Assembly (NCBI GenBank): GCA_937928595.1
Contig: CALGJV010000033.1
Coordinates: 1 to 64,000 of the forward strand
Reading direction: 5' to 3'
Length of the DNA: 64,000 nt
From: an uncultured Phycisphaerae bacterium
GTDB taxonomy: Bacteria > Planctomycetota > Phycisphaerae > UBA1845 > Fen-1342
Shown: piece by piece, positions 1 through 64,000 of the stretch
Layout of the letters: each line of letters starts with the position of its first letter
Position numbering within the stretch: the stretch's first letter is position 1
The notes under the pieces: model-generated
What the model was told of the DNA's origin: nothing
Databases searched by the model: none
Seen by the model: only the letters and a program-made list of their open reading frames with translations
Position numbers and translations under genes: made by a program

Positions 1-388
1 GCCCGGCGCACGCCGCGGCACGCACGGCCGCGGCGCAGCACGCGCGGCCGTCGGGCCCCAGCGCCGTGACCCAGGCCGCCGCGAACGCGGCCGCGGTCGA
101 CTCGTCGGCCGTCCCCAGGGCGTGCGCGAGCTCGTGGCCCAGCGTCGTCAGGAGCTCGGCGTCGGTTCGCCCGACCGCGTCGTACAGGTCGATGCGGCGC
201 AGCAACGGATCCCACGCGCCGCGGACGGTGCGCCGCAGGCCGTGCAGCGGCGCCGCATGGACGACCAGCGTGACGCCCGCGCGGGCCAGCGCCGCCGCGA
301 GTCCGGCGGCGCGCACCGCGGCGGCCCAGGCTGCGGGTGCGCGGTCGTCGATCGCGCGGCGGCGGGTCGTGGGGGCCGGGTCGGTCAT
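1..388 (-). CDS. Partial small HExxH metallopeptidase-like protein (C-terminus outside window)
   Basis: This minus-strand frame opens with ATG at 388 and stays open to the window edge (129 codons seen), so the C-terminus is missing. It carries a zincin signature, HELAHALG, around residues 82-89. About seven residues later comes ADESTAAAFAAAW, whose glutamate could be the third zinc ligand. No signal peptide or membrane segment is visible, so a cytoplasmic zinc peptidase is likely. It starts 17 bases after the stop of the Ski2-like helicase on the same strand, which suggests co-transcription. The arrangement of HExxH, then an acidic residue, then an Ala-Phe-rich helix recalls ImmA/IrrE-type minimal zincins, but the family cannot be fixed from the fragment. 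Confidence 0.6.
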   Translation of the reverse strand, partial: MTDPAPTTRRRAIDDRAPAAWAAAVRAAGLAAALARAGVTLVVHAAPLHGLRRTVRGAWDPLLRRIDLYDAVGRTDAELLTTLGHELAHALGTADESTAAAFAAAWVTALGPDGRACCAAAVRAAACAG

Positions 389-405
389 GGCACGTCGTCC
401 GGTCG

Positions 406-2607
406 TCAGGGGGCCGCCAGCGCCGACCGCATGTTCTGCGCCTCGGCCAGGAACCGCTCGGTGTACTTGGCGTCGACGCGCTGACACGTCTTCGTCGCCA
501 GCTCGCCGATCCGCTGATACTCCGGGTCCTCGGTCCGCACGAAGAACTCGCCGGCCAGGATCACCAGCCGCAGCAGGTGCCGCAGAATGAGCCCCTCCTG
601 CTTGATCAGGTCGAGCGCCCGCACGCTCTTGAAGAACTCGCAGTCGCGCGCGAACGCGTCGCCCGCGATCCACTTGGGCTGCACGAACACGGGCTCGGGC
701 GCGGCCAGGCGGGCCTCGAAGGCCAGTTTGAGCATCTCGGGAAAGCTCGGCGGCCGCTCCTCCTCGACCTCCTCCCAGCGGTCCACCCACCGGCGCGGCT
801 CTTCCTCTTCCTCCTCGTCGTCGGACCCGGGCGGCGGCGCCAGCTTCACGCCCAGCGCCGTCAGGAGCGGCTCGAGCACCTGCTCCTGGAGCGGCCCCTT
901 GGGCAGCGTCTCGGGGATGGGCACGCGCCGCAGGATGACCGGCGGGACCTCCAGCACGCTCTCCAGCGCCAGCAGCTTCTCCTCGAAGTTGGCGTAGACG
1001 AGCTGCTCGGCCAGGTAGTCGCCGAACAGCGGATCGACGCTGCGGTAGTTCAGCAGCCGCCCGATGCGCTCCTCGAGCGTCACGTGGTCGCCGTCGGGCG
1101 AGCGGGTCAGGTAGCCGAGCCCCTGGAGGTTGGCGAGCATGAAGTCGAGCTGCTGGTGAAAGCGCTCGATGTACTCGGCCCCGGCGAAGCGCTTGCCCAG
1201 GAAGTCGCGCGCCTCGTGCAGCGTGCCGGTCTTGGTCAGGAGGAAGATCAGCACGCCGTAGGGGATCATCCCCCGGCTGTAGAGCTTGGCCGGACCGGCC
1301 GCGATCAGCGTCTTGAACTGCCCCTCGCTCCAGTACTGCTCGGTGCTGCGCCGCGTGGGGCGCTTGCGCTCCAGCTCCTTGCGGAGGCGCAGGATGCCCG
1401 GATCCTTCGAATGCGGGTCGAGCTGCTCGTACTTGCGGCGCCACTTCCAGATCTTCACGTCGTCGTCGTGCGCCAGCGCGTACACGTAGCCGCGCGTGTC
1501 GAACTGCGGCCGGCCGGCGCGTCCGAACATCTGATGCGCCGCCGACGCCGGGATGAGCTTCTTCTCGCCGTGCTTGCCCTTGAGCAGCGTCACCAGCACG
1601 ACCGAACGGGCCGGCAGGTTGATGCCGGCCGCGAGGGTCTCGGTGCAGCAGACGAACGGAATGAGCTTGCGCGTGAAGAGCTCCTCAACCAGTTCCTTGT
1701 GGCGCGGCAGCACGCCGGCGTGGTGGACGCCGACGCCGCGCTGGAGCATCTGCGCCAGCTTCGGCCCGACGCCCTCGGACAGGTCGGCCTTGCGCTCGGC
1801 CAGCACGACCTCGATCTCCTGCTTCTGGCGGCTGGAGATCAGCGGCAGGCCCTTGAGCTTTTCCGCCAGCTCCCAGCATTCGTCGCGGTTGAACGCGAAC
1901 ACCAGGGCGGGCGTGCGGTTCAGCGCGTCGTCGGGTGAGATCATGCTGACCAGGTGCTCGGTCAGCAGCTTGTCCTCGACCCAGTGAAACTCGAGCGGCA
2001 CGCGGCGCTCGGCCGAGACGACCGTCGCCAGCCGGCGGCCGAACTTGGACTTGAGCCAGTCGGCGAAGTCGTAGGGGTTGCCGACGGTGGCCGACAGGAG
2101 CATGACGCGGACGGAGAGCGGCAGCAGGACGAGCGCGAGCTCCCACACGATGCCGCGTTCGGGGTCGTTGAAGCTGTGGAACTCGTCCATGACGACGGTG
2201 CCGACGCGGTCGAGGTCGGCGACGGCCGGGTCGCGGGCCAGCAGGTGGTTGAGCAGGATTTCGGCCACGACGACGCGGATGAGGGCGTCGGGGTTCTCGC
2301 GGCGGTTGCCGGTGATGAAGCCGACCTCGCGGCGGGGGAAGCCCCAGCGCTCCACGAGTTCCTGGAACTCGCGGAACTTCTGCTCGGTCAGCGCGATCAG
2401 CGGCGTGGTGTAGTACAGCCGCCGGCGCGTGTGCAGGGCCTCGAACAGGGCCGCCTCGGCGATCAGCGTCTTGCCCATGCCGGTCGGTGCGCAGACCAGC
2501 AGGCCGCCTTCGCACTCGAACCACGCCAGGAGCGCTTCCTCCTGCATGGGGTAGAGCCGGTGGGGCACGGCCTCGAGAAACCGCGAACAGACCTCGTCGC
2601 GCGTCAT
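406..2607 (-). CDS. Ski2-like DEAD/DEAH-box helicase
   Basis: 733-residue superfamily 2 helicase of the Ski2/Hel308 type, an ATP-driven nucleic acid translocase. Visible motifs in order are motif I APTGMGKT (40-47), motif II DEFH (141-144), motif III SAT (172-174), motif V TETLAAGINLPA (322-333) and motif VI QMFGRAGRP (359-367). After the helicase core there is a long C-terminal part with an acidic run (DDEEEEEE, about residue 605) and no recognisable nuclease motif. DEFH in place of the usual DEVH/DEIH is a mild variant. The gene follows pepF by 39 bases. A TATCCT hexamer sits only six bases before its ATG, which would give a leaderless transcript. Whether the substrate is RNA or DNA cannot be told from the sequence. 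Confidence 0.88.
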   Translation of the reverse strand: MTRDEVCSRFLEAVPHRLYPMQEEALLAWFECEGGLLVCAPTGMGKTLIAEAALFEALHTRRRLYYTTPLIALTEQKFREFQELVERWGFPRREVGFITGNRRENPDALIRVVVAEILLNHLLARDPAVADLDRVGTVVMDEFHSFNDPERGIVWELALVLLPLSVRVMLLSATVGNPYDFADWLKSKFGRRLATVVSAERRVPLEFHWVEDKLLTEHLVSMISPDDALNRTPALVFAFNRDECWELAEKLKGLPLISSRQKQEIEVVLAERKADLSEGVGPKLAQMLQRGVGVHHAGVLPRHKELVEELFTRKLIPFVCCTETLAAGINLPARSVVLVTLLKGKHGEKKLIPASAAHQMFGRAGRPQFDTRGYVYALAHDDDVKIWKWRRKYEQLDPHSKDPGILRLRKELERKRPTRRSTEQYWSEGQFKTLIAAGPAKLYSRGMIPYGVLIFLLTKTGTLHEARDFLGKRFAGAEYIERFHQQLDFMLANLQGLGYLTRSPDGDHVTLEERIGRLLNYRSVDPLFGDYLAEQLVYANFEEKLLALESVLEVPPVILRRVPIPETLPKGPLQEQVLEPLLTALGVKLAPPPGSDDEEEEEEPRRWVDRWEEVEEERPPSFPEMLKLAFEARLAAPEPVFVQPKWIAGDAFARDCEFFKSVRALDLIKQEGLILRHLLRLVILAGEFFVRTEDPEYQRIGELATKTCQRVDAKYTERFLAEAQNMRSALAAP

Positions 2608-2646
2608 GCGGGCAGGATAGCCGAAAGTCGGGGGCGGCCGCGCCTC

Positions 2647-4524
2647 TTACGGACGCGGGCCGGCCGCGGGCAGCAACTGCTCGAACTCGTCCAGCAGGCG
2701 CGCGAAGCGCCGCATCGTCGCCTCGATCGGCGCGGGCGTGGTCAGGTCGACGCCGGCGTTTTTCAGCAGCACGAGCGGGTCGTCGGACGACCCGGCCTTG
2801 AGGAGCCCGAGGTAGGCGTCCACCGCGCCGGGCCGCTTCTCGAGGATGCCCGCGCCGATCGCCGTCGCGGCGCAGTACGACGTGGCGTAGCGAAACACGT
2901 AGTGGTTCATGTAGAAGTGCGGGATGCGGGCCCAGTAGACCGCGTTCTCCGGGTCGGGTGTCAGCGCGGGGCCCCAGTGCCGCTGGAAGATCTCCTGGTA
3001 GAGCCGCCCGAGCCGCTCGGCCGTCAGCGCTTCGCCGCGCTGCGCCAGCGCGTGCGCCTCGTACTCGAACTCGGCGAACGCGACCTGCCGGAACAGCGTG
3101 CCGACCAGGTTGTCGATCATCTCGTTGAGCCGCACGAGCCGGGCCTGCGGCGCGTCGGCCTGCGCGAGCTGCCAGTCCTCCAGCAGCAGCTCGTTCAGAA
3201 TCGACGGCACCTCGGCGACGAACGAGCTGTACTCGCCGTACACCTTGGGCTGGCTGCGGTGCGTGAAGTGGCTGTGCAGCGAGTGCCCCAGCTCGTGCGC
3301 CAGCACCGACACGTCCCGCGGCGTGCCGTTGTAGTTGATCAGGATGTACGGCGGCGTGTCGTACGAGCCCCACGAGTAGCCGCCGGGACGCTTGCCCTGC
3401 GTCTCGTACACGTCCACCCAGCGCGACGCCAGACCGCGCCGCAGCGTCTCCTGATACTCCGGCCCGAGCGGCGCGACGGCCGCCGTGATCCGGGCCGCGG
3501 CTTCGTCGTACGGCACCTCCGCCGCGCCGCCGACGACCAGCGGCTGGTACAGGTCGTAGACGTGCAGCTCGTCGTAGCCGCAGACGCGCTTCCGCAGGGC
3601 CGCCCAGCGGTGCAGCAGCGGCAGGTGCCGGCCGGTCGTCTCCACGAGGTTGCGGTACACCGCGAGGGGCACGTTGTCCGGAAAGAGAACCGCCTCCAGC
3701 GCGCTGTCGAACCCGCGGGCCCGTGCGAAGTAGAGGTTGCGCTGCACCGCGCCGTTGAACGTGCCGGCGAACGTGTTCTGGAAGGCGGCGGCCGCCGCCA
3801 TCGCGCCCCGAAAAGCCTCGCGCCGCACGCGGCGATCGGCCGAGCGGATGAACCGGTCGTACCGGGCCGGGCTGAGCCGCACTTCCTCCCCCGTTTCGTC
3901 GCGGATCGTCGGCCACGGCAGCTCGGCGCTGCGCAGCACGTTGAACGTGTCCTCGGGGCTGGCCGCCAGGTTGCCGGCCAGCGCCAGCAGCTCCTCCTCC
4001 CGCGCCGACAGCGTGTGCGGCGCCTGACGGAGCACGTTGTTCACGTAGTGCGCGTACCCGCGCAGCGCCGGTTCGCGCGTCACCCATTCGCGCAGCCGCT
4101 CGGCCGGCAGCGTCAGCAGCCGCGGCTCGATCCACGCGGCGGCCTGCCCGTACCCCACCTGGAGCGTGACGGCCCGGTTCTTCAGCGCCAGGGCCGCGTT
4201 GTCGCGCGTGTCCTGGTCCGAGAGCTGGCTTGCGTAGACCACGAGCTTGTCCACCCGCCAGCGCGTGTCGTCCCGCAGCGTCAGCAGCGCGGCCAGCGCC
4301 ACCGGGTCTTCGAGCGGAGCGTCCTTGCGGCCCGCCAGGTCCCGCACGGCGGCCTGCGCCGCGGCGAAGTCGGCCTCCCACGCCGCCCCGTCCGCGTACA
4401 TCGCGGCCAGGTCCCAGGTGTACTGGGCGGGGATCTCGGCCCGGGTCGGAACGGGTCTCTGAGCCGGCGCCGCCGCGGCCGCGGCCAGCCCGATCACCAC
4501 GCCCAGCAGCGCGCGGAGTCTCAT
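2647..4524 (-). CDS. pepF: Oligoendopeptidase F-like M3 metallopeptidase
   Basis: 625-residue M3 peptidase that should cleave short peptides using a single zinc ion. The catalytic HELGHSLH motif lies near residues 406-413, followed by the family's tyrosine/glycine-rich region (ILNELLLEDW). Length fits PepF (about 600). It begins MRLRALLGVVIGLAAAAAAPAQ, a probable signal peptide, so unlike most PepF enzymes it may act outside the cytoplasm. It is the first gene of a minus-strand run with the helicase and the edge zincin. The M3 assignment is secure; the exported location is inferred from the N-terminus only. Confidence 0.92.
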   Translation of the reverse strand: MRLRALLGVVIGLAAAAAAPAQRPVPTRAEIPAQYTWDLAAMYADGAAWEADFAAAQAAVRDLAGRKDAPLEDPVALAALLTLRDDTRWRVDKLVVYASQLSDQDTRDNAALALKNRAVTLQVGYGQAAAWIEPRLLTLPAERLREWVTREPALRGYAHYVNNVLRQAPHTLSAREEELLALAGNLAASPEDTFNVLRSAELPWPTIRDETGEEVRLSPARYDRFIRSADRRVRREAFRGAMAAAAAFQNTFAGTFNGAVQRNLYFARARGFDSALEAVLFPDNVPLAVYRNLVETTGRHLPLLHRWAALRKRVCGYDELHVYDLYQPLVVGGAAEVPYDEAAARITAAVAPLGPEYQETLRRGLASRWVDVYETQGKRPGGYSWGSYDTPPYILINYNGTPRDVSVLAHELGHSLHSHFTHRSQPKVYGEYSSFVAEVPSILNELLLEDWQLAQADAPQARLVRLNEMIDNLVGTLFRQVAFAEFEYEAHALAQRGEALTAERLGRLYQEIFQRHWGPALTPDPENAVYWARIPHFYMNHYVFRYATSYCAATAIGAGILEKRPGAVDAYLGLLKAGSSDDPLVLLKNAGVDLTTPAPIEATMRRFARLLDEFEQLLPAAGPRP

Positions 4525-4681
4525 GGTCTGCCCTCATGTGCCGGCTTCCGGCCGGTCGCGATAGCATCGCCCGGCGCCGGTCGCGTGACAACCGGGCGGC
4601 CGGCCGGCGGCGCGCCCCTCGCGGTGCCCGCTCCCGCCGTGCTACGATGCTGACATTCCGGTCCAGTACGAAGGAAGCCGC

Positions 4682-6406
4682 ATGTCCAATCCGTCCGAAC
4701 TCGTCCGCAACGCCGCCGGCCGCCTGGTCCCCACAGTCGTCAACGGTCAGCCGCAGGTGCCGTTCAAGGGGGTGGGCCAGCATCAGCCCTCGGGCCGCAA
4801 GGCCGCCCCGCCGATTGCCAGTTCGAACGATTTTCCGCGCGACGGCAACAAGGTGACGGCCTACATGGCCGGCGTGCTGGAGCGGGAGGCGGGGCCGGCC
4901 GGCGACGGGCGCGGGCCGACGCGCGGGGCCGCGCTGAAGGCGCTGTTGCCGGCGCGGGCGGCCGCGTGTGAGGATGCCGTCGCGGTGTTCCGACGGGTGC
5001 TGCAACGGGCCGGGCTGCGCGACGGGATGCGCATCTCCTCGCACCACCACTTCCGCAACGGCGACAAGATCGCCGTGCCGCTGTTTCAGGCGGCGGCGGA
5101 GCTGGGTCTGAAGGACCTGATCTGGTTTCCGTCGGCGTGCTTCCCGTGCCACGCGCCGCTGATTCCGCTGCTCGAGGCGGGCGTGATCCACCACATCGAG
5201 GGCAGCCTGAACGGCCCGCTGGGCGACTTCTGCTCGACCGGCAAGATGCGCGGGCTCGGCGTGCTGCGCTCGCACGGCGGGCGCTGGCAGGCGGTGCAGG
5301 ACGGCGAGGTGCACATCGACCTGGCGGTGCTCGCGGCCCCGACGTGCGACCCGTTCGGCAACGCGAACGGCGTCAGCGGCCCGTCGGCGTGCGGCGGGCT
5401 GGGCTTCGGGCTGGTCGATTCGATGTACGCCGACCACGTGGTGCTCGTGACGGACAACCTGGTGCCGTTCCCGTGCGTGCCGTGGCAGATTCAGGGCAAC
5501 CATGTCGACCAGGTCGTGGTGCTCGACGTGATCGGCGACCCGAGCAAGATCGTGAGCGGCACCACCGAGCTGACCAAGAGCCCGGACCGGCTGCTGATCG
5601 CGGAGATGGCGGCGCAGTTCGTGGTGGATGCCGGGCTGCTGCGCGACGGCTTCTCGTTCCAGGCCGGGGCCGGCGGCACGGCGCTGGCGTTCGCGATCTA
5701 CCTGCGCGAGCACATGCTGCGGCGTCAGGTGCGGGCGCGCTTCATCCGCGGCGGCAGCACGAAGTATCTCGTGAGCATGCTGAACGAGGGCCTGACGGAC
5801 TACATCCTCGACGGGCAGACGTTCGACCTGCACGGCGTCGCCAGCCTGCGCGACAACCCGCGGCACGTCATGACCAGCCCGTTCACGAGCTACAACTGGC
5901 ACGGCAAGGGGCACTTCGCCACGTTCGTCGACATCTGCGTGCTCGGCGCGACCGAGGTCGACCTCGACTTCAACGCGAACGTCGTGACGCACTCCGACGG
6001 CCGGCTGCTGCACGGCATCGGCGGCTGGCAGAACTGCCTCGCCAGTCCCTGCGTCATCCTGCCGATCCCGGCCGTGCGCGACCGCATCCCCGTCATCGTG
6101 GACCGCGTGACGACGCTCGTCGGTCCGGGCGAACTGATTGACGTGATCGTGACGGAGCGCGGGATCGCCGTGAACCCGCGCCGCGAGGACCTGCTCAACG
6201 CCCTGCGGGACAACGGCTCGAAGCTGCCGGTGCGGCCGCTGCGCGAGATCAAGGCCGAAGTGGACCGGCTGTGCGGCGGGCCGCCGGCGCCGCCGACCTT
6301 CGGCGACCGGGTGGTGGCCGCGATCAAGTGGGTGGACGGGACGGTGATCGACTGCGCGCGGGAGGTGGAAATCCGCGGCGCTGCGCTGGGCGGCGGAGGG
6401 GATTGA
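4682..6406 (+). CDS. citF: Citrate lyase alpha subunit-type CoA-transferase, stand-alone
   Basis: 574-residue protein matching CitF, the citrate:acyl-ACP (CoA) transferase subunit of citrate lyase. Hallmarks are the HHHFRNGD segment (about 120-127), the HIEGSLNGPLGDF region, CGGLGFGLVDSMYADH, and the FQAGAGGTALAFAIYL glycine-rich stretch. It is somewhat longer than typical CitF (about 500-520), partly from an N-terminal region rich in Arg/Gly. No citC, citD, citE, citX or citG is within the window, so a complete citrate lyase is not encoded here. It could act with unlinked subunits or as an independent acyl-CoA transferase. An AAGGA ribosome site precedes the ATG by about five bases, and a TACGAT -10-like box lies at 4643-4648. 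Confidence 0.85.
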   Translation: MSNPSELVRNAAGRLVPTVVNGQPQVPFKGVGQHQPSGRKAAPPIASSNDFPRDGNKVTAYMAGVLEREAGPAGDGRGPTRGAALKALLPARAAACEDAVAVFRRVLQRAGLRDGMRISSHHHFRNGDKIAVPLFQAAAELGLKDLIWFPSACFPCHAPLIPLLEAGVIHHIEGSLNGPLGDFCSTGKMRGLGVLRSHGGRWQAVQDGEVHIDLAVLAAPTCDPFGNANGVSGPSACGGLGFGLVDSMYADHVVLVTDNLVPFPCVPWQIQGNHVDQVVVLDVIGDPSKIVSGTTELTKSPDRLLIAEMAAQFVVDAGLLRDGFSFQAGAGGTALAFAIYLREHMLRRQVRARFIRGGSTKYLVSMLNEGLTDYILDGQTFDLHGVASLRDNPRHVMTSPFTSYNWHGKGHFATFVDICVLGATEVDLDFNANVVTHSDGRLLHGIGGWQNCLASPCVILPIPAVRDRIPVIVDRVTTLVGPGELIDVIVTERGIAVNPRREDLLNALRDNGSKLPVRPLREIKAEVDRLCGGPPAPPTFGDRVVAAIKWVDGTVIDCAREVEIRGAALGGGGD

Positions 6407-6730
6407 CGGCTCGAAATCGCCGCAGAAGCGGCGGGGCGGCGGCCGATCCGGCACGCGAGCCCCGCGGGTTGCCGCGGATCGGTCGACCACGGTCAGGGGT
6501 ATGGTCCGCCCGGTTCGCCGGGACCGGGACGCTGCCTGCCGCGCGTGACGATCTGACAGGTTCCCGGGGCGCGCACGGGCGGCGCGCCGCTTCGTAAATC
6601 TCACATCTGAAATGACTTACGTGTTGTCAGCGCCCGCCGCCGCCCCGGCACGCCCGCTGCCTTGGGGACCGGTGACCGCCGCCTGCGGGGCGGCGCGGAA
6701 ACCGAGTTTGAGTCAGCGGAGGTGACAGAC
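6407..6730. other. Intergenic region between citF and the Hsp20 operon
   Basis: 324 bases without a gene. There is a small hairpin at 6509-6522 (CCCGG stem, TTCG loop) that lacks a following T run. An AT-richer island at 6591-6629 contains an imperfect inverted repeat, CGTAA at 6593-6597 and TTACG at 6617-6621. The promoter and heat-shock control of the three hsp20 genes must lie here, but I see no CIRCE element and no convincing sigma-32 type pair. Confidence 0.5.
6593..6621. promoter_or_regulatory. Imperfect inverted repeat upstream of hsp20 genes
   Basis: Half-sites CGTAA and TTACG, extending to seven bases with one mismatch, are separated by 19 bases inside the only AT-rich island of this gap. 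It could be an operator for the downstream chaperone operon. The arms are short, so chance occurrence is quite possible. Confidence 0.25.
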
Positions 6731-7162
6731 ATGTTTGCGTTGCAGCGATTCCCGTTCACGCCCGCCCTGGAGTTGCGGCGGGAAATGGACCGACTCCTGA
6801 ACACGTTCCTGCCGGAGATGTTCGAGCCCGCCGGCGGCGCGTACCCGGCGCTGAACGTGTGGGAGGACGGTGAGCGGCTGGTGGCCGAGGCCGAGGTGCC
6901 CGGGCTGGCGCTGAGCGACCTCGAGATCCTCGTGCGCGGCAACGAGCTGACGATCCAGGGGGCGCGCAAGGGCGCCAACGGCGAAGACGCGGTGTATCAC
7001 CGCCGTGAGCGCGGGACGGGCGAGTTCGTGCGACATCTGACGCTGCCGACCGAGATCGACGCGGACAAGGTGGAGGCGACGCTCAAGGACGGTGTGCTGA
7101 CGATCGTGCTGCCCAAGTCCGAGCAGGCCCGGGCGCGGCGGATCACGGTGAAGTCCAACTGA
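6731..7162 (+). CDS. Hsp20/alpha-crystallin small heat shock protein (1 of 3)
   Basis: 143-residue small heat shock protein, an ATP-independent holdase that forms oligomers and binds unfolding proteins. The alpha-crystallin domain spans roughly residues 38-140, with the A-x-x-x-G-V-L motif as LKDGVLTIVLPK near the end. The N-terminus (FPFTPALELRREMDRLLNTF) resembles other bacterial Hsp20 proteins. The start at 6731 is chosen over an upstream in-frame start because GGAGGTG lies six bases before this ATG. It heads a tandem set of three paralogues, the next beginning 27 bases after its stop. Confidence 0.93.
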   Translation: MFALQRFPFTPALELRREMDRLLNTFLPEMFEPAGGAYPALNVWEDGERLVAEAEVPGLALSDLEILVRGNELTIQGARKGANGEDAVYHRRERGTGEFVRHLTLPTEIDADKVEATLKDGVLTIVLPKSEQARARRITVKSN

Positions 7163-7189
7163 CAGGCCGATCCCCCGGAGGTGAATGCC

Positions 7190-7591
7190 ATGAACCATGA
7201 GACGCAGAGCGAGTGCAAGCTGACGACGACCTCGGCCGAGCCGGAGCGAACCCGCGGCGGGCGCACGTACGTGCCGGCGGTGGACATCCTGGAGCAGGGC
7301 GACGAGCTGCTGCTGCGGGCCGACGTGCCCGGCGCGCGGGCCGACGACATCGACATCCAGTACGAGCGCGGCACGCTGACCATCGCGGCGCGGGTCGCGC
7401 CGCGGGGCGACCCGCACCGCACCTGGGTCCTGCGCGAGTACGGCGTCGGCGACTTCGTGCGAACGTTCCAGGTCGGCGAGGGCATCGACGCCCAGAAGAT
7501 TTCCGCCGAAGTGCGGGACGGCGTGCTGACGCTGCACCTGCCCAAGGCGGAATCCGCCCGCACCCGCAAGATTACGGTGCGCGGCGGTTGA
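7190..7591 (+). CDS. Hsp20 small heat shock protein (2 of 3)
   Basis: 133-residue second Hsp20 paralogue. The alpha-crystallin domain covers about residues 25-130 and ends with VRDGVLTLHLPKAES. ATG at 7190 is preferred to a GTG at 7181 because GGAGGTG stands six bases upstream, the same spacing and sequence as for the first copy. It is the most divergent of the three: its N-terminal arm is a short polar stretch (HETQSECKLTTT) without the usual hydrophobic segment, and the arm normally mediates oligomerisation and substrate binding. It may therefore be an accessory partner of its neighbours, which is an inference. Confidence 0.9.
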   Translation: MNHETQSECKLTTTSAEPERTRGGRTYVPAVDILEQGDELLLRADVPGARADDIDIQYERGTLTIAARVAPRGDPHRTWVLREYGVGDFVRTFQVGEGIDAQKISAEVRDGVLTLHLPKAESARTRKITVRGG

Positions 7592-7634
7592 CGCGGACGC
7601 GGCGGAGCGTCGTCGTGGAAAGGAGTGTGGACCG

Positions 7635-8102
7635 ATGGAACTCATACCCTGGAGGAACAAGAATCGAACGGACCTGGCGGAGCGGTCCGTGGCACAGCTC
7701 CGCGACGAGATCACGAGCCTCTTCGACCGGTTCTTCGGCGGTCCCCGGGGTTTCGACCTCGGCCGCCTGACCGAGCTCGCGCCGCCCGTCGAGGTGCGCG
7801 AGGGTGAGAAGGACATCACGGTCCGGGCCGAATTGCCGGGCGTGCGGGCCGAGGACGTCCGCATCGAGGTGACCGGGCACCTGCTGACCATCGGCGGCGA
7901 GAAGCGCGCGGAGAAGGACGAGAAACGCGCCGGCTACCGGTACAGTGAGCGGCAGTACGGTGCGTTTCAGCGGATGGTGCAGCTTCCGGCCGAGGTCGAC
8001 GCCGACCGGGTCGAGGCGACGCATCAGAACGGCGTGCTGACCATCCGACTGCCCAAGCGGCCGGGCACCGAAGCGCGCCGCGTGAAGGTCCGCCACGCCT
8101 GA
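7635..8102 (+). CDS. Hsp20 small heat shock protein (3 of 3)
   Basis: 155-residue third Hsp20 paralogue. The N-terminal arm includes VAQLRDEITSLFDRFFGG, followed by an alpha-crystallin domain of about 100 residues with the motif HQNGVLTIRLPK near residue 138. It closely resembles the classical bacterial Hsp20 pattern (FDRFFG; RAELPGV; HLLTIGGEKR). A ribosome site AAAGGAG precedes the ATG by about nine bases. The 43-base gap to copy 2 has no terminator, so the three genes probably share one mRNA. Confidence 0.93.
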   Translation: MELIPWRNKNRTDLAERSVAQLRDEITSLFDRFFGGPRGFDLGRLTELAPPVEVREGEKDITVRAELPGVRAEDVRIEVTGHLLTIGGEKRAEKDEKRAGYRYSERQYGAFQRMVQLPAEVDADRVEATHQNGVLTIRLPKRPGTEARRVKVRHA

Positions 8103-8185
8103 CGGCGACCGGCGGCGCGGAGTGTCTGTGGTGGCGGGGCGACCCTCGCGGTCGCCCGCCGCAATTGGTGAGAATGAAGCGCGCC

Positions 8186-8449
8186 ATGCCGACGTACGAG
8201 TACCAGGCCGACCCGCCGGAACGCGGCTGTGCGCATTGCCGGCAGCGCTTCGAGATCCGGCAGAGTATGCAGGATCCGCCCCTGGCGGCCTGCCCGCAGT
8301 GCGGCGGGCCGGTGCAGCGGCTGATCTCGGCCTGCGGCATCTGCACGCAGCCGTCCGGCCGGGCGCTGCTGAGCGACCGCAACCTGAGGGCGAAGGGCTT
8401 CACCAAGCTCGTGAACGAGGGCGGCGGGAAGTTCCGCCGGACCGTCTGA
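8186..8449 (+). CDS. FmdB-type zinc ribbon protein
   Basis: 87-residue protein beginning MPTYEYQA, the signature start of FmdB/putative regulatory zinc-ribbon proteins. It has two cysteine pairs, CAHC and CPQC, spaced like a zinc ribbon, then a short tail. An eight-residue insertion separates MPTYEY from the first cysteine pair, where the family usually has Cys almost at once. Start 8186 is chosen on family similarity; alternatives are TTG 8165 and ATG 8174. The role is unknown; family members are loosely described as regulators. Its stop is 15 bases from the end of the convergent btaA. Confidence 0.8.
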   Translation: MPTYEYQADPPERGCAHCRQRFEIRQSMQDPPLAACPQCGGPVQRLISACGICTQPSGRALLSDRNLRAKGFTKLVNEGGGKFRRTV

Positions 8450-8464
8450 CCCGCGACGCCGGCC

Positions 8465-9649
8465 TCAGTGCGCCGCCGCGTGCAGGTCGCCCACGTCGTG
8501 GGGGTGTTGCCGCAGCGTGAGCACGTAGAAGCTGCCGTACGTGGCCGAGCGGTCCGTCGCGAACAGCCGCCGCGCCAGCTCGTCGTGCCGCTCGAGGTAG
8601 CGGGCGACGGATGCCGGCGGATCGAGCTGGTAGCTGCCGGAGCGGTAGATCATCGTCGCGCCCGGGGCGGCCGCCCGCAGCACGCTGCGGAACGTGGCCT
8701 CGAACACGGGCGGGGTCATCCAGTCGAAGATGTCGAGGAGGTTGAACTTCGTCACCGTCTTGGGCGGCAGCGTGTCGAGGTACGGCCCCAGCCAGCCGTT
8801 GACGATCTGCACGCGGTCCAGGTTGCGTCGCAGCGTCGCGAAATTCGCCGCCAGCAGGTAGGGCGGCACGCGGTCGCCACGGAAGCGCCCCGTGACGGCC
8901 TGGCTCAGGAAGTAGTTGTCGTAGATCGGGACGCGCGTCAGGGCGTACTCGACGCGCTCCTTCACGTACTCGTACATGTCGTGCCGGCCGTCGACGAGGC
9001 GGTACTGCTCGGGATGGACGCCGGCCAGGTACAGCAGGGGCCGGCACATCACGAAGCGGCGCGACCACGGCCCCCACAGCCGCGGCTCCGCGTAGCGCTC
9101 ATACCAGCGCTTCTGCTCTTCGAGCGAGCGCAGCTCGAAGAACGCGTCGATGCGGCTGCGCGGGATGCCCAGCAGCCCGAGAAAACGGCGCAGCAGGCGG
9201 CAGAACAGCCCCATGCGGCCGAACTGGTACAGCCCGCGCGCGGCCATCCAGAGGTTCTCATCCCAGAAAGCCTGTGCGCGGGGCGACAGCAGCGGGCGCA
9301 GGCGCGGACGGTAGACGCGCGTCACCACGGACGGCCGGCGGGCCGCGAAGATGTCGAAGAACGTGTCGTGGTCGACCGCGGCGATGGCGGCCAGCTTCAG
9401 CTCGAGGATCGCGTTCTGGGCCGGGTTGCCGTCGATGCTGACGAGCCGGCGCGGGCTCTGGCAGAGGAAGTTCAGCGGGTTGCACCCGGCCGAACTGATC
9501 GAGACCACCGTATCGCGGTCGGTCAGGTTGAAGGCCTGGCGGTCCATCTCCGGGTCTTCCCACGACATGTTGAACACGATGCCGTGGAACACGAGGCGCT
9601 CCAACCAGTTGCGGGGGGCGGGCGACGGCAGGTCCAGTACACTTACCAT
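8465..9649 (-). CDS. btaA: Diacylglycerol 3-amino-3-carboxypropyltransferase, betaine lipid synthesis
   Basis: 394-residue DUF3419/BtaA protein. BtaA transfers the 3-amino-3-carboxypropyl group of S-adenosylmethionine to diacylglycerol, the first step to the betaine lipid DGTS. Recognisable family stretches are FNMSWEDPEMD near the N-terminus, the SAM-binding SISSAGCNPLNFL, IDGNPAQN, and the C-terminal KFNLLDIFDWM. Start ATG 9649 is preferred because its ATGGTAA overlaps the btaB stop and AAGGA lies upstream; an alternative ATG is at 9673. It is the second gene of a btaB-btaA operon and ends convergently with the FmdB-like gene. Assignment rests on motifs and on the adjacent methyltransferase. 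Confidence 0.85.
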   Translation of the reverse strand: MVSVLDLPSPAPRNWLERLVFHGIVFNMSWEDPEMDRQAFNLTDRDTVVSISSAGCNPLNFLCQSPRRLVSIDGNPAQNAILELKLAAIAAVDHDTFFDIFAARRPSVVTRVYRPRLRPLLSPRAQAFWDENLWMAARGLYQFGRMGLFCRLLRRFLGLLGIPRSRIDAFFELRSLEEQKRWYERYAEPRLWGPWSRRFVMCRPLLYLAGVHPEQYRLVDGRHDMYEYVKERVEYALTRVPIYDNYFLSQAVTGRFRGDRVPPYLLAANFATLRRNLDRVQIVNGWLGPYLDTLPPKTVTKFNLLDIFDWMTPPVFEATFRSVLRAAAPGATMIYRSGSYQLDPPASVARYLERHDELARRLFATDRSATYGSFYVLTLRQHPHDVGDLHAAAH

Positions 9650-10260
9650 GCCTGGGGGGTCCTTCGGCCGCACGCGAGGAAGTAGTACCCTCCGGCGTGG
9701 GTCGTGATGGTGGTCTCGGGGAGCAGGGTCCGCAGGTGCTCCGCGTAGGGAGCGCGGGTTTCCACGTGGTTGAGCCGCAGCCAGCCGCGCAGCAGCGGCG
9801 CGAGCGGCCCCCAGCGCTCGAAGCGGCCGAAGTCGAGCACGACCAGGGTGCCGCCGGGGGCGAGGTGGGCCACGGCGCGGGCCAGCGCCGCGCGCCAGTC
9901 GGGGATCATGGTCAGGCTGTAGGCGAACAGGATGGCGTCGAAGCGCTCGGGCAGGGCGAAGTTCGTCGCGTCGGCCTGGAGCAGCGTGACCGGGCCCCGC
10001 GTCCCCCAGCGCTTGCGGGCCCGGGCCAGCATGTCGGCCGAGAAATCGAGGCCCGTCAGCCGCCCACGGGCGGGGTCGAGGCGCGCCAGCAGCAGGGGAA
10101 AGTTGCGCCCCGTGCCGCAGCCGATCTCGAGCACGCGGCTGTCGGGTCGGAGCTCGAGCGCCCGCACGGCGCGGCGCTGCCCGTGGAGAATGGTCCAGCG
10201 CGTCGCGTCGTAGACGCGCGCGTGGTAGCGATAAAAGCGTTGGACCGCGGTGATGCTCAA
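9643..10260 (-). CDS. btaB: Class I methyltransferase, probable BtaB for betaine lipid
   Basis: 205-residue SAM-dependent methyltransferase with motif I VLEIGCGTGRNFPLL (near residue 45) and the acidic GLDF motif. The N-terminal FYRYHARVYDATRW is typical of BtaB, which trimethylates the diacylglyceryl-homoserine made by BtaA. A TTG at 10260 with GGAG nine bases upstream gives the BtaB-like length; the frame runs further upstream but there would overlap the divergent STAS gene region. It overlaps btaA by seven bases, the strongest sign of a joint pathway. A weak promoter, TTGGTC/TACACT at 10364-10392 on this strand, could drive the pair. Confidence 0.82.
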   Translation of the reverse strand: MSITAVQRFYRYHARVYDATRWTILHGQRRAVRALELRPDSRVLEIGCGTGRNFPLLLARLDPARGRLTGLDFSADMLARARKRWGTRGPVTLLQADATNFALPERFDAILFAYSLTMIPDWRAALARAVAHLAPGGTLVVLDFGRFERWGPLAPLLRGWLRLNHVETRAPYAEHLRTLLPETTITTHAGGYYFLACGRRTPQAW

Positions 10261-10410
10261 ACTGGCGCGCTCCGGGTTACGGGATACGCGGTCCGGGCGG
10301 GCCCGGCAGACCGTCCGGGTCCGCCCGCGGGGCCGCGGGGCGGTCCGCCGGCGCAGTCGTGCCAGTGTAGCAGGTCCCACGCTTCGGACCAAGCACGCTT
10401 GCGGCCGAAG

Positions 10411-10439
10411 TTGACAGTGGCGAACAGGCGTCCGACAAT
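10411..10439 (+). promoter_or_regulatory. Sigma-70-type promoter for STAS-kinase operon
   Basis: A perfect -35 TTGACA at 10411-10416 and GACAAT at 10434-10439 are separated by 17 bases. It lies about 100 bases before the STAS gene start, in the divergent gap shared with btaB. Confidence 0.6.
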
Positions 10440-10537
10440 CCGACGGCGGGTCGCAGGTGGTTCGCCCGCCGCCCCGCCGCGGCGGAGCCGGTCGGGCGGC
10501 GGCCCCGCTGGCAGGACGAGAGCCGAGGAGCGCGCGC

Positions 10538-10906
10538 ATGGAGCAACCCTCAACGCATCTGAAGATCCGGCAGTCCGGACCGGTCTCCGTCATCGAGTTC
10601 GCGGACCGGAAGATCCTGGAGGAGCTGTCGATCCAGGAGATCCAGGAGGAGCTGCTCAAGTATGCGGAGTCGCGGCCCGGCGTGCAGCTTCTGCTGGATT
10701 TCTCCAACGTGGATCACCTGGCCAGCGCCGCGCTCGGCATGCTCATCACGCTGCACAAGAAGGTGCAGGAACAGAGCGGGCAGCTGCGCCTGAGCAACAT
10801 CAATCGCCAGATCTTCCAGGTGTTTCGCATCACACGCCTAAACCAGATGTTCGACATCTACGATTCGTCGCAACAGGCGCTGGAGGCGTTCGGCGCGAAG
10901 AAGTGA
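10538..10906 (+). CDS. STAS-domain anti-sigma factor antagonist
   Basis: 122-residue single STAS domain of the SpoIIAA/RsbV type. Such proteins, when unphosphorylated, bind and neutralise an anti-sigma kinase. Visible features are the N-terminal strand VSVIEFADRKI, the LLLDFSNVDHLASAALGMLI segment containing the phosphorylatable Ser in the DHLASAAL loop (about residue 62), and a C-terminal LNQMFDIYDSSQQALEAF helix. ATG 10538 follows GAGGAG by seven bases. The next gene, 16 bases on, is the matching kinase-like ATPase, so the two form a partner switch. The target sigma factor is not in the window. Confidence 0.9.
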   Translation: MEQPSTHLKIRQSGPVSVIEFADRKILEELSIQEIQEELLKYAESRPGVQLLLDFSNVDHLASAALGMLITLHKKVQEQSGQLRLSNINRQIFQVFRITRLNQMFDIYDSSQQALEAFGAKK

Positions 10907-10922
10907 CGGCGGCGGTGCGGCG

Positions 10923-11384
10923 ATGAGAGTGCCCCCCGATTTCGGTATCAGCGACGCCGCGCTGCACGACGTGAGTGTCGCCAGTACGCTGCAGGCGGTG
11001 AAGCCGCCCGAGGCGGAGATCATGGCCGCCCTGGAGCGCTGCGGGTACGACGCGGACACCATCTTCGCCATCAAGCTCGCGTTCGAGGAAGCCGTCACCA
11101 ACGCCGTCAAGCACGGCAACCACTTCGACCCGGCCAAGCGGGTTTTCCTGCGCTGGTACGTCGACCCCGACCGGGTGGTGCTCATGGTGCGCGATCAGGG
11201 CTGCGGCTTCTGCCCCGCCGCGGTGCCCGATCCGACCGCCGACGAGAACCTCGAGCGGCCCAGCGGGCGCGGCATCATGCTGATGCACTCGTACATGACG
11301 CGCGTGCTGTACAACCCCGCCGGCAACGAGGTCTGGATGTACAAGGACAACACCGCCCGGTCGCGCGGCAACTCGCCGACCTGA
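10923..11384 (+). CDS. RsbW/SpoIIAB-like anti-sigma serine kinase ATPase
   Basis: 153-residue HATPase_c domain. The Bergerat fold is shown by the N box EEAVTNAVKHGN (about 57-68), G1 DQGCGF (about 90-95) and G2 GRGIMLM (about 115-121). In partner switches this kinase phosphorylates the STAS antagonist or sequesters a sigma factor. It follows the STAS gene by 16 bases on the same mRNA. No phosphatase (SpoIIE/RsbU) or sigma gene is nearby, so the output is unknown. It ends eight bases before the convergent tetR gene. Confidence 0.9.
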   Translation: MRVPPDFGISDAALHDVSVASTLQAVKPPEAEIMAALERCGYDADTIFAIKLAFEEAVTNAVKHGNHFDPAKRVFLRWYVDPDRVVLMVRDQGCGFCPAAVPDPTADENLERPSGRGIMLMHSYMTRVLYNPAGNEVWMYKDNTARSRGNSPT

Positions 11385-11392
11385 CGCCGCGC

Positions 11393-11965
11393 TCAGCTCC
11401 GACGCACGAGTCCGTGCAGCACCACGTCCGCGATGTGGTCCGCCAGCACCGCCGGATCCGGCGGTGCGTCCGCGAAGGCCGTGGTCTCCGCCACGGCCCC
11501 GATCAGCAATTCGACGGTCCAGCGCGGGTGGGCGTCCTGCAGGCGGCCCGCTTCGATCCCGCGGCGGATCACGTCCGCCACCAGCGCGATCCCTTGTGAG
11601 CGCAGCGCCACCATCTCCGCGTCCGGCGGCGGCAACTGGCCGGTCCGCATCAGGCGTGCGAGCTGCGGGTGCTCCACGAAGAACCGCACGAACGCGTGCA
11701 GCACGCGGCGAATCGTGTCCTCCGGGGCGGCCGTCCCCGGCGCGCACAACGCCCGCATCTCGGTCAGCATCCGCGCGGCACTTTCCTTGAGCAGCGACAG
11801 GTACAGCTCGTCCTTGCTCCGGAAGTACGTGTAGATCGCCCCCTTGCTGATCCGGGCCGCCGCCGCGACATCATCGAGCCGGACCTCGTGGTACGGGCGG
11901 GCGGCGAAAAGCTCCGCCGCGGCCCGCATGATGTCGGCGCGGCGCTGTTCATCGGGACGCTGCAT
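11393..11965 (-). CDS. TetR-family repressor of the adjacent efflux operon
   Basis: 190-residue TetR regulator. The N-terminal helix-turn-helix covers about residues 10-56, with RLDDVAAAARISKGAIYTYFRSKDELY as the recognition core (written in part here: ISKGAIYTYFRSKDELY). The C-terminal ligand domain ends around AVAETTAFADA. It is transcribed divergently from an RND membrane-fusion gene. A perfect inverted repeat in the shared gap overlaps both predicted promoters, so it should repress itself and the pump until an effector binds. The effector is unknown. Confidence 0.92.
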   Translation of the reverse strand: MQRPDEQRRADIMRAAAELFAARPYHEVRLDDVAAAARISKGAIYTYFRSKDELYLSLLKESAARMLTEMRALCAPGTAAPEDTIRRVLHAFVRFFVEHPQLARLMRTGQLPPPDAEMVALRSQGIALVADVIRRGIEAGRLQDAHPRWTVELLIGAVAETTAFADAPPDPAVLADHIADVVLHGLVRRS

Positions 11966-11976
11966 CGGGAGCCTGC

Positions 11977-12004
11977 TTGATTCTTGCCCAGTCTGAGTTA
12001 TACT
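11977..12004 (+). promoter_or_regulatory. Promoter of the RND efflux operon
   Basis: TTGATT (11977-11982), a 16-base spacer and TATACT (11999-12004). The predicted start of transcription falls near 12011, inside the inverted-repeat operator that begins at 12005. Confidence 0.55.
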
Positions 12005-12024
12005 AATACTGACTGGTCAGTATT
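12005..12024. promoter_or_regulatory. TetR operator, perfect 9+9 inverted repeat
   Basis: Arms AATACTGAC (12005-12013) and GTCAGTATT (12016-12024) are exact reverse complements separated by TG. The site directly follows the -10 box of the efflux promoter and overlaps the -10 box of the divergent tetR promoter. One bound dimer pair could silence both directions. Length and position match well-known TetR-family operators. Confidence 0.8.
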
Positions 12025-12049
12025 GTATGCGGTGATCGGGCGTTGTCAA
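12022..12049 (-). promoter_or_regulatory. Promoter of tetR
   Basis: On the minus strand, a perfect TTGACA (12044-12049), a 16-base spacer and TACAAT (12022-12027). The -10 box overlaps the end of the 12005-12024 operator, which predicts autorepression. Confidence 0.65.
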
Positions 12050-12062
12050 CGCTCGATCACCG
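12030..12062 (+). other. Strong hairpin in the efflux-operon leader
   Basis: Arms CGGTGATCG (12030-12038) and CGATCACCG (12054-12062) enclose a G/T wobble pair and a second perfect stem, GCGTT/AACGC, with loop GTC. This gives about 15 paired positions. It lies in the predicted 5' leader, ending 14 bases before the ATG. No T run follows, so it is not a standard terminator. It also spans the -35 box of the opposing tetR promoter. Confidence 0.55.
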
Positions 12063-12076
12063 TAGCGGAGTGCAAC

Positions 12077-13270
12077 ATGAAAAGCCGCAAGCATTTTTCA
12101 AGAAATGCTTTATCGCTATCAAAGGGGGGATTGAGTCGGATCACCAAGCTCGTCCGATATCGGGCCGGCGCGGCCGTGGGTGTCGTGCTGCTGGCGGCTG
12201 GCCTCGCGGGGTGTTCCGAGCCCGGGGCCAAGGCCGGCGCGACAACGAATTCGACGGCCGAGACTTTGCCCGCGGCCACGCAACCGACGTTCGTGTGCGT
12301 CGCCGTGGAGCGGGCGACACTGCGGCGGACCGCGCCGGCCGTGGGCACGCTCCGGGCGCGACAGGTGACGCGGCTGGGGCCGCAGGTCTCGGGGCGCGTA
12401 TCCGAAGTGCTGGTGGACGTCGGTGACCGAGTTGCGCGGGGGCAAGTGCTGGTGCGGCTTGATCCGACGCTCTTCGCCCTGGAGGTGGAGCAGAACCGGG
12501 CGGCGGCGGACGCGGCGCGGGGGGCCCTGGAGGCGGCGGAGGTGTTGGTCGAGACCGCGCGGCGCGAGAAGGAGCGGCAGGCGGGGCTGATCGCGAGCGG
12601 CGCGGGCTCGACGAAGGAGTACGACGACGCGGTCAGCGCGTACGACCGGGCGGTGGCCGACCGCACGGAGCGGGCCGCGAAGCTGGCGGAGGCGGTGAAG
12701 AAGCTGGAGTGGGCGGAGCAGCGGCTGGTCGAGACGGAGATCCGCGCGCCATACGACGGCGCGATCGCGGCGCGGCTCGTGGACCCGGGGGAGCCGGCCA
12801 CGTCGGCTCCGGTGACGCACCTGCTCGAGGTCCAGGAAACCGGCACGCTCTACCTGGAGTTCGCGCTGCCGCAGGAGCTGCTGGGGAGCGTGGCGGCCGG
12901 TACGCCGCTGACGTTCGAGGTGGAGGGCGTGCCGGACGGCGCGGGTGCGGGCACCGTCGCGGTCGTGTTTCCGGCCCTCGACGAGGCGACGCGGTCGTTC
13001 CGTTGTCGGGCCATTCTGGAGAACTCGGCCCACAAGTACTATCCGGGCCTGCTGGCGCGCGTGCGGGTCGTGACCGCGGTACGGCCGGACGTGCTGGTCG
13101 TGCCGCGGACGGCGCTGACGCCGGCGGCCGAAGGCTGGACCGCGTACGTCCTCGAAGACGGCCGGCCGGTGGCCCGCGCGGTCACGGTCGGCCTGGTCGC
13201 GGACGACTGGGTGGAGGTGCTGGGGGGACTGGCGGAGGGGGAGCGGGTGGTGCTGGGCGGGCGGTCCTGA
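12077..13270 (+). CDS. RND efflux membrane-fusion (adaptor) lipoprotein
   Basis: 397-residue HlyD/AcrA-type periplasmic adaptor linking the RND pump to an outer-membrane channel. A lipobox, LAGC (about 43-46), ends the signal sequence. Then come a lipoyl half-motif (GRVSEVLVDVGDRVARGQVLVRLD), an Ala/Glu-rich coiled coil (about 145-235), the second half-motif (IRAPYDGAIAARLVDPGE) and a beta-barrel. ATG 12077 is chosen because GGAG stands six bases upstream. The first 18 codons are AT-rich, unlike the rest, and contain a second hairpin (AAGCATTT/AAATGCTT, 12089-12110). A TTG at 12131 would give a shorter, more typical signal peptide. It is first in the TetR-controlled operon. Confidence 0.88.
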   Translation: MKSRKHFSRNALSLSKGGLSRITKLVRYRAGAAVGVVLLAAGLAGCSEPGAKAGATTNSTAETLPAATQPTFVCVAVERATLRRTAPAVGTLRARQVTRLGPQVSGRVSEVLVDVGDRVARGQVLVRLDPTLFALEVEQNRAAADAARGALEAAEVLVETARREKERQAGLIASGAGSTKEYDDAVSAYDRAVADRTERAAKLAEAVKKLEWAEQRLVETEIRAPYDGAIAARLVDPGEPATSAPVTHLLEVQETGTLYLEFALPQELLGSVAAGTPLTFEVEGVPDGAGAGTVAVVFPALDEATRSFRCRAILENSAHKYYPGLLARVRVVTAVRPDVLVVPRTALTPAAEGWTAYVLEDGRPVARAVTVGLVADDWVEVLGGLAEGERVVLGGRS

Positions 13271-13310
13271 GCGGCGCGTCCGCGTGCCGGGGGCCGGAGG
13301 ACGTGCAGAC

Positions 13311-16300
13311 GTGATTCTGTCCGACACGGCGATTCGGCGACCCGTGCTGACCACGATGGTGATCGCGGCGATCATCGTCTTCGGCGTGGTGTCGTTTCAG
13401 CGGATCGGGATCGACCTGTTCCCGCGGGTGGAGTTCCCGGTCATCACGATCCTGACGGAGCTGCGCGGGGCGGACCCGGTCACGATCGAGACGACGGTGA
13501 CCGATCCGATCGAGGAGGCCGTCGCGACGATCAGCGCGATCAAGCACCTGCGCTCGACGAGCGCCGAGGGCTTCTCGCAGGTCGTGATCGAGTTCGAGCT
13601 CGAGAAGGACGTGGACGTCGCCTACCAGGAGGTGCAGGCCAAGCTCGGCACGGTGCGCAGCGAGCTGCCGACCGACATCGAGGACCCCGTCGTCGAGAAG
13701 TTCGACATCGACGCGGCCCCGATTCTCACGGTGCTCGTCTCCGGCGACCTCCCGATGGCCGAGCTCACGCACATCGCCGACAAGACGGTCAAGGAGCGGC
13801 TCCAGCGCCTGCCGAACGTCGGGCAGGTGCGGATCGTGGGCGGGCGCGAGCGGGAAATCTGGCTGTGGCTGGACCGCGACCGGCTGGAGGGGCACCAGCT
13901 CACGGTCCAGGACGTGATTGCCGCGCTGCGGACCGAGCACATCGAGTACCCTGGCGGGCGGGTCGAGACCGGCCCGCTGGAATACGTCGTCAAGACCAAG
14001 GCGGAGTTCGAGTCGGCCGAGCAGCTGGCCGCCATGACCATCGCCTACCGCGCCGGCGCCCCCATCCGGGTGCGCGACGTCGGGCACGTCGAGGACGGTC
14101 TGGCCGAGGAGCGTTCGCTGGCCCAGCTCGATGCGCGGCGGGCGATCGCGCTCCAGGTGCGGCGGCAGTCCGGCACGAACACCGTGCAGGTCGCCGACGC
14201 GCTGCTGGCCGAGGTGGAGCGGCTGCGCCCGGAGCTGGCGGCCCGGGGCGTGCGGCTGGAAGTCGCGCAGGACATGTCGAAGTTCATCCGCGAGTCGGTC
14301 CACGAAGTGCAGTTTCACCTGCTGTTCGGCGGCGGGCTGGCGGTGGCGATCGTGTTCCTGTTCCTGCGCAACGTGCGGAGCACGTTCATCAGCGCGCTGG
14401 TCATTCCGACCTGCGTGATCGGCACGTTCGCGCTGATGTACGCCCTGGGCTTCACGCAGAACATGATGACGCTGCTGGGGCTGTCGCTGGCGATCGGCCT
14501 GCTGATCGACGATTCGATCGTGGTCCAGGAAAACACGATGCGGCACGTCGAGGAGGGCAACCCGCCGCGCGAGGCCGCCTCGTTCGCCACCAGCGAGATC
14601 GCGCTGGCGGTGCTCGCCACGACGCTGTCGGTCGTGGCCGTGTTCATCCCCGTGGCGTTCATGAGCGGGATCGTGGGGCGGTTCTTCTACCAGTTCGGTC
14701 TGACGGTGACGTTCGCGGTGCTGATCTCGCTGCTGGTGGCGTTCACGCTCGACCCGATGCTCTCGTCGCGCCTGCTGCGCAAGCCGCGGCCGGGCCGGCT
14801 GTGGCACGCGTCGGAGCGGCTGCTCGGCGGGCTGGACCGTATCTATGCGGCCCTGCTGGCCGTCGCACTGCGGCGGCGGCTGGCCGTGGTGCTGCTGGCC
14901 GTGGGGGTCTTCGTGGGCACCGGTTTCCTGCGCCGCTACGTCGCGTTCGAGTTCATCCAGGCCGAGGACCAGAGCGAGTTCAACGTGCGCGTCAAGGCCC
15001 CGCTGGGCTCGTCGGTGCGCGCCACGGCGGACGTCTTCGCCCGCATCCGCGCGACCCTCGCCGGCCAGCCGTGGCTGGCCTACTCCTTTACGACCATCGG
15101 GGCGGACGAGCTCCAGCGGGCGAACGAGGGGCTGATGTACGTGAAGCTGGTCCCGCGCGGGCAGCGGACCGTGACGCAGGCCGAGGCGATGGCCTGGCTG
15201 CGGGAACGGGTCGCGGACATCCGCAACGCGCGCATCAGCATCGAGTTCGTGCCGCGCGTTTCCGGCGGCGGCATGCGCCAGACCGACATCCAGCTCGAGC
15301 TCCGCGGCCCGGACCTCGATACGCTCGACGCCCTCGCCGGCCGCATCCAGGACCGCCTGCGCACCCGGCCCGGCTACGCCGACATCGACAGCTCGTACGA
15401 CCGCAGCAAGCCCGAGGTCAACGTGTACGTGAAACGCGACCGCGCGGCCGACCTGGGCGTCAGCCCCCTGGCCGTCGCGCAGACCGTCCGGGCCCTGATC
15501 GGCGGCGAGCGCGTCACCAAGTTCAAGGCGACCGGCGACCGCTACGACGTCAGCGTGCGCCTGACGGAGCCGGACCGCAGCCGCCCGGAGGACATCGAGC
15601 GCCTGACGGTCCGCGGCCGGGACGGGGCGCTGGTGAACCTGCGCAACGTGGCGTGGATCCAGGCCGAGGCGGGGCCGGTGCAGATCAACCGCTACAACCG
15701 CGCGCGGCAGGTCACGGTTCTGGCCAACCTGAAGCGCGACGAGAAGGTGCTCGGCACGGCGCTGGCCGAACTCGGCGAGATCGTGCAGTCGCTGGGGCTG
15801 CCGCCGGGGTACACGTACGGGTTCGTCGGCCAGGCGGACGCGATGCGCGAGTCGTTCGGCTACCTGCTGTTCGCGCTCGGGCTCGCGATCATCCTGATCT
15901 ACATGGTGCTGGCGGCCCAGTTCGAGAGCTTCGTGCATCCGCTGACGATCATGCTCTCGGTGCCGCTCTCGGTGAGCGGCGCGCTGGCGGCCCTGATTCT
16001 GACGCGCCAAACCGTCAGCATCTTCACGATGATCGGCATCATCATGCTGATGGGCCTGGTCACGAAGAACGGCATTCTGCTGGTGGACTACACCAACACG
16101 CTCCGCCGCCGCGACGGGCTGGAGCGCAACGCGGCCCTCCTGCGGGCCGGCCCCGTCCGGCTGCGTCCCATTCTCATGACGACGCTCGCCATGATCTTCG
16201 GCATGTTGCCGGTCGCCCTGTTCGGCTCCGAGTCGCGCTCCCCGATGGCCGTCGCGGTCATCGGCGGCCTGACCACCTCGACCCTGCTCACCCTCGTGGT

Positions 16301-16406
16301 CGTGCCCGTCGTGTACACGCTCCTGGACGACCTCACCCACCCCGGCCGCTGGCGCGTCGTGCAGCGCCGGCGGCGACCGGCGGCCGCGGCCGTGGCGGTC
16401 CGGTAG
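13311..16406 (+). CDS. RND efflux transporter permease (AcrB/HAE1 type)
   Basis: 1031-residue inner-membrane RND antiporter that exports substrates using the proton gradient. It starts ILSDTAIRRPVLTTMV, the typical N-terminal helix of the family, has the duplicated large periplasmic loops, and ends with the second six-helix bundle (LMGLVTKNGILLVDYTN). The proton-relay aspartates are visible in GLLIDDSIVV (about 399-400) of TM4. GTG 13311 is used because GGAGG lies ten bases upstream and it gives the canonical N-terminus; another GTG at 13284 is possible. It follows the adaptor by 40 bases. No outer-membrane TolC-like factor is encoded next to it. Confidence 0.93.
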   Translation: MILSDTAIRRPVLTTMVIAAIIVFGVVSFQRIGIDLFPRVEFPVITILTELRGADPVTIETTVTDPIEEAVATISAIKHLRSTSAEGFSQVVIEFELEKDVDVAYQEVQAKLGTVRSELPTDIEDPVVEKFDIDAAPILTVLVSGDLPMAELTHIADKTVKERLQRLPNVGQVRIVGGREREIWLWLDRDRLEGHQLTVQDVIAALRTEHIEYPGGRVETGPLEYVVKTKAEFESAEQLAAMTIAYRAGAPIRVRDVGHVEDGLAEERSLAQLDARRAIALQVRRQSGTNTVQVADALLAEVERLRPELAARGVRLEVAQDMSKFIRESVHEVQFHLLFGGGLAVAIVFLFLRNVRSTFISALVIPTCVIGTFALMYALGFTQNMMTLLGLSLAIGLLIDDSIVVQENTMRHVEEGNPPREAASFATSEIALAVLATTLSVVAVFIPVAFMSGIVGRFFYQFGLTVTFAVLISLLVAFTLDPMLSSRLLRKPRPGRLWHASERLLGGLDRIYAALLAVALRRRLAVVLLAVGVFVGTGFLRRYVAFEFIQAEDQSEFNVRVKAPLGSSVRATADVFARIRATLAGQPWLAYSFTTIGADELQRANEGLMYVKLVPRGQRTVTQAEAMAWLRERVADIRNARISIEFVPRVSGGGMRQTDIQLELRGPDLDTLDALAGRIQDRLRTRPGYADIDSSYDRSKPEVNVYVKRDRAADLGVSPLAVAQTVRALIGGERVTKFKATGDRYDVSVRLTEPDRSRPEDIERLTVRGRDGALVNLRNVAWIQAEAGPVQINRYNRARQVTVLANLKRDEKVLGTALAELGEIVQSLGLPPGYTYGFVGQADAMRESFGYLLFALGLAIILIYMVLAAQFESFVHPLTIMLSVPLSVSGALAALILTRQTVSIFTMIGIIMLMGLVTKNGILLVDYTNTLRRRDGLERNAALLRAGPVRLRPILMTTLAMIFGMLPVALFGSESRSPMAVAVIGGLTTSTLLTLVVVPVVYTLLDDLTHPGRWRVVQRRRRPAAAAVAVR

Positions 16407-16427
16407 GGTCGCCGGCCGGGCCGGGCG

Positions 16428-16433
16428 TACAAT
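16428..16433 (+). promoter_or_regulatory. -10 box (TACAAT) before corA-like gene
   Basis: TACAAT 21 bases before the CorA start, in the 47-base gap after the RND gene, suggests that CorA has its own promoter. No good -35 partner is seen. Confidence 0.4.
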
Positions 16434-16453
16434 GCGGCGCGAGGAGACCGCCG

Positions 16454-17581
16454 ATGGGCACTCGCGCCAAGCGCCGCCGCCGCGCCCCGCACCCCGAGTT
16501 TCACCGCCGCACCGAGCCGGGCGCACCGCCCGGGACGCTCGTGCCCGAGCCGGACGCGCCGCCGTCGCGGGTGGACGTGATGGCCTACGGGCCCGATGGG
16601 GCCATGGAGCGGACGCTCGAGCGGCTCGACGAGCTGCCGGCGATCCTGGGCAAGTGGCCGGTGGTGTGGGTCAACGTGGACGGCGTCGGCGACGCCGCGA
16701 CGGTCAGCGCGCTGGGCCAGATGCTGCACCTGCATCGCCTCGCGCTGGAGGACGTGCTGCACGTGCACCAGCGGGCGAAGGCCGAGCCGTACGGCGACCA
16801 CTACTTCGTCGTGGCGCGCATGCCCGTGCCGCACACGCCCTGGGAGAGCGAGCAGATCAGCATCTTCTTCGGCGCGAACTTCGTGCTGACGTTCCAGGAG
16901 CGCCCCGGCGGCGACTGCCTCGACCCCGTGCGCGTCCGCATCCGCGCCGGCTGGGGACACCCCCGCGCGCTGCGGCCCGACTACCTCGTCTACGCCCTGC
17001 TCGACTCGATCGTCGACCACTACTTCCCGTTCGTCGAGACCTGCGGCGAGCGGCTCGACGACCTCGAGGATGTCGATCTCACCGCCCTGGACCGCCCGCT
17101 GGCGGAGTTCGTCGCCCAGATTCACCGCATCAAGCGCGACCTGCTGGCCGTGCGGCGGGTGGTCTGGCCGCTGCGCGATGCGCTCAACACGCTGCTGCGC
17201 GACCAGACCGCCCTGGTGGCCGACGAGACCCGCGTGTACCTGCGCGACGTGCACGACCACACGATCCAGATCATCGACCTGGTCGAGAGCTATCGCGACA
17301 TCGCCTCGGGCGTCACCGAGATCTACCTCGCCGCGGTGAGCCTGCGCACCAACGACATCATGAAGGTGCTCACCATCATCTCGACGATCTTCATCCCCCT
17401 GACCTTCCTGGTCGGCGTCTACGGCATGAACTTCAACACCGACCGCTCGCCCTGGAACATGCCCGAGCTGAACTGGTACTGGGGCTATCCGCTGATCTGG
17501 TTCGTCATGCTCGCCATCGCCGCCGCGATGCTGGTCTCATTCTGGCGCCGCGGCTGGATCGGTCGGCCCCAGCGGCGCTGA
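16454..17581 (+). CDS. corA: CorA-family divalent metal (Mg/Co) transporter
   Basis: 375-residue CorA-type channel for magnesium or cobalt. The large N-terminal cytoplasmic domain (about 1-300) is followed by two membrane helices. The selectivity signature GMN is at about 323-325 in VGVYGMNFN, then the periplasmic loop MPELNWYWGYP, typical of the family. The N-terminal 30 residues are Arg/Pro rich and probably disordered. ATG 16454 follows GAGGAG by seven bases. Its last 45 bases overlap, tail to tail, the 3' end of the TlpA-like gene on the other strand. Confidence 0.93.
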   Translation: MGTRAKRRRRAPHPEFHRRTEPGAPPGTLVPEPDAPPSRVDVMAYGPDGAMERTLERLDELPAILGKWPVVWVNVDGVGDAATVSALGQMLHLHRLALEDVLHVHQRAKAEPYGDHYFVVARMPVPHTPWESEQISIFFGANFVLTFQERPGGDCLDPVRVRIRAGWGHPRALRPDYLVYALLDSIVDHYFPFVETCGERLDDLEDVDLTALDRPLAEFVAQIHRIKRDLLAVRRVVWPLRDALNTLLRDQTALVADETRVYLRDVHDHTIQIIDLVESYRDIASGVTEIYLAAVSLRTNDIMKVLTIISTIFIPLTFLVGVYGMNFNTDRSPWNMPELNWYWGYPLIWFVMLAIAAAMLVSFWRRGWIGRPQRR

Positions 17582-18811
17582 CGCCGTGGCCGGCTGCGAT
17601 GCGGCCGGCTGCGACGCGGCTCCCAGCGCCGCCAGCGCGGCGTCGATCTGCCGCACGATCTCCGCCTCGATCGCCTCCGAGAAGCCCGCCGCCGCGTACA
17701 GGACCCGCCCGTCCGGCCCGATCAGGTAGAACGCCGGGATGCCGGTGACCTTGTACCGCTCGGCCGCCACCACGCTGCCGCCCAGCAGCAGCGGGTAGGT
17801 GAGCTGCCGCTCCCGCATGAACGCCGCCGGGTCCGCGTTCGTGCTCCGCTCGAAGCAGTTCACGCCGAAGACCGCCACCGGCCGCCCGCGGTAGCGCTCG
17901 TAGAGCCGCTGCACCGCCGGCATCGCCGCGCGGCACGGCCCGCACCACGTCGCCCAGAAATCGAGCACCACCACCTGGCCCCGCAGGTCGCCCAGCCGCA
18001 CTTCGCCGCCGCCGGCGCGCGGCAGCTTGAAGTCCGGGGCCTCGCTGCCGACCGGCAGCAGCCCGTGGTCCCGCCGCACCGGCTTGCGCTCGCCCGCTTC
18101 GCTGAACCCCTCCGGTCGGCCCGGCGCGAACAGCTCCGGGTCGTCGCTGCCGGCCGCCGGCGTCTCAATCCGGGTGAGCGTGGTCACGATGGCCGACGCC
18201 TGCTCGCCCGCGCCCAGCCGCCGCTCGACGCGCCGCGGCAGCCGGTCGCCCACGGCGAAGTGCCAGCGCGCCGTGCCCCCGTCGCTCGCGTACTCCACCT
18301 CCACCCCGCGGCACGGCACGCCCGCGATCGTTTCCTCCGGCAGCTCGGTCAGGCGTACGCCGTTGCGCTCGCGGCTCAGGCGCTCCGGCGCGGCCAGCGG
18401 CCGGACCAGAGCGGCACTCACCGCGTTCAGCAGCACTTCGCCCGCGGGCAGCGGCATCCGCAGGTACTGCCGCGCGGCGAAATCGAGCGCCGTCACGGCC
18501 GTGCCGTCCGACGCGACCACGCGGCGACCGGCCGGCCCGCCGCCCGGTACCGCGCCCTCGACTTCGATCCGCACACGGTGTCGCCCGCCCGGCTCGGCCG
18601 GCGCCACGATCGTCACCGTGCCCCGCAGCGCGGGCAGGTGCGCGGCCAGCGGACCCCGCACCTCGGTCTCGACGTCGTAGCGCAGCGAGCGCAACTCGGC
18701 GATGGCCGCGTCGGCGGCCGCCAGCAGCTCGCGGGCCCCGGGCTCGGCCGCCCCGGCGACCGGGACCAGCAGGGCCGGCAGCAGGAGCACGGCGGCGAAG
18801 CGGGTCGGCAT
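17537..18811 (-). CDS. TlpA-type thioredoxin with N-terminal LolA/DUF2092-like domain
   Basis: 424-residue exported protein. A signal peptide (MPTRFAAVLLLPALLVPVAGA) is followed by a domain of about 220 residues with a lipoprotein-carrier-like pattern (LRYDVETEV, QYLRMPLPAGEVLLNAVSAAL). A TlpA/ResA redoxin domain (about 260-400) carries the active site WCGPC (about 288-292) and a cis-proline in TGIPAFYLIG. It should reduce disulfides in the periplasm, perhaps for cytochrome c maturation, which fits the multiheme cytochromes elsewhere in the window. ATG 18811 has GAGGA seven bases upstream. The Ala/Ser/Pro-rich C-terminal tail overlaps the CorA stop region. Confidence 0.88.
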   Translation of the reverse strand: MPTRFAAVLLLPALLVPVAGAAEPGARELLAAADAAIAELRSLRYDVETEVRGPLAAHLPALRGTVTIVAPAEPGGRHRVRIEVEGAVPGGGPAGRRVVASDGTAVTALDFAARQYLRMPLPAGEVLLNAVSAALVRPLAAPERLSRERNGVRLTELPEETIAGVPCRGVEVEYASDGGTARWHFAVGDRLPRRVERRLGAGEQASAIVTTLTRIETPAAGSDDPELFAPGRPEGFSEAGERKPVRRDHGLLPVGSEAPDFKLPRAGGGEVRLGDLRGQVVVLDFWATWCGPCRAAMPAVQRLYERYRGRPVAVFGVNCFERSTNADPAAFMRERQLTYPLLLGGSVVAAERYKVTGIPAFYLIGPDGRVLYAAAGFSEAIEAEIVRQIDAALAALGAASQPAASQPATASAPLGPTDPAAAPE

Positions 18812-18844
18812 GAATCGTTCCTCGCAGCGTCGATGCATCCGGAC

Positions 18845-18850
18845 GATTGT
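18845..18850 (-). promoter_or_regulatory. -10 box (TACAAT) of the TlpA-like gene
   Basis: TACAAT on the minus strand 33 bases before the start. The -35 region is GC-rich and unclear. Confidence 0.4.
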
Positions 18851-18977
18851 AACGGCCCGCGGGGCGGCGGCCGCGCGGTTTCGGGCCGGACCGTTGACGG
18901 GGAGTGCCGCCGCTGCGATAACAGCCGCGGCGCGGCCCGCTGCGGGCCGCCGGGACTCGCAGGACAGGAAACGCACC

Positions 18978-19139
18978 ATGCGGAACGGCCAGTGGAAGAA
19001 ATACCTTCTGCCGCTGCTGAGCGGCGGGCTCTTGTGTCAGGTCCCCGGCTGCGCGGAGGCCGCGGCGGGGATCACCGCCCTGGCGACGTCGATCACGGCC
19101 GGCGGCGTAATTTATCTCGTCTGGCGCGTGATCGACTAG
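18978..19139 (+). CDS. Small 53-residue membrane peptide
   Basis: A short gene with AGGA ahead of its ATG. The product begins MRNGQWKKYLLPLLSGGLLC, a positively charged start with a hydrophobic run, followed by CQVPGC and a C-terminal hydrophobic helix (ITAGGVIYLVWRVID). It could be a lipoprotein-like or two-segment membrane peptide. No family is recognised. Support comes from the ribosome site, the amphipathic layout and clean codon use. It stands alone between divergent TlpA and the isomerase gene. Confidence 0.6.
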   Translation: MRNGQWKKYLLPLLSGGLLCQVPGCAEAAAGITALATSITAGGVIYLVWRVID

Positions 19140-19296
19140 ACGGCCGGCCGGGCCGAACGCCGCGACCGGGGCCGGCCGGCGGTGGGGGCACGCCGCGCTC
19201 TGCGGGGATCCGCCGCCGGGCCCCGCGTTACGCCGCCCGATCGGCGGATCTTCGCCGCGGCCGGCGTCCCGGGCCGCCTTCGAAGGACGCATTCTC

Positions 19297-20061
19297 ATGG
19301 CGCGCACCATCATCGCCGGTCGGCCGTACAGCTATCACCCGTTTCTGCACCTGGCCTATGAGCACATGGCGGGGCTGGGGCTGCGGCACGTCGAAATCGT
19401 CGTGCCGAAACCGGAGGAGCTGGCGGCGACGCAGGCCGAGCTGGCCCGCTGGGGCCTGACGCCGAGCAGCATGCACGGCGAGTGCGACGTGCAGCGCGCC
19501 GACCTCGCCCGGCTCGTGGAATTCCAGATGCCGACGCTGGCGCAGTTCGGCTGCCGCATCCTGTTCGTGTCGGTGAAGGCCGACCGTACGCCGCGCGACG
19601 TGGTGTACGGCCGGCTGCGGGAGGCCGGCGACGTGGCCCGGCAGCACGGCGTGACGATCGTGCTGGAGACGCACCCGGACCTGGTCACGAACGCGGACGT
19701 GGCCCTGGCGACGATGCGCGGCGTGAACCACCCCAACGTCCGCATCAACTACGACACGGCCAACATCTACTTCTACAACGAGGGCGTCGACGGCGTCGCC
19801 GAGCTGCGCCGGATGGCCGAGTTCGTCGGCGCCGTCCATCTGAAGGACACCAGCGGCGGCTACCGCGCGTGGCACTTCCCCGCGCTCGGCCGCGGCGTGG
19901 TGAACTTCCCGGAGATCTTCCGGGTGCTCGACGCGGCCGGCTTCACCGGACCGTACACGCTCGAGATCGAGGGCATCGAGGGGGAGAACCGCACGGAGCG
20001 GCTGGTCTGCGACCGCATGGCGGAGTCGGTGGGCTACCTGAGGGGCCTGGGGCGAGTGTAA
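19297..20061 (+). CDS. Sugar phosphate isomerase/epimerase-type TIM barrel
   Basis: 254-residue xylose-isomerase-like TIM barrel (AP endonuclease family 2 fold). Metal ligand candidates line up as in the family: Glu in IVLETHPD (about 126), the ND/D region INYDTANIYFY (about 151), HLKDT (about 186) and Glu in TLEIEGIEG (about 228). Such enzymes bind one or two divalent metals and isomerise or epimerise sugars or inositols. AAGGA precedes the ATG. It is convergent with a UroD-like gene 110 bases away. The substrate is unknown. Confidence 0.85.
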   Translation: MARTIIAGRPYSYHPFLHLAYEHMAGLGLRHVEIVVPKPEELAATQAELARWGLTPSSMHGECDVQRADLARLVEFQMPTLAQFGCRILFVSVKADRTPRDVVYGRLREAGDVARQHGVTIVLETHPDLVTNADVALATMRGVNHPNVRINYDTANIYFYNEGVDGVAELRRMAEFVGAVHLKDTSGGYRAWHFPALGRGVVNFPEIFRVLDAAGFTGPYTLEIEGIEGENRTERLVCDRMAESVGYLRGLGRV

Positions 20062-20088
20062 GGCACCGCGGACGGCGATGGGCCCGGA

Positions 20089-20108
20089 CCCCGGCCGCGC
20101 GGCCGGGG
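20089..20108. terminator. GC-rich palindrome between convergent genes
   Basis: A perfect 20-base palindrome with arms CCCCGGCC and GGCCGGGG around GCGC, between the ends of the TIM-barrel gene and the convergent UroD-like gene. No T run follows on either strand, so termination is likely but not proven. Confidence 0.4.
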
Positions 20109-20171
20109 CTCGGACGGAAATGGCCACGGACCGCGACGGGCGCGGACGGCCGCCGACGAGGGCGTTGGCCG

Positions 20172-21236
20172 CTACGCGCGGCCATTGAACTCGTGCACGG
20201 CCGCCACCATCGCGACGTACGCCGGCGGGGGCACGTAGTCCGGGATGCTGTTACCCGAGCCGCAGGCGTAGCCGCCGCCGGGCGCGGTGTGCGCGAGGAT
20301 CTCGTGCGTCCGCGTCCGGATGGCCGCCGCGTCGTGCGTGGCCAGCCGGTGCACATCCACGCCGCCCAGCACGGCGAGGCGGTCGTGCCAGCGGTCGTAG
20401 AACGACTCGACCGGCTCGATGGCGTCCTCGAAGCTGTGCTTGGCGTCGATGCCCGCCGCGACGATCGCCGGCAGCACCGCCGCCGTCTGGCCGCAGGAGT
20501 GCAGCAGAAAGGGCCGCCCGTGGGCGTGCGCGATCCGGGCGAGGCGGCGATACCACGGCACGACCTGCTCGACCAGCCACGCGGGCGACAGGAGCGTGCC
20601 GTGCTTGTGCCCCAGGTCGTCGCCCAGCCAGACGGCGCACACGGCGTCCATCCCGCAGTACGCTTCGAACACGCCCGCCACGCTCGCCCCCACGCGGTCC
20701 AGCACGGCCGTGACGAGCGCCGGGTTTTTGCGGGTGGCGTGCATGAGCCGCGTCATGCCGAGCAGGTCCATCGCGAACTCGAGGATGCCGCCGGAGAAGC
20801 CGATCAGCCGCATGCCGTCGGGCAGCGCCGCGGCGGCGGCCTCCACCGGGCCGAAGTCCACGTCGGCCGGCCGCGGCCAGGGGTAGCGCTCCACATCGGC
20901 GAGGTCGGCGATCGGGCCGGCGTGCTCGTCGGTCCACTGGCGGGCCGCGTCGGCGCCGGGGGCGGCGGTGAGCCGGTCCACGCGGAACGGGATCGGCGCC
21001 GAAATCTTCATCACGTCGTAGCCGAGGCGGTGGTGCAGGTACAGGGCCCGCACGGCGGCCGCCCGGGCGTCGGCCGGACCCGCGGGCGCGGGCTCGTCGA
21101 GCAGCGTGTTCACGACCACGGGGTGGACGGCCAGCTCGATGAGTGGCACGCGGTCCGGCCGCGCGCGGCGGAGCACGGTCAGGAAGCGGCGGTAGTCCGG
21201 GTCCGGACGCGGCAGCCGTTCGACCAGAGGGTGCAT
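20172..21236 (-). CDS. Uroporphyrinogen decarboxylase-family (corrinoid methyltransferase-like) protein
   Basis: 354-residue UroD-fold protein. It contains HSCGQT (about residue 240), the zinc-site type motif of MtaA/CmuA-like methyltransferases, and FSGGILEFAMDLLGM. True HemE motifs at the N-terminus are absent, so haem synthesis is unlikely. It may move methyl groups between a corrinoid or methoxylated compound and a thiol, but no corrinoid protein is adjacent. TACAAT at 21283-21288 and GGAG before the ATG give a sensible expression signal. Its partner pathway is unknown. Confidence 0.85.
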   Translation of the reverse strand: MHPLVERLPRPDPDYRRFLTVLRRARPDRVPLIELAVHPVVVNTLLDEPAPAGPADARAAAVRALYLHHRLGYDVMKISAPIPFRVDRLTAAPGADAARQWTDEHAGPIADLADVERYPWPRPADVDFGPVEAAAAALPDGMRLIGFSGGILEFAMDLLGMTRLMHATRKNPALVTAVLDRVGASVAGVFEAYCGMDAVCAVWLGDDLGHKHGTLLSPAWLVEQVVPWYRRLARIAHAHGRPFLLHSCGQTAAVLPAIVAAGIDAKHSFEDAIEPVESFYDRWHDRLAVLGGVDVHRLATHDAAAIRTRTHEILAHTAPGGGYACGSGNSIPDYVPPPAYVAMVAAVHEFNGRA

Positions 21237-21315
21237 GGCGCTCCGGGCCGCGGGGAATGCAAGTCCGCGGCGGTCCGGGCGGATTGTACCGCGGCCGGCG
21301 GCCGGTGCGGCGGGG

Positions 21316-23499
21316 CTACTCGCGGGGCAGGGCGGCGGCCAGGTCCTTGGGCCAGGGCACCTGCGCGGCGAGCTTGACGCGGACCAGCAGCAGGGCGGTT
21401 TCGAGCTGCGGATCGACGTTAGGGGCCTTGTTCGGATCGCCGTCGAGCAGCTTGAGCTGGGCGTCGGTGTAGAGCGGCGGCTCGTCGTCCGCCTGCCGCC
21501 CGTCGTCCTTGAGGCGCTCGAGATATTGCTCGCGCTCCTCGTCGGACAGCGGTTTGTTCGCGGTGCTCGGCTTCTCGTTGTGGATCACGTCGCTGTCGCG
21601 CTCGCGTTCGAGCACGCGGCGGAACTCCTTGGGCGTGAGCTTGATCTCCCAGTCGGGGTCGATGCCCCACTTCTCGGCGTCCGGGGCCTTGTGCGGCGTC
21701 CGCCCGCTCGGCAAGTAGTACAGCGCCGTGGTCAGCTTGAGCCGCACGTCGTTCTTCTCGCGCAGGCTCCGCACGTTCTGCACGCTGCCCTTGCCGAAGG
21801 TGCGCTCCCCCAGCACGATCGCGCGGTGGTGGTCCTGGAGCGCCCCCGCGAGGATCTCCGACGCGCTGGCGCTGGCCTCGTTGACCAGCACGACCAGCGG
21901 CAAGTCCTTGTAGGCCACATCGCCCGTGACGCGCTCCTGGTGCTCCGGCTCGAGCCGGCCGCGCGTCGAGACCACCTGGCCTTCGGCGACGAAGGTGCTC
22001 ACGACATCCACGGCCACGTCGAGCAGGCCGCCGGGGTTGTGCCGCACGTCGAGCACCAGCCCGCGCATGCCCTGGGCCGCGGCCTGCTGGAGCGCTTTGC
22101 GCAGCTCGAGTTGCGACTTGGGCTGGAAGTTGGACAGGCGGATGTACGCCACCCCGTTGTCCTTGTCCAGCATGTAATCCCAGCCGTCGGGACTGGTGCT
22201 CGAGCGCGCCAACCCGCGGACGCTCACCAGCTCGATCCGTCGGCGGATCAGCCGGAACGGGATCTCCTCACCCGTGCTCGGTCGGCTGATCGTCAGCACG
22301 ACCTCGGTGCCGGCGGGCCCCATGATGTTCCGGACCGCGTCCTCGGTCGTCCAGCCCCGGGTGCTTTCGCCGTTGACGGCGATGATCAGGTCGTCCGGCT
22401 GGATGCCGGCCTCCAGCGCGGGCGAGCTCTCCAGCGGCGACACCACCTTGAGCCGGCTGGTCCGCTCGTCCAGGCCCAGCTTGATGCCGATCCCCTCGAA
22501 CCCGCCCATCATCTGCTTGTCGAATTCCTTCACGTCGGCCGGCCAGATCATGCTGGTGTAGTCGTCCAGCGCACCGAGCATGCCGTCCACGAACTCCACG
22601 ACCAGCAGCGCCTCGGGCACCTCGACGCTGCCCTTGTTGGCACCGAGGACCTCGCGGAACAGTCGCAGGAGGTCCTGATAATCGTACGACTTGGCGTCCG
22701 TCACGCCCTGCCGCAGTTCGCGCAGCTTGCCCGTGAAGTGCTCGCGCAGGGCCGTGTTCGCCAGCCCGTCAAGGTACGAGCGCAGCTTCTGCGACCCCGC
22801 CACCGTCAGCACGGCGTCCAGCCCGCCCGTCGCCATCTTGCGGAAGTCCGGGTCGCGGTAGTACATCCGCTCGACCATCCGCACCGTCGCCCGCAGCAGC
22901 GAGTCATCCACGTCGCGGATCCGCTGCTTCAGCTCCTTCTCGTTCCGGTACACGACCTTCACGCGGGCCTGTCGCGCCGCCGCCTCCCGCAGCTCCTTCA
23001 GCTCGGTGTCGTCCGGGTACAGCCGCCCGAGGGCCAGGTACAGCCCCAACGCGTTGCCCCACTCGTTCGCCTGCTCGCGCCGCGCCGCCTCCGCGCGGAC
23101 CGTCTCCGCCAGCTCGCGCACCCACGGTTGGCGGCCCAGTTCTTTCTCGTCCGCGGCGTACGCGACCGACTGCGCCGCGAAACCCAGCGCCAGCAGCGGC
23201 TCGCCCGCCGCCAGGGCCTTCTGCGCCTCGTTCACGTTCCACTCGAACGACGCCGCCTTGAGCGCCTTGCGGTTGGCGATGACCTCGTGATACGCCTTGA
23301 GCCAGTCGTCCGCCTGGCGGGCCGCCGGCTGGTCCCCCTCCGTCCGCAATACCTCGGCCAGCGCCGCCCGGCTGGCCTCGTAGTCCCCCCGCAGAATCGC
23401 CGCATACGCGGCCGACAGGTTGCCCTCGGCCGCCCACACCGCCGCCGGCAGCAACAGGCACGCCGCCAGCGCCATCCGGCGCACGTAACGCATTGCCAT
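21316..23499 (-). CDS. S41 carboxyl-terminal processing protease with PDZ domain
   Basis: 727-residue exported CtpA/Prc-like serine protease. The signal peptide is MAMRYVRRMALAACLLLPAAVWA. A helical N-terminal region of about 320 residues comes before a PDZ domain (about 330-415, starting GGFEGIGIKLG). The S41 catalytic core has VNEASASASEI holding the serine (about 540-546) and FGKGSVQ holding the lysine (about 568-572). Such proteases trim tails of envelope proteins. The chosen ATG has AAGGAAG upstream and sits in a CCATATATGG palindrome; a longer frame upstream is rejected. A perfect TATAAT lies at 23582-23587, on the minus strand. Confidence 0.92.
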   Translation of the reverse strand: MAMRYVRRMALAACLLLPAAVWAAEGNLSAAYAAILRGDYEASRAALAEVLRTEGDQPAARQADDWLKAYHEVIANRKALKAASFEWNVNEAQKALAAGEPLLALGFAAQSVAYAADEKELGRQPWVRELAETVRAEAARREQANEWGNALGLYLALGRLYPDDTELKELREAAARQARVKVVYRNEKELKQRIRDVDDSLLRATVRMVERMYYRDPDFRKMATGGLDAVLTVAGSQKLRSYLDGLANTALREHFTGKLRELRQGVTDAKSYDYQDLLRLFREVLGANKGSVEVPEALLVVEFVDGMLGALDDYTSMIWPADVKEFDKQMMGGFEGIGIKLGLDERTSRLKVVSPLESSPALEAGIQPDDLIIAVNGESTRGWTTEDAVRNIMGPAGTEVVLTISRPSTGEEIPFRLIRRRIELVSVRGLARSSTSPDGWDYMLDKDNGVAYIRLSNFQPKSQLELRKALQQAAAQGMRGLVLDVRHNPGGLLDVAVDVVSTFVAEGQVVSTRGRLEPEHQERVTGDVAYKDLPLVVLVNEASASASEILAGALQDHHRAIVLGERTFGKGSVQNVRSLREKNDVRLKLTTALYYLPSGRTPHKAPDAEKWGIDPDWEIKLTPKEFRRVLERERDSDVIHNEKPSTANKPLSDEEREQYLERLKDDGRQADDEPPLYTDAQLKLLDGDPNKAPNVDPQLETALLLVRVKLAAQVPWPKDLAAALPRE

Positions 23500-23581
23500 A
23501 TATGGACTTCCTTTTCCCGACCCCGCCGAACGGCAGTGCCGGAAGCTGAAGGCGGGCCGGGCACCGCCCGACCCCGTCCCC

Positions 23582-23587
23582 ATTATA
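23582..23587 (-). promoter_or_regulatory. -10 box (TATAAT) of the S41 protease gene
   Basis: A perfect TATAAT on the minus strand, 82 bases before the start codon. No convincing -35 at 16-18 bases. Confidence 0.45.
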
Positions 23588-23689
23588 TGATGGTACGAAA
23601 CCGGGCTGCACTCCACAAAAAGCGACACCGCGCCCGGCGGTCCGCACCACCGCGGTTGCCACGCCCCAGAAAACGTGCATCATGCGGCC

Positions 23690-24262
23690 ATGCCGCGCGT
23701 GCCCCGTTCGCCGTCGTCCGCGCCCACGGCCTGTGTCCTGGGCATCGACCCCGGGCTGCAGCGCACCGGCTACGCCGTCCTCGCGCCGGCGCCCCTTCCC
23801 CGCGAGGCGCACCTCGTGGAGGCCGGGGTGGTCACGCTGCCCCGCGGCGCACCGCTCGGTGCCCGGCTGGTCGAACTGGCCGACAGCCTGGCCGGTCTCA
23901 TCGCCCGGCACACCCCCGCCGTGCTGGCCTGCGAGGAGCTGTACGCGCACTACCGGCATCCGCGGACGGCCATTCTCATGGGCCACGCGCGCGGCGTCGT
24001 GCTCGCGACCGCTGCCCGGGCAGACTTGGCGATCGTGCCGGTCCCCTCCACCCAGGCCAAGAAGCTGCTGACCGGCAGCGGGCACGCATCGAAGCCGCAA
24101 ATGCAGCGGGCCGTCGCCGCGGCGCTGCGGTTGCCCCTGCTGCCCGAGCCCCACGACGTCGCCGACGCGATCGCGATCGCGCTGTGCGGCCTGCGGCTCC
24201 GCGCGGCGACGGAGACGGTCGCGGCCGCAGTCGTGACGCGGCGGCGGAGGGTCGCGCGATGA
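23690..24262 (+). CDS. ruvC: Holliday junction resolvase RuvC
   Basis: 190-residue RuvC endonuclease, which nicks Holliday junctions symmetrically with RuvAB. The four acidic catalytic residues are visible: D20 in LGIDPG, E82 in ACEELY, and D156 and D159 in HDVADAIA. Length is slightly above the usual 170 because of an Arg/Pro N-terminus and C-terminal Arg tail. ATG 23690 is preferred to GTG 23675. It overlaps ruvA by the ATGA four-base junction. The ruvB helicase gene is not in the window. Confidence 0.95.
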   Translation: MPRVPRSPSSAPTACVLGIDPGLQRTGYAVLAPAPLPREAHLVEAGVVTLPRGAPLGARLVELADSLAGLIARHTPAVLACEELYAHYRHPRTAILMGHARGVVLATAARADLAIVPVPSTQAKKLLTGSGHASKPQMQRAVAAALRLPLLPEPHDVADAIAIALCGLRLRAATETVAAAVVTRRRRVAR

Positions 24263-24885
24263 TCTGCCGGCTCAGCGGGCGGCTGGCGGCGGTCCGCGAG
24301 GACACGGCCGTCCTCGAACTGGGCGGCGTGGCCTACGAAGTCATGGTTTCGGCGGCCACGACGACCGTGCTCCAGCAGTTGACCGGCGACGAGGTGACCC
24401 TGTTCACCCTGCAATACTTCGAGGGCAACCCGGCCGGGACGCATCTGGTCCCCCGGCTGATCGGGTTCCTCGACGAGGCCGACCGCGCGTTCTTCAATCT
24501 TTTCACGCGGGTCAAGGGCATCAGCAACCGGCGGGCGCTGCGCGCGATGGCGTTGCCGACGGACCAGCTCGCGGCGGCGATCAAGCACGGCGACGTCCGG
24601 CTGCTGACCAGTCTGCCGGAGATCGGGAAGAAGACCGCGGCCCAGATCGTGACGGAGCTGCAGGGGCAGATGGCGCCGTTCCTCGGGCCGTCGGCAACGC
24701 CGCGCCCGGTCGCCGAACTGACCGACGCGCAGCGGATCGCGCTGGACATTCTCGTGAGCTGGGGCGACCGGCGGGCCGACGCGCAGCGCTGGATCGCGGC
24801 GGCCGTGGAGGCGGACCCGACGCTGAGCGAGCCCGACGCGCTCGTGCGGGCGGCTTACCGGTTCCGCGACCGACGCGGCGAGTGA
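24259..24885 (+). CDS. ruvA: Holliday junction branch migration protein RuvA
   Basis: 208-residue RuvA, the junction-binding tetramer that loads RuvB. Visible are the OB-like N-terminal domain (MICRLSGRLAAV), the helix-hairpin-helix segments (FNLFTRVKGISNRRAL and LPEIGKKTAAQIVTEL, residues about 75-135) and a small C-terminal RuvB-contact domain. It starts inside ruvC with an ATGA overlap, so translation is coupled. It ends 28 bases from the convergent mutL. Confidence 0.95.
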   Translation: MICRLSGRLAAVREDTAVLELGGVAYEVMVSAATTTVLQQLTGDEVTLFTLQYFEGNPAGTHLVPRLIGFLDEADRAFFNLFTRVKGISNRRALRAMALPTDQLAAAIKHGDVRLLTSLPEIGKKTAAQIVTELQGQMAPFLGPSATPRPVAELTDAQRIALDILVSWGDRRADAQRWIAAAVEADPTLSEPDALVRAAYRFRDRRGE

Positions 24886-24913
24886 CGCGCCCCGAGCGCG
24901 CCCGCGCGGCCCC

Positions 24914-26848
24914 TCACCGCCGGTGGAACTGCCGCTCGAGGTCCCGCAGCGTCAGCCGCAGCGTCGTCGGCCGCCCGTGCGGGCAATGGCTGCTCCGCTC
25001 GGCCGTCGCGCGCCGCGCCAGCAGTGCCGCGATCTCCTCCGGCGTCAGCGGGTCGCCCGCCTTCACCGCCGCCTTGCACGCCAGCATGTCCAGCAGCTCG
25101 TGCAGCAGCGTGTCCGGCTGCGGACGCGTCGCGTGCTCGGCCAGCCGGTCCAGCAGGTCGCGCACGAACCGCTCATGGTCCACCCGATCGAGCAGCAGCG
25201 TGGGAAACGTGTGCAGCGCGACGCTGTTCGGCCCGGCCGCAGCCAGCTCCAGCCCGAGCTGGGCCAGCGTGTCCGCGTGCAGCTCCAGCGCCTCGAGCCG
25301 GTCCGGCGCGACGCGCACCACCGGCGGAATCAGCAGCCGCTGCGCCTCGAGCCGGTGCCTGGCGACGCGCTGGCGCAGCTCCTCGTACAGGATACGCTCG
25401 TGCAGGGCGTGCTGGTCGATGATCGCCAGCCCGTCATCCGTTTCCACCGCGAGATATGCATTGTGAACCTGAATCGCCCGCAGGGGCGGCGCGTAGGGCG
25501 CCGCCGCGGCCGCAACCGGCGCCGGAGCACCGGCCGGCTCCGGCGCGACACCGCCGCGTAAAGCCGCAGCCGCGCCCGGCGCAGCGGCTTCCGGCGCGGA
25601 CGCCGCCGGCGACGTTGACCCCGGCGCCGCACACACCCTCATCCCGGAGGGCGGTGCGACAGGCTCCGCGGCCGTTGCGCGCGCCGCGGGCGCTGGCGGG
25701 TACGCGGCCGCGGCCGCCGGGGCGGGCGGCTCGGCGGGTACAGCCGCGGGCCGCGGGCCGGACCGGGCCCCCGCGTGCGAGAAGAACTCGACCATCGCCT
25801 GGCGCACGCGGTCGCGGTGCTCCTCGTCGTCGCGCGGCGTCCGCAAGCGGTGATCGAGCCGGCTCGTGAGGAACTTGTCGCGCAGCGCCGCGAGCACCTG
25901 GCCATGCACGTAGTTCGAATCCCGCCAGCGCACCTCGATCTTCGTCGGATGCACGTTCACGTCCACCGCGGCCGGGTCGATCGTGATGAACAGGAACACG
26001 ACCGGGAACCGCGCCGGGTCGATCAGGCTGCGGTAGGCCTCCTTGACGGCGTGCGAGACGAACCGGTCGCGGACGTAGCGGCCGTTGACGAAGACGTATT
26101 CCCACTTGCCCGAGCCGCGGCTCTCCGACGGCGGCGCGACGAGCCCGGTGACCTGCACGTCCGTGCCCGTCCGCTCGACGGGCAGGAGCGGCCCGGCCAG
26201 CTCCGGCCCGTAGAAGTCGGCGATCCGCTGGCGCAGGTCCGCCGTGGGCGGCAGGCGGTGCACCAGGCGGTCCTGCGCGCGCAGCGTGAACCCCGCGCCC
26301 GGCTGCGCCAGCGCAATCCGGGCGAGCTGCTCGGTGATGTGCCCGGATTCGGTCGGGTTGCTCCGCAGGAACTTGCGCCGGGCCGGCACTGCGAAGAACA
26401 GGTCGCGCACCTCGACCGTCGTGCCCGGCGGGGCGCTGCACGGCCGCGGCGGCGTCTCCCGGCCGCCCTCCACGCACAGCTCGTGCGCGACGTCGCTGTC
26501 GCGCCGACGCGAAACGATCCGCAGCCGCGCCACCGCTCCGATGCTCGCCAGCGCTTCCCCGCGGAAGCCCAGCGTGTGGATGCCGAACAGGTCGTCCGCG
26601 CTGCGCAGCTTGCTGGTCGCGTGCTGTCGGACGCTGAGCTGAAGGTCCTCGGGGTCCATGCCGACGCCGTCGTCGGCCACCCGGATCAGCCCCCGCCCGC
26701 CGTCCTCCACCGCGATGTCGATCTGCCGCGCCCCGGCATCGAGCGCGTTCTCCACCAGCTCCTTCACCACGCTCGCCGGGCGTTCGATGCACTCCCCGGC
26801 CGCGATGCGGCTGATGAGCGCGGGCGGCAGGATGCGAATCTGACCCAT
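24914..26848 (-). CDS. mutL: DNA mismatch repair protein MutL with endonuclease motif
   Basis: 644-residue MutL. The GHKL ATPase part has ELVENALDAG (about 34-43), DDGVGM, and TLGFRGEALASI. A disordered Ala/Pro linker spans about 390-460. The C-terminal domain carries DQHALHERILYE (about 475-486), which fits the DQHA(X)2E(X)4E metal-nuclease motif, plus ACKAAVKAG and CPHGRPT near the end. It should therefore nick DNA itself, as in bacteria without MutH. GGAGG five bases before ATG 26848 fixes the start, and TATACT lies at 26873-26878. No mutS is nearby. Confidence 0.95.
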   Translation of the reverse strand: MGQIRILPPALISRIAAGECIERPASVVKELVENALDAGARQIDIAVEDGGRGLIRVADDGVGMDPEDLQLSVRQHATSKLRSADDLFGIHTLGFRGEALASIGAVARLRIVSRRRDSDVAHELCVEGGRETPPRPCSAPPGTTVEVRDLFFAVPARRKFLRSNPTESGHITEQLARIALAQPGAGFTLRAQDRLVHRLPPTADLRQRIADFYGPELAGPLLPVERTGTDVQVTGLVAPPSESRGSGKWEYVFVNGRYVRDRFVSHAVKEAYRSLIDPARFPVVFLFITIDPAAVDVNVHPTKIEVRWRDSNYVHGQVLAALRDKFLTSRLDHRLRTPRDDEEHRDRVRQAMVEFFSHAGARSGPRPAAVPAEPPAPAAAAAYPPAPAARATAAEPVAPPSGMRVCAAPGSTSPAASAPEAAAPGAAAALRGGVAPEPAGAPAPVAAAAAPYAPPLRAIQVHNAYLAVETDDGLAIIDQHALHERILYEELRQRVARHRLEAQRLLIPPVVRVAPDRLEALELHADTLAQLGLELAAAGPNSVALHTFPTLLLDRVDHERFVRDLLDRLAEHATRPQPDTLLHELLDMLACKAAVKAGDPLTPEEIAALLARRATAERSSHCPHGRPTTLRLTLRDLERQFHRR

Positions 26849-26872
26849 GCGGGCGGGCCTCCGGATCGGCGG

Positions 26873-26878
26873 AGTATA
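26873..26878 (-). promoter_or_regulatory. -10 box (TATACT) of mutL
   Basis: TATACT on the minus strand, 25 bases before the mutL start. The upstream region is too GC-rich to show a -35. Confidence 0.4.
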
Positions 26879-26909
26879 GCGGCCGCCGGGCGCGGGCCGC
26901 CTCCGCCCC

Positions 26910-26939
26910 TTGAACGACTGTATTACCCCGTAATACAAT
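26910..26939 (+). promoter_or_regulatory. Promoter of the RHH-znu operon
   Basis: TTGAAC (26910-26915), an 18-base spacer and TACAAT (26934-26939). The spacer and -10 box are occupied by the inverted repeat at 26919-26937, which would block RNA polymerase when bound. Confidence 0.6.
26919..26937. promoter_or_regulatory. Operator, perfect 8+8 inverted repeat before the RHH regulator
   Basis: Arms TGTATTAC and GTAATACA are exact reverse complements around CCC. The site lies between the -35 and -10 boxes of the operon promoter and 43 bases before the regulator's own start. The natural reader is the ribbon-helix-helix protein encoded next, in an autoregulatory loop. Confidence 0.7.
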
Positions 26940-26979
26940 CAGACGGTGCGCCCGGTCGCGGGCGCGGAAGGAGTCGAGC

Positions 26980-27282
26980 ATGCGCGACGCGCGACAGAAG
27001 GAGAGCGTCGTCACGTTCAAGGCGGATGCGTCGCTGCTGGACGCCCTCCGGAACCTCCCGAACCGGTCGGAGTTCATCCGGGCGGCGATTCTCCAGGCCC
27101 TCGACCATCACTGCCCGCTGTGCGGAGGCACGGGCGTGCTCTCGCCGAACCAGAAGCAGCACTGGCAGCGCTTCGCCGAGCGCCATCGGCTGCGCGAGTG
27201 CGACGAATGCCACGAGGTGCATCTGGTCTGCGGCAAGGAGGAGCACGGCCATCTCCACCGCGCCCCGCGCGCGGGTCGCTGA
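26980..27282 (+). CDS. Ribbon-helix-helix regulator with Cys/His metal-binding tail
   Basis: 100-residue protein. The N-terminal part has the RHH pattern: a strand VVTFKAD (10-16), helix LLDALRNL and helix NRSEFIRAAILQAL (28-41), as in CopG/NikR DNA-binding domains. The C-terminal half is rich in ligands: CPLC (45-48), CDEC (74-77), C84 and nine histidines, including an HGHLH end. It leads an operon with a zinc/manganese-type ABC transporter and is preceded by a palindrome over the promoter. It probably senses zinc or a similar metal and represses uptake. This is inference; the metal-sensing domain matches no named sensor that I recognise. Confidence 0.78.
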   Translation: MRDARQKESVVTFKADASLLDALRNLPNRSEFIRAAILQALDHHCPLCGGTGVLSPNQKQHWQRFAERHRLRECDECHEVHLVCGKEEHGHLHRAPRAGR

Positions 27283-27304
27283 GGACCACAACGGAGGCGA
27301 AACC

Positions 27305-28264
27305 ATGAGACGGTGGACCGGAGTAATGGGCGGGGTCGGGTTGCTGCTGCTGGCGGCGCCGCTCGGCGCGCAGACGACGGCGCCGGCCCGGCTGCGGGTC
27401 GCGGTGAGCATCCTGCCCCAGGCGTACTTCGTGGAACGGATCGGCGGCGACCGCGTGGACGTCCAGGTGCTGATCGGGCCGGGCCAGTCGCCCCACGCCT
27501 ACGAGCCGACGCCCCGGCAACTCGCCGCGCTCGGCAGCGTGAAGGTTTACTTCACCGTCGGCGTCGATTTCGAGACCGCGCTCGTGCCGCGCCTGCAGGC
27601 GATGTTCCGCGATTTGCGCCTCGTCGACACGCGCCGCGGCATCCCGCTCCGCTATTTCACGGCGGCGGAGGCCGCCGGGTGTCGCGACCACGACCACGAC
27701 CATCACCACGGGCCCGACTGCCGGCACGAGGCCGCGCCCGCCCCCGCTTCGCAGCCGGCGGGCGCGCGGCCGGACCCGCACTTCTGGCTGAACCCGCTCT
27801 ATGCCAAGACACTCGCCGCGACGATGTGCGCGACGTTGTGCGAGCTCGATCCGCCCGGCGCCGAGACGTACCGCCGCAACCTGGCCGCGCTGCAGGCCGA
27901 CCTCGACCGCGTGCACGAGCAGCTCACCGCGGCGCTGGCACCGCTGAAGGGCACCGAGATCTTCGTCTTTCACCCGGCGTTCGGCTACTTCACCGACGCC
28001 TACGGTCTGAAGCAGGTGCCGGTCGAGATCGAAGGGAAGGAGCCGACCGCCCGGCAGCTCGCCGCCCTGATCGAGCGGGCCAAGGCCGCCCGCGTGCGCG
28101 TCATCTTCGTCCAGCCGCAGTTCGCGCAGCGCGCCGCCGAGGCGCTCGCGCAGGCCATCGGTGGAGCGGTGGTGCCGATGGACGACCTGGCCCGCGACTA
28201 CGTGCGGAATCTCGAGGACATGGCGGCAAAGCTTCGCGCGGCCGCGCCGCCCGCGGCGCGGTGA
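27305..28264 (+). CDS. znuA: ZnuA-like metal ABC transporter solute-binding protein
   Basis: 319-residue cluster A-I substrate-binding protein for zinc or manganese. A signal peptide (MGGVGLLLLAAPLGAQ) precedes the domain. Metal ligand positions fit the family: His in SPHAYEPTP, His in PDPHFWLNP (about 158), His in FVFHPAFGYF (about 221) and Asp in the final VPMDD region. A His/Asp-rich loop, RDHDHDHHHG (about 127-136), is typical of zinc-specific members. GGAGG lies seven bases before the ATG. It follows the RHH gene by 22 bases and precedes the ATPase and permease of the same system. Confidence 0.92.
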   Translation: MRRWTGVMGGVGLLLLAAPLGAQTTAPARLRVAVSILPQAYFVERIGGDRVDVQVLIGPGQSPHAYEPTPRQLAALGSVKVYFTVGVDFETALVPRLQAMFRDLRLVDTRRGIPLRYFTAAEAAGCRDHDHDHHHGPDCRHEAAPAPASQPAGARPDPHFWLNPLYAKTLAATMCATLCELDPPGAETYRRNLAALQADLDRVHEQLTAALAPLKGTEIFVFHPAFGYFTDAYGLKQVPVEIEGKEPTARQLAALIERAKAARVRVIFVQPQFAQRAAEALAQAIGGAVVPMDDLARDYVRNLEDMAAKLRAAAPPAAR

Positions 28265-28277
28265 GCGGAGAACCGTT

Positions 28278-29036
28278 GTGGCCGACACCCCGGTGATCGA
28301 AGCCCGCGGTCTCTCGTTCAGCTACCCGCTGACGCCGGTGCTGACCGATGTGGACGTGACGATCCCGCGCGGCGACTTCGTCTGCATCGTCGGCCCCAAC
28401 GGCGGCGGCAAGACCACGCTGCTCCGCCTGGTGCTGGGCCTGCTGACGCCGACCGCGGGCACGATCCGCGTGTTCGGCCGACCGCCGGCCGAGGTCCGCC
28501 GCCGGATCGGCTACATGCCCCAGCATGTGCTGTTCGACCCGCAGTTCCCGGTCCGCGTGCGGGACGTGGTGCTCATGGGGCGGCTGCGCAACTGGAAGCT
28601 GGGGCCGTTCGGACGGGCCGACCGGGCCCGCGTGCTGGCGGCGCTGGCGGAGGTGGGCCTGGCGGATTACGCCGGGCGGCCGTTCGCGGCGCTGTCGGGC
28701 GGGCAGCGGCAGCGCGTGCTCATCGCGCGGGCCCTGGCCTGCGACCCCGAGCTGCTGCTGCTGGACGAGCCGACCGCCAACCTCGATCCGCTCGTCCAGG
28801 ACGAGATGACCGAGCTGCTCCGCGCGCTCAACGCGCGTCTGACGATCGTGATCGTCTCGCACGACGTCGGCTTCGTCGCGCGGCACGTGAAGAACGTCAT
28901 CTGCGTCAACCGCACGGCGGTGCGGCACGCGGCCCACGAGATCACGGGCGATTCGATCCGCGAGCTCTACGGCCACGACGTGCGGCTCGTGTCGCACGCG
29001 CACGGCCACGCGGAGGGAGGGGCGCACAGCCGTTGA
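28278..29036 (+). CDS. znuC: ZnuC-like metal ABC transporter ATPase
   Basis: 252-residue ABC ATPase with Walker A GPNGGGKTT, Q-loop YMPQHVLFD, signature LSGGQRQR, Walker B LLLLDEPT and switch histidine in VSHDVGF. The C-terminal tail contains HAHGHAEGGAHSR, a His-rich end of the type seen in zinc transport ATPases. GTG 28278 is supported by GGAG seven bases upstream. It sits between the binding protein and the permease of the same operon. Confidence 0.93.
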   Translation: MADTPVIEARGLSFSYPLTPVLTDVDVTIPRGDFVCIVGPNGGGKTTLLRLVLGLLTPTAGTIRVFGRPPAEVRRRIGYMPQHVLFDPQFPVRVRDVVLMGRLRNWKLGPFGRADRARVLAALAEVGLADYAGRPFAALSGGQRQRVLIARALACDPELLLLDEPTANLDPLVQDEMTELLRALNARLTIVIVSHDVGFVARHVKNVICVNRTAVRHAAHEITGDSIRELYGHDVRLVSHAHGHAEGGAHSR

Positions 29037-29070
29037 GGGACCGCCCGCGCGGCGGCCCGGGAGTCGGACG

Positions 29071-29949
29071 GTGATGGAGTTCATCGAGGCGGTGCGCCAG
29101 CAGCCGTTTCTCCAGACGGCGCTGCTGACCGGCGTGCTGTCGAGCGTCGCGTGCGGCGTGGTCGGCAGCTACGTCGTCGTGCGCCGCATCACGTACATCG
29201 CGGGCGGCATCGCGCACTGCGTGCTGGGCGGGCTCGGCGCGGCCCGCTACCTGGCCGTCGAGCACGGCTGGCGCTACTACCACCCGCTGCACGGCTGGGA
29301 GCCGCTGCATCCGCTGATCGGCGCCGTCGTGGCCGCCCTGCTGGCGGCCGTCATCATCGCCGTGGTCAGCCTCCGCGGCCGACAGCGCGAGGACACGGTC
29401 ATCGGGGCGCTGTGGGCCATCGGCATGGCCACGGGCGTGCTCTTCATCTCGAAGACCAGCGGGTACCAGGTCGACCTGATGAGCTACCTGTTCGGCAGCG
29501 TGCTGATGGTCGGCCGGGACGACCTGTGGCTCCTCGTGGGGCTGGACATCATCGTCGTCGGCGTCGGCCTGCTGTTCTACAACCAGCTCATGGCGGTGTG
29601 CTTCGACGAGGAGTTCGCCCGCCTGCGCGGCGTGCGCGTCGAGGTCTTCTACGTGCTGCTGCTGTGCCTGACGGCGCTGACGGTCGTCCTGCTGGTGAGC
29701 GTCGTCGGCATCGTGCTGGTCATCGCCCTGCTGACGCTCCCGGTGGCGGTCGCGGGGCACTTCTGCCGCTCGCTGTGGCAGCTCATGGTCGCGGCGGCGC
29801 TGCTCAGCATGCTGCTGACGACCGGCGGGCTGGCGCTGAGCTATGGCCCGGACCTGCCGGCCGGCGCCACGACGATCGTGCTGGCCGGCACGCTTTACGT
29901 GCTGACCGTGATCGGCACGCGCCTGCGGGCCCGCGTCCGGGCGGCGTGA
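29071..29949 (+). CDS. znuB: ZnuB-like metal ABC transporter permease
   Basis: 292-residue ABC-3 family permease with about eight membrane helices. Family landmarks are the N-terminal GVLSSVACGVVGSYVVVRRI, the AGGIAHCVLGG region and SYLFGSVLMV. An unusual periplasmic loop contains several His residues (YYHPLHGWEPLHPLIG, about 70-85). It completes the znuACB set. The start is GTG 29071 or ATG 29074; GGGAG lies seven bases before the first. Confidence 0.92.
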   Translation: MMEFIEAVRQQPFLQTALLTGVLSSVACGVVGSYVVVRRITYIAGGIAHCVLGGLGAARYLAVEHGWRYYHPLHGWEPLHPLIGAVVAALLAAVIIAVVSLRGRQREDTVIGALWAIGMATGVLFISKTSGYQVDLMSYLFGSVLMVGRDDLWLLVGLDIIVVGVGLLFYNQLMAVCFDEEFARLRGVRVEVFYVLLLCLTALTVVLLVSVVGIVLVIALLTLPVAVAGHFCRSLWQLMVAAALLSMLLTTGGLALSYGPDLPAGATTIVLAGTLYVLTVIGTRLRARVRAA

Positions 29950-29979
29950 ACCCGCACGGAGCCGAGCCACGCCGGTCCG

Positions 29980-30000
29980 CGCGGCCGCGTCCCGGCCGCG
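29980..30000. terminator. Hairpin between znuB and convergent murJ
   Basis: CGCGGCCG and CGGCCGCG form an 8-base stem with loop CGTCC, right beside the murJ stop. No T run. It may act as a bidirectional transcription barrier. Confidence 0.35.
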
Positions 30001-31668
30001 TTACGCCCCCGCCGCCGGCGTGCGGCGCCGGCGCCGCGGCAGCAGCAGCGCCAGTTCGTTCAGCCGCAGGACGTACGCCCCCGCCAGGAACACGCCCGTC
30101 CCCAGCGCGAGCGGCCCGAGCGTCTCCAGCGCCCGGCCCAGCAGCACCGGGCGCACGCCCGCCAGGCGCGTCGAGGCCACCGCGCTGACCGGCAGCAGCA
30201 CGGCCGCCGTGACCACGGCGATCAGCACCATCTTCGCCAGCGCCAGGAACGTCGCGCGGTCGACGACCGGCGTTCCACGGCGGCGCCGCAGTATGAGCAG
30301 CCCCGCGATCACCGCCGCGCTGGCCGTCACGGTCGAGCTGACGGCGAACGCCGCCTCGCGGACCTCCGGTCGCCAGACCAGCGCCAGGCTGAGCGCGAGG
30401 TTCGCCGGCAGCAGCACGACGCTGATTCGCAGGGGCGTCTGCACGTCGCCCACGCTGTAGAACGCACGCGTCACGATGTGCTGCGCGCAGAAGGCCCACA
30501 GCCCGAGGCCGTAGTACACCAGCACGTGGGCCGTCCGCACCGTGTCGTCGGGCGTGAACCGGCCCCGCTCGAACAGCAGGCGCGTGATCGGCTCGGCCAG
30601 CACGATCATCAGCGTGCCGGCCAGCACCCCCTCGAACACGGCCAGCCGCAGCGACTGCCGCACCTCGGTCATCCACGGGGCCCACTCCGCCCGCGCGGCG
30701 TGGCGCGCGAACGCGGGCAGGGCGGCCGTCGCCAGCGAGATCACGAGCACGCCCAGCGGGAACTGGTAGAGGCGCTGCGCGTACGACACCGCCGACAGCG
30801 CCCCTTCGCTCAGCGGGTACGCGAACGTGAAGCCCAGCCAGTTCGCGGCCGCGGGCCCGCCCGGCACGTGCGTGAGCATCGTGCAGAGCTGCTGGTCGAG
30901 GAACACGCCGAACGCCAGCACACCCTGCCCCAGCGCGACCGGCACGAGCAGCCGGAGCATGTGCTGCACCGTCGGATCGCGCGTGCTCAGCCGCCAGCCG
31001 AGCGGCACGCCGTGCCGCCGCAGTGCCGGCAGCAGGCCCACGACCTGCAACACGCCGGCCGCCAGCACGCTGCCCGCGACGACGTAGACCTGGCGCGTCG
31101 GCCGGCCGGGAAAGAGCGCCGGGGCCAGCCAGGCGATGCCCGCGATCATCCCCACGTTCAGCAGGATCGGCGCCAGCGCCGCCGGCACGAAGCTCCCGAC
31201 GCAGTTGAGGATGCTCGACAGCAGCGCCAGCACGCAGATACTGAGCATGAACGGCAGCATCAGCGCCGTCAGGCCAAGCAGCAGCCGGCGCGGCTCCGCC
31301 TGCGCCGGGTCCGCCGGCGCGGCCAGCCACGCCGCCCCGATGATCACCAGCACGATCGCGATGACGACCGTGACGGCCACCGTCAGCAGCGCCAGCGTGT
31401 GGGCGAGCAACCGCCAGGCCGCGTCGCGCCCGTCCTGCTCGAGCGTGCGCGTGAAGGTCGGCACGAACGCGGGCGCCATCGCGCCTTCGCCGAACAGCCG
31501 ACGGAACAGGTTCGGAAACGCGAAGGCGTAGACGAACGCGTCCTGCACCCAGCCGAGACCGAACGCCCGCGCCAGCAGAATGTCACGGACGAGCCCGGTC
31601 ACCCGCGACAGCAGCGTGCAGAGCGCGATCAGCTTGGCGGATGAGACGACGCTCCGGGCGCTGGACAT
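30001..31668 (-). CDS. murJ: Lipid II flippase MurJ
   Basis: 555-residue MOP-superfamily protein with about 14 membrane helices, which moves lipid II across the inner membrane for peptidoglycan synthesis. The N-terminal pattern LLSRVTGLVRDILLARAFG and DAFVYAFAFPNLFRRLFGEGAM are hallmark MurJ segments, as is the FYSVGDVQTPLRIS stretch. A TATCAT box ends eight bases before its ATG, implying a nearly leaderless mRNA, although the PilZ gene lies only 60 bases upstream on the same strand. Confidence 0.94.
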   Translation of the reverse strand: MSSARSVVSSAKLIALCTLLSRVTGLVRDILLARAFGLGWVQDAFVYAFAFPNLFRRLFGEGAMAPAFVPTFTRTLEQDGRDAAWRLLAHTLALLTVAVTVVIAIVLVIIGAAWLAAPADPAQAEPRRLLLGLTALMLPFMLSICVLALLSSILNCVGSFVPAALAPILLNVGMIAGIAWLAPALFPGRPTRQVYVVAGSVLAAGVLQVVGLLPALRRHGVPLGWRLSTRDPTVQHMLRLLVPVALGQGVLAFGVFLDQQLCTMLTHVPGGPAAANWLGFTFAYPLSEGALSAVSYAQRLYQFPLGVLVISLATAALPAFARHAARAEWAPWMTEVRQSLRLAVFEGVLAGTLMIVLAEPITRLLFERGRFTPDDTVRTAHVLVYYGLGLWAFCAQHIVTRAFYSVGDVQTPLRISVVLLPANLALSLALVWRPEVREAAFAVSSTVTASAAVIAGLLILRRRRGTPVVDRATFLALAKMVLIAVVTAAVLLPVSAVASTRLAGVRPVLLGRALETLGPLALGTGVFLAGAYVLRLNELALLLPRRRRRTPAAGA

Positions 31669-31728
31669 GGGTACGCATGATAGGGGGCGCCCGGTGCGGC
31701 GGCACGCGGTTCCCCGCTGCCCGCCGGC

Positions 31729-32163
31729 TCAATCCGCCGGCCGGCGGACGCCGCGCACCGATCCGGGTGTGGCGGCCGGCGGGGGCACGGGCGGCGGAAT
31801 GGCGATTGTGCGGGCCCGCCGCACGGTCCGGGCCCGGCACGTCTGCTCGTCGGACTCGACGTCCGCCTCGAAGCGGACGGCGACGCGCCGCGTCACCCCC
31901 AGAGGCTCGTCGTGCCGCAGCACGCGGGCGAAGCGCGGCAGCGGTTGGGCATCCTCCCGCACGACGCGGTCGGCCGTCGGCATCTCGGTCAACTCGACCC
32001 GGACCCCCACCGGCGGAGCCTCGCCCGCCGCCGTCAGGAACGCCGCCCCTCCGGCCGACACGTCGAGCATCCAGCCGCTGGCGCGCCGCGCCGCGTGTTC
32101 TGGCCGCAGCCAGAACGCGAACGCCCGCGGGCGGCGAACATCCCGACGACGCTCGGATTCCAT
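31729..32163 (-). CDS. PilZ-domain protein
   Basis: 144-residue PilZ-like protein. The N-terminal RRRDVRRPRAFAFWLR gives the Arg-rich RxxxR motif, and LDVSAGGAAFL (about 36-46) gives the D/NxSxxG motif, both needed for cyclic di-GMP binding. The second half has the beta-barrel strands (RVELTEM, FARVLRHDE, RVAVRFEADV). The C-terminal 25 residues are Pro-rich. AAAGGA five bases before ATG 32163 supports this start over an upstream GTG. It lies upstream of murJ on the same strand; a functional link is not obvious. Confidence 0.75.
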   Translation of the reverse strand: MESERRRDVRRPRAFAFWLRPEHAARRASGWMLDVSAGGAAFLTAAGEAPPVGVRVELTEMPTADRVVREDAQPLPRFARVLRHDEPLGVTRRVAVRFEADVESDEQTCRARTVRRARTIAIPPPVPPPAATPGSVRGVRRPAD

Positions 32164-32310
32164 CGCGATCCTTTGCGGCACGGGCGATCTTCCGGTACGA
32201 AGCGCGGGGTGCGTCGCGTGAACGCGCGACCCGCGGCCCTATTCTCAGCATCGGTCCGCGCCCGGCCCGGCTTCATTCACCGGGCGGGCCCTCCAGGAGG
32301 TCCGATAGTC

Positions 32311-32925
32311 GTGGCCGATCTGTCGCCCCGACCGGTGCCGGTCGACCTCAGAGAGCTGGACGGGCTGACCTGGCCGGCCGTTTTCGGCAACGATCGGCCG
32401 GTGGAGCTCGAAATCGGCACCGGAAAGGCCGGTTTTCTGCTCCGCCGGGCGCAGGCTTTCCCGGACCGCAACTTCCTCGGGATCGAGTGGGCCAACGAGT
32501 TCTACAAGTACGCGGTGGACCGCATGCAGCGGTGGCGGGTGCCGAACGTGCGGATGCTGCGGACCGACGCCGCCCACTTTATCCGCGTGGTGTGCCCGCG
32601 CGACTCGCTGACGGCGCTGCACGTGTACCACCCGGACCCGTGGCCCAAGAAACGGCACCACAAGCGACGGCTGTTCCAGCCGGCGTTCGTGGAGGCGGCC
32701 GTGACGTGCCTGGTGCCGGGTGGGCGGTGGGCGGTGCAGACGGATCACGCGGAGTATTTTGAGATCATCGCGGGGCTGCTGCGGCACCACCCGGCGCTGG
32801 AGGAGGTGGCCTTCGACGATCCGGAGTTCGGGGTCGCGGGGGCCCGCGTGGCGACGAATTTCGAGATCAAGTACCTGAAGGAGGGGCGGGCGCTGTACCA
32901 GCTCGCGGTGCGGCGGCGGGGGTAG
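32311..32925 (+). CDS. trmB: tRNA (guanine-N7)-methyltransferase
   Basis: 204-residue TrmB, which methylates G46 of tRNA. Motifs visible are LEIGTGKAGFLLRRA (SAM binding, about 33-47), FLGIEW and the characteristic YHPDPWPKKRHHKRR (about 108-122), then QTDHAEYF. The protein is short because the N-terminal extension of the E. coli enzyme is missing. GTG 32311 is chosen with AGGAGG ten bases upstream. It is divergent from the PilZ gene. Confidence 0.93.
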   Translation: MADLSPRPVPVDLRELDGLTWPAVFGNDRPVELEIGTGKAGFLLRRAQAFPDRNFLGIEWANEFYKYAVDRMQRWRVPNVRMLRTDAAHFIRVVCPRDSLTALHVYHPDPWPKKRHHKRRLFQPAFVEAAVTCLVPGGRWAVQTDHAEYFEIIAGLLRHHPALEEVAFDDPEFGVAGARVATNFEIKYLKEGRALYQLAVRRRG

Positions 32926-33008
32926 GTCCGGGGTGCTTCGCACCGCCGCCGGGCGGCGGGTAGAATGAAGGGCTACGCGATCCGAGGTCGGAACACCGGG
33001 AACGGAAC

Positions 33009-33758
33009 ATGGCTGGTCACTCTCACTGGGCACGAATCAAGCGGGCCAAGGGCGTTGCCGACGCCCGCCGCGGCCGCGAATGGAGCCGCCTGTCGCGGGC
33101 GATCATCGTGGCGGCGCGGAACGGCGGCGGCGATCCGGACGGCAATCTGGCGCTGCGCTACGCGATCGACGCGGCTCGCGACGCGAACATGCCCAAGGAC
33201 ACGATCGAACGGGCAATCAAGAAGGGCACGGGCGAACTGGGCGGCGCCGCGCTCGAGGAGCTGTTCTTCGAGGGGTACGGCCCGGGCGGGGCCGCGGTGA
33301 TGGTGGCGGCCCTGACGGACAACCGCAACCGCACCGCGCCGGAGATCAAGAAGATCTTCGAGATGCGCGGCGGCAACCTCGGCGCGACCAACTGCGTCGC
33401 GTGGATGTTCACCAAGCGCGGCGTGTTTCTGATCGCCCGCGACAAGACCGACGAGGACACGCTGACCAACCTGGCGCTGGAAACGGGGGCCGACGACGTG
33501 CAGGTCCAGGGCGAAGGCTACGAGCTCACGTGCGACCCGGCCGTGTTCAACACGGTGCGGACGGCCCTCGAACAGGCCGGCATCAAGCCCGACAGCGCGG
33601 AGATTTCGATGGTCGCGTCGACGAACGTCACGCTGGCGGGCGAGGAAGCCGAGCGTATGATGAAGCTCATCGACGCGCTCGAGGAGCACGATGACGTCAG
33701 CAACGTGTACAGCAATTTCGAGCTGTCGGAAGCGGACGCGGCCCGGCTGTCGAGCTGA
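33009..33758 (+). CDS. YebC/PmpR-family (TACO1-like) protein
   Basis: 249-residue member of the YebC family. It starts MAGHSHWARIKRAKG, where the family usually reads MAGHSKW, and continues through MPKDTIERAIKKG and YEGYGPGG-type motifs (here FEGYGPGGAAVM). Members act as DNA-binding regulators or assist translation of difficult peptides. A TAGAAT box lies at 32961-32966. It is followed by a lipoprotein gene 36 bases on. Confidence 0.93.
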   Translation: MAGHSHWARIKRAKGVADARRGREWSRLSRAIIVAARNGGGDPDGNLALRYAIDAARDANMPKDTIERAIKKGTGELGGAALEELFFEGYGPGGAAVMVAALTDNRNRTAPEIKKIFEMRGGNLGATNCVAWMFTKRGVFLIARDKTDEDTLTNLALETGADDVQVQGEGYELTCDPAVFNTVRTALEQAGIKPDSAEISMVASTNVTLAGEEAERMMKLIDALEEHDDVSNVYSNFELSEADAARLSS

Positions 33759-33794
33759 GGCGGGGCGGTCCGGTCGCAGACGGGAGTGCAGGTG

Positions 33795-34370
33795 ATGACT
33801 CGGGCGGACGCGCGGAGGCTCGTGCCGGGACTGGCCTTGGTGCTGCTGCTGCCGCTGTGCGGCTGCATGTCCGCGGTCAAGCAGGCCTACTACGAAGTGA
33901 AGGGCGCCGAGGGCGACGTGCGGCTGCTGAACGACATGGCCCCGGAGGCCCTGCGGACGTTCGGCGCGGTGCAGTTCACACCGGTCACGACCGCGCTGCC
34001 GCCGCGGTATTGCCCGCCGGCCGTGCTTGAGGAATACGACCGCTGCGCGCGGCTGGCGGTCACCGCGCTCAAGCCGCATTTTCCGGGCGCGGGCCCGGCC
34101 CTCACCATCGACAGCGAGTTGCTCTACAGCCAGGGCAAGGGTCTGCTCAGCGCGGGGCTGCTGATCACCCGGCTGCGGATGCGCGACGAGCAGGGGAACC
34201 TCGTCGTCGATGCGCTGCTGCGCTCCGAGAGCAAGTCGTTCCGCGAGGGGCGCGGGGAGCACCTCGCGGCGTCGTCCATCGAGGCCCTGATCCGGTGGCT
34301 CCGCGTGCAGAAGGAACGGACCGCGGACGACTCGTCGCCGCCCCCCCCAAACGCCGCGACAGCCGGCTGA
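33795..34370 (+). CDS. Hypothetical lipoprotein
   Basis: 191-residue lipoprotein with a signal peptide ending in a lipobox LCGC (about 21-24). The mature part has no recognised domain. It contains a mixed alpha-beta pattern ending in an Arg-rich helix and a Pro-rich tail (SSPPPPNAATAG). ATG 33795 follows GGGAG by eight bases. It probably shares an mRNA with the YebC gene and ends 21 bases from the convergent alkaline phosphatase gene. Confidence 0.75.
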   Translation: MTRADARRLVPGLALVLLLPLCGCMSAVKQAYYEVKGAEGDVRLLNDMAPEALRTFGAVQFTPVTTALPPRYCPPAVLEEYDRCARLAVTALKPHFPGAGPALTIDSELLYSQGKGLLSAGLLITRLRMRDEQGNLVVDALLRSESKSFREGRGEHLAASSIEALIRWLRVQKERTADDSSPPPPNAATAG

Positions 34371-34391
34371 CCGCCCCCCGCCCGGGCGCGG

Positions 34392-35903
34392 CTACACCCA
34401 GTGCGGCTGTGTGATGCGCGGGCCCTGCGCGACGTAATGCCCCGCCGCCGCGGCGGTCATCTTCGGGTTGCGGTGCCGGATCCCGAACAGGTCCGTCACC
34501 GCTTCGAACGCGTCCGTGAGGGGGTGCAGCCCCGCGAACCGGTCCGCGCCCGGCCCCAGCGCCGTCAGCAGCACCGGGTCGGACGTGTGCGACACGCCGG
34601 TCCAGCCGACCCCGTAGTGGTTCGAGAGCACTTCGCCCAGCACTCCAACGAGGTTCGCATGCTGGCGGCCGAGCACCGGCGGCAGCCGGCCGCCGCCCGC
34701 CTCGCGCAGCAGCGTGACTTCGGCCGGCTTGAGCTCCAGTCCCGTCGCCTGCCGCAGGACTGTGCCGACGGCCTCGTCCCCGGCCTGCTCCTTCCAAAGC
34801 TGCGCGAGCCGGCCGCGGAGCCGGTCGAACGATTGCGTCGCCCCGGCGACGCGCGCAAAGGCCTTGTTGGTGGCGTCGTAGTCCTCGCCGCCCATGCCGT
34901 TCAGCCCCGGGTTCGAGTTGCCGTGGTCGGACGTGACGATGACCAGCGTGTCGCCCCGCGCGCGGGCGAACTCCAGCACGACCCCCAGCGCGTCGTCGAA
35001 CGCGAGCTGATCCCAGAGCTGCGCCGCGATGTCGTTGTTGTGGGCTGCATGATCCACCCGGGCCCCTTCCACCTGGAGCAGGAAACCCGTCTCCTCCGCC
35101 GCCAGCGCCGCCAGCGCCGCCCGCGTCATCTCGGCCAGCGTCGGCACGCGCTCGGTCAGCTCCGCCGTGTGGCGCTGATCCAGCGTGTACGGCAGATGCC
35201 CCTTCCCGAACGTCCCCAGTAGTCGCGGCGCCGCCCCGACCGCCTGCAACTCCGCCCGCGTCGTCACGCACGCGTAGCCGGCCGCGGCGAACTCGCCGCG
35301 CAGATCGCGCCGGTCGGCCCGCTCCTGCGCGTCGAAGTACTCCCGCCCGCCCCCCAGCAGCACGTCCACCTGCCCCAGGTATTGCGTGGCGATCGTCGGC
35401 TGGTCCTCGCGCGTCTTCACCGCGGCCGCGAACCCCGCCGGCGTCGCGTGCGTGATCGTCGCCGTCGTCACCAGGCCGACCCGCCGGCCCGCCGCGCGCA
35501 CCAGCGGCGCCAGCGGCGTCAGCGCCGTGCCGTCGGGCAGCATGTTGACGGCCCCGTTGAACACGCGCTGCCCGCTGCCCCACGCCGACGAAGCCGCCGC
35601 CGAGTCCGTAACCAGCGAGTTGAGCGAGTAGGTCTCAAACAGCCCGTGCACCACACCGGCCGCCGCGAGCAGGGCGTACCAGTGCGTACCGGTGTCGCGC
35701 ACCTGCCGCGAGAACACGTCCGCCAGCGCCGGCACGGCGATGCTCATGCCGTCCGACACCATGAAGACGATGTTCCGCGGCCGGGCGGCGGGGCGCGTCT
35801 CGGGCTCGCCGCCGCCCCGGGCCGCCGGCGCGAGGCCGGCCAGGCCGGTCAGAGCCCCCAGTTCGATCAGTTCGCGTCGGGTCAGGCCATGCGAGCGGCT
35901 CAT
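34392..35903 (-). CDS. Alkaline phosphatase with Tat signal
   Basis: 503-residue PhoA-superfamily phosphatase. It begins SRSHGLTRRELIELGALTGL, a twin-arginine export signal. The metal site appears as MVSDGMS (Asp, about 49), the nucleophile serine in TDSAAASS (about 98-105), VDHAAHNND (His ligands) and TSDHGNSN (Asp/His). It should release phosphate from esters outside the inner membrane, with zinc and magnesium cofactors. TATACT at 35956-35961 on this strand is a probable -10 box. No pho-box was identified. Confidence 0.93.
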   Translation of the reverse strand: MSRSHGLTRRELIELGALTGLAGLAPAARGGGEPETRPAARPRNIVFMVSDGMSIAVPALADVFSRQVRDTGTHWYALLAAAGVVHGLFETYSLNSLVTDSAAASSAWGSGQRVFNGAVNMLPDGTALTPLAPLVRAAGRRVGLVTTATITHATPAGFAAAVKTREDQPTIATQYLGQVDVLLGGGREYFDAQERADRRDLRGEFAAAGYACVTTRAELQAVGAAPRLLGTFGKGHLPYTLDQRHTAELTERVPTLAEMTRAALAALAAEETGFLLQVEGARVDHAAHNNDIAAQLWDQLAFDDALGVVLEFARARGDTLVIVTSDHGNSNPGLNGMGGEDYDATNKAFARVAGATQSFDRLRGRLAQLWKEQAGDEAVGTVLRQATGLELKPAEVTLLREAGGGRLPPVLGRQHANLVGVLGEVLSNHYGVGWTGVSHTSDPVLLTALGPGADRFAGLHPLTDAFEAVTDLFGIRHRNPKMTAAAAGHYVAQGPRITQPHWV

Positions 35904-35955
35904 GCGTCCATCCTGTGCGGTTGCGGTCCGGGATCGTGCGTCACACCCTCCGGGG

Positions 35956-35961
35956 AGTATA
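35956..35961 (-). promoter_or_regulatory. -10 box (TATACT) of the alkaline phosphatase gene
   Basis: TATACT on the minus strand, 53 bases before the start codon, in the divergent gap with prmC. Confidence 0.4.
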
Positions 35962-36085
35962 GCTCCCGCGGGCCGCGCAGAATGTCAGATTTGCGTTAGC
36001 ATCCGCGCGTCCGCGGGCCGACCGGCGGACGGGCGGCCGCGCCCCAGGAGCCGGGCGGGGCGCGGCACGCGTCGGGCGGGCGCGT

Positions 36086-36091
36086 TATAGT
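36086..36091 (+). promoter_or_regulatory. -10 box (TATAGT) directly before prmC, leaderless arrangement
   Basis: TATAGT ends only six bases before the prmC ATG. Since transcription normally starts about seven bases after the -10 box, the mRNA would begin at or near the start codon. No Shine-Dalgarno sequence is present. Confidence 0.45.
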
Positions 36092-36097
36092 GCCCGT

Positions 36098-37003
36098 ATG
36101 GCTGCCGGAACGGATTCCGCCCCCTGGACGATCGCGCGCCTGCTGGACTGGACCCGCGCGCATTTCGCGCGACTCAAACTCGAATCCCCCCGGCTGTGTG
36201 CCGAGCTGCTGCTGGCGCACGCGTTGGGCTGCGAGCGGATCCGCCTGTATACCCGCCACGACGAAGTGCCCGGGCCGGCCGCGCTCGACGCGTTCCGCGA
36301 GCTGGTCCGGCAGGCGGCCGAGGGCCGCCCGATCGCGTACCTCACCGGCACGAAGGAGTTCTTCGCGCTGCCGCTGGAGGTCACGCCGGACGTGCTGATC
36401 CCCCGGCCCGAGACGGAGATCCTCGTCGAGCGGACCATCGATCTCGTGCGCAAGGCGTCGGGGCCGCGACGCATTCTGGACCTGTGCACGGGCAGCGGCT
36501 GCATCGCGATCGCGCTGGCGCGGCACCTGCCGGACGCGACGCTGCTGGCCAGCGACGTGTCGCCCGCCGCGCTGGCGGTCGCGCGGCGCAACGCCGCGCG
36601 GCACGGCGTCGCGGACCGCATCGAGTTTCGCGCGGGGGACCTGTTCGAGCCCTGGCGGACGCCGCCCGCCGCGCCGTGCGATATCGTGGTCTGCAATCCG
36701 CCGTACGTCGCCACCGTCGACGCGCCGGTCGCGCCGCAGGTGCGGGCCTGGGAGCCCCACACCGCGCTGTTCGCCGGACCGGACGGGTTGGCCGTGATTC
36801 GCCGGGTGCTGGCCGAGGCCCCCGCCCGGTTGACGTCCGGCGGGCACCTGCTGCTGGAGATGGGGTTCGACCAGGCCCCGGCGGTGCGGCGGCTCGCGGC
36901 CGGCCCGGTCTGGGGCGAGGCCGCGGTGTACCGTGACGGGGCCGGGCACGAGCGCGTGCTGCATGTCCGGTTGGTCGCGGCGGACGCGGCCCGGGTGGCG
37001 TGA
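36098..37003 (+). CDS. prmC: Peptide chain release factor N5-glutamine methyltransferase
   Basis: 301-residue PrmC/HemK, which methylates the GGQ glutamine of release factors. The N-terminal helical domain is followed by LTGTKEFFALPLEVTPDVLIPRPET (in part: VLIPRPETE), SAM motif LDLCTGSGCIAIAL (about 128-141) and the NPPYV motif (about 206) that contacts glutamine. Length is close to the family's. murA begins 19 bases after its stop. There is no ribosome site, but a TATAGT box lies immediately upstream. Confidence 0.94.
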   Translation: MAAGTDSAPWTIARLLDWTRAHFARLKLESPRLCAELLLAHALGCERIRLYTRHDEVPGPAALDAFRELVRQAAEGRPIAYLTGTKEFFALPLEVTPDVLIPRPETEILVERTIDLVRKASGPRRILDLCTGSGCIAIALARHLPDATLLASDVSPAALAVARRNAARHGVADRIEFRAGDLFEPWRTPPAAPCDIVVCNPPYVATVDAPVAPQVRAWEPHTALFAGPDGLAVIRRVLAEAPARLTSGGHLLLEMGFDQAPAVRRLAAGPVWGEAAVYRDGAGHERVLHVRLVAADAARVA

Positions 37004-37022
37004 AGGCGCGAAGGAGACGACC

Positions 37023-38309
37023 ATGGGACTGCCCTACTTCGAAATCAACGGCGGCACGCGGCTGCGGGGCACGGTGCGCGTCAGCGGCGCCAAGAACGCC
37101 GCGCTGCCGATCATGGCGGCCGCGATCCTCTGCGAGGGCGAGGTGATCCTGCGCGACGTGCCGCGCGTCGCGGACGTGTTCTCGCTGGCCGAGCTGCTCA
37201 TCAAGCTCGGCGTGGACGTCGAGCGGCGGGCCGACGGGGCGCTGCGGCTGGTCACCCGGGACGAGATGAACTGCCGGGCCGAGTACGACATCGTGCGCAA
37301 GATGCGCGCGTCGATCTGCGTGCTCGGTCCGCTGCTGGCCAAGCGGCACCAGGCGCAGGTCTCCATGCCGGGCGGCTGCGCGATCGGCGACCGGCCGGTC
37401 GACCTGCACCTGCGGGCCATGCGGCTGCTCGGGGCGGACGTGGACCTGGTGGCCGGCGACATCGTGGCCCGTGCCAAGCGGCTGCGCGGCCGCGAGATCT
37501 TCCTCGGCGGCCCGTTCGGCTCGACCGTGCTGGGCACGGCCAACGCCATGATGGCGGCCACGCTGGCCGAGGGCGTCACCGTCATCGAAATGGCCGCCTG
37601 CGAGCCGGAAGTGGCCGACCTGGCCAACTTCCTGAACAAGTGCGGCGCGTCGATCAGCGGGCACGGCACGCCGCGGATCGTGGTCGAGGGCGTGCGCGAG
37701 CTGCACGGCTGCGAGTACACGATCATCCCCGACCGGATCGAGGCCGGGACGCTGATGGTCGCGGGCGCGATCACCAACGGCGAGTTGACGCTCGAGAACT
37801 GCCGCCTCGATCACCTGATGGCGTTCGTCGACCGGCTGGCCGCGATCGGCGTGAACGTCGAGAAGACCGACAAGGGCGTGGTCGTTTCGTCGGCCCGGCG
37901 ACTGGAGCCGGTGGACGTCACGACGCAGCCGTTCCCCGGCTTCCCGACCGACCTCCAGGCGCAGCTCATGGCGCTGCTGTGCGTGGCCGACGGCAACAGC
38001 ATCATCACCGAAAAGATCTTCCCCGACCGTTTCCTGCACGTGGCCGAACTGAACCGGATGGGGGCCCACCTCCGCAAGGAGGGCCCGACGGTCATCGTCG
38101 AGGGCGTCAAACGGCTGGTCGGTGCGCCGGTGATGGCGTCGGACCTGCGGGCCTCGGCCGCGCTGGTGCTGGCCGGGCTGGCGGCCCGGGGCACGACGAA
38201 GGTCAACCGGATCTACCACCTGGACCGCGGCTACGAGCGCTTCGACGACAAGCTCCGCGCCGTGGGCGCGGACATCACGCGCAAGGAAGGCGGTGACGAC
38301 GCCGGCTGA
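37023..38309 (+). CDS. murA: UDP-N-acetylglucosamine 1-carboxyvinyltransferase MurA
   Basis: 428-residue MurA, first committed enzyme of peptidoglycan synthesis, adding enolpyruvate to UDP-GlcNAc. The KN pair of the active site (SGAKNAALP, about 21-29), the catalytic cysteine C119 in [11 protein letters not shown] (the fosfomycin target position), and the C-terminal [16 protein letters not shown] are all present. ATG 37023 comes right after prmC. Together with murJ upstream it shows a normal peptidoglycan pathway, a point of interest if the host is a planctomycete. Confidence 0.95.
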
Positions 38310-38322
38310 GCCGTCGCCGGCG

Positions 38323-39621
38323 TCAGCGCGACTTCGCGTGCACCCCCGCGGCCACCGACGCCGCCCCGGCCAGATCCAGCGGAAACGCGCTGCCCACGCC
38401 GTTGTGGCACCGCAGACACACGAAATCCAGTGTCTGCGCCGCCCGCCCCGCCGCGTCCTTCCGCACCTGCGCGCCGCCGGCCGCGAACATCTGCGTGTAG
38501 TCGGCCGCCGTCGCGTCGATCCGGAAGATGTGCGAGCGCACGTCGCCCATGCGGCCCAGCGCTCCGACGACCGCGGCCGTCGCCGCCGAGACGTTCCGCG
38601 CGGCGTAGGACATGTGGCAGCTCTCGCACGTCAGCGCTTCGGTGTAACCGCCGCGCCGGAAGACCTTGCCCGCGTGCAGCGCCATGTTCACGTCGGGGTG
38701 GCAGTCGGTGCACTGGTTCCGCAGGGCCCGCGCGCGGTCGTACGTGACCGAGTGGTGCGGGTCGTGACAAAAACCGCACTGAAACCCCGCGTGCCCGCCG
38801 CTGGCCCGCAGCTCCGCGGCCTGCGTCATGCCGCTGACGTAGCCCCCGTCGGCCACGATCACGTCCGGGTCCCCGCCGAGCGTGTGGCACTCCTGGCAGG
38901 TTGTGCCGGCCAGGTCCACATACAGGTCGCGGGCCGCCGCGTTGTTCGGGTGGCGCGACGCCGGGCCGTGGCAGGCTTCGCACTGCACGCCGGGCTCGGC
39001 CCAGGTCCCCCCGATGCCCGGGCGGCCGTCCTGCGGCCGCGGGTTGGACGCCGAGAGCGGCCGGGCGCCGGTGACATGACACCGGAAGCAGTCGTAGGAG
39101 AGCGGCAGCGGCGCGACCTGCTCCGGGCGAAACGAAGCGAAGCCGGCCGCGGTGCCGTTGGCCGGCAGCGTGAGCGCCCAGGCGGTGTTCACGCCCGCGG
39201 TGCCGTCGGTCATCAGGTATCCGTCGGCGTCGATGAAGAAGGCGCCCTGGAGGTAGCCGCCGATCACGTAGCTGATGTCGCTCCAGCGGCGACCGGTCGG
39301 CGGGTTCGGGACGCCGGCCCGCGTGCCGGCGGCCGGGTAGACCGGCGGGCTGCTCCCGCTGCGCTTGAGTGCCTGGGCGTGCCCGTGCGTGCTGATTTCG
39401 CGGGCCAGCGGCGCGTGGCAGCCGGTGCAGGCGAACGCGCCGATGTACGTCGCGCCGCCGTTGGTCGGGTCGGTCGTGTTCTGGTAGTTGCCGGGCACGG
39501 GGGCGGGGGGCTGTGGCGCCGGGCACGCCGTCAGCAGCACGACGAGTCCGGACAGCACCGCCGCCGCGCCGGCGCGCCACGCCACGAAGCGTCCACCGCC
39601 CTGCCTGTCTGTCGCTCGCAT
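38323..39621 (-). CDS. Octaheme c-type cytochrome lipoprotein, cytochrome c554-like
   Basis: 432-residue lipoprotein (lipobox LTAC, Cys33) with eight CXXCH haem sites at about residues 65, 178, 214, 242, 282, 304, 332 and 402. The FRCH...[11 protein letters not shown] arrangement resembles the cytochrome c554/multiheme family. A 109-residue gap between haems 1 and 2 holds a strand-rich insert. It is last in the minus-strand arm of a divergent cytochrome cluster, 40 bases after the NHL-cytochrome gene. It would carry electrons in the periplasm or on an outer-membrane face. No clear catalytic-site variant such as CXXCK is present, so a transfer rather than reductase role is more likely. Confidence 0.88.
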
Positions 39622-39661
39622 GCCGGCTCCCGATGTTCAGCGGAGCGCGGGGGCGCCGCGC

Positions 39662-41704
39662 TCAGTGGTGGTGACATTCCATGCAAAGCTCGATCCATTC
39701 GGTGCGCAACGCGCTGCGCCGGTCCTGCGGATTGCGGGCCAGCGCCCCCAGCTCGCTCCCTTCCGGAAACAGCCCGGCGTAGTGCGGGTTGTGACACGAG
39801 TAGCAGGTCACCCGGTCCTGCCCCAACGGCAGCCGCGCCGGCCCCCGGCCGTCCTGCGCCGCCCGCCACGCCAGCTCCTCCCGCGTCGCGTCCGGGTGCT
39901 TCAGCCGCAGATCGCGCATGACCATCCATTGGCGGATGCGCGGCGTCACCGGCCGGTCGACGTGTCCCTGCCGCGACAGGTCCCAGTGCGGGCTGTGGCA
40001 GTTAAGGCAGATGTCCGACGACTCCGAACGCAAGTGCGGTCGGAACTGCCGGCGGCCGTCCGCGGGCACCTCGGGCACGCGCGTGTGGCAAAACAGGCAG
40101 GCGTCCTGACGGACGCGGCCGTCCGCATCGCGCTGGCGGTGCGGGCTGAAACGCCCGCCGAGGTCGGTGCTGTGGCAGATGGTGCAGTACTCGAGCGCCC
40201 GCTGCGGGTCATAGTCCCGCAGCAGCATCGGGTTCAGCGCCGGCCGCCGCGCCTGCGGACTGCAATGGCGGGCGATGTCGTGGCAGGTCAGGCAGCCGAT
40301 CAGGTCGTTGTGCGTGGGCCAGTCCGTCGGCGTCGCGATCCGGTCGGTCCTCCGCGGGCGACCGATCGGATGCGGGTCGGCCGGCGCCTGGTTGCCGTCG
40401 TGGCACTTCAAACACAGCGCGTCCACCCGGCCCGGCGGGATCGGCTCTACGCGGTCGCCCGCCATCGCGTGACAACGGTTGCACCGCTCCGGCGACCAGT
40501 GCGGGTTGAGGGCCTCCGATCCCGGGAAAGTGGCACGCCCGCCCACGCCCGGCCCATAGGCCGCCCAGGCCGTCTCCGCGCGCAGACGCTCGAGGTCGTC
40601 CGGCGTGTACCCCAGCCACGCGTAGACCCGCAGCCCCGGCCGCTCCAGCGCCTCCGCCACGATCACGTAGTACCGCGGCTGCACGCCCGCCGGCAGCGGA
40701 TGCTCCGTCGGCGGAACGCTCGGCACGATCGCGATGCCCGCCGGCAGCGCCAAGGCGCCGACGCCCGTCCCCGGCTCCCCGAAGGCCATCAGGACCCGCC
40801 CGTCCGCCGCGAACACCTGCACCCGCTGCGAGAACGCGTCGGTGACGAAAATCGTGCCGTCCGGACCGACCGCCACGTCCCGCGGCCGCCCCAGATCCCC
40901 GACGCTGTCGCCGGGCTGACCCAGGCTCCGCAGGAAGCGCCCGTCGGGCGCGAAAAACTGGAGCCGGCCGTTGAGCACATCGACGACGCACACGCTGCCG
41001 TCCGGGCCCCGGGCGACGCTGCGCGGGTACGAAAACTCGCCCGCCTCGCGGCCGGGCCGGCCGATCGTGCGTTCGTGCGCCCCGCTGTCGGCCGCGAAGA
41101 TCTCGATGGTGTGGGCCGTCGCGTTGGTGAGCCAGACGCGGCCGTCGCACACCGCGCCGCCGCCGACGCGGAACGGCCGGCCATCGAGCGTGTACTGCCG
41201 GAGCGTGTCGCCGGCGGCACTGACGCGGCGGGCCCCGCCCTGGTCGCACAGCAGCCGCGAGCCGTCGGGGAACACGTCCACCGCGAAGGGCCGGTCCGGC
41301 GAAGGCACGACGCGCTCCTCGGTGAGGCGATCGCGGGCGGCGTCCCAGCGGAGCAGCGCGCCGAGCACTGGATCGCAGATCAGCAGCCCGCCGTCAACCG
41401 GCGCCAGCCCGGCCGGATTGGCGAGTGCCAGGCGCGCCGGCGGCTCGGCCCCGAACAGGATGTACGAGAGCTGCACCTCGGTTTGCGACGGCGGCGGGGC
41501 GCCGCGCACCGCGCCCAGCGCGATCACGCGCGGCGGCTGCGGATCGGGCGGGTAGGCGCGCCACACCGCAGACGGTCCGCCTGCCCGCCCGCCGGTCTCG
41601 CAGCCCGGCAACCACGGCAACAGGCCGGCGACCACGACGAGCGCCAGTCCCAGCGCCGCGCACGCCGGACAGCGCCGGACGATGTGAATCAGAGCCGATG
41701 GCAT
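39662..41704 (-). CDS. NHL beta-propeller fused to octaheme cytochrome c, lipoprotein
   Basis: 680-residue two-part protein. A signal sequence ends in a lipobox LPGC (about 32-35). Residues about 55-330 are NHL/SMP-30-like repeats ([30 protein letters not shown], then [11 protein letters not shown]), predicting a six-bladed propeller. The C-terminal half has eight CXXCH sites (CNRCH, CLKCH, CLTCH, CTICH, CLFCH, CLNCH, CYSCH, CMECH) and ends two residues after the last. The start overlaps the upstream tetraheme gene by 16 bases, so translation is coupled. The propeller may dock the haem part to a partner or surface; this is inference. Confidence 0.88.
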
Positions 41705-42393
41705 GTGAGGCACAGCTTGCTGCGGTCGTTGGACAGGTGCAACATCCCGGCGTGGCCGCGCGTGTTGTGGGCGTCGTGGCACGTCGTGCACTGAATTCGC
41801 CCGTCGGGCAGCCGCAGGCCCGCCGCCTCGACGGCCGCGACCGGGTGATACTCGGGGTTGTTGATGGGGTAGCGAATGCCGACCGGGTGGCTCCGCAGGC
41901 CCCGCGTGCCGAGGCGGCTGTTGCCGAGCTGTCCGGCGACGGAGATCGCATGCGCCGACGTGTAGACGTCGGGCGCCGTGACACCGTCGTGACACCCCAG
42001 GCACAGCAGCGACCAGCCGGTTAGCTCGATGCCGGGCGCCTGGTACGGCCGCAGCGGCTGGGCCGTGATCGGCCGCCGGTCGAGCGCCGGGGCGGCGGCG
42101 TTGATAACGTGCGGCTGGTGGCAGGGGAGGCACAACGCGCGACCGTCGGCCGCGCCGCGCGTGAAGTCGTGCTTGCTGCCGATCAGGCCGCTGGCCATCT
42201 CGAGCTCGGCCGGGGACGGCCCCAGCGCCCGCGGATCGAGCGGGGCGGGGGCGGTGGTCGGGGCCGGCGCGTCGACCGGGCGCGATGTCGGCGTGGAATC
42301 CTGGGCCGCGCGAACGACCCAGCCCACCCCCAGCGTCAGGGTGGCGACGAGCGCGGCCAGTCGAGGTCCGCGAGAGCGGGAAGCACGTGTCAC
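41689..42393 (-). CDS. Tetraheme c-type cytochrome with paired CXXCH motifs
   Basis: 234-residue exported cytochrome. A signal peptide (LAALVATLTLGVGWVVRAAQ) and a Pro/Thr linker precede GLIGSKHDF, the usual opening of doubled-CXXCH domains. Four haem sites follow: CLPCH, CLGCH, CTTCH and CLTCH. GTG 42393 has AGGAG seven bases upstream. It is the first gene after the 42437-42465 promoter and overlaps the NHL-cytochrome gene. Its size and four haems resemble filament-forming OmcE-like cytochromes in number only; the haem spacing points to the cytochrome c3/paired-CXXCH family. Confidence 0.85.
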   Translation of the reverse strand: MTRASRSRGPRLAALVATLTLGVGWVVRAAQDSTPTSRPVDAPAPTTAPAPLDPRALGPSPAELEMASGLIGSKHDFTRGAADGRALCLPCHQPHVINAAAPALDRRPITAQPLRPYQAPGIELTGWSLLCLGCHDGVTAPDVYTSAHAISVAGQLGNSRLGTRGLRSHPVGIRYPINNPEYHPVAAVEAAGLRLPDGRIQCTTCHDAHNTRGHAGMLHLSNDRSKLCLTCHRL

Positions 42394-42436
42394 CGAGAGG
42401 CTCCTGCCGGGCGCGACGGTGTCTCGCCGGCGGCGT

Positions 42437-42465
42437 ACTATACCGGCCGGCGCGGCGCGTGCCAA
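42437..42465 (-). promoter_or_regulatory. Sigma-70-type promoter of the minus-strand cytochrome operon
   Basis: On the minus strand TTGGCA (42460-42465), a 17-base spacer and TATAGT (42437-42442), each 5 of 6 to consensus. The predicted leader before GTG 42393 is about 37 bases. Confidence 0.65.
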
Positions 42466-42585
42466 TCACACTGTAGTAACTGATAGGAAAATCCGGCGAA
42501 GACTGGACAGGCGCGCGCGGCGGCGGTAGCCTGCCGGCCGCATCGGTCCGGCGCGGTCGAGTCGGACCCCCTGTCGGCGGAGTCC

Positions 42586-44700
42586 ATGAAGCTGCGGCGC
42601 GCCACGGCCACGCTCGGAGTCGGTCTGGTCGGTCTGCTCGTTTCCGCGGGCGCCGCCCAGACCCCGGCGTCACAGCCGGCGCCCGCGGCGGAGCCGGTTC
42701 CGGCCTCGCAACCGACCACGGCGCCCGCGCCGGCCAAACCGCTCAAGTCGCTCCTCGACTTCAGCGAGCTGTGGCTCGATCTCGGCGCCGCGGCCGCCTA
42801 TGACGAGCGCTCCGTGACGTACCCGCGCCGCGGCGCGCGGCAGCCGCCCGACCGCCAGTTCAACCGCGCCACGCGGTTCGAGGAGACCGTCGGATTGCGG
42901 ACCCAGGGCGCCGTCGTCGATCCAAAGTACGCCACGTTCGACGTCAGCGCCTTGTGGGGCCTGACGCAGGAGCGCTACGCCGAGCACCGCCCCGGCCGCG
43001 ATCGGCACGATTCCCCCAACGGTGACGTGCTGCAGTACGACCTGTCCTTCAATCTGCTGCCGCGGGGCAAGGTCTCGGGCACGGTCTTCGCCTCCCAGAC
43101 CGACAGCCGCGTGCCGCGGGCCTTCCTGCCCAGCCTGGACAAGACCATCGAGCGGTACGGGGCCAGCGTCTTCGTCAACGACATCACGCTGCCGATGCGC
43201 TTCGACTTCGAGCATCGCTGGGACGCGCTGACCAGCCGCACGCGCGACCTCTCCGACGCCGAGCGGCTCGGCGAGGACCGCTTCCGCTACGAGGCCACCT
43301 GGCAGAGCAGCCCGGCCCACGCGCTGCGGCTCGAGTACGAATACACCGACCAGCGCCAGCAGTACTCCGGCGCCGACCGGCGCTTCGACACCACGCGGAA
43401 CTACCTCGTCCTGACGGACACGCTGCGCTTCGGCGCCGATCAGAAGAGCTCGCTCGAGACCGTCGCCCGCCTCCAGGACGAGAGCGGCGACATCGCCCGC
43501 GACCGGGCCGAGATCCTGTCGCGGCTGCGCCTCCAGCACACCGCCGCCCTCGCCTCCCACTTCGCGCTCCAGTACGACCAGCAGTCGTTCCAGAAGCTGG
43601 AGACCCGGACCTGGCGCGGCGAGGCCGGCCTGACGCACCAGCTCGGCCAGACCCTCACCACCACGCTCCAGATGTACGGCCTGACCCAGCAGGACGAGGA
43701 CAACGCCGACTTCCGGGAGTGGGGCGGCCTGCTCACCGCGGCCTTCGCCCGCGACAACGCCCTCGGCCGCCTGGCCGCGAACCTGTCCTACAACCACGCG
43801 TCGCTCGACACGCGCAACGGCGACCGGAACGGCATCGTCATCGGCGAGTCCGTCACCTTCCGCGACCCGCTGCCCGCGTACCTGGCCCACCCGAACGTCA
43901 ACGGACTCAGCCTCGTCGTGACCGATGCGAACCGGGCCCGCGTCTACCTCCCCGGCCGCGACTACCTCATCGTGCCGATCGGCCGCTACACGGCGCTGGT
44001 GCGCGTGCGGACCGGCCGCATCGCCGACCGGCAGACGGTGCTGGTGAGCTACACCTACCGGGTCCGCAACGACTACGACCTGGTGCGCGACCGCGTCGAC
44101 TTCCGCGTCCAGCAGGAGTTCAAGGGCGGCTTCACGCCCTACTACGCCGGCGCGCTCCAGTGCGAGGACGTCGACCGCGACCGGCTGTACCCGTATCCCG
44201 AGCGCCGCGTGAACCGCCACCGCGTCGGCTTCACCTTCCGCCAGCCGCGCTGGTCCGCGGGCGCCGAGTACGAGTACAACGACGACTCGATCGACCCCTA
44301 CCAGGCCGTGCACGGCAACGCCGACGCCGTCCTGTGGCAGCAGGCCGCGGCGCAGCTCGACGCGCGGGCCACGGCCTCGCGGTTCTGGTTCGAGGGGGCC
44401 CGCGGCCTGTCCGCGCACGACACGTTGCTGGTCGACGTCGGCGGCGCGTTCCGCTACTTCCTGGCCGATCGCCTCGAAGCCAACGTCGCCACGCTGTACC
44501 GCTACGAGGACGACTCCGCCAGCGGCATCACGCACGGCGTGGACCTGACCGGCACGCTGGCCTGGCAGATCGGCTACTTCTCGCTGCGCTTCGAGGCCGA
44601 GTACGACCTGCTTGACCTGTCCGACTCGCGCGCGAACGGCTTCTCATTCTGGGTCAAGCTGCGGCGCGAGATCCCCGTGCTCGCGCGGAGGGCGCCATGA
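42586..44700 (+). CDS. Predicted outer-membrane beta-barrel protein of the cytochrome cluster
   Basis: 704-residue protein with a signal peptide (ATLGVGLVGLLVSAGAAQ) and a Pro/Ala linker. The rest is almost wholly alternating polar/hydrophobic strands with Tyr, Arg and Asp turns (for example LRLEYEYTDQRQQY, SAGAEYEYNDDS, FSLRFEAEYDLLDL), ending in a strand with aromatic residues (FSFWVKLRRE). This is the pattern of large outer-membrane barrels. It lacks the N-terminal CXXC of MtrB, and I do not recognise a family. It heads the plus-strand arm, divergent from the tetraheme gene, and overlaps the next gene by four bases. A sheath for an electron conduit is the natural guess. Confidence 0.75.
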   Translation: MKLRRATATLGVGLVGLLVSAGAAQTPASQPAPAAEPVPASQPTTAPAPAKPLKSLLDFSELWLDLGAAAAYDERSVTYPRRGARQPPDRQFNRATRFEETVGLRTQGAVVDPKYATFDVSALWGLTQERYAEHRPGRDRHDSPNGDVLQYDLSFNLLPRGKVSGTVFASQTDSRVPRAFLPSLDKTIERYGASVFVNDITLPMRFDFEHRWDALTSRTRDLSDAERLGEDRFRYEATWQSSPAHALRLEYEYTDQRQQYSGADRRFDTTRNYLVLTDTLRFGADQKSSLETVARLQDESGDIARDRAEILSRLRLQHTAALASHFALQYDQQSFQKLETRTWRGEAGLTHQLGQTLTTTLQMYGLTQQDEDNADFREWGGLLTAAFARDNALGRLAANLSYNHASLDTRNGDRNGIVIGESVTFRDPLPAYLAHPNVNGLSLVVTDANRARVYLPGRDYLIVPIGRYTALVRVRTGRIADRQTVLVSYTYRVRNDYDLVRDRVDFRVQQEFKGGFTPYYAGALQCEDVDRDRLYPYPERRVNRHRVGFTFRQPRWSAGAEYEYNDDSIDPYQAVHGNADAVLWQQAAAQLDARATASRFWFEGARGLSAHDTLLVDVGGAFRYFLADRLEANVATLYRYEDDSASGITHGVDLTGTLAWQIGYFSLRFEAEYDLLDLSDSRANGFSFWVKLRREIPVLARRAP

Positions 44701-45755
44701 CCCCCGCGCGCCGCGCAGTCGGCGCCCTGGCGCTGCTCGGCCTGGCCGCCTGTCAGGCGCCGCCCGGACCGATCTTCCCCGACGTACAGCCGCCGCTCGT
44801 CTGGCCCCCGCCGCCCGACGTCCCCCGCGTCCGCTACGTCGGCGCGCTGCGCGGCGAGTCCAGCCTCGGCCGTCGCCCGACCGGCTGGGCCGCGTTCGAG
44901 GCGGTCCTCAGCGGCCCGCCGCCGACCGTCGAGTTCCTGCGGCCCGCCGCGGTCGCCGTCCGCGGCGCCCAGGTGTACGTCGCCGACGCCGGCATCGGCG
45001 CCGTGCACCGGCTCGACCTCGAGACGCGGGCCTATGCGCTGCTCCGCGGCAACCCGGCCGACCCGCTCCGCGTTCCGCTCGACGTCGCCGTCGTCCGCGA
45101 TGACACGCTCGTCGTGGTCGATCGCGGCCGCGCCGCGGTGGACCTGTTCGACCTCGCCGGCAACTGGCGCCAGACCCGCCGCTGGCCCGAGCTGGCGGCC
45201 CCGGTCGCGGCGGCGTGGGACGCGGCCCGCGGCGTGCTCTGGGTCGCGGACGTCGAGGCCCACGCCTGCCGCGCCACGAGCGACCTGGCGACGCTGCGCG
45301 ACACGCTCGGCCGCCGCGGCGCGGGCCCCGGCGAGTTCAACTTTCCGACGGCCGTCGCGGCCGCGGCCGACGGCACGCTCGCCGTCGTGGACGCCATGAA
45401 CTTCCGCGTGCAGCTCGTGGGGCCGGCGGGCAACGTCACGGCCCTGTTCGGGCGCAAGGGCGACGCCGCGGGCGACTTCTCCCGGCCGCGCGACGTGGCG
45501 TTCGATTCGGACGGGCACGTCTATGTGCTGGACAACCAGTTCGAGAACATCCAGATCTTTGACCCCACCGGGCGCCTGCTGATGGCGTTCGGCGAGGGCG
45601 GCGACGGGCCCGGGCAGTTCGCGCTGCCGAGCGGGCTGGCGATCGACGCGCAGGATCGCATCTGGGTGGCGGACAGTTACAATCGCCGCGTGCAGGTCTT
45701 CCAGTACCTGACGGACCGCGCGCCGGCCCCGGCCGGCGGGGCGGCGCCGCGGTGA
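44697..45755 (+). CDS. NHL-repeat lipoprotein
   Basis: 352-residue lipoprotein (lipobox LAAC, Cys19). It is followed by a Pro-rich linker and an NHL-type six-bladed beta-propeller (about 80-345), with repeats such as FNFPTAVAAAADGTLAVVD, FSRPRDVAFDSDGHVYVLD and FALPSGLAIDAQDRIWVAD (19 residues each). It has no haem motif. It begins inside the barrel gene with ATGA and precedes the dodecaheme-type cytochrome by 26 bases. It is the haem-free counterpart of the propeller in the NHL-octaheme fusion on the other strand. Confidence 0.85.
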   Translation: MTPARRAVGALALLGLAACQAPPGPIFPDVQPPLVWPPPPDVPRVRYVGALRGESSLGRRPTGWAAFEAVLSGPPPTVEFLRPAAVAVRGAQVYVADAGIGAVHRLDLETRAYALLRGNPADPLRVPLDVAVVRDDTLVVVDRGRAAVDLFDLAGNWRQTRRWPELAAPVAAAWDAARGVLWVADVEAHACRATSDLATLRDTLGRRGAGPGEFNFPTAVAAAADGTLAVVDAMNFRVQLVGPAGNVTALFGRKGDAAGDFSRPRDVAFDSDGHVYVLDNQFENIQIFDPTGRLLMAFGEGGDGPGQFALPSGLAIDAQDRIWVADSYNRRVQVFQYLTDRAPAPAGGAAPR

Positions 45756-45781
45756 GCCGCGCGGCGACACGGAGAGGCAGC

Positions 45782-47482
45782 ATGCGTCGGGTCGTAGTGA
45801 CGCTCATCGTGGGGGGGCTGGCGGCCGCGGCCGCGGCCGACGACAGCGTGGTCGGCTCCAAGCACGATCTGTCGGTCTGGGGTCCGGGACCCGTGCGGGC
45901 GGTGGAGGAGACAGAGGTCTGCATCTTCTGCCACGCGCCGCACAACGCCGCCCCGGCCTCGCCGCTGTGGAACCGCTACAACCCGACGACGTACTACCGC
46001 GTGTACCGCAGTCGGTCGCTCGACGCCCGCATCGACCAGCCGGGCCCGGCCAGCAAGATGTGCCTGAGCTGCCACGACGGGAGCATCGCGCTGGGGCTGG
46101 TGCTCAGCCGCCCGATCACCGACCCGATCGCGATGACGTCGCTGTACATGCCCAGCGGCCCGTCCAACCTCACGAATGACTTGTCCGACGATCATCCGAT
46201 CGGCTTCCGCTACGACCGCACGCTGGCCAACCGCGACCGCCAGCTCCGGGCGCCGGGCCTCGTCGATCATCGCATCCACCTCGGCGAGCGCGGCGAGCTG
46301 GAGTGCACGGCCTGCCACGACCCGCACAACAACGCGCTGGGCAACTTCCTGCGGATCACCGACCGCGAGGGCGCCCTGTGCCGCACGTGCCACAACCTGG
46401 ACGGCTGGGCCCTGAGCGCCCACGCCAACAGCGCCCGCACGGTCCTGCCGCCCGCGACCGGCGGCGAGCAGCTCCCCTACGCGACGCTGGCCGACAACGC
46501 CTGCGCCGCGTGCCACCTCTCGCACAGCGCCCCCTACCGCGAGAACCTGCTGTACGACCAGCCCTCGCGCTTGTGCCTCGGCTGCCACGACGGCCTCGGC
46601 GGGACCGACGTGCACGGCGTCATCAACCAGCGGTACGGCCACCGCATCAACACCTGGCAGGCCAACCGGCCCGCGCCGGAAGGGCGGCTGCGCATAACGC
46701 AGCGCGTCGAATGCACCGACTGCCACAACCCGCACGCGGCCCAGAAGACGCTCACGACGATCGGCGTGTCGCTCACGACGCGGGGGCCCCTCGTCCCGCC
46801 CGCCATGCAGCGCGTCCCCGGCGTCAGTCTCAGCGGGTTGCCCATCGCGAACGCCGGCTTCTACTACGAGGTCTGCTTCCGCTGCCACGCCGACCGGCCG
46901 GTCGTCGTCCGCGACCGGATCATCCGCCAGCGCGACGCGGCCGGCAACGTCCGGCGGCAGTTCCTCCCGACGGCCGCGTCCGCCCACCCCGTCACGACCC
47001 CGGCCCGCAACCTGGACGAGGTGCCGAGTTTGCGGCCGGAGTACCGCACGCGCAACTACATCAGTTGCCAGGACTGCCACAACAACCCCGACGCGATCGC
47101 CAACGGCGGCGCCCAGGTGAATGGCCCGCACGGCTCGCGCTACCCTTACCTGCTGGTGGCCCGCTACGACACGCGAGACTTCACGAACGAGTCGCCCCAG
47201 GCCTACGATCTGTGCTACCGCTGCCACGACCGGACGTCGATCCTCGGCGACCAGAGCTTCCCGTACCACAGCGAGCACGTCATCCGCGGCCGCTCGCCGT
47301 GTAGCGCCTGCCACACGGCCCACGGCGTCGCCGGCAGCTCCGTCGAGCACAGCCACCTGATCAACTTCGACCTGGCCATCGTCGGCGGCCGGCGGCAGTT
47401 CATCGACCAGGGCCGCTTCCGCGGCTCGTGTACGCTGACCTGTCATGGCGTGAATCACGTGAACTTCACGTACGCCCCGTAG
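45782..47482 (+). CDS. Large multiheme cytochrome c, 11 CXXCH plus one CX3CH
   Basis: 566-residue exported cytochrome. The signal peptide MRRVVVTLIVGGLAAAAA is followed by VVGSKHDLSVWG, the doubled-CXXCH opening. Eleven CXXCH sites are seen: CIFCH, CLSCH, CTACH, CRTCH, CAACH, CLGCH, CTDCH, CFRCH, CQDCH, CYRCH and CSACH. A further CTLTCH (from residue 550) near the C-terminus has three residues between the cysteines, a rarer haem site. Many distal histidines (HNPH, HSEH, HLINF) could be axial ligands. It ends the plus-strand arm of the cluster, 100 bases before tRNA-Ile2. Its likely role is a long electron wire in the periplasm or outside the cell. Confidence 0.88.
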   Translation: MRRVVVTLIVGGLAAAAAADDSVVGSKHDLSVWGPGPVRAVEETEVCIFCHAPHNAAPASPLWNRYNPTTYYRVYRSRSLDARIDQPGPASKMCLSCHDGSIALGLVLSRPITDPIAMTSLYMPSGPSNLTNDLSDDHPIGFRYDRTLANRDRQLRAPGLVDHRIHLGERGELECTACHDPHNNALGNFLRITDREGALCRTCHNLDGWALSAHANSARTVLPPATGGEQLPYATLADNACAACHLSHSAPYRENLLYDQPSRLCLGCHDGLGGTDVHGVINQRYGHRINTWQANRPAPEGRLRITQRVECTDCHNPHAAQKTLTTIGVSLTTRGPLVPPAMQRVPGVSLSGLPIANAGFYYEVCFRCHADRPVVVRDRIIRQRDAAGNVRRQFLPTAASAHPVTTPARNLDEVPSLRPEYRTRNYISCQDCHNNPDAIANGGAQVNGPHGSRYPYLLVARYDTRDFTNESPQAYDLCYRCHDRTSILGDQSFPYHSEHVIRGRSPCSACHTAHGVAGSSVEHSHLINFDLAIVGGRRQFIDQGRFRGSCTLTCHGVNHVNFTYAP

Positions 47483-47565
47483 CGGCCGCCCCGCGCGCCG
47501 GACTCCCCGTCATCCGCCGGAACCGCCGACGCCCCCGCCCGCCAGCTCCCCATCGGGCGGCACGG

Positions 47566-47571
47566 TATACT
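47566..47571 (+). promoter_or_regulatory. -10 box (TATACT) of the tRNA gene
   Basis: TATACT 11 bases before the mature tRNA, the expected position for a tRNA promoter. No clear -35. Confidence 0.5.
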
Positions 47572-47582
47572 GACGCACACGC

Positions 47583-47655
<73 letters not shown>

Positions 47656-47765
47656 CTGCCGCCAGGCCGGGCGGCCCCACGGCGCGGCGTCCTGCACGCC
47701 GCACCGGTGCGGGGCGGGGCGTCGGAATCTGTCGAGAGCGGTCCCAGTCCGATCCGCCAGCCCGC

Positions 47766-47771
47766 TATACT
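47766..47771 (+). promoter_or_regulatory. -10 box (TATACT) of the M16 protease gene
   Basis: TATACT 55 bases upstream of the protease ATG and after the tRNA gene. Confidence 0.4.
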
Positions 47772-47826
47772 GTCTGGTTTCGCGTGGCGATCGCAACTTC
47801 GAGCCATATCAACGAAAGGTCTGCGC

Positions 47827-50658
47827 ATGACAATCCGCTCCGCCCTTCGGCCCGCGGCGCTGCTCGCCGCGCTTCTGCTGGCTCTGCCGGTCCTGGCCGG
47901 CGAGAAGCTCCCCTCGGATGAACGCATCAAGACCGGGCAGCTCAAGAACGGCCTGACGTGGAAGTACTTCCAGCACGCGAACCCGCCGGGGCGGATGGCG
48001 CTGCTGGTGCACGTCGGTTCGGGCTCGCTGAACGAGACGGACGCCCAGCGGGGCGTGGCGCACTTCCTCGAGCACATGGCGTTCAACGGCACCGAGCACT
48101 TCAAGCCCGGCGAGCTGATCCCGTTCTTCGAGCGGATCGGCATGGAGTTCGGCCCCGACCTCAACGCGTTCACCAGCTTCGACCAGACCGCGTACATGCT
48201 CTTCCTGCCCGACGTGAAGCCGGAGACGATCGAGCAGGGGCTGAAAGTCCTCAGCGACTACGTCTTTCGCCAATTGCTGCTCGACGAGGAGATCGACCAG
48301 GAGCGCGGCGTGATCCTGTCCGAGCTGCGCTCCGGCATGAGCGCCCAGCAGCGCCTGCGCGACCAGCTCTTCGAGCGGCTCTTCGCGGGCACGCGCGTCG
48401 GCCGGCGCCTCCCGATCGGCGTCGCCGAGGTCATCGAGAAGGCCCCGCGCAGCGAGTTCGAGGACTACTACCGCACGTGGTACCGCCCGGAGCGGATGAC
48501 ACTGATCCTCGTGGGCGACAGCGCCCCGGAACCGCTGCTCCCGCTGGTCGAGCAGTGGTTCGGGACGTACGAGCCGCCGCGGCCGGCCCGGCCGGAGCAG
48601 GGTCCCGAGCTTCAGCCGTTCACGCAGGAGCGGGCTTTCGTCTTCAGCGACCCCGAGTACGCCGACGGCGACGTCGATCTCTACGACGTCCGCCCGGCCC
48701 GCCCGCCGACCACGACCGTCGAGCAGGCCCGCGTCGATCTGGTCGAGCAGATCGGCAGCTGGATCATCGGCCGCCGCTACGCGGACCGCGTGAAGAAGGG
48801 CGAGGCCGCGTACCGCACCGCCTCCGCCAGCGTGTCGAGCTTCCTCCGGGGCGGCATGCTCGTCAACGCGTCGGCCACCGGCGAGCCGAAGGACTGGGAG
48901 AAGATGCTCGACGAGCTCGTGCGCGAGCTCACGCGGGCCCGCGCGCACGGCTTCACCGCCCGCGAGCTGGAGCTGGCGAAGAAGGAGCTCACGGCCGGCG
49001 CCGAGCGCGCCGTCCGCACCGAGTCCACCCGCAACGCCCGCGGCGTCCTGATGCAGCTCACCGGCGATGTGAACGACGGCGAGCCCACGCTGTCGGCGCA
49101 GCAGAACCTTGATCTGTTGAACCGGCTGCTGCCGAGTATCACGCTCGCAGAGGTCAACCGGGCGTTCGCCGAGAATTTCAAACCGGGCACGTTCGCCTTC
49201 GTCGTGACCTTGCCCGCCCAGGAGGGCGTGAAGCTGCCGACCGAGGACGAAGTGCTGGCCGCCGCGCGCGCCGCGCAGGCCCGCACGGCCGAGCCGCCGG
49301 CCGAGGAAACCCGCGCGACCGAGCTGCTGGAGGAACTGCCGAAGCCCGGCAGCGTGACCGAGCAGACGACCGACGAGGCGCTCGGCATCACCAGCGCGTG
49401 GCTGAGCAATGGGGTCCGCGTGCACCACCGCTTCATGGACTACAAGAAGGACACGGTGCTCGTGAGCATCGCGCTGGCCGGCGGCGAAATCGAGGAGACC
49501 GCCGAAAACGCCGGCATTTCGCAGGTCGCGACGCTCGCGTTCGCCCAGCCGGCGACCGGCCGCCTCAAGTCCACCGACGTCGAGGACATTCTGACGGGCA
49601 AGAACATCCGCGTCGGCGCCGATGCCCGCGGCGACGCCTTCACCGTCACGATCAGCGGCTCGCCGCGCGACCTCGAGACCGGCCTCCAGCTCGCGTACGC
49701 CCTCCTGACCGACGGCCGCATCGAGACCAGCGCCTTCGACAAGTGGAAGCAAGGGGCGCTCCAGCAGTACGCGATGGCCAGCCGGATGCCCCAGTTCATC
49801 GCCATCAAGACGCTCCGCGAACTGCTCAGCGGCAACGACCCGCGCCGCACCGTGCTCGACCCGGCCAAGATCAACGCGCAGGATGTCGCCCGCGCGCAGG
49901 CCTGGCTCGAACGCATCCGCGACAACGCCCCCATCGAGGCGACGATCGTCGGTGACCTGCCCCGTGACGAGGCTCTGGCCTTGCTGGCCCGGTACGTCGG
50001 GGCGCTGCGGCCGCGGCCGCGCTCGGCCGACCACCTCGCGCCGCTGCGCCAGACCCGCCGCGGTGCGGCGCCGCTGGAGCGCCGCGTCACGGTCGACACC
50101 GTCACGCCGCAGACGATGGCGGTCGCGGGTTTCGTCGGGACCGATGCCCAGAACGTCACGGACGTGCGGGCGCTGGATCTGGCGGCGAACGTTCTCGACA
50201 GCCGGCTCATCAAGCGGATCCGCGAGGAGCTCGGGCTGGTCTACTCGATCAGCGCCGGCAACGCTCCCTCGCCGGCCTATCGCGACAGCGGGCTGTTCTA
50301 CAGCGGCGCGCCCTGCGCCCCGGACAAGGGGGACGAGGTGGTCGCCGAAATCCATGCCGCATTCAAGGCGTTCGCGACGGACGGCCCGACGGCCGAGGAG
50401 CTCGCGAACGCCAAGAAGCAGTATGCGAACAACCTGGACACCGACATGAAGGAGCCGCGCTGGTGGTTCGAGCGGCTCCAGTACTTCGACTTGCGCGGCT
50501 TCAAGCTCGCGGACCTGAGAAATGTGCCGGAAGCGTACGAAGCCTTCACGGCCGAGCAGGTGCGCGACGTTTTCCGCAAGTACTACGTGCCCGAGCGGAT
50601 GTTCCACGTCGTCGCGACCCCGCCGGCCGCGGTCACGACCGCACCGGCCGAGAAGTAG
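47827..50658 (+). CDS. M16-family zinc protease (PqqL/insulinase-like)
   Basis: 943-residue exported peptidase with signal peptide ALRPAALLAALLLALPVLAG. The inverted zinc motif HFLEH is at residues 79-83 in AHFLEHMAFNGT, and the third ligand Glu159 lies in QERGVI, 76 residues on. The second half repeats the M16 fold without the motif (IEETAENAGISQV), as expected for a clamshell PqqL-type enzyme. It should degrade peptides in the periplasm. ATG 47827 follows AAAGG. It stands alone downstream of the tRNA. Confidence 0.93.
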   Translation: MTIRSALRPAALLAALLLALPVLAGEKLPSDERIKTGQLKNGLTWKYFQHANPPGRMALLVHVGSGSLNETDAQRGVAHFLEHMAFNGTEHFKPGELIPFFERIGMEFGPDLNAFTSFDQTAYMLFLPDVKPETIEQGLKVLSDYVFRQLLLDEEIDQERGVILSELRSGMSAQQRLRDQLFERLFAGTRVGRRLPIGVAEVIEKAPRSEFEDYYRTWYRPERMTLILVGDSAPEPLLPLVEQWFGTYEPPRPARPEQGPELQPFTQERAFVFSDPEYADGDVDLYDVRPARPPTTTVEQARVDLVEQIGSWIIGRRYADRVKKGEAAYRTASASVSSFLRGGMLVNASATGEPKDWEKMLDELVRELTRARAHGFTARELELAKKELTAGAERAVRTESTRNARGVLMQLTGDVNDGEPTLSAQQNLDLLNRLLPSITLAEVNRAFAENFKPGTFAFVVTLPAQEGVKLPTEDEVLAAARAAQARTAEPPAEETRATELLEELPKPGSVTEQTTDEALGITSAWLSNGVRVHHRFMDYKKDTVLVSIALAGGEIEETAENAGISQVATLAFAQPATGRLKSTDVEDILTGKNIRVGADARGDAFTVTISGSPRDLETGLQLAYALLTDGRIETSAFDKWKQGALQQYAMASRMPQFIAIKTLRELLSGNDPRRTVLDPAKINAQDVARAQAWLERIRDNAPIEATIVGDLPRDEALALLARYVGALRPRPRSADHLAPLRQTRRGAAPLERRVTVDTVTPQTMAVAGFVGTDAQNVTDVRALDLAANVLDSRLIKRIREELGLVYSISAGNAPSPAYRDSGLFYSGAPCAPDKGDEVVAEIHAAFKAFATDGPTAEELANAKKQYANNLDTDMKEPRWWFERLQYFDLRGFKLADLRNVPEAYEAFTAEQVRDVFRKYYVPERMFHVVATPPAAVTTAPAEK

Positions 50659-50960
50659 GGAGCGTTCCCGAGCCGCGGAAACGCAACCCCGTGATCGCGA
50701 CCGCCGGACGGGGAGCGCGGGCGCCCCGCCCACTGCTGCCCCCCCGCGGGCACCGCAGCGGGGCACTTCCGGCGCGGGCGTCCCTGACCTTGCCAACCAA
50801 CCCGGGGAGCGCGGGCATCCCGCCCGCCACCGCTCGGCGCCATCCGACCCCCAAAACAGCGCCCGGCGCGGATCGCCGAAAACCGCGCCGGGCCGGAGAG
50901 AGGAGGAGGGAGGAGAAGCCTGATGCTGCGCGACCCCGCCGTGCGCGGAGCGGGATCCAC
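50659..50960. repeat. Intergenic GC-rich palindromic repeats
   Basis: 302 bases between convergent genes. Two copies of a palindromic unit, GGGAGCGCGGGC(GC or AT)CCCGCCC, lie at 50711-50733 and 50805-50830. A third, weaker match is at about 50770-50785. They resemble dispersed REP-like units and could fold as transcription barriers. A repeat element is likely, but its genome copy number is unknown from this window. Confidence 0.45.
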
Positions 50961-51302
50961 TCAGGTGGCGACGTGGCGGGCTTTGAAGTTCCGCCACGCT
51001 TCGCACCGGTCGGGGTCGCCGCAGCAGATATCCCGTATGTGCTCGTAGAACACGTCCGCCGGCAGACCGATGTCACGCCGCAGCGGGCACTTGAGCGCGA
51101 TTCGCGGCCGCGTCGTGCCCGTTCCCGTCAGCAGCGACCGGATGAACACCTGATTCCGGCCGGCCGTGCACTTCATCTCCTTGTTCAGCTTCCGCTCGAG
51201 GTTCGACAGGCTGCCGGTCAACTCCTCGGGCGTGAGGGGCGGACCGAACGCCTCCTCGGTCGTCACGCGGCGTCGCAACTGGGGCAGCGGCCGACTACTC
51301 AT
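50961..51302 (-). CDS. Small Cys-rich protein of unknown function
   Basis: 113-residue protein with AGGGA six bases before ATG 51302. No domain is recognised. The C-terminal half holds the cysteines: CTAG, then LKCPLRRD, and ICCGDPDRCEAW about 25 residues later. These could bind zinc or an iron-sulfur cluster. The segment around GLPADVFYEHIRD has an even charge pattern and looks folded. It is monocistronic and ends in the repeat region beyond the M16 gene. Confidence 0.65.
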   Translation of the reverse strand: MSSRPLPQLRRRVTTEEAFGPPLTPEELTGSLSNLERKLNKEMKCTAGRNQVFIRSLLTGTGTTRPRIALKCPLRRDIGLPADVFYEHIRDICCGDPDRCEAWRNFKARHVAT

Positions 51303-51808
51303 GGTCTTCCCTCGCTTGGCGGGCCGGTGTGTCACCTCGAAACCCAACACGGTCACGGACGGCGCCGCGGGTGCCCCGGGGCCGACTCCGCGCGAGCCGC
51401 AGCCCCCCACGCCGCAGCGCAGGATGGCCGTGCCGCACGGAGCGGACGGAGGGCGACACCGCGACCGGCCCCGGGCGCGAAGCGCGCCCGGCGGCGCCGG
51501 CAGCGCCGTCACGACAGCTTCAGCTCACGTTGTCGGGGTCAGGAGGCGCGGGTACGGGAGAAAGATCAAGGATCGTATGAGATCGAAGATAGCGATGAGC
51601 CGATGATTGCCTCGACTGACCTTCCGTGTCCAGTATACGCGCGCCCGGGTGTCCCCGGCACCTGTTTTTTCTATCGACGGGACAGGCAGCGGAGAACAGC
51701 CCCAGCGGAGGCCTACGCGAGACGCGGCCGGGATTTTACAGAGTTATCAGACGTTTGTTCCGGCAGAGCGGCACGGATGCCCGCCCCAGCACGCGACGGA
51801 AAAGGGGG

Positions 51809-51822
51809 GCGTTATATAACGC
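51809..51822. promoter_or_regulatory. Perfect 14-base palindrome, operator candidate
   Basis: GCGTTATATAACGC is self-complementary and abuts the TTGAAC at 51823. In DNA this GC-rich, an AT-centred palindrome beside a -35 box is a good operator candidate for the pseudopilin gene. Confidence 0.45.
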
Positions 51823-51851
51823 TTGAACGGCTCGGGAACTGGTGCTACTCT
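51823..51851 (+). promoter_or_regulatory. Possible promoter of the pseudopilin gene
   Basis: TTGAAC (51823-51828), a 17-base spacer and TACTCT (51846-51851), about 160 bases before the pseudopilin ATG. The -10 match is poor (3 of 6), so the call is tentative. Confidence 0.3.
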
Positions 51852-52012
51852 GCTGATGGAGACGCCGCCGATCGGATATTATCGCAGCCGCCCGTGTCCG
51901 TCGGGAGGCAAGGCGGCGCTTGGCGGCGTTTCGAGCGCCGTGGAGTACTGATCCTCTTCTCTGGGAGCAGGGCCGGCGGAACGGTGCGGCCCCCAACCGT
52001 GGTGACAGCGAC

Positions 52013-53062
52013 ATGCGAAAAGACATTCGTACCCACAGAACCGCGTTTACCCTGATCGAGCTCTTGGTGGTCGTCGCGATCATCGCGCTGCTGATCTCGA
52101 TCCTGCTACCCTCCTTGGCGCGGGCCCGCGAGCAGACCAAGTCGGTCAAGTGCCTGGCCAACCTGAAGAGTCTCGGCCAGGGCATCATGATCTATGTGAC
52201 CGGCGAGCGCGACATCCTGCCCGGCCCGCTGCACCCCGCCGTGTACCGCAACATGGGCACGGAATGGCTGACCAACCCGGAGAACCCGTTCCGCGTCACG
52301 GGCGACTTCGTGTACTACCAGGAACGCCAGCTCACGTGGAAGCTGCGCAGCACGTTCAACGACTCGCAGGGGCGCGAGAACAGCATGAGCGACCAGATCG
52401 CCACCTGCCCCACGCTGGCCGGCATCAACCCCGACCAGCAGTTCCTCTCGTTCCTCCAGCTCACGAACCGGGCCGTCTCGCCCACGCACTACGTAATCAA
52501 CAATTACAGCTACGACAATGAGGAAGGCGGTGGATTCACTGACAACTCCAGGTGCACCAACCCGCCGAAATACTTCGGATTCAGTCCGGCACCCGGCACG
52601 CAGAACTCCGCCTCGTCACAAGAACGGATGCGTAAGTACCCGCCGCTTTCGGTCGCCAAAGTTCGGAAGCCGTCCGAGGAGTGGGCCGTGGCCGATGCCT
52701 GGTACCGCCCCCGCACGGGTTCGATTGTCGCTTTCCAGCAGGAAGGACCGTACCAAGTCGGCTGGACTGGCGAGGCTCTGCCCTACTTCGCACCGCACTT
52801 CAACCGGGTGAGCGGCGCGTACAAGTTCACTTCCTCGGGTGACCGCCAGGCCGAGTTGGCGCGAACGCGCGCGAGCCGCGCGGACGGCAAGACCAACGCG
52901 GTCTACTTCGACGGTCACGCCGGATCGAGCGCCTCCAAGCGGCTGAAGGTTTCAACGGGCGCGGAATTGCTCTACGGGTTCCAGGGCACGCCGAATCCCG
53001 CCAAGCCGCCGGGCATGGCCGATGCGACGTGGGAGAACTTCAAGGGCGCCTATTGGGAGTAA
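52013..53062 (+). CDS. Type II pseudopilin-like secreted protein with prepilin cleavage domain
   Basis: 349-residue protein opening with a type IV/type II prepilin leader. After a short positively charged stretch (MRKDIRTHRTA) comes FTLIELLVVVAIIALLISIL, the methylation and helix motif, cleaved before F by prepilin peptidase. A helix with LARAREQTKSVKCLANLK follows, and near the C-terminus VYFDGHA matches the DG pattern of the large planctomycete family (often called H-X9-DG). These proteins are thought to be surface or secreted substrates. The ribosome site is weak (GGTG). Confidence 0.88.
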   Translation: MRKDIRTHRTAFTLIELLVVVAIIALLISILLPSLARAREQTKSVKCLANLKSLGQGIMIYVTGERDILPGPLHPAVYRNMGTEWLTNPENPFRVTGDFVYYQERQLTWKLRSTFNDSQGRENSMSDQIATCPTLAGINPDQQFLSFLQLTNRAVSPTHYVINNYSYDNEEGGGFTDNSRCTNPPKYFGFSPAPGTQNSASSQERMRKYPPLSVAKVRKPSEEWAVADAWYRPRTGSIVAFQQEGPYQVGWTGEALPYFAPHFNRVSGAYKFTSSGDRQAELARTRASRADGKTNAVYFDGHAGSSASKRLKVSTGAELLYGFQGTPNPAKPPGMADATWENFKGAYWE

Positions 53063-53133
53063 TGAGCCGCCGTTTATTCATCTAGGCGAAGCGGACGCTC
53101 TGCAACCTGATTTGTGATACGACACGAACACAC

Positions 53134-53171
53134 GCGGGCCGGACGCGCGATGGCGCCCGGCCCGCTTGTTT
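53134..53171 (+). terminator. Rho-independent terminator after the pseudopilin gene
   Basis: Nine-base stem GCGGGCCGG (53134-53142) and CCGGCCCGC (53157-53165), followed by TTGTTT. It lies 72 bases beyond the pseudopilin stop and 14 bases beyond the stop of the opposite small gene, so it may serve both. Confidence 0.65.
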
Positions 53172-53185
53172 GCCGTCTGTTCCGT

Positions 53186-53323
53186 TCAGTCTTGCGTATC
53201 GCGCGCCGGCCACCACGGATCCACGCTGATCCGCGGCCGCGTCGGCTCGTCCGACCCCCCGAACAGGAAGCTGAAGCTCGCCATCATCAGCCCAAAGCCG
53301 AGAAACCACAGCAGCGTGCTCAT
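53186..53323 (-). CDS. Small 45-residue membrane peptide
   Basis: A short gene with AGGA seven bases before ATG 53323. The product starts MSTLLWFLGFGLMMASFSFL, a single membrane helix of about 18 residues, then FGGSDEPTRPRISVDPWWPA. It has no named family. It lies 73 bases after the PKD-domain gene on the same strand and before a hairpin terminator, so it is probably the last gene of that operon. Confidence 0.6.
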   Translation of the reverse strand: MSTLLWFLGFGLMMASFSFLFGGSDEPTRPRISVDPWWPARDTQD

Positions 53324-53396
53324 GACCGTTCCTGCCCGCGGATGCTGACTCGTGCGGCCGCCGCGCGCGGCCCGACCGGTTCGAGCGCGGCGCCGC

Positions 53397-54431
53397 TCAG
53401 CGCGCGCCCCACTCCACGCCGAGCTGCACGACCGCCGGAATCTTCTCCTCGCTCTCGACCAGCAGCTCGACCCACGTCGTGGGCTGGCGCCGCTGCGGAT
53501 AGAGCGTCAGCGTATAGACGTAGCCCTCGCCGACCTTCGCGCTGCGGAGCGTGTAGCGCGCCCCGGCGGCTTTCGTGAACGTCAGCGGCGAGACCGACAC
53601 GATCTCGAACGTCGCGCGCGACGCCCCGGTCGTGGTCCAGGCCTCGTAATGCGCGAGCGGGTAGCCGTCGCGGTCCTCGAAGCGCCGCTCGGCCGCCGGC
53701 GAGACGTCCATCAGCGGCGCCGGACGGACGGTGTACGTCACGCGATCCGTCGCTGTCCGCCCCTGCGTGTCCGTGACCGTGAGCTCGAACTCGTACGTCG
53801 CGTCGTCCCACGGCGCGTCCGGGTCCGCCTCGAGCCCCGCCGCCGTCGTGCGGGCCGCGCGGCGATCCGCGATGCGCAGGTTCTGCGCCCCGCCGACCTG
53901 CCGCCACCGGTAGCTGAGCCCTTCGCCCGTGCTTGCGGACCCGTCCAGGATCAGGTCACCCCAGCCGCCCCACACGACCCGATCAAGACCCGCCGCGGCC
54001 ACGGGCGGCGGCGGCTCCATCGGCTCGGCCACCGGCGGTGCCGGCGGATCGCCTTCGAACTGGACCGTCGGCTCCGGTACCCGAACCGGCTCCTCGGCCG
54101 GCAGCGGCGGCGGCTCGGTCCGTTCGGACGCGGTGGCGGTGTTCGAATCCCGTTCGACGTCCGGCAACCGGGCCGGCGGCGGCGTGTATACCTCAGGGGA
54201 CGGCATCGCCGGTGGCTCCGGCGGATCGTCGTCGGTCAGCGGCGCCCGCGGGATCGTTGGGGCGCCGGTAAAGACGGGCTCCAGCCGGTCCACAGCGGCC
54301 CGAACGTCGCCGGAACGGCTTCCGGTTGTGGTCAGGCCGCTCTGCCCGGTGGCGGACTTCGGCAGATAGCCGCTCGCCACCATGAGGCTGACGCCGAGGC
54401 AGAAGCAGACAACGAACAGGACGGGTCTCAT
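53397..54431 (-). CDS. Secreted PKD-domain protein with proline-rich linker
   Basis: 344-residue exported protein. The N-terminus, VLFVVCFCLGVSLMVASGYL, is a signal or membrane anchor. Residues about 60-150 are Pro/Glu-rich and likely disordered. A PKD-type Ig-like domain follows (about 160-240; LILDGSASTGEGLSYRW to ATDRVTYTV). A C-terminal beta-rich domain spans about 250-344. No catalytic motif is seen. It may bind envelope or extracellular partners. It is divergent from the first signal peptidase gene and likely co-transcribed with the 45-residue membrane peptide. Confidence 0.78.
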   Translation of the reverse strand: MRPVLFVVCFCLGVSLMVASGYLPKSATGQSGLTTTGSRSGDVRAAVDRLEPVFTGAPTIPRAPLTDDDPPEPPAMPSPEVYTPPPARLPDVERDSNTATASERTEPPPLPAEEPVRVPEPTVQFEGDPPAPPVAEPMEPPPPVAAAGLDRVVWGGWGDLILDGSASTGEGLSYRWRQVGGAQNLRIADRRAARTTAAGLEADPDAPWDDATYEFELTVTDTQGRTATDRVTYTVRPAPLMDVSPAAERRFEDRDGYPLAHYEAWTTTGASRATFEIVSVSPLTFTKAAGARYTLRSAKVGEGYVYTLTLYPQRRQPTTWVELLVESEEKIPAVVQLGVEWGAR

Positions 54432-54481
54432 GGGTCCGACTCACGTTCGAGGCCGGGTCCGGGCGCTCTGCCTTTAACATC

Positions 54482-54552
54482 GAAAACCTGCGGGCAAATC
54501 AGCAGTCCGCAGGCATGGTTTTCCGGCGCGCCGATAAAAAAACGCGCGCCGG
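54482..54552. other. Structured divergent region with two hairpins
   Basis: Hairpin A has arms CCTGCGG (54487-54493) and CCGCAGG (54507-54513), with outer GAAAACC/GGTTTTC pairing. Hairpin B has arms CCGGCGCGC (54523-54531) and GCGCGCCGG (54544-54552), with an A-rich 12-base loop. The region lies between the PKD-domain and lepB genes and could be a leader structure or regulator site. Confidence 0.4.
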
Positions 54553-54657
54553 GGGAGCGCGCCCCCCGGTTTGACCGTCCACGCCGCGCGGCGGTACGCT
54601 ACGCCCCCAAGTCGGCGCCCGCGGCGGACGCGGGGCCGCCGACCGCCCCACCCCGGG

Positions 54658-56259
54658 ATGGCGATGCGAACGGCCCGCTCAGCGACAAAGACCGCCCGCG
54701 CCGCCCCGGCTGCGGGCCGCGAGACCTGGCAGGAACAGACCGCCTCCTTCGTCAACTTCTTCGTCTTCCTGCTGGTGCTCAAGACGTTCTTCCTGCCGCT
54801 CTTCATCATCCCCACCGGGTCCATGGCGGAGACGCTGTACGGGCAGCACACGCTGCACACCTGCCCGAACTGCGGCTTCGAGTACGCCGTCGGCTGGATC
54901 GCGCCGGGGCGCTGGCCGTTCAACACGCCCTTCATCCAGTGCCCGAACTGCCGCTGGCGGCAGTACTCGGCCCGCGAGGCGCAACTGCTCCGTTCGCGGG
55001 GGCAGCCCATCGGCGCAGACGAGATCATCGGGTCGCTGCCGTCGATGGCCGGCGATCGCATCTTCGTCCACGGCTGGCCGTACGATCCGCTGTTCCGGCA
55101 CGTGCCCGGCCTCGGGCCGCGCCGCTGGGACGTGGTCGTCTTCCGCGTGCCCACCGACGGCGACACGAACTACATCAAGCGGCTCATCGGGCTGCCGGGC
55201 GAGAAGATCGAGATCATCGACGGCGACATCTTCGTGAACGACCGACTCGAGGCCAAGCCGGCCAGCGCCCAGCGCTCGCTCTGGTTCCCGTACTTCAGCC
55301 AGGACTATGTGCCGCGCCGTCCGTCCGTCGCGTCGCAGTACCACCCGCGCTGGGAGCCGCAGACGCGGCCGACCGGCTGGTCCGACCCCGCGCAGCGCGT
55401 CCTGCGGTTCGACGGCGCGGACCGGCCCCGCGACGAACTCCTGTTCGTCACCGTGCCGGGCAATCCGCGCGCGCCGGGCGAGATCATCGACCTGTACGGC
55501 TACAACGAGCTCCGCAAGCCCGAGCGCGTCGTGCCCGACGTGCGCTTGTCGGCCGAGGTCGAGTTCGACGAGGCGGCCGCCGGCTACCTCGAACTCGCGC
55601 TGGAGGTCGACCGGCACGCGTTCACCGCGCGGCTCGCGCCGGACGGCCAACTGACCCTCCAGCACTCCTGGACCGGTCCGCAGGGTCCGCAGGACGAGCG
55701 CCGCGCCACGCGCGTGGCGCTCACCGGCCCCGTCGGGATCGAGCTCTACCACGTCGACGGGCGCGCCGCGGTCGCCGTCAACGGCACGACGCTGTCGGCC
55801 GACGGCTACGAGCTGACGCCCGACGCGGCCCGCGCCCGCGCCCGCGGCCGCAGTTTCCCCCGGCTGCGGATCGCGGCCGAGCAGACGCGGCTGACGCTGC
55901 GGCATGTGCGCATCGATCGGGACGTGTACTACACGGGAGACCAGATCGTCAGCCCGCAGGGGCCCGGGATCGGCGTGGACGGACACCCCATCACGCTCGG
56001 GGCCGACGAGTACTTCCTCCTCGGGGACAACAGCCCGAACAGCCAAGACGGACGCTACGCTTTCTGGCATACGGGACTCGACTGGGTCGGCCCGCACCTG
56101 AAGCAGGCGCTGGCCGAGGGGCGCTATCAGCTCGGCACCGTGCCCGGCGACCAGCTCATCGGGCCGGCGTTTTTCGTCTACTGGCCCGGCTTCCTGCCAC
56201 TGGGCCCGGATCGGCTGACCATCTTGCCGGACCTGGGCCGGTTGCGCTGGATTCGCTGA
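54658..56259 (+). CDS. lepB: Signal peptidase I, long form with zinc-ribbon insert (1 of 2)
   Basis: 533-residue signal peptidase I that cleaves leader peptides outside the inner membrane. One membrane helix (VNFFVFLLVLKTFFLPLFI) precedes the catalytic serine in IIPTGSMAET. The general base is lysine in NYIKRLIGLPGEK (about 182), and GDNSPNSQDGR (about 462) is the last conserved box. The enzyme is much longer than usual (about 250-330). An insert just after the serine holds CPNC and CPNC, a zinc ribbon, and about 200 more residues separate the lysine and the final box. A second, similar gene follows 30 bases on. Confidence 0.9.
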   Translation: MAMRTARSATKTARAAPAAGRETWQEQTASFVNFFVFLLVLKTFFLPLFIIPTGSMAETLYGQHTLHTCPNCGFEYAVGWIAPGRWPFNTPFIQCPNCRWRQYSAREAQLLRSRGQPIGADEIIGSLPSMAGDRIFVHGWPYDPLFRHVPGLGPRRWDVVVFRVPTDGDTNYIKRLIGLPGEKIEIIDGDIFVNDRLEAKPASAQRSLWFPYFSQDYVPRRPSVASQYHPRWEPQTRPTGWSDPAQRVLRFDGADRPRDELLFVTVPGNPRAPGEIIDLYGYNELRKPERVVPDVRLSAEVEFDEAAAGYLELALEVDRHAFTARLAPDGQLTLQHSWTGPQGPQDERRATRVALTGPVGIELYHVDGRAAVAVNGTTLSADGYELTPDAARARARGRSFPRLRIAAEQTRLTLRHVRIDRDVYYTGDQIVSPQGPGIGVDGHPITLGADEYFLLGDNSPNSQDGRYAFWHTGLDWVGPHLKQALAEGRYQLGTVPGDQLIGPAFFVYWPGFLPLGPDRLTILPDLGRLRWIR

Positions 56260-56289
56260 CCGGACGCACGCGGAAGGCAGACCGCCACC

Positions 56290-57765
56290 GTGATCCCGAC
56301 GACACCGCCCGCCGTTCCCCCCGCCCCGGCCGCACCGCAGGACCGCACGACCGGGCCGCGGGTGCTGGAGACCGTGCAGACGGTGCTCCTGGCTCTGGCC
56401 CTCGCGTTCATCTTCCGCGCGTTCTTCGTCGAGCCGTTCATCATCCCGACCGGCTCGATGGCGGAGTCGCTGCTCGGCGTTCACGCCACGCGACTTTGCC
56501 CGGCCTGCGGCTGGGAGTTCAACGCGGGCACGGAAGCGGGCGGCCGCTCGGCCGGCGGGTTCGTGCCGCCCCCCGAGATCGTCTGCCCCAACTGCCGGCT
56601 GCGGCTCTTCCCGACGACGGCCGACACCTTCGGCAAGTCCGGGGATCGCGTGCTGGTCCACAAGTGGGCGTACGCGCTGGGCGGCGCGCTGGGACCGCGC
56701 CGCTGGGACGTGATCGTCTTCCGCGACCCGGCCAGCCCGGAATTGCATTACATCAAGCGTCTCGTCGGGCTGCCCGGCGAGTCGATCGAGATTCTCGACG
56801 GCGACGTCTTCATCGACGGCCGGATCGCGCGCAAGCCGCCCGCCGTTCAGGCCGGGCTCTGGACGGTCGTCTTCGACCAGGCGCACATGCCGGTTCGCGC
56901 TGCGACGTCCGGCGCTGCGCGTTGGCTGCCCGACCCGCCCGCGGCCTGGAGCAGCCCCGCCGACCGCGTGCTCCGCGTCGCGGCGGGCGACGAGCCGGCG
57001 CGGCTGCGCTTCAACGCCGACGCCGCCCGCGATTACCTGCTGGACTTCAGCAGCTACAACGGCCGAGCCTCGGGCGCGCTGGTCGGCGACGTGCGGCTCG
57101 TGGCGGAGGTCACGCGGCTGTCCGGCGACGGCGCGTTGGAGCTCGAGCTGATGCGCCCGCCGAACCGCTTTGTCGCGCGGCTGGGCCCGGCGGGGGTCGC
57201 GGTGACGCGGGTGCCGCCGGCCGACGGACCGGTGGAGGAGCTGGCGCGCGAGGCGGCCGCGGCTCTGCCCGCGGGCCGGCCCGTCGCCGTCGAGTTCGGC
57301 TATCTCGACCAGTGCGTCTTTCTGCGGATCGATGGCCGCGACGTCGTGCCGGAGGCCGCCGGCCGCCACACGCGAACCGCGGACGAGGTGCGGGACGCGC
57401 CCGACCCGCGGCCGGTGCGCCTCGGACTCGACGCGGAACGGGTGCGGCTGGTGATTCGTGGACTGCGGATCGACCGCGACGTTTATTACACGATCACCCC
57501 GCAGACGGTGCGGGCGTATCCGGGCCGGCCGTTCCCGCTCGGGCCGGCGGAGTACTTCGTGCTCGGCGACAACAGCGCCGACAGCTTCGACAGCCGCGAA
57601 TGGACGGAGGTCGGCCCGCACTTGCCGCGCGACACGCGCCCCGGGACCGTGCGGGCGGACCAGATTGTCGGACAGGCGGCGTTCGTGTATCTTCCGGGGC
57701 TTCTCGCGGCGGACCACGGCCAGTACCGCGTGCCGGACGTAGGTCGCATGCGGTTCGTCCGCTGA
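56290..57765 (+). CDS. lepB: Signal peptidase I, long form with zinc-ribbon insert (2 of 2)
   Basis: 491-residue paralogue of the gene before it. It has one N-terminal membrane helix (TVLLALALAFIFRAFFVEPF), the catalytic serine in IIPTGSMAES, the lysine in HYIKRLVGLPGES and the final box GDNSADSFDSRE. The zinc-ribbon insert reads CPAC and CPNC, followed by a spacer. About 240 residues between lysine and the final box form a domain without recognised homology, shared with the first copy in position but differing in sequence. GTG 56290 is used; no strong ribosome site is seen. The pair probably arose by tandem duplication followed by divergence. Confidence 0.88.
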   Translation: MIPTTPPAVPPAPAAPQDRTTGPRVLETVQTVLLALALAFIFRAFFVEPFIIPTGSMAESLLGVHATRLCPACGWEFNAGTEAGGRSAGGFVPPPEIVCPNCRLRLFPTTADTFGKSGDRVLVHKWAYALGGALGPRRWDVIVFRDPASPELHYIKRLVGLPGESIEILDGDVFIDGRIARKPPAVQAGLWTVVFDQAHMPVRAATSGAARWLPDPPAAWSSPADRVLRVAAGDEPARLRFNADAARDYLLDFSSYNGRASGALVGDVRLVAEVTRLSGDGALELELMRPPNRFVARLGPAGVAVTRVPPADGPVEELAREAAAALPAGRPVAVEFGYLDQCVFLRIDGRDVVPEAAGRHTRTADEVRDAPDPRPVRLGLDAERVRLVIRGLRIDRDVYYTITPQTVRAYPGRPFPLGPAEYFVLGDNSADSFDSREWTEVGPHLPRDTRPGTVRADQIVGQAAFVYLPGLLAADHGQYRVPDVGRMRFVR

Positions 57766-58118
57766 CAGCGCACGCGGGCGTGGCGCGGCCATCGCGGTGG
57801 CAGCGTCCAGCGCCCCGCAGGCGTAGTTGTCAACAACTCGGCGGAAGAAGTGTTAGGAACTCGCAAGCCGCTGCTCGATACCGATGCCGAACGAGTCGGA
57901 TGCGATGGCCCTTTGCGGATTCCAGGGGTGTTCTTCAGACGTAAACCTATTTTGGGTAATGACGTGCGCGGTTTTGTTGCGTTCATGCAATACTGCCCTC
58001 GGCGCGGTCATTATCGGCCGGCCGAGGCGCTTGCAATTCCTTCATCTGCGTGCGACTTGCGCGCGTTTGCACAGTTTATCCACACGCGGCCCGCGCGTCG
58101 TTGGTCAAGGGTTGCCGC
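57766..58118. other. Intergenic region before the lptB-like gene
   Basis: 353 bases. Contains a 14-base inverted repeat AGTTGT-CA-ACAACT at 57825-57838, which also holds a good -35 TTGTCA (57827-57832), but the -10 at the right spacing (TGTTAG) is weak. No gene is supported; the open frame at 57850-58143 lacks a ribosome site and overlaps the next gene. Confidence 0.4.
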
Positions 58119-58868
58119 ATGCTGCTCGAAGCCACAGACCTGATCAAGGCCTACAACGGCCGCACGGTCGTCGATCGCGTGAGCTTCCACGTGGGCGAGC
58201 GCGAGATCGTGGGCCTGCTGGGGCCGAACGGGGCCGGCAAGACCACGAGCTTCCGCATCACGGTCGGGATGATCGCGCCGGAGGGCGGGCGGGTGTTCTT
58301 CGCGGGCGCGGAGATCACGCACCTGCCGATGTACAAGCGGGCGCGGCGGGGCATCGGCTACCTCTCGCAGGAGCCGAGCGTCTTTCAGCGGCTTACGGTC
58401 GAAGAGAACCTGCGGGCGATCTGCGAGACGCTCCGCCTGACGCGCGCGCAGCGGGCGGACATGGTGGAGCGGCTGCTCGAGCAATTCGGCCTGACGAAGG
58501 TGCGTCGCAACTCGGCCCGCGCCATCTCGGGCGGCGAGCGCCGCAAGCTCGAGATCGCGCGGGCCCTGATCACCAGCCCGCGCCTCATCCTGCTCGACGA
58601 GCCGTTCAGCGGCGTCGACCCGATCGCGGTCGAGAGTCTGCGCCGCGAGATCGTCCGGCTGCGCGAGTCGGGCATCGCGATCCTGCTGACCGACCACAAC
58701 GTCCACGAGACGCTGAAGGTCACCGACCGCAGTTACGTCATTCACGAGGGGCGGGTCATCTGCTCGGGCACGCCGGCCGAGCTCATCAACGATCCGCGCG
58801 TCCGCGAGACGTACCTCGGCGACACGTTCCGCGGCGACGAGTTCGGCCCGCGGCAGGCGTCGGCCTGA
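58119..58868 (+). CDS. lptB: LPS export ABC transporter ATPase (LptB-like)
   Basis: 249-residue ABC ATPase with Walker A GPNGAGKTT, signature SGGERRKLEIARAL, Walker B LILLDEPFSGVDP and switch histidine in LTDHNVHE. The SGGERRK form and TDHNVHETL are typical of LptB, which powers lipopolysaccharide movement to the outer membrane. AAGG is nine bases before ATG 58119. It is followed 18 bases on by a DUF167 gene. LptC/F/G are not in the window. A close alternative is a branched-chain amino acid LivG-type ATPase, but the motifs favour LptB. Confidence 0.88.
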   Translation: MLLEATDLIKAYNGRTVVDRVSFHVGEREIVGLLGPNGAGKTTSFRITVGMIAPEGGRVFFAGAEITHLPMYKRARRGIGYLSQEPSVFQRLTVEENLRAICETLRLTRAQRADMVERLLEQFGLTKVRRNSARAISGGERRKLEIARALITSPRLILLDEPFSGVDPIAVESLRREIVRLRESGIAILLTDHNVHETLKVTDRSYVIHEGRVICSGTPAELINDPRVRETYLGDTFRGDEFGPRQASA

Positions 58869-58886
58869 TCCGTCGCGGAGAAGCGC

Positions 58887-59201
58887 ATGCCGGCCGCGGC
58901 GGACATCGAGCTCACGCCCCGCGAAGGCGGCGTCGAGTTCGCGGTCAAGGTCGTACCGGGGGCCTCACGCACGCGCATCGCCGGTGTCCTGGGGGCGGCC
59001 CTGAAGGTCGCGGTCAGCGCCCCGCCCGAGGGCGGCAAAGCCAACGCCGCTTTGTGCGTTTTTCTGGCCGACGTGCTCTCCGTCCGCAAGGGCGATGTGG
59101 CCGTCGTCGCCGGGCACACGCAGCCACACAAACGCGTCCGTGTCAACGGCATCGCGCCGGAAGCGGTCCGCGCCGCCCTGCGCGCGGCGCCGGGGGCGTA
59201 A
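58887..59201 (+). CDS. DUF167/YggU family protein
   Basis: 104-residue protein. The hallmark segments are VKVVPGASRTRIAGV, VSAPPEGGKANAAL and the KGDVAVVAGHTQPHKRVRV stretch, all typical of the YggU/DUF167 fold. The family is widely conserved and its biochemical role is not settled. It is co-directional and close to the lptB-like gene. Confidence 0.9.
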   Translation: MPAAADIELTPREGGVEFAVKVVPGASRTRIAGVLGAALKVAVSAPPEGGKANAALCVFLADVLSVRKGDVAVVAGHTQPHKRVRVNGIAPEAVRAALRAAPGA

Positions 59202-59289
59202 GTCGGCCGCCCGCGTCCACGGTCAGGCGGCGCGAAGGCCAGGCGGCCGGCGTTGCGGCCGGCGGCGGCCTCCCGTGTAATGCTTTGTC

Positions 59290-60183
59290 ATGGATGTTGT
59301 CGCGACAGCGGGGCTGACCAAACGCTACGGGGCTTACACGGCGCTGCGCGACCTCGATCTGCACGTGCCCGCGGGCCGGCTGTTCGGCTTCCTCGGCCCG
59401 AACGGCGCCGGCAAGACCACCACGCTGCGCCTGCTGCTGGGCCTTTTGCGGGCGACCTCCGGCCGGGCGACCGTGCTCGGGCGGGAAGCCTGGCGTGACG
59501 GCCCGGCGGTGCGGGCGGAGATCGGCTACCTGCCCGGCGACGTGCGGCTGTACGAGCGCCTGACCGGGCGCGAAACGCTGGCCTTCATCCACGCCGCCCG
59601 CGGCGGCCGCGACACGACCGAGATGCGTCGCCTGATCGAGCGCTTCGAACTGGACCCCTCCAAGCGCGTCGCCGCCTACTCGCGCGGCATGAAGCAGAAG
59701 CTGGGCCTGATCGCCGCCCTCATGCACCGGCCGCGACTCCTGATCCTCGACGAGCCGACCACCGCGCTCGATCCGCTGGTGCGCGCGACCCTGTACGAGG
59801 AGCTGCGGGCCGCGACCGCCGCGGGCCGCACCGTGCTGTTCTCGAGCCATACGCTCGCGGAGGTCGAGGAGCTCTGCGACGAAGTCGCCATCCTGCGCGA
59901 CGGGCGGCTCATCGAGCAGGAGCGCATCGCGGTCCTGCGCCAGCGCGCCGTGCGGCACGTGCACGTGCTCTTCCGGCCGGGCGCGCCGCCGCCGGCCCCG
60001 CCGCCCGGGCTGACGGTGGCCGAACAGCGGCCGGACAGCTTGCGCGGCGCGTGGTGCGGGCCGCTGGATCCGCTGCTGGCGTGGCTGGCCGCGGCGCCGG
60101 TGCAGGACGTGTCGATCGCCCCGCCGGATCTCCAGGACCTGTTCCTGGCCTACTACGCCGACGAGAACGGGAGGGCCGCGTGA
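59290..60183 (+). CDS. ABC transporter ATP-binding protein
   Basis: 297-residue ABC-2 type ATPase. Walker A GPNGAGKTT, Q-loop GYLPGDVRLYE, signature YSRGMKQKLGL, Walker B LLILDEPTTALDP and SSHTLAEVEE are clear. The C-terminal 60 residues form the extension typical of exporters such as the CcmA/NatA type. It overlaps the permease gene by four bases (GTGA), so the two make one transporter, possibly for a lipid, antibiotic or envelope precursor. Confidence 0.92.
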   Translation: MDVVATAGLTKRYGAYTALRDLDLHVPAGRLFGFLGPNGAGKTTTLRLLLGLLRATSGRATVLGREAWRDGPAVRAEIGYLPGDVRLYERLTGRETLAFIHAARGGRDTTEMRRLIERFELDPSKRVAAYSRGMKQKLGLIAALMHRPRLLILDEPTTALDPLVRATLYEELRAATAAGRTVLFSSHTLAEVEELCDEVAILRDGRLIEQERIAVLRQRAVRHVHVLFRPGAPPPAPPPGLTVAEQRPDSLRGAWCGPLDPLLAWLAAAPVQDVSIAPPDLQDLFLAYYADENGRAA

Positions 60184-61001
60184 ACCTCCCCCTTTTCTGC
60201 AAGACGCTCCGCGACGTGCGCTGGCTGCTGGTCTTCGTGCCGCTGGGCATCCTGCTGTTCGACGTGGCCGCGATCCGCGTGCTCATCGAAGCCGCCCGCG
60301 ACCTCGAGTTCCTGCGCAACTGGCTCGAGCGGCCGCTGGTCCAGTTCCTAGTGCGCGCCGCGCTCGGCGCCGACTTCGCCGGCGAGCTGACGCCCACCGT
60401 GCTGATCACGTTCGCGTTCATCCACCCCCTCTTCTTCGCGCTGCTGTACACGCTGCTGCTGGCGATGACGTCCGGCGTGCTGGCCGGGGAGGTCGGGCGC
60501 GGCACGGCCGACCTGCTGCTGACGCTCCCCCTGTCCCGCAGCAGCGTGTACGTGACGACGTCGCTGGCGTGGGCCATGGTGGCCGCCGGGGCGGCGCTGC
60601 TGCCACTGGGCGGGCTGTGGCTGGGTGAGCAGATTTTCCAGCCCACCAACCGGCTCGAATATCACCGGCTGTGGCCGGTCGCGCTCAACCTGGTGGCGCT
60701 CACACTGGGCGTCGGCGGCGTGGCGACGGCGATCTCCGGGGCCGTGTCGCGGCGGGGCGTGGCGATCGGCATCGTGCTGGCCGGCCTCCTGCTGTCCGAT
60801 ATCGTGCACTTCGTCGCGCAGTTCTGGGTCGCCGTGCGTCCGCTCGCGGTGCTGGGCGTGATTCACTACTACCGGCCGCTGCCGGCGGTTCGGGCGGCGA
60901 CGCCGCCGTGGGGCGACATGGCGGTCCTGCTGGGCGTCGGCCTGGCCGCGTGGCTGGCGGGGTGGCGGCACTTCAGCCGCCGCGACATCCCCGCCACCTG
61001 A
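60180..61001 (+). CDS. ABC-2 type transporter permease
   Basis: 273-residue membrane protein with about six hydrophobic segments (LLVFVPLGILLFDVAAI, LITFAFIHPLFFALLYTLLLAM, WAMVAAGAALLPLGGLWL, IAIGIVLAGLL-type and others), typical of ABC-2 permeases with the amphipathic GEVGRGTADLLLTLPLSRS coupling helix. GTG 60180 overlaps the ATPase stop. The substrate is unknown. Confidence 0.88.
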   Translation: MNLPLFCKTLRDVRWLLVFVPLGILLFDVAAIRVLIEAARDLEFLRNWLERPLVQFLVRAALGADFAGELTPTVLITFAFIHPLFFALLYTLLLAMTSGVLAGEVGRGTADLLLTLPLSRSSVYVTTSLAWAMVAAGAALLPLGGLWLGEQIFQPTNRLEYHRLWPVALNLVALTLGVGGVATAISGAVSRRGVAIGIVLAGLLLSDIVHFVAQFWVAVRPLAVLGVIHYYRPLPAVRAATPPWGDMAVLLGVGLAAWLAGWRHFSRRDIPAT

Positions 61002-61066
61002 CGCCGGGGGCCGCGGGGCGGGGCTTACGTCCACCTCCGGGACGTGTCTAGGCCGGAAGGCGCGGC

Positions 61067-61072
61067 TATACT
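61067..61072 (+). promoter_or_regulatory. -10 box (TATACT) of the BamE-like lipoprotein gene
   Basis: TATACT 31 bases before the ATG of the lipoprotein gene. No convincing -35. Confidence 0.4.
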
Positions 61073-61103
61073 GCGCGCTGGACCTGCATCGAAAGGAACT
61101 CCC

Positions 61104-61466
61104 ATGAGCACCCGCTGTTTCGTGTTGTGCGCGGCGCCGCTCCTGCTGCTGGCGCTGACGGGCTGCGAGCGCAAGTTCACCCGCGAGCGGTTCGAGATGA
61201 TCCAGGTCAACGTGGACGACCGCGAGGATGTGCGCCAGATCCTCGGCAAGCCCGCCGGCGAGCTCGATGACCAATGGCTCTATGACGATCTCGACCGGCA
61301 CTACTCGGCCATTATCTACTTCGACGACAACGGCCGCGTGAGGGGCAAGGAGTGGATGGACGCCACGACGGGCGAGTGGGAGGGGCGCAACCCGTACGCG
61401 AACGAGCCGCCGCGGGGGGAAGTCCGCGAGCGCAAGAAGAAGAAGGTCCGCATCGACGAGGATTGA
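61104..61466 (+). CDS. SmpA/BamE-like lipoprotein
   Basis: 120-residue lipoprotein (lipobox LTGC, about 15-18). The mature part has FEMIQVNVDDREDVRQILGKP, then WLYDDLDRHYSAIIYFDDNGRV, the pattern of the BamE/SmpA fold, in which a turn after an LG-x-P segment precedes a two-strand sheet. BamE works in the outer-membrane beta-barrel assembly complex, but this similarity is weak enough that the role is an inference. AAAGGA lies six bases before the ATG. The C-terminus is Arg/Lys-rich. Confidence 0.6.
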   Translation: MSTRCFVLCAAPLLLLALTGCERKFTRERFEMIQVNVDDREDVRQILGKPAGELDDQWLYDDLDRHYSAIIYFDDNGRVRGKEWMDATTGEWEGRNPYANEPPRGEVRERKKKKVRIDED

Positions 61467-61516
61467 CGCCGCGCCGCGGCCGTCTGCTCGTCGCGCCGGT
61501 GCACCGCCTAAGTGAC

Positions 61517-61556
61517 AACGCCGGACCGTGAGGCCCGGCGTTGGCTGCTTCTTTTC
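61517..61556 (+). terminator. Rho-independent terminator after the BamE-like gene
   Basis: Stem AACGCCGG (61517-61524) and CCGGCGTT (61535-61542), loop of ten bases, then a T-rich stretch at 61547-61553. It sits between convergent genes and could stop transcription from both. Confidence 0.7.
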
Positions 61557-61573
61557 CCCTGAGATGTTAGGGT

Positions 61574-62446
61574 CTAGGCGCCGCTGTTCGCGCTGTCCGA
61601 CGCTGCAGTGGTCTGCGTGCCGGCCGCATCGGCAATCGCCCGCTGGGCCGCCTCGATGCGGGCCAGCGCGAGCGACAGGGCCGCGTGGGTCTCGGGGCAG
61701 CAGCCGTCGCCGATCGTGCCGCAGCCGGCGGCCTTCGCCGTCCGCGCGTTCCGCTCATTGCACGCCTTGGCCGCGTCCCGACTGCCGCACGACCTGGCAC
61801 AGTCGTTCCTGCCCTCGGCCTTCAGCGCGACCTTTTCCACCGCCAGCCGCGCCGCCTTGGCGGCCGCCTCGGCCTTGGTCTCGCTGTCGAACGTCATCGC
61901 CGCCACGCGGTACTGGATGTTCGAGTTGCTCTTGCGGGCCAGTTCCGCCGCCGCCCGCGGGCAGGCGACGCAGTCGTCACCGACCGCGTAGCGGACGCTC
62001 GTCATCGTCGCCACGTAGTCGTCCAGCGCCGCGGCGTACGCCTTCACGGCCTCATCCTTGTTCGTGTAGGTCTTGTCGCCCACGACGTAGCGGACCTCGG
62101 CGCTCTTCTGCTTCGCCAGCGCCGCGGCCTTCTCCGGGCACCGGACACAATCATCGCCAACCTTGTAGGTCATGAGCGGGGCGCCGGCCGCCGCCAGCGC
62201 CCGGACCTGGCAACCGCTCTCCTTGCAGCCGTCCTTGCCGCAGCACGCCGCGGTCTTGTCACACCCCGCCTGGCCGTCCTTGCCACACGCGGCTTTCGCC
62301 TCTTTCGAGCAGCCGGAGCGATCGCCGTCCAGCCGAGCGGCCTTCACCTCTCCCTTGACCTTCACGCCGCCGCACTGTGCATAAGCCGTGGGCAGTGTAC
62401 ACAGGGCCAGCAACGCGGCCGCCGAAAACAGAATCGCCTTCTTCAT
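61574..62446 (-). CDS. Secreted Cys-rich protein with duplicated CXXC repeat
   Basis: 290-residue exported protein with signal peptide KKAILFSAAALLALCTLPTAYA. Two repeats of about 55 residues each start YKVGDDCVRCPEKAA or YAVGDDCVACPRAAA, each with a CXXC pair, a Lys/Ala-rich helix and a VGDKTY/VAAMTF-type strand. A region before them is packed with cysteines (ACGKDG, GCDKTAACCGKDGC), and another follows (DCARSCGS, GCGTIGDGCCPE). This suggests metal binding or disulfide-rich architecture. No family recognised; role unknown. Confidence 0.7.
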   Translation of the reverse strand: MKKAILFSAAALLALCTLPTAYAQCGGVKVKGEVKAARLDGDRSGCSKEAKAACGKDGQAGCDKTAACCGKDGCKESGCQVRALAAAGAPLMTYKVGDDCVRCPEKAAALAKQKSAEVRYVVGDKTYTNKDEAVKAYAAALDDYVATMTSVRYAVGDDCVACPRAAAELARKSNSNIQYRVAAMTFDSETKAEAAAKAARLAVEKVALKAEGRNDCARSCGSRDAAKACNERNARTAKAAGCGTIGDGCCPETHAALSLALARIEAAQRAIADAAGTQTTAASDSANSGA

Positions 62447-62639
62447 GTCGCCTTACTCCTGTCTTGAGGGGGCAAATCCGTCGTGGTCCGCCCCAACCGT
62501 GGGCGCACGCGGTGTTCTCGATACAGCAAGTAACCGAGAGCGTAGGTCGCCGATTCCAGCGCGGCAACGCTAATCGTATCGATTTTGTACGAATTGCACC
62601 CCGCACGAAGATCACCCTGGGGCGCTCCGTCGCGCGGCG

Positions 62640-63971
62640 TCACTGGGATGTTGAGAGCGGCGCTGTTATCAGACGTTCTTCGCCCGGATCTTTCCCCCCG
62701 CCACCCCGAGCAACGCACCACAACCAGACGGCCCCCGTCGCCCACAACGGCGCTCCCGCCGCCCGCGCCGCCGGCCAGGCCAGCGCCGCGATCCCCACGA
62801 CCCACGCCGCGACCGCCAGCCGCGCCCCACGCGACGGTGCCGCGCGCCGGGCGGCGGCGTCGGCCGCCAGCGCGAGCGGCCAGTACGCGAGCACGTAGTA
62901 GTGCGTCCAGACGAGCGGCGAGGTCAGCAGCGCCAGCACGCACCACGCGCCGAACTGCGACCGGACGCTCCATACTCCCCGTTCCGTGCGCGGCGGCCAA
63001 GGCCGACTGTACCGCACGGCGGCCAGCGTGCTCGTCGCCAGCAGCGCCGCGGTGAGTGCGCCCCACAGCCCGACGCGGATCGTCGGCGGCAGCTCGGCGA
63101 CGGTCACGTAAACCGGCCGCGTGTCGGTCTTGCCACCGCTCAGGGGCGAAAACAGCCGGCGCAGGACCATCGGCAGCGCCGTGTTGCTGTACATCGCCTT
63201 CGGCGGCTTCTCGGCGGTGAGCGTGGTCAGCGCGGAGTGTCCGCCGACCGCCCGCTCGCAGAACGCCCGGTGCTCGCGCCACGCCTCGGCCGGCCCCACC
63301 GACGCCGCGGGCAGGCCGAACCCCGCGACCCCGACGACCGCCAGCGCCACGCCAGCGGCGGTCCAGCGCCGCTTGAGCAGCAGGAACACGATCAGCACGG
63401 CCGGCAGCAGCTTGACCAGCGTGGCCAGGCCGAGGGCGACGCCGGCGGCCGCGTCGTGTCCGTGCTCAACGAGGTACCAGGCGGCGAGCACGAGGAACAG
63501 CACGAGCAGCATGACGTTGCCGAGCACGGCGCAGGAATGGACGTACGGGGCGAGCAGTGCGAGCGCCAAATAGGTGGCCGGCCGCGGTCCGCGGCGGACG
63601 CCGTTGTTGAGCAGTTGCTCAACGAGCGCGACGGCGGCGGCGAACAGGCCGACCGACAGCAGCGCGAACAGCGCGGCGGCCGCCGGCAGCGGCAGGAAGC
63701 TCCACGGCAGCATGAACAGCGTGAAGAACGGCAGGTAGTTGTGGACGCCGTACGCGTCCGTCAGCGCGCCGGTGTCGCGGAAATGCCGCGCCGTGTACCA
63801 GAAATCGCGAAAGTCGCTCGTCGTCTCTTCCTTGAGCGCCGCGTAGTCGCCGCCCTGCGCAGCCGGCCACACGCGCACCATGACGATCCCGGCGACCAGC
63901 AGCGCGTACACGACGCCCGCCGCCAGCAGCGGCCGCCAGCCGGTCAGCAGGGCCGTGCGACGCTCAGGCAT
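62640..63971 (-). CDS. GT87 (DUF2029)-type membrane glycosyltransferase
   Basis: 443-residue membrane protein with about ten hydrophobic helices. The large loop after the first helix (SDFRDFWYTARHFRDTGALTDAYG in part: DFRDFWYT) resembles the acidic loop of GT-C fold mannosyltransferases, including the FRDFWY motif typical of the DUF2029/GT87 family. Such enzymes use polyprenyl-phosphate sugars to modify envelope polymers. GGAGG lies seven bases before the ATG. The next gene upstream is outside the window. Confidence 0.85.
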   Translation of the reverse strand: MPERRTALLTGWRPLLAAGVVYALLVAGIVMVRVWPAAQGGDYAALKEETTSDFRDFWYTARHFRDTGALTDAYGVHNYLPFFTLFMLPWSFLPLPAAAALFALLSVGLFAAAVALVEQLLNNGVRRGPRPATYLALALLAPYVHSCAVLGNVMLLVLFLVLAAWYLVEHGHDAAAGVALGLATLVKLLPAVLIVFLLLKRRWTAAGVALAVVGVAGFGLPAASVGPAEAWREHRAFCERAVGGHSALTTLTAEKPPKAMYSNTALPMVLRRLFSPLSGGKTDTRPVYVTVAELPPTIRVGLWGALTAALLATSTLAAVRYSRPWPPRTERGVWSVRSQFGAWCVLALLTSPLVWTHYYVLAYWPLALAADAAARRAAPSRGARLAVAAWVVGIAALAWPAARAAGAPLWATGAVWLWCVARGGGGKDPGEERLITAPLSTSQ

Positions 63972-64000
63972 GCCGGGCCCTCCGCCGCCCGCCGCGCAGC

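Follow-up and report, generated by a model that had tools for sequence, protein, structure and literature searches.

Our analysis indicates that the 100-aa ribbon-helix-helix (RHH) protein encoded in the 64,000-nucleotide stretch of Phycisphaerae DNA analysed here (the window) is likely to be a dedicated repressor that depends on Zn(II) and acts on the zinc-import operon headed by its own gene. This reading draws on features seen in the sequences: the conservation of the domain and its ligands, the linkage of the gene to the operon, an operator shared across phyla, the co-occurrence of gene and operator boxes, and boxes before znu operons to which the RHH gene is not linked. In the mechanism that we propose, two RHH dimers would bind side by side to two GTAWTAC boxes one helical turn (10 bp) apart and, sitting inside the promoter, would block RNA polymerase. 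The zinc-ribbon-like tail (C45, C48, H61, H69, C74, C77 and C84) would bind Zn(II). When zinc is sufficient, the holo-protein would occupy the DNA and repress transcription. When zinc is scarce, the apo-protein would dissociate, and znuACB and the RHH gene itself would be expressed. These boxes would have a second role in several genomes of planctomycetes and related bacteria, where they would control pseudopilin-like genes in an operon that also encodes ZepA-like or choice-of-anchor-M surface proteins. DNA binding by the RHH protein, the identity of the metal and the direction of the response are what we infer; the holo-protein is proposed as the repressing form because uptake must stop when the metal is plentiful.

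The RHH-znuACB operon

The RHH gene was found at the head of a znuACB operon, with all genes on the same strand (Table 1). mutL is divergent and starts about 70 bp from the inverted repeat in the promoter, and murJ is convergent beyond znuB. A PF01297 substrate-binding protein, an ATPase and an ABC-3 permease lie together in this operon, which is the composition of a Znu/Azt-type importer. Thus the znuACB-type transporter with a His-rich loop that a preliminary description of this DNA had placed in the same operon was borne out by Pfam searches, and the loop by inspection of the sequence. The homologs that we retrieved occupy 80 loci in about 15 phyla. At 67 of them znuA follows on the same strand within 450 bp, and at 2 more the contig ended; among the 28 closest homologs, nearly all adjoin znuA. 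At two loci (L074 4311-4964 and L124 4498-5460), the RHH gene stands under the same operator and is followed by a gene for a His-rich membrane protein, not by znuACB. These two membrane proteins share 37% identity, belong to no curated family and represent a candidate zinc transporter.

Table 1. Features of the RHH-znuACB operon and its promoter, in positions of the window
Feature	Position	Strand	Basis or remark
-35-like hexamer TTGAAC	26910-26915	+	sequence inspection
Perfect 8+8 inverted repeat TGTATTAC-CCC-GTAATACA	26919-26937	.	contains both boxes
Operator box 1, GTATTAC	26920-26926	+	exact; conserved upstream of homologs
Operator box 2, GTAATAC	26930-26936	+	conserved upstream of homologs; overlaps -10 region
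-10 candidates TAATAC or TACAAT	26931-26936 or 26934-26939	+	
Ribosome-binding site-like AAGGAG	26968-26973	+	sequence inspection
RHH regulator gene, 100 aa	26980-27282	+	RHH residues ~8-43, zinc-ribbon-like tail 45-84; profile, AF2, conserved Cys/His
znuA, metal ABC substrate-binding protein	27305-28264	+	PF01297 E=5.8e-68
His-rich loop of ZnuA, CRDHDHDHHHGPDCRH	27680-27730	+	sequence inspection
znuC, ABC transporter ATPase	28278-29036	+	ABC_tran 2.5e-33; best NCBIfam AztA (zinc ABC ATPase), 178 bits, cut-off 220
znuB, ABC-3 permease	29074-29949	+	PF00950 E=2.5e-67; best NCBIfam AztB, 170 bits, under cut-off

Operator boxes in the promoter

The preliminary description had drawn attention to a perfect 8+8 palindrome over the promoter. 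The repeat is indeed present near the -35-like hexamer, 42 bp before the RHH ORF, but palindromy alone is unremarkable, because the window has 77 such perfect repeats with spacers of 0-10. Palindromy was therefore rejected as evidence, and the evidence for an operator is conservation. What is conserved is a pair of pseudo-palindromic 7-mers in tandem, and the palindrome is one version of it. GTAWTAC-N3-GTAWTAC with at most 2 mismatches was found within 250 bp upstream of the gene at 70 of the 80 homologous loci (18 exact), compared with 0/80 shuffled upstream regions and 0/78 stretches 300 bp downstream of the gene; the other 10 loci have no boxes directly upstream. The preliminary description had held that absence of the palindrome before homologous operons would count against its proposal. 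The search was run and the operator was there, with znuA directly next at the 67 loci given above. In the window the boxes match exactly; with up to 3 mismatches allowed, 0.23 matches were expected per shuffled window.

The orientation of the boxes is free (FF 24, RF 24, FR 13, RR 7; the window has RF) and the flanking positions show little preference. The box centres are 10 bp apart, the 3-bp spacer having been set by the search pattern itself. The -35-like hexamer in the window is 15 bp from TAATAC or 18 bp from TACAAT, and at related loci 28 of the 70 sites have TTGAC 16-17 bp ahead of the box 2 TAWTAC. The position of box 2 inside the promoter suggests that the RHH protein is a repressor. 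As expected for a zinc-uptake regulator, the operator lies in the promoter of a zinc-import operon and is conserved together with the RHH gene.

The RHH domain and its Cys/His tail

RHH_1 (Pfam) matched the window protein at E=0.001, just under the cut-off, and a profile search with it matched 19 of 52 family members (best 2e-5). The closest NCBIfam model was aCcr1 (NF053762; 1.2e-6, 28.3 bits, below its cut-off of 60 bits), which matched 51 of the 52 members (best 5e-8), the match covering only about 30 residues. The AF2 model of the window protein, of moderate confidence (mean pLDDT 76), has helices at 17-24, 29-42 and 56-68 and strands at 69-73 and 80-84. Together, the two profiles and the first two AF2 helices agree with the strand-helix-helix domain of the RHH superfamily, and after these helices a helix and two strands surround the CxxC pairs. 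A fold search with the AF2 monomer returned no useful match, and a PDB profile search matched only the CPxCxGxG turn, which is also found in anti-TRAP and DnaJ.

The tail of the window protein consists of CPLC (45-48), CDEC (74-77) and C84, followed by a His-containing end. Among 81 sequences, C45, C48, C74, C84 and H69 were invariant and C77 and H61 were each present in 80; we regard these seven residues as candidate metal ligands. H78 and H81 occurred in 60 sequences each, and the terminal His residues, including the GHLH part, vary among homologs. The terminal His tail was rejected as the sensor since this stretch is unconserved. Of the combination described earlier, an RHH part with a CXXC, CXXC and His-rich tail, the RHH domain and both CxxC motifs were confirmed, and the cysteines of these motifs are invariant or nearly so among the homologs, but the terminal His-rich part is not conserved. 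Homologs had been retrieved by the peptide pattern NRSEFIRxA, so the conservation of that stretch partly reflects selection, while the other positions are unbiased. In the AF2 model, the two CxxC motifs with their helix and hairpin look like a structural zinc ribbon, and the tail could in principle hold a permanent structural zinc while the protein answers redox or another ligand. We consider this unlikely: seven conserved ligands exceed the need of one four-coordinate structural site, and the RHH gene is closely linked to metal uptake.

A second target and the identity of the metal

In the window's genome (G000), the next best site has 1 mismatch (contig C26:46121) and is the sole further site at up to 2 mismatches; a large regulon in this genome was therefore rejected. 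This site heads a gene group at C26 ~43500-46140 (L054 5501-8140) encoding a short HHH/CxLC protein, a DUF1559-type pseudopilin and two ZepA-like surface proteins. Of the six genomes of the window's family that have an extra site, five carry it (L054-L058) close to an operon in which DUF1559 pseudopilin genes are combined with genes of the ZepA-like or choice-of-anchor-M type. Besides G000, a DUF1559-type gene follows the extra site in G014, G008, G013 and G010 of this family. Outside the family (L173, L175 and L191), the site is followed by a DUF1559-type gene in G100 and G104 and by ZepA-like genes in G077. Several of the surface proteins matched NF040463 ('all3515 family Zur-repressed PEP-CTERM protein') weakly (5.5e-6, 0.0011, 0.023 and 0.044), below the curated cut-off yet over the same profile region. 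The surface protein of G008 is a choice-of-anchor M protein (choice_anch_M 1e-26) with TIGR03773/TIGR03769 matches. All3515 is ZepA; experiments in Anabaena showed that this protein mediates the uptake of zinc (PMC10957091). The sites that fall within metK in two spirochaetes appear to be chance matches, as do several isolated sites elsewhere with one mismatch. Arrangements related to the L054 operon were also seen at L055, L057 and L058. In Omnitrophota (L086 4236-4550), a DUF2946-like His/Cys-rich small protein is encoded directly 3' of the RHH gene and resembles in style the HHH/CxLC protein of L054.

ZnuA-type proteins import Mn too, and the RHH protein might regulate the operon but sense Mn, Fe, Ni or Co. 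The sequence of this ABC family is not metal-specific, the substrate-binding subunit scored 125 bits against MntC and 122 against AztC (NCBIfam), and NikR, to our knowledge the only RHH metal sensor so far, senses Ni. Another metal nevertheless seems improbable, because the ATPase and the permease score best against the Azt models (under the cut-offs) and the second target has relatives among families linked to zinc limitation; the Cys-rich ligand set and the His-rich ZnuA loop also speak against it. Taken together, the ZepA-like and choice-of-anchor-M genes of the second target, the Cys-rich tail and the His-rich loop of ZnuA lead us to favour zinc over Mn or Fe.

Co-occurrence of boxes and RHH gene, and the role of Zur

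Of 17 genomes in the window's family that have the RHH gene, 16 contain a site with at most 1 mismatch, whereas none of the 10 that lack the gene does (Fisher p=1.3e-6). Four of the RHH-less family genomes keep znuA, and the retrieved znuA neighbourhoods of RHH-less genomes had no site even at up to 2 mismatches. Furthermore, where the RHH gene is unlinked to znu, the boxes stand before znuA elsewhere, at 31 bp in G100 (L174), 13 bp in G101 (L176) and 60 bp in G098 (L179), and upstream of znuA in G097 (L181). In G096 (L177) they precede an operon that encodes a ZnuA protein together with two ABC-3 permeases. With the operator at 70/80 and znuA at 67/80 loci, and with RHH-less family genomes lacking the boxes, the earlier proposal of an RHH regulator of metal uptake different from Zur is largely supported.

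FUR-family genes were detected in 31 of 34 genomes tested, and the window's genome itself has an intact one with Zur-like features (L060 5967-6491), which adds a caveat to the preliminary remark that zinc uptake is usually controlled by Zur or similar. The idea that the RHH protein substitutes for an absent Zur was unsupported, as FUR-family genes coexist with it; Zur and the RHH regulator may share zinc control. A short, possibly broken FUR-family gene in the window's genome (L061 6368-6610, minus strand) adjoins a ZepA-like gene. If the boxes were sites of a FUR-family Zur, the RHH protein would be an accessory gene, for example a zinc chaperone or a co-regulator. Besides the presence of FUR-family genes in most of these genomes, and close beside the RHH-znuACB operon in L006, L065, L102 and L105, this could be argued from L206, where a FUR gene with Zur-like features adjoins a DUF1559/choice-of-anchor-M operon, and from published Zur sites with GTAAT/ATTAC halves, such as that of G. 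sulfurreducens (PMC545781). However, the boxes track the RHH gene and not FUR, since G004, G020 and G023 have FUR genes and lack both the RHH gene and the boxes. A Zur site is a single dyad, whereas the boxes are found in each of the four combinations of orientation, with a spacing of 10 bp. The RHH protein has a DNA-binding domain of its own, and most RHH loci showed no neighbouring FUR gene. We therefore give an accessory role little credit and retain the RHH protein as the probable owner of the boxes. At L206 (3157-4184), a short-tailed RHH gene with the first CxxC only adjoins the Zur-like FUR gene and the DUF1559/choice-of-anchor-M operon.

Comparison with known regulators

MetJ/Arc/CopG-type RHH repressors bind as side-by-side dimers to tandem short boxes and are not known to have a Cys/His tail. 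They resemble the present system in their tandem short operator boxes and differ from it in the tail. NikR likewise combines an RHH domain with a metal-binding C-terminal part, and its metal-bound form represses a metal-uptake operon. However, the C-terminal metal domain of NikR gave no match among the 52 RHH family members; the present protein has a short Cys/His zinc-ribbon-like tail and adjoins znuACB, not nickel genes. The NikR operator has inverted half-sites 13-14 bp apart (PMC545781), whereas here there are two 7-bp boxes with a 3-bp spacer. What we propose for the RHH protein is the role of Zur (FUR), with shared targets in znuABC and genes of ZepA-type zinc exoproteins (PMC6103462, PMC10957091); the fold of Zur is, however, unrelated and its operator is another one; the FUR domain PF01475 had no match in the window protein or the 52-member family. 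AdcR (MarR) is also a non-FUR regulator of zinc import (PMC6103462), but its fold differs, and MarR had no match in the same protein set. The best sequence relative of the DNA-binding part is aCcr1, an archaeal RHH cell-cycle repressor, which differs in regulating cdvA and cell division (PMC12796447); the window protein is under the NF053762 cut-off. By the tests made, the RHH protein would work like NikR or Zur but is a member of neither.

For import, a 2018 review of zinc-responsive regulators named Zur (FUR) and AdcR (MarR) (PMC6103462). We found no RHH/CopG zinc-uptake regulator, and no GTAATAC tied to zinc, in the open-access full-text literature. We think it probable that the RHH protein represents a separate class of zinc-uptake regulator, which joins an RHH domain, a zinc-ribbon-like sensor and its own two-box operator, occurs in about 15 mostly uncultured phyla, and, either together with Zur or instead of it, governs zinc import and also a pseudopilin/ZepA-like surface system in planctomycetes and their relatives. 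If so, RHH would be the third fold for zinc-import regulators, after FUR and MarR. Planctomycetota, Zixibacteria, Spirochaetes, syntrophic deltaproteobacteria, Lentisphaerae and others would gain a predicted zinc sensor with a searchable 17-bp operator, and unannotated surface proteins would be tied to zinc uptake.

Distribution of the family

Homologs were found in Planctomycetota, Spirochaetota, Thermodesulfobacteriota, Myxococcota, Bacillota, Zixibacteria, Lentisphaerota, Hydrogenedentota, Eisenbacteria, Gemmatimonadota, Omnitrophota and others. The RHH family is patchy: when the window's phylum was sampled evenly, a match at 1e-15 appeared in only 9 of 294 genomes. The homolog tree was poorly resolved and favours neither transfer nor descent. 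Almost all of the records retrieved are MAGs, and this may be why the family is undescribed. A second RHH clade, with PDKS in place of PNRS and a longer Cys/His tail, was seen at L197 (3694-4017), L198 (3163-3489), L203, L204 and L205. Its RHH gene adjoins znuA-C-B in L197 and L198, and in L198 a perfect GTCATAC-GTT-GTATGAC repeat lies between this gene and znuA.
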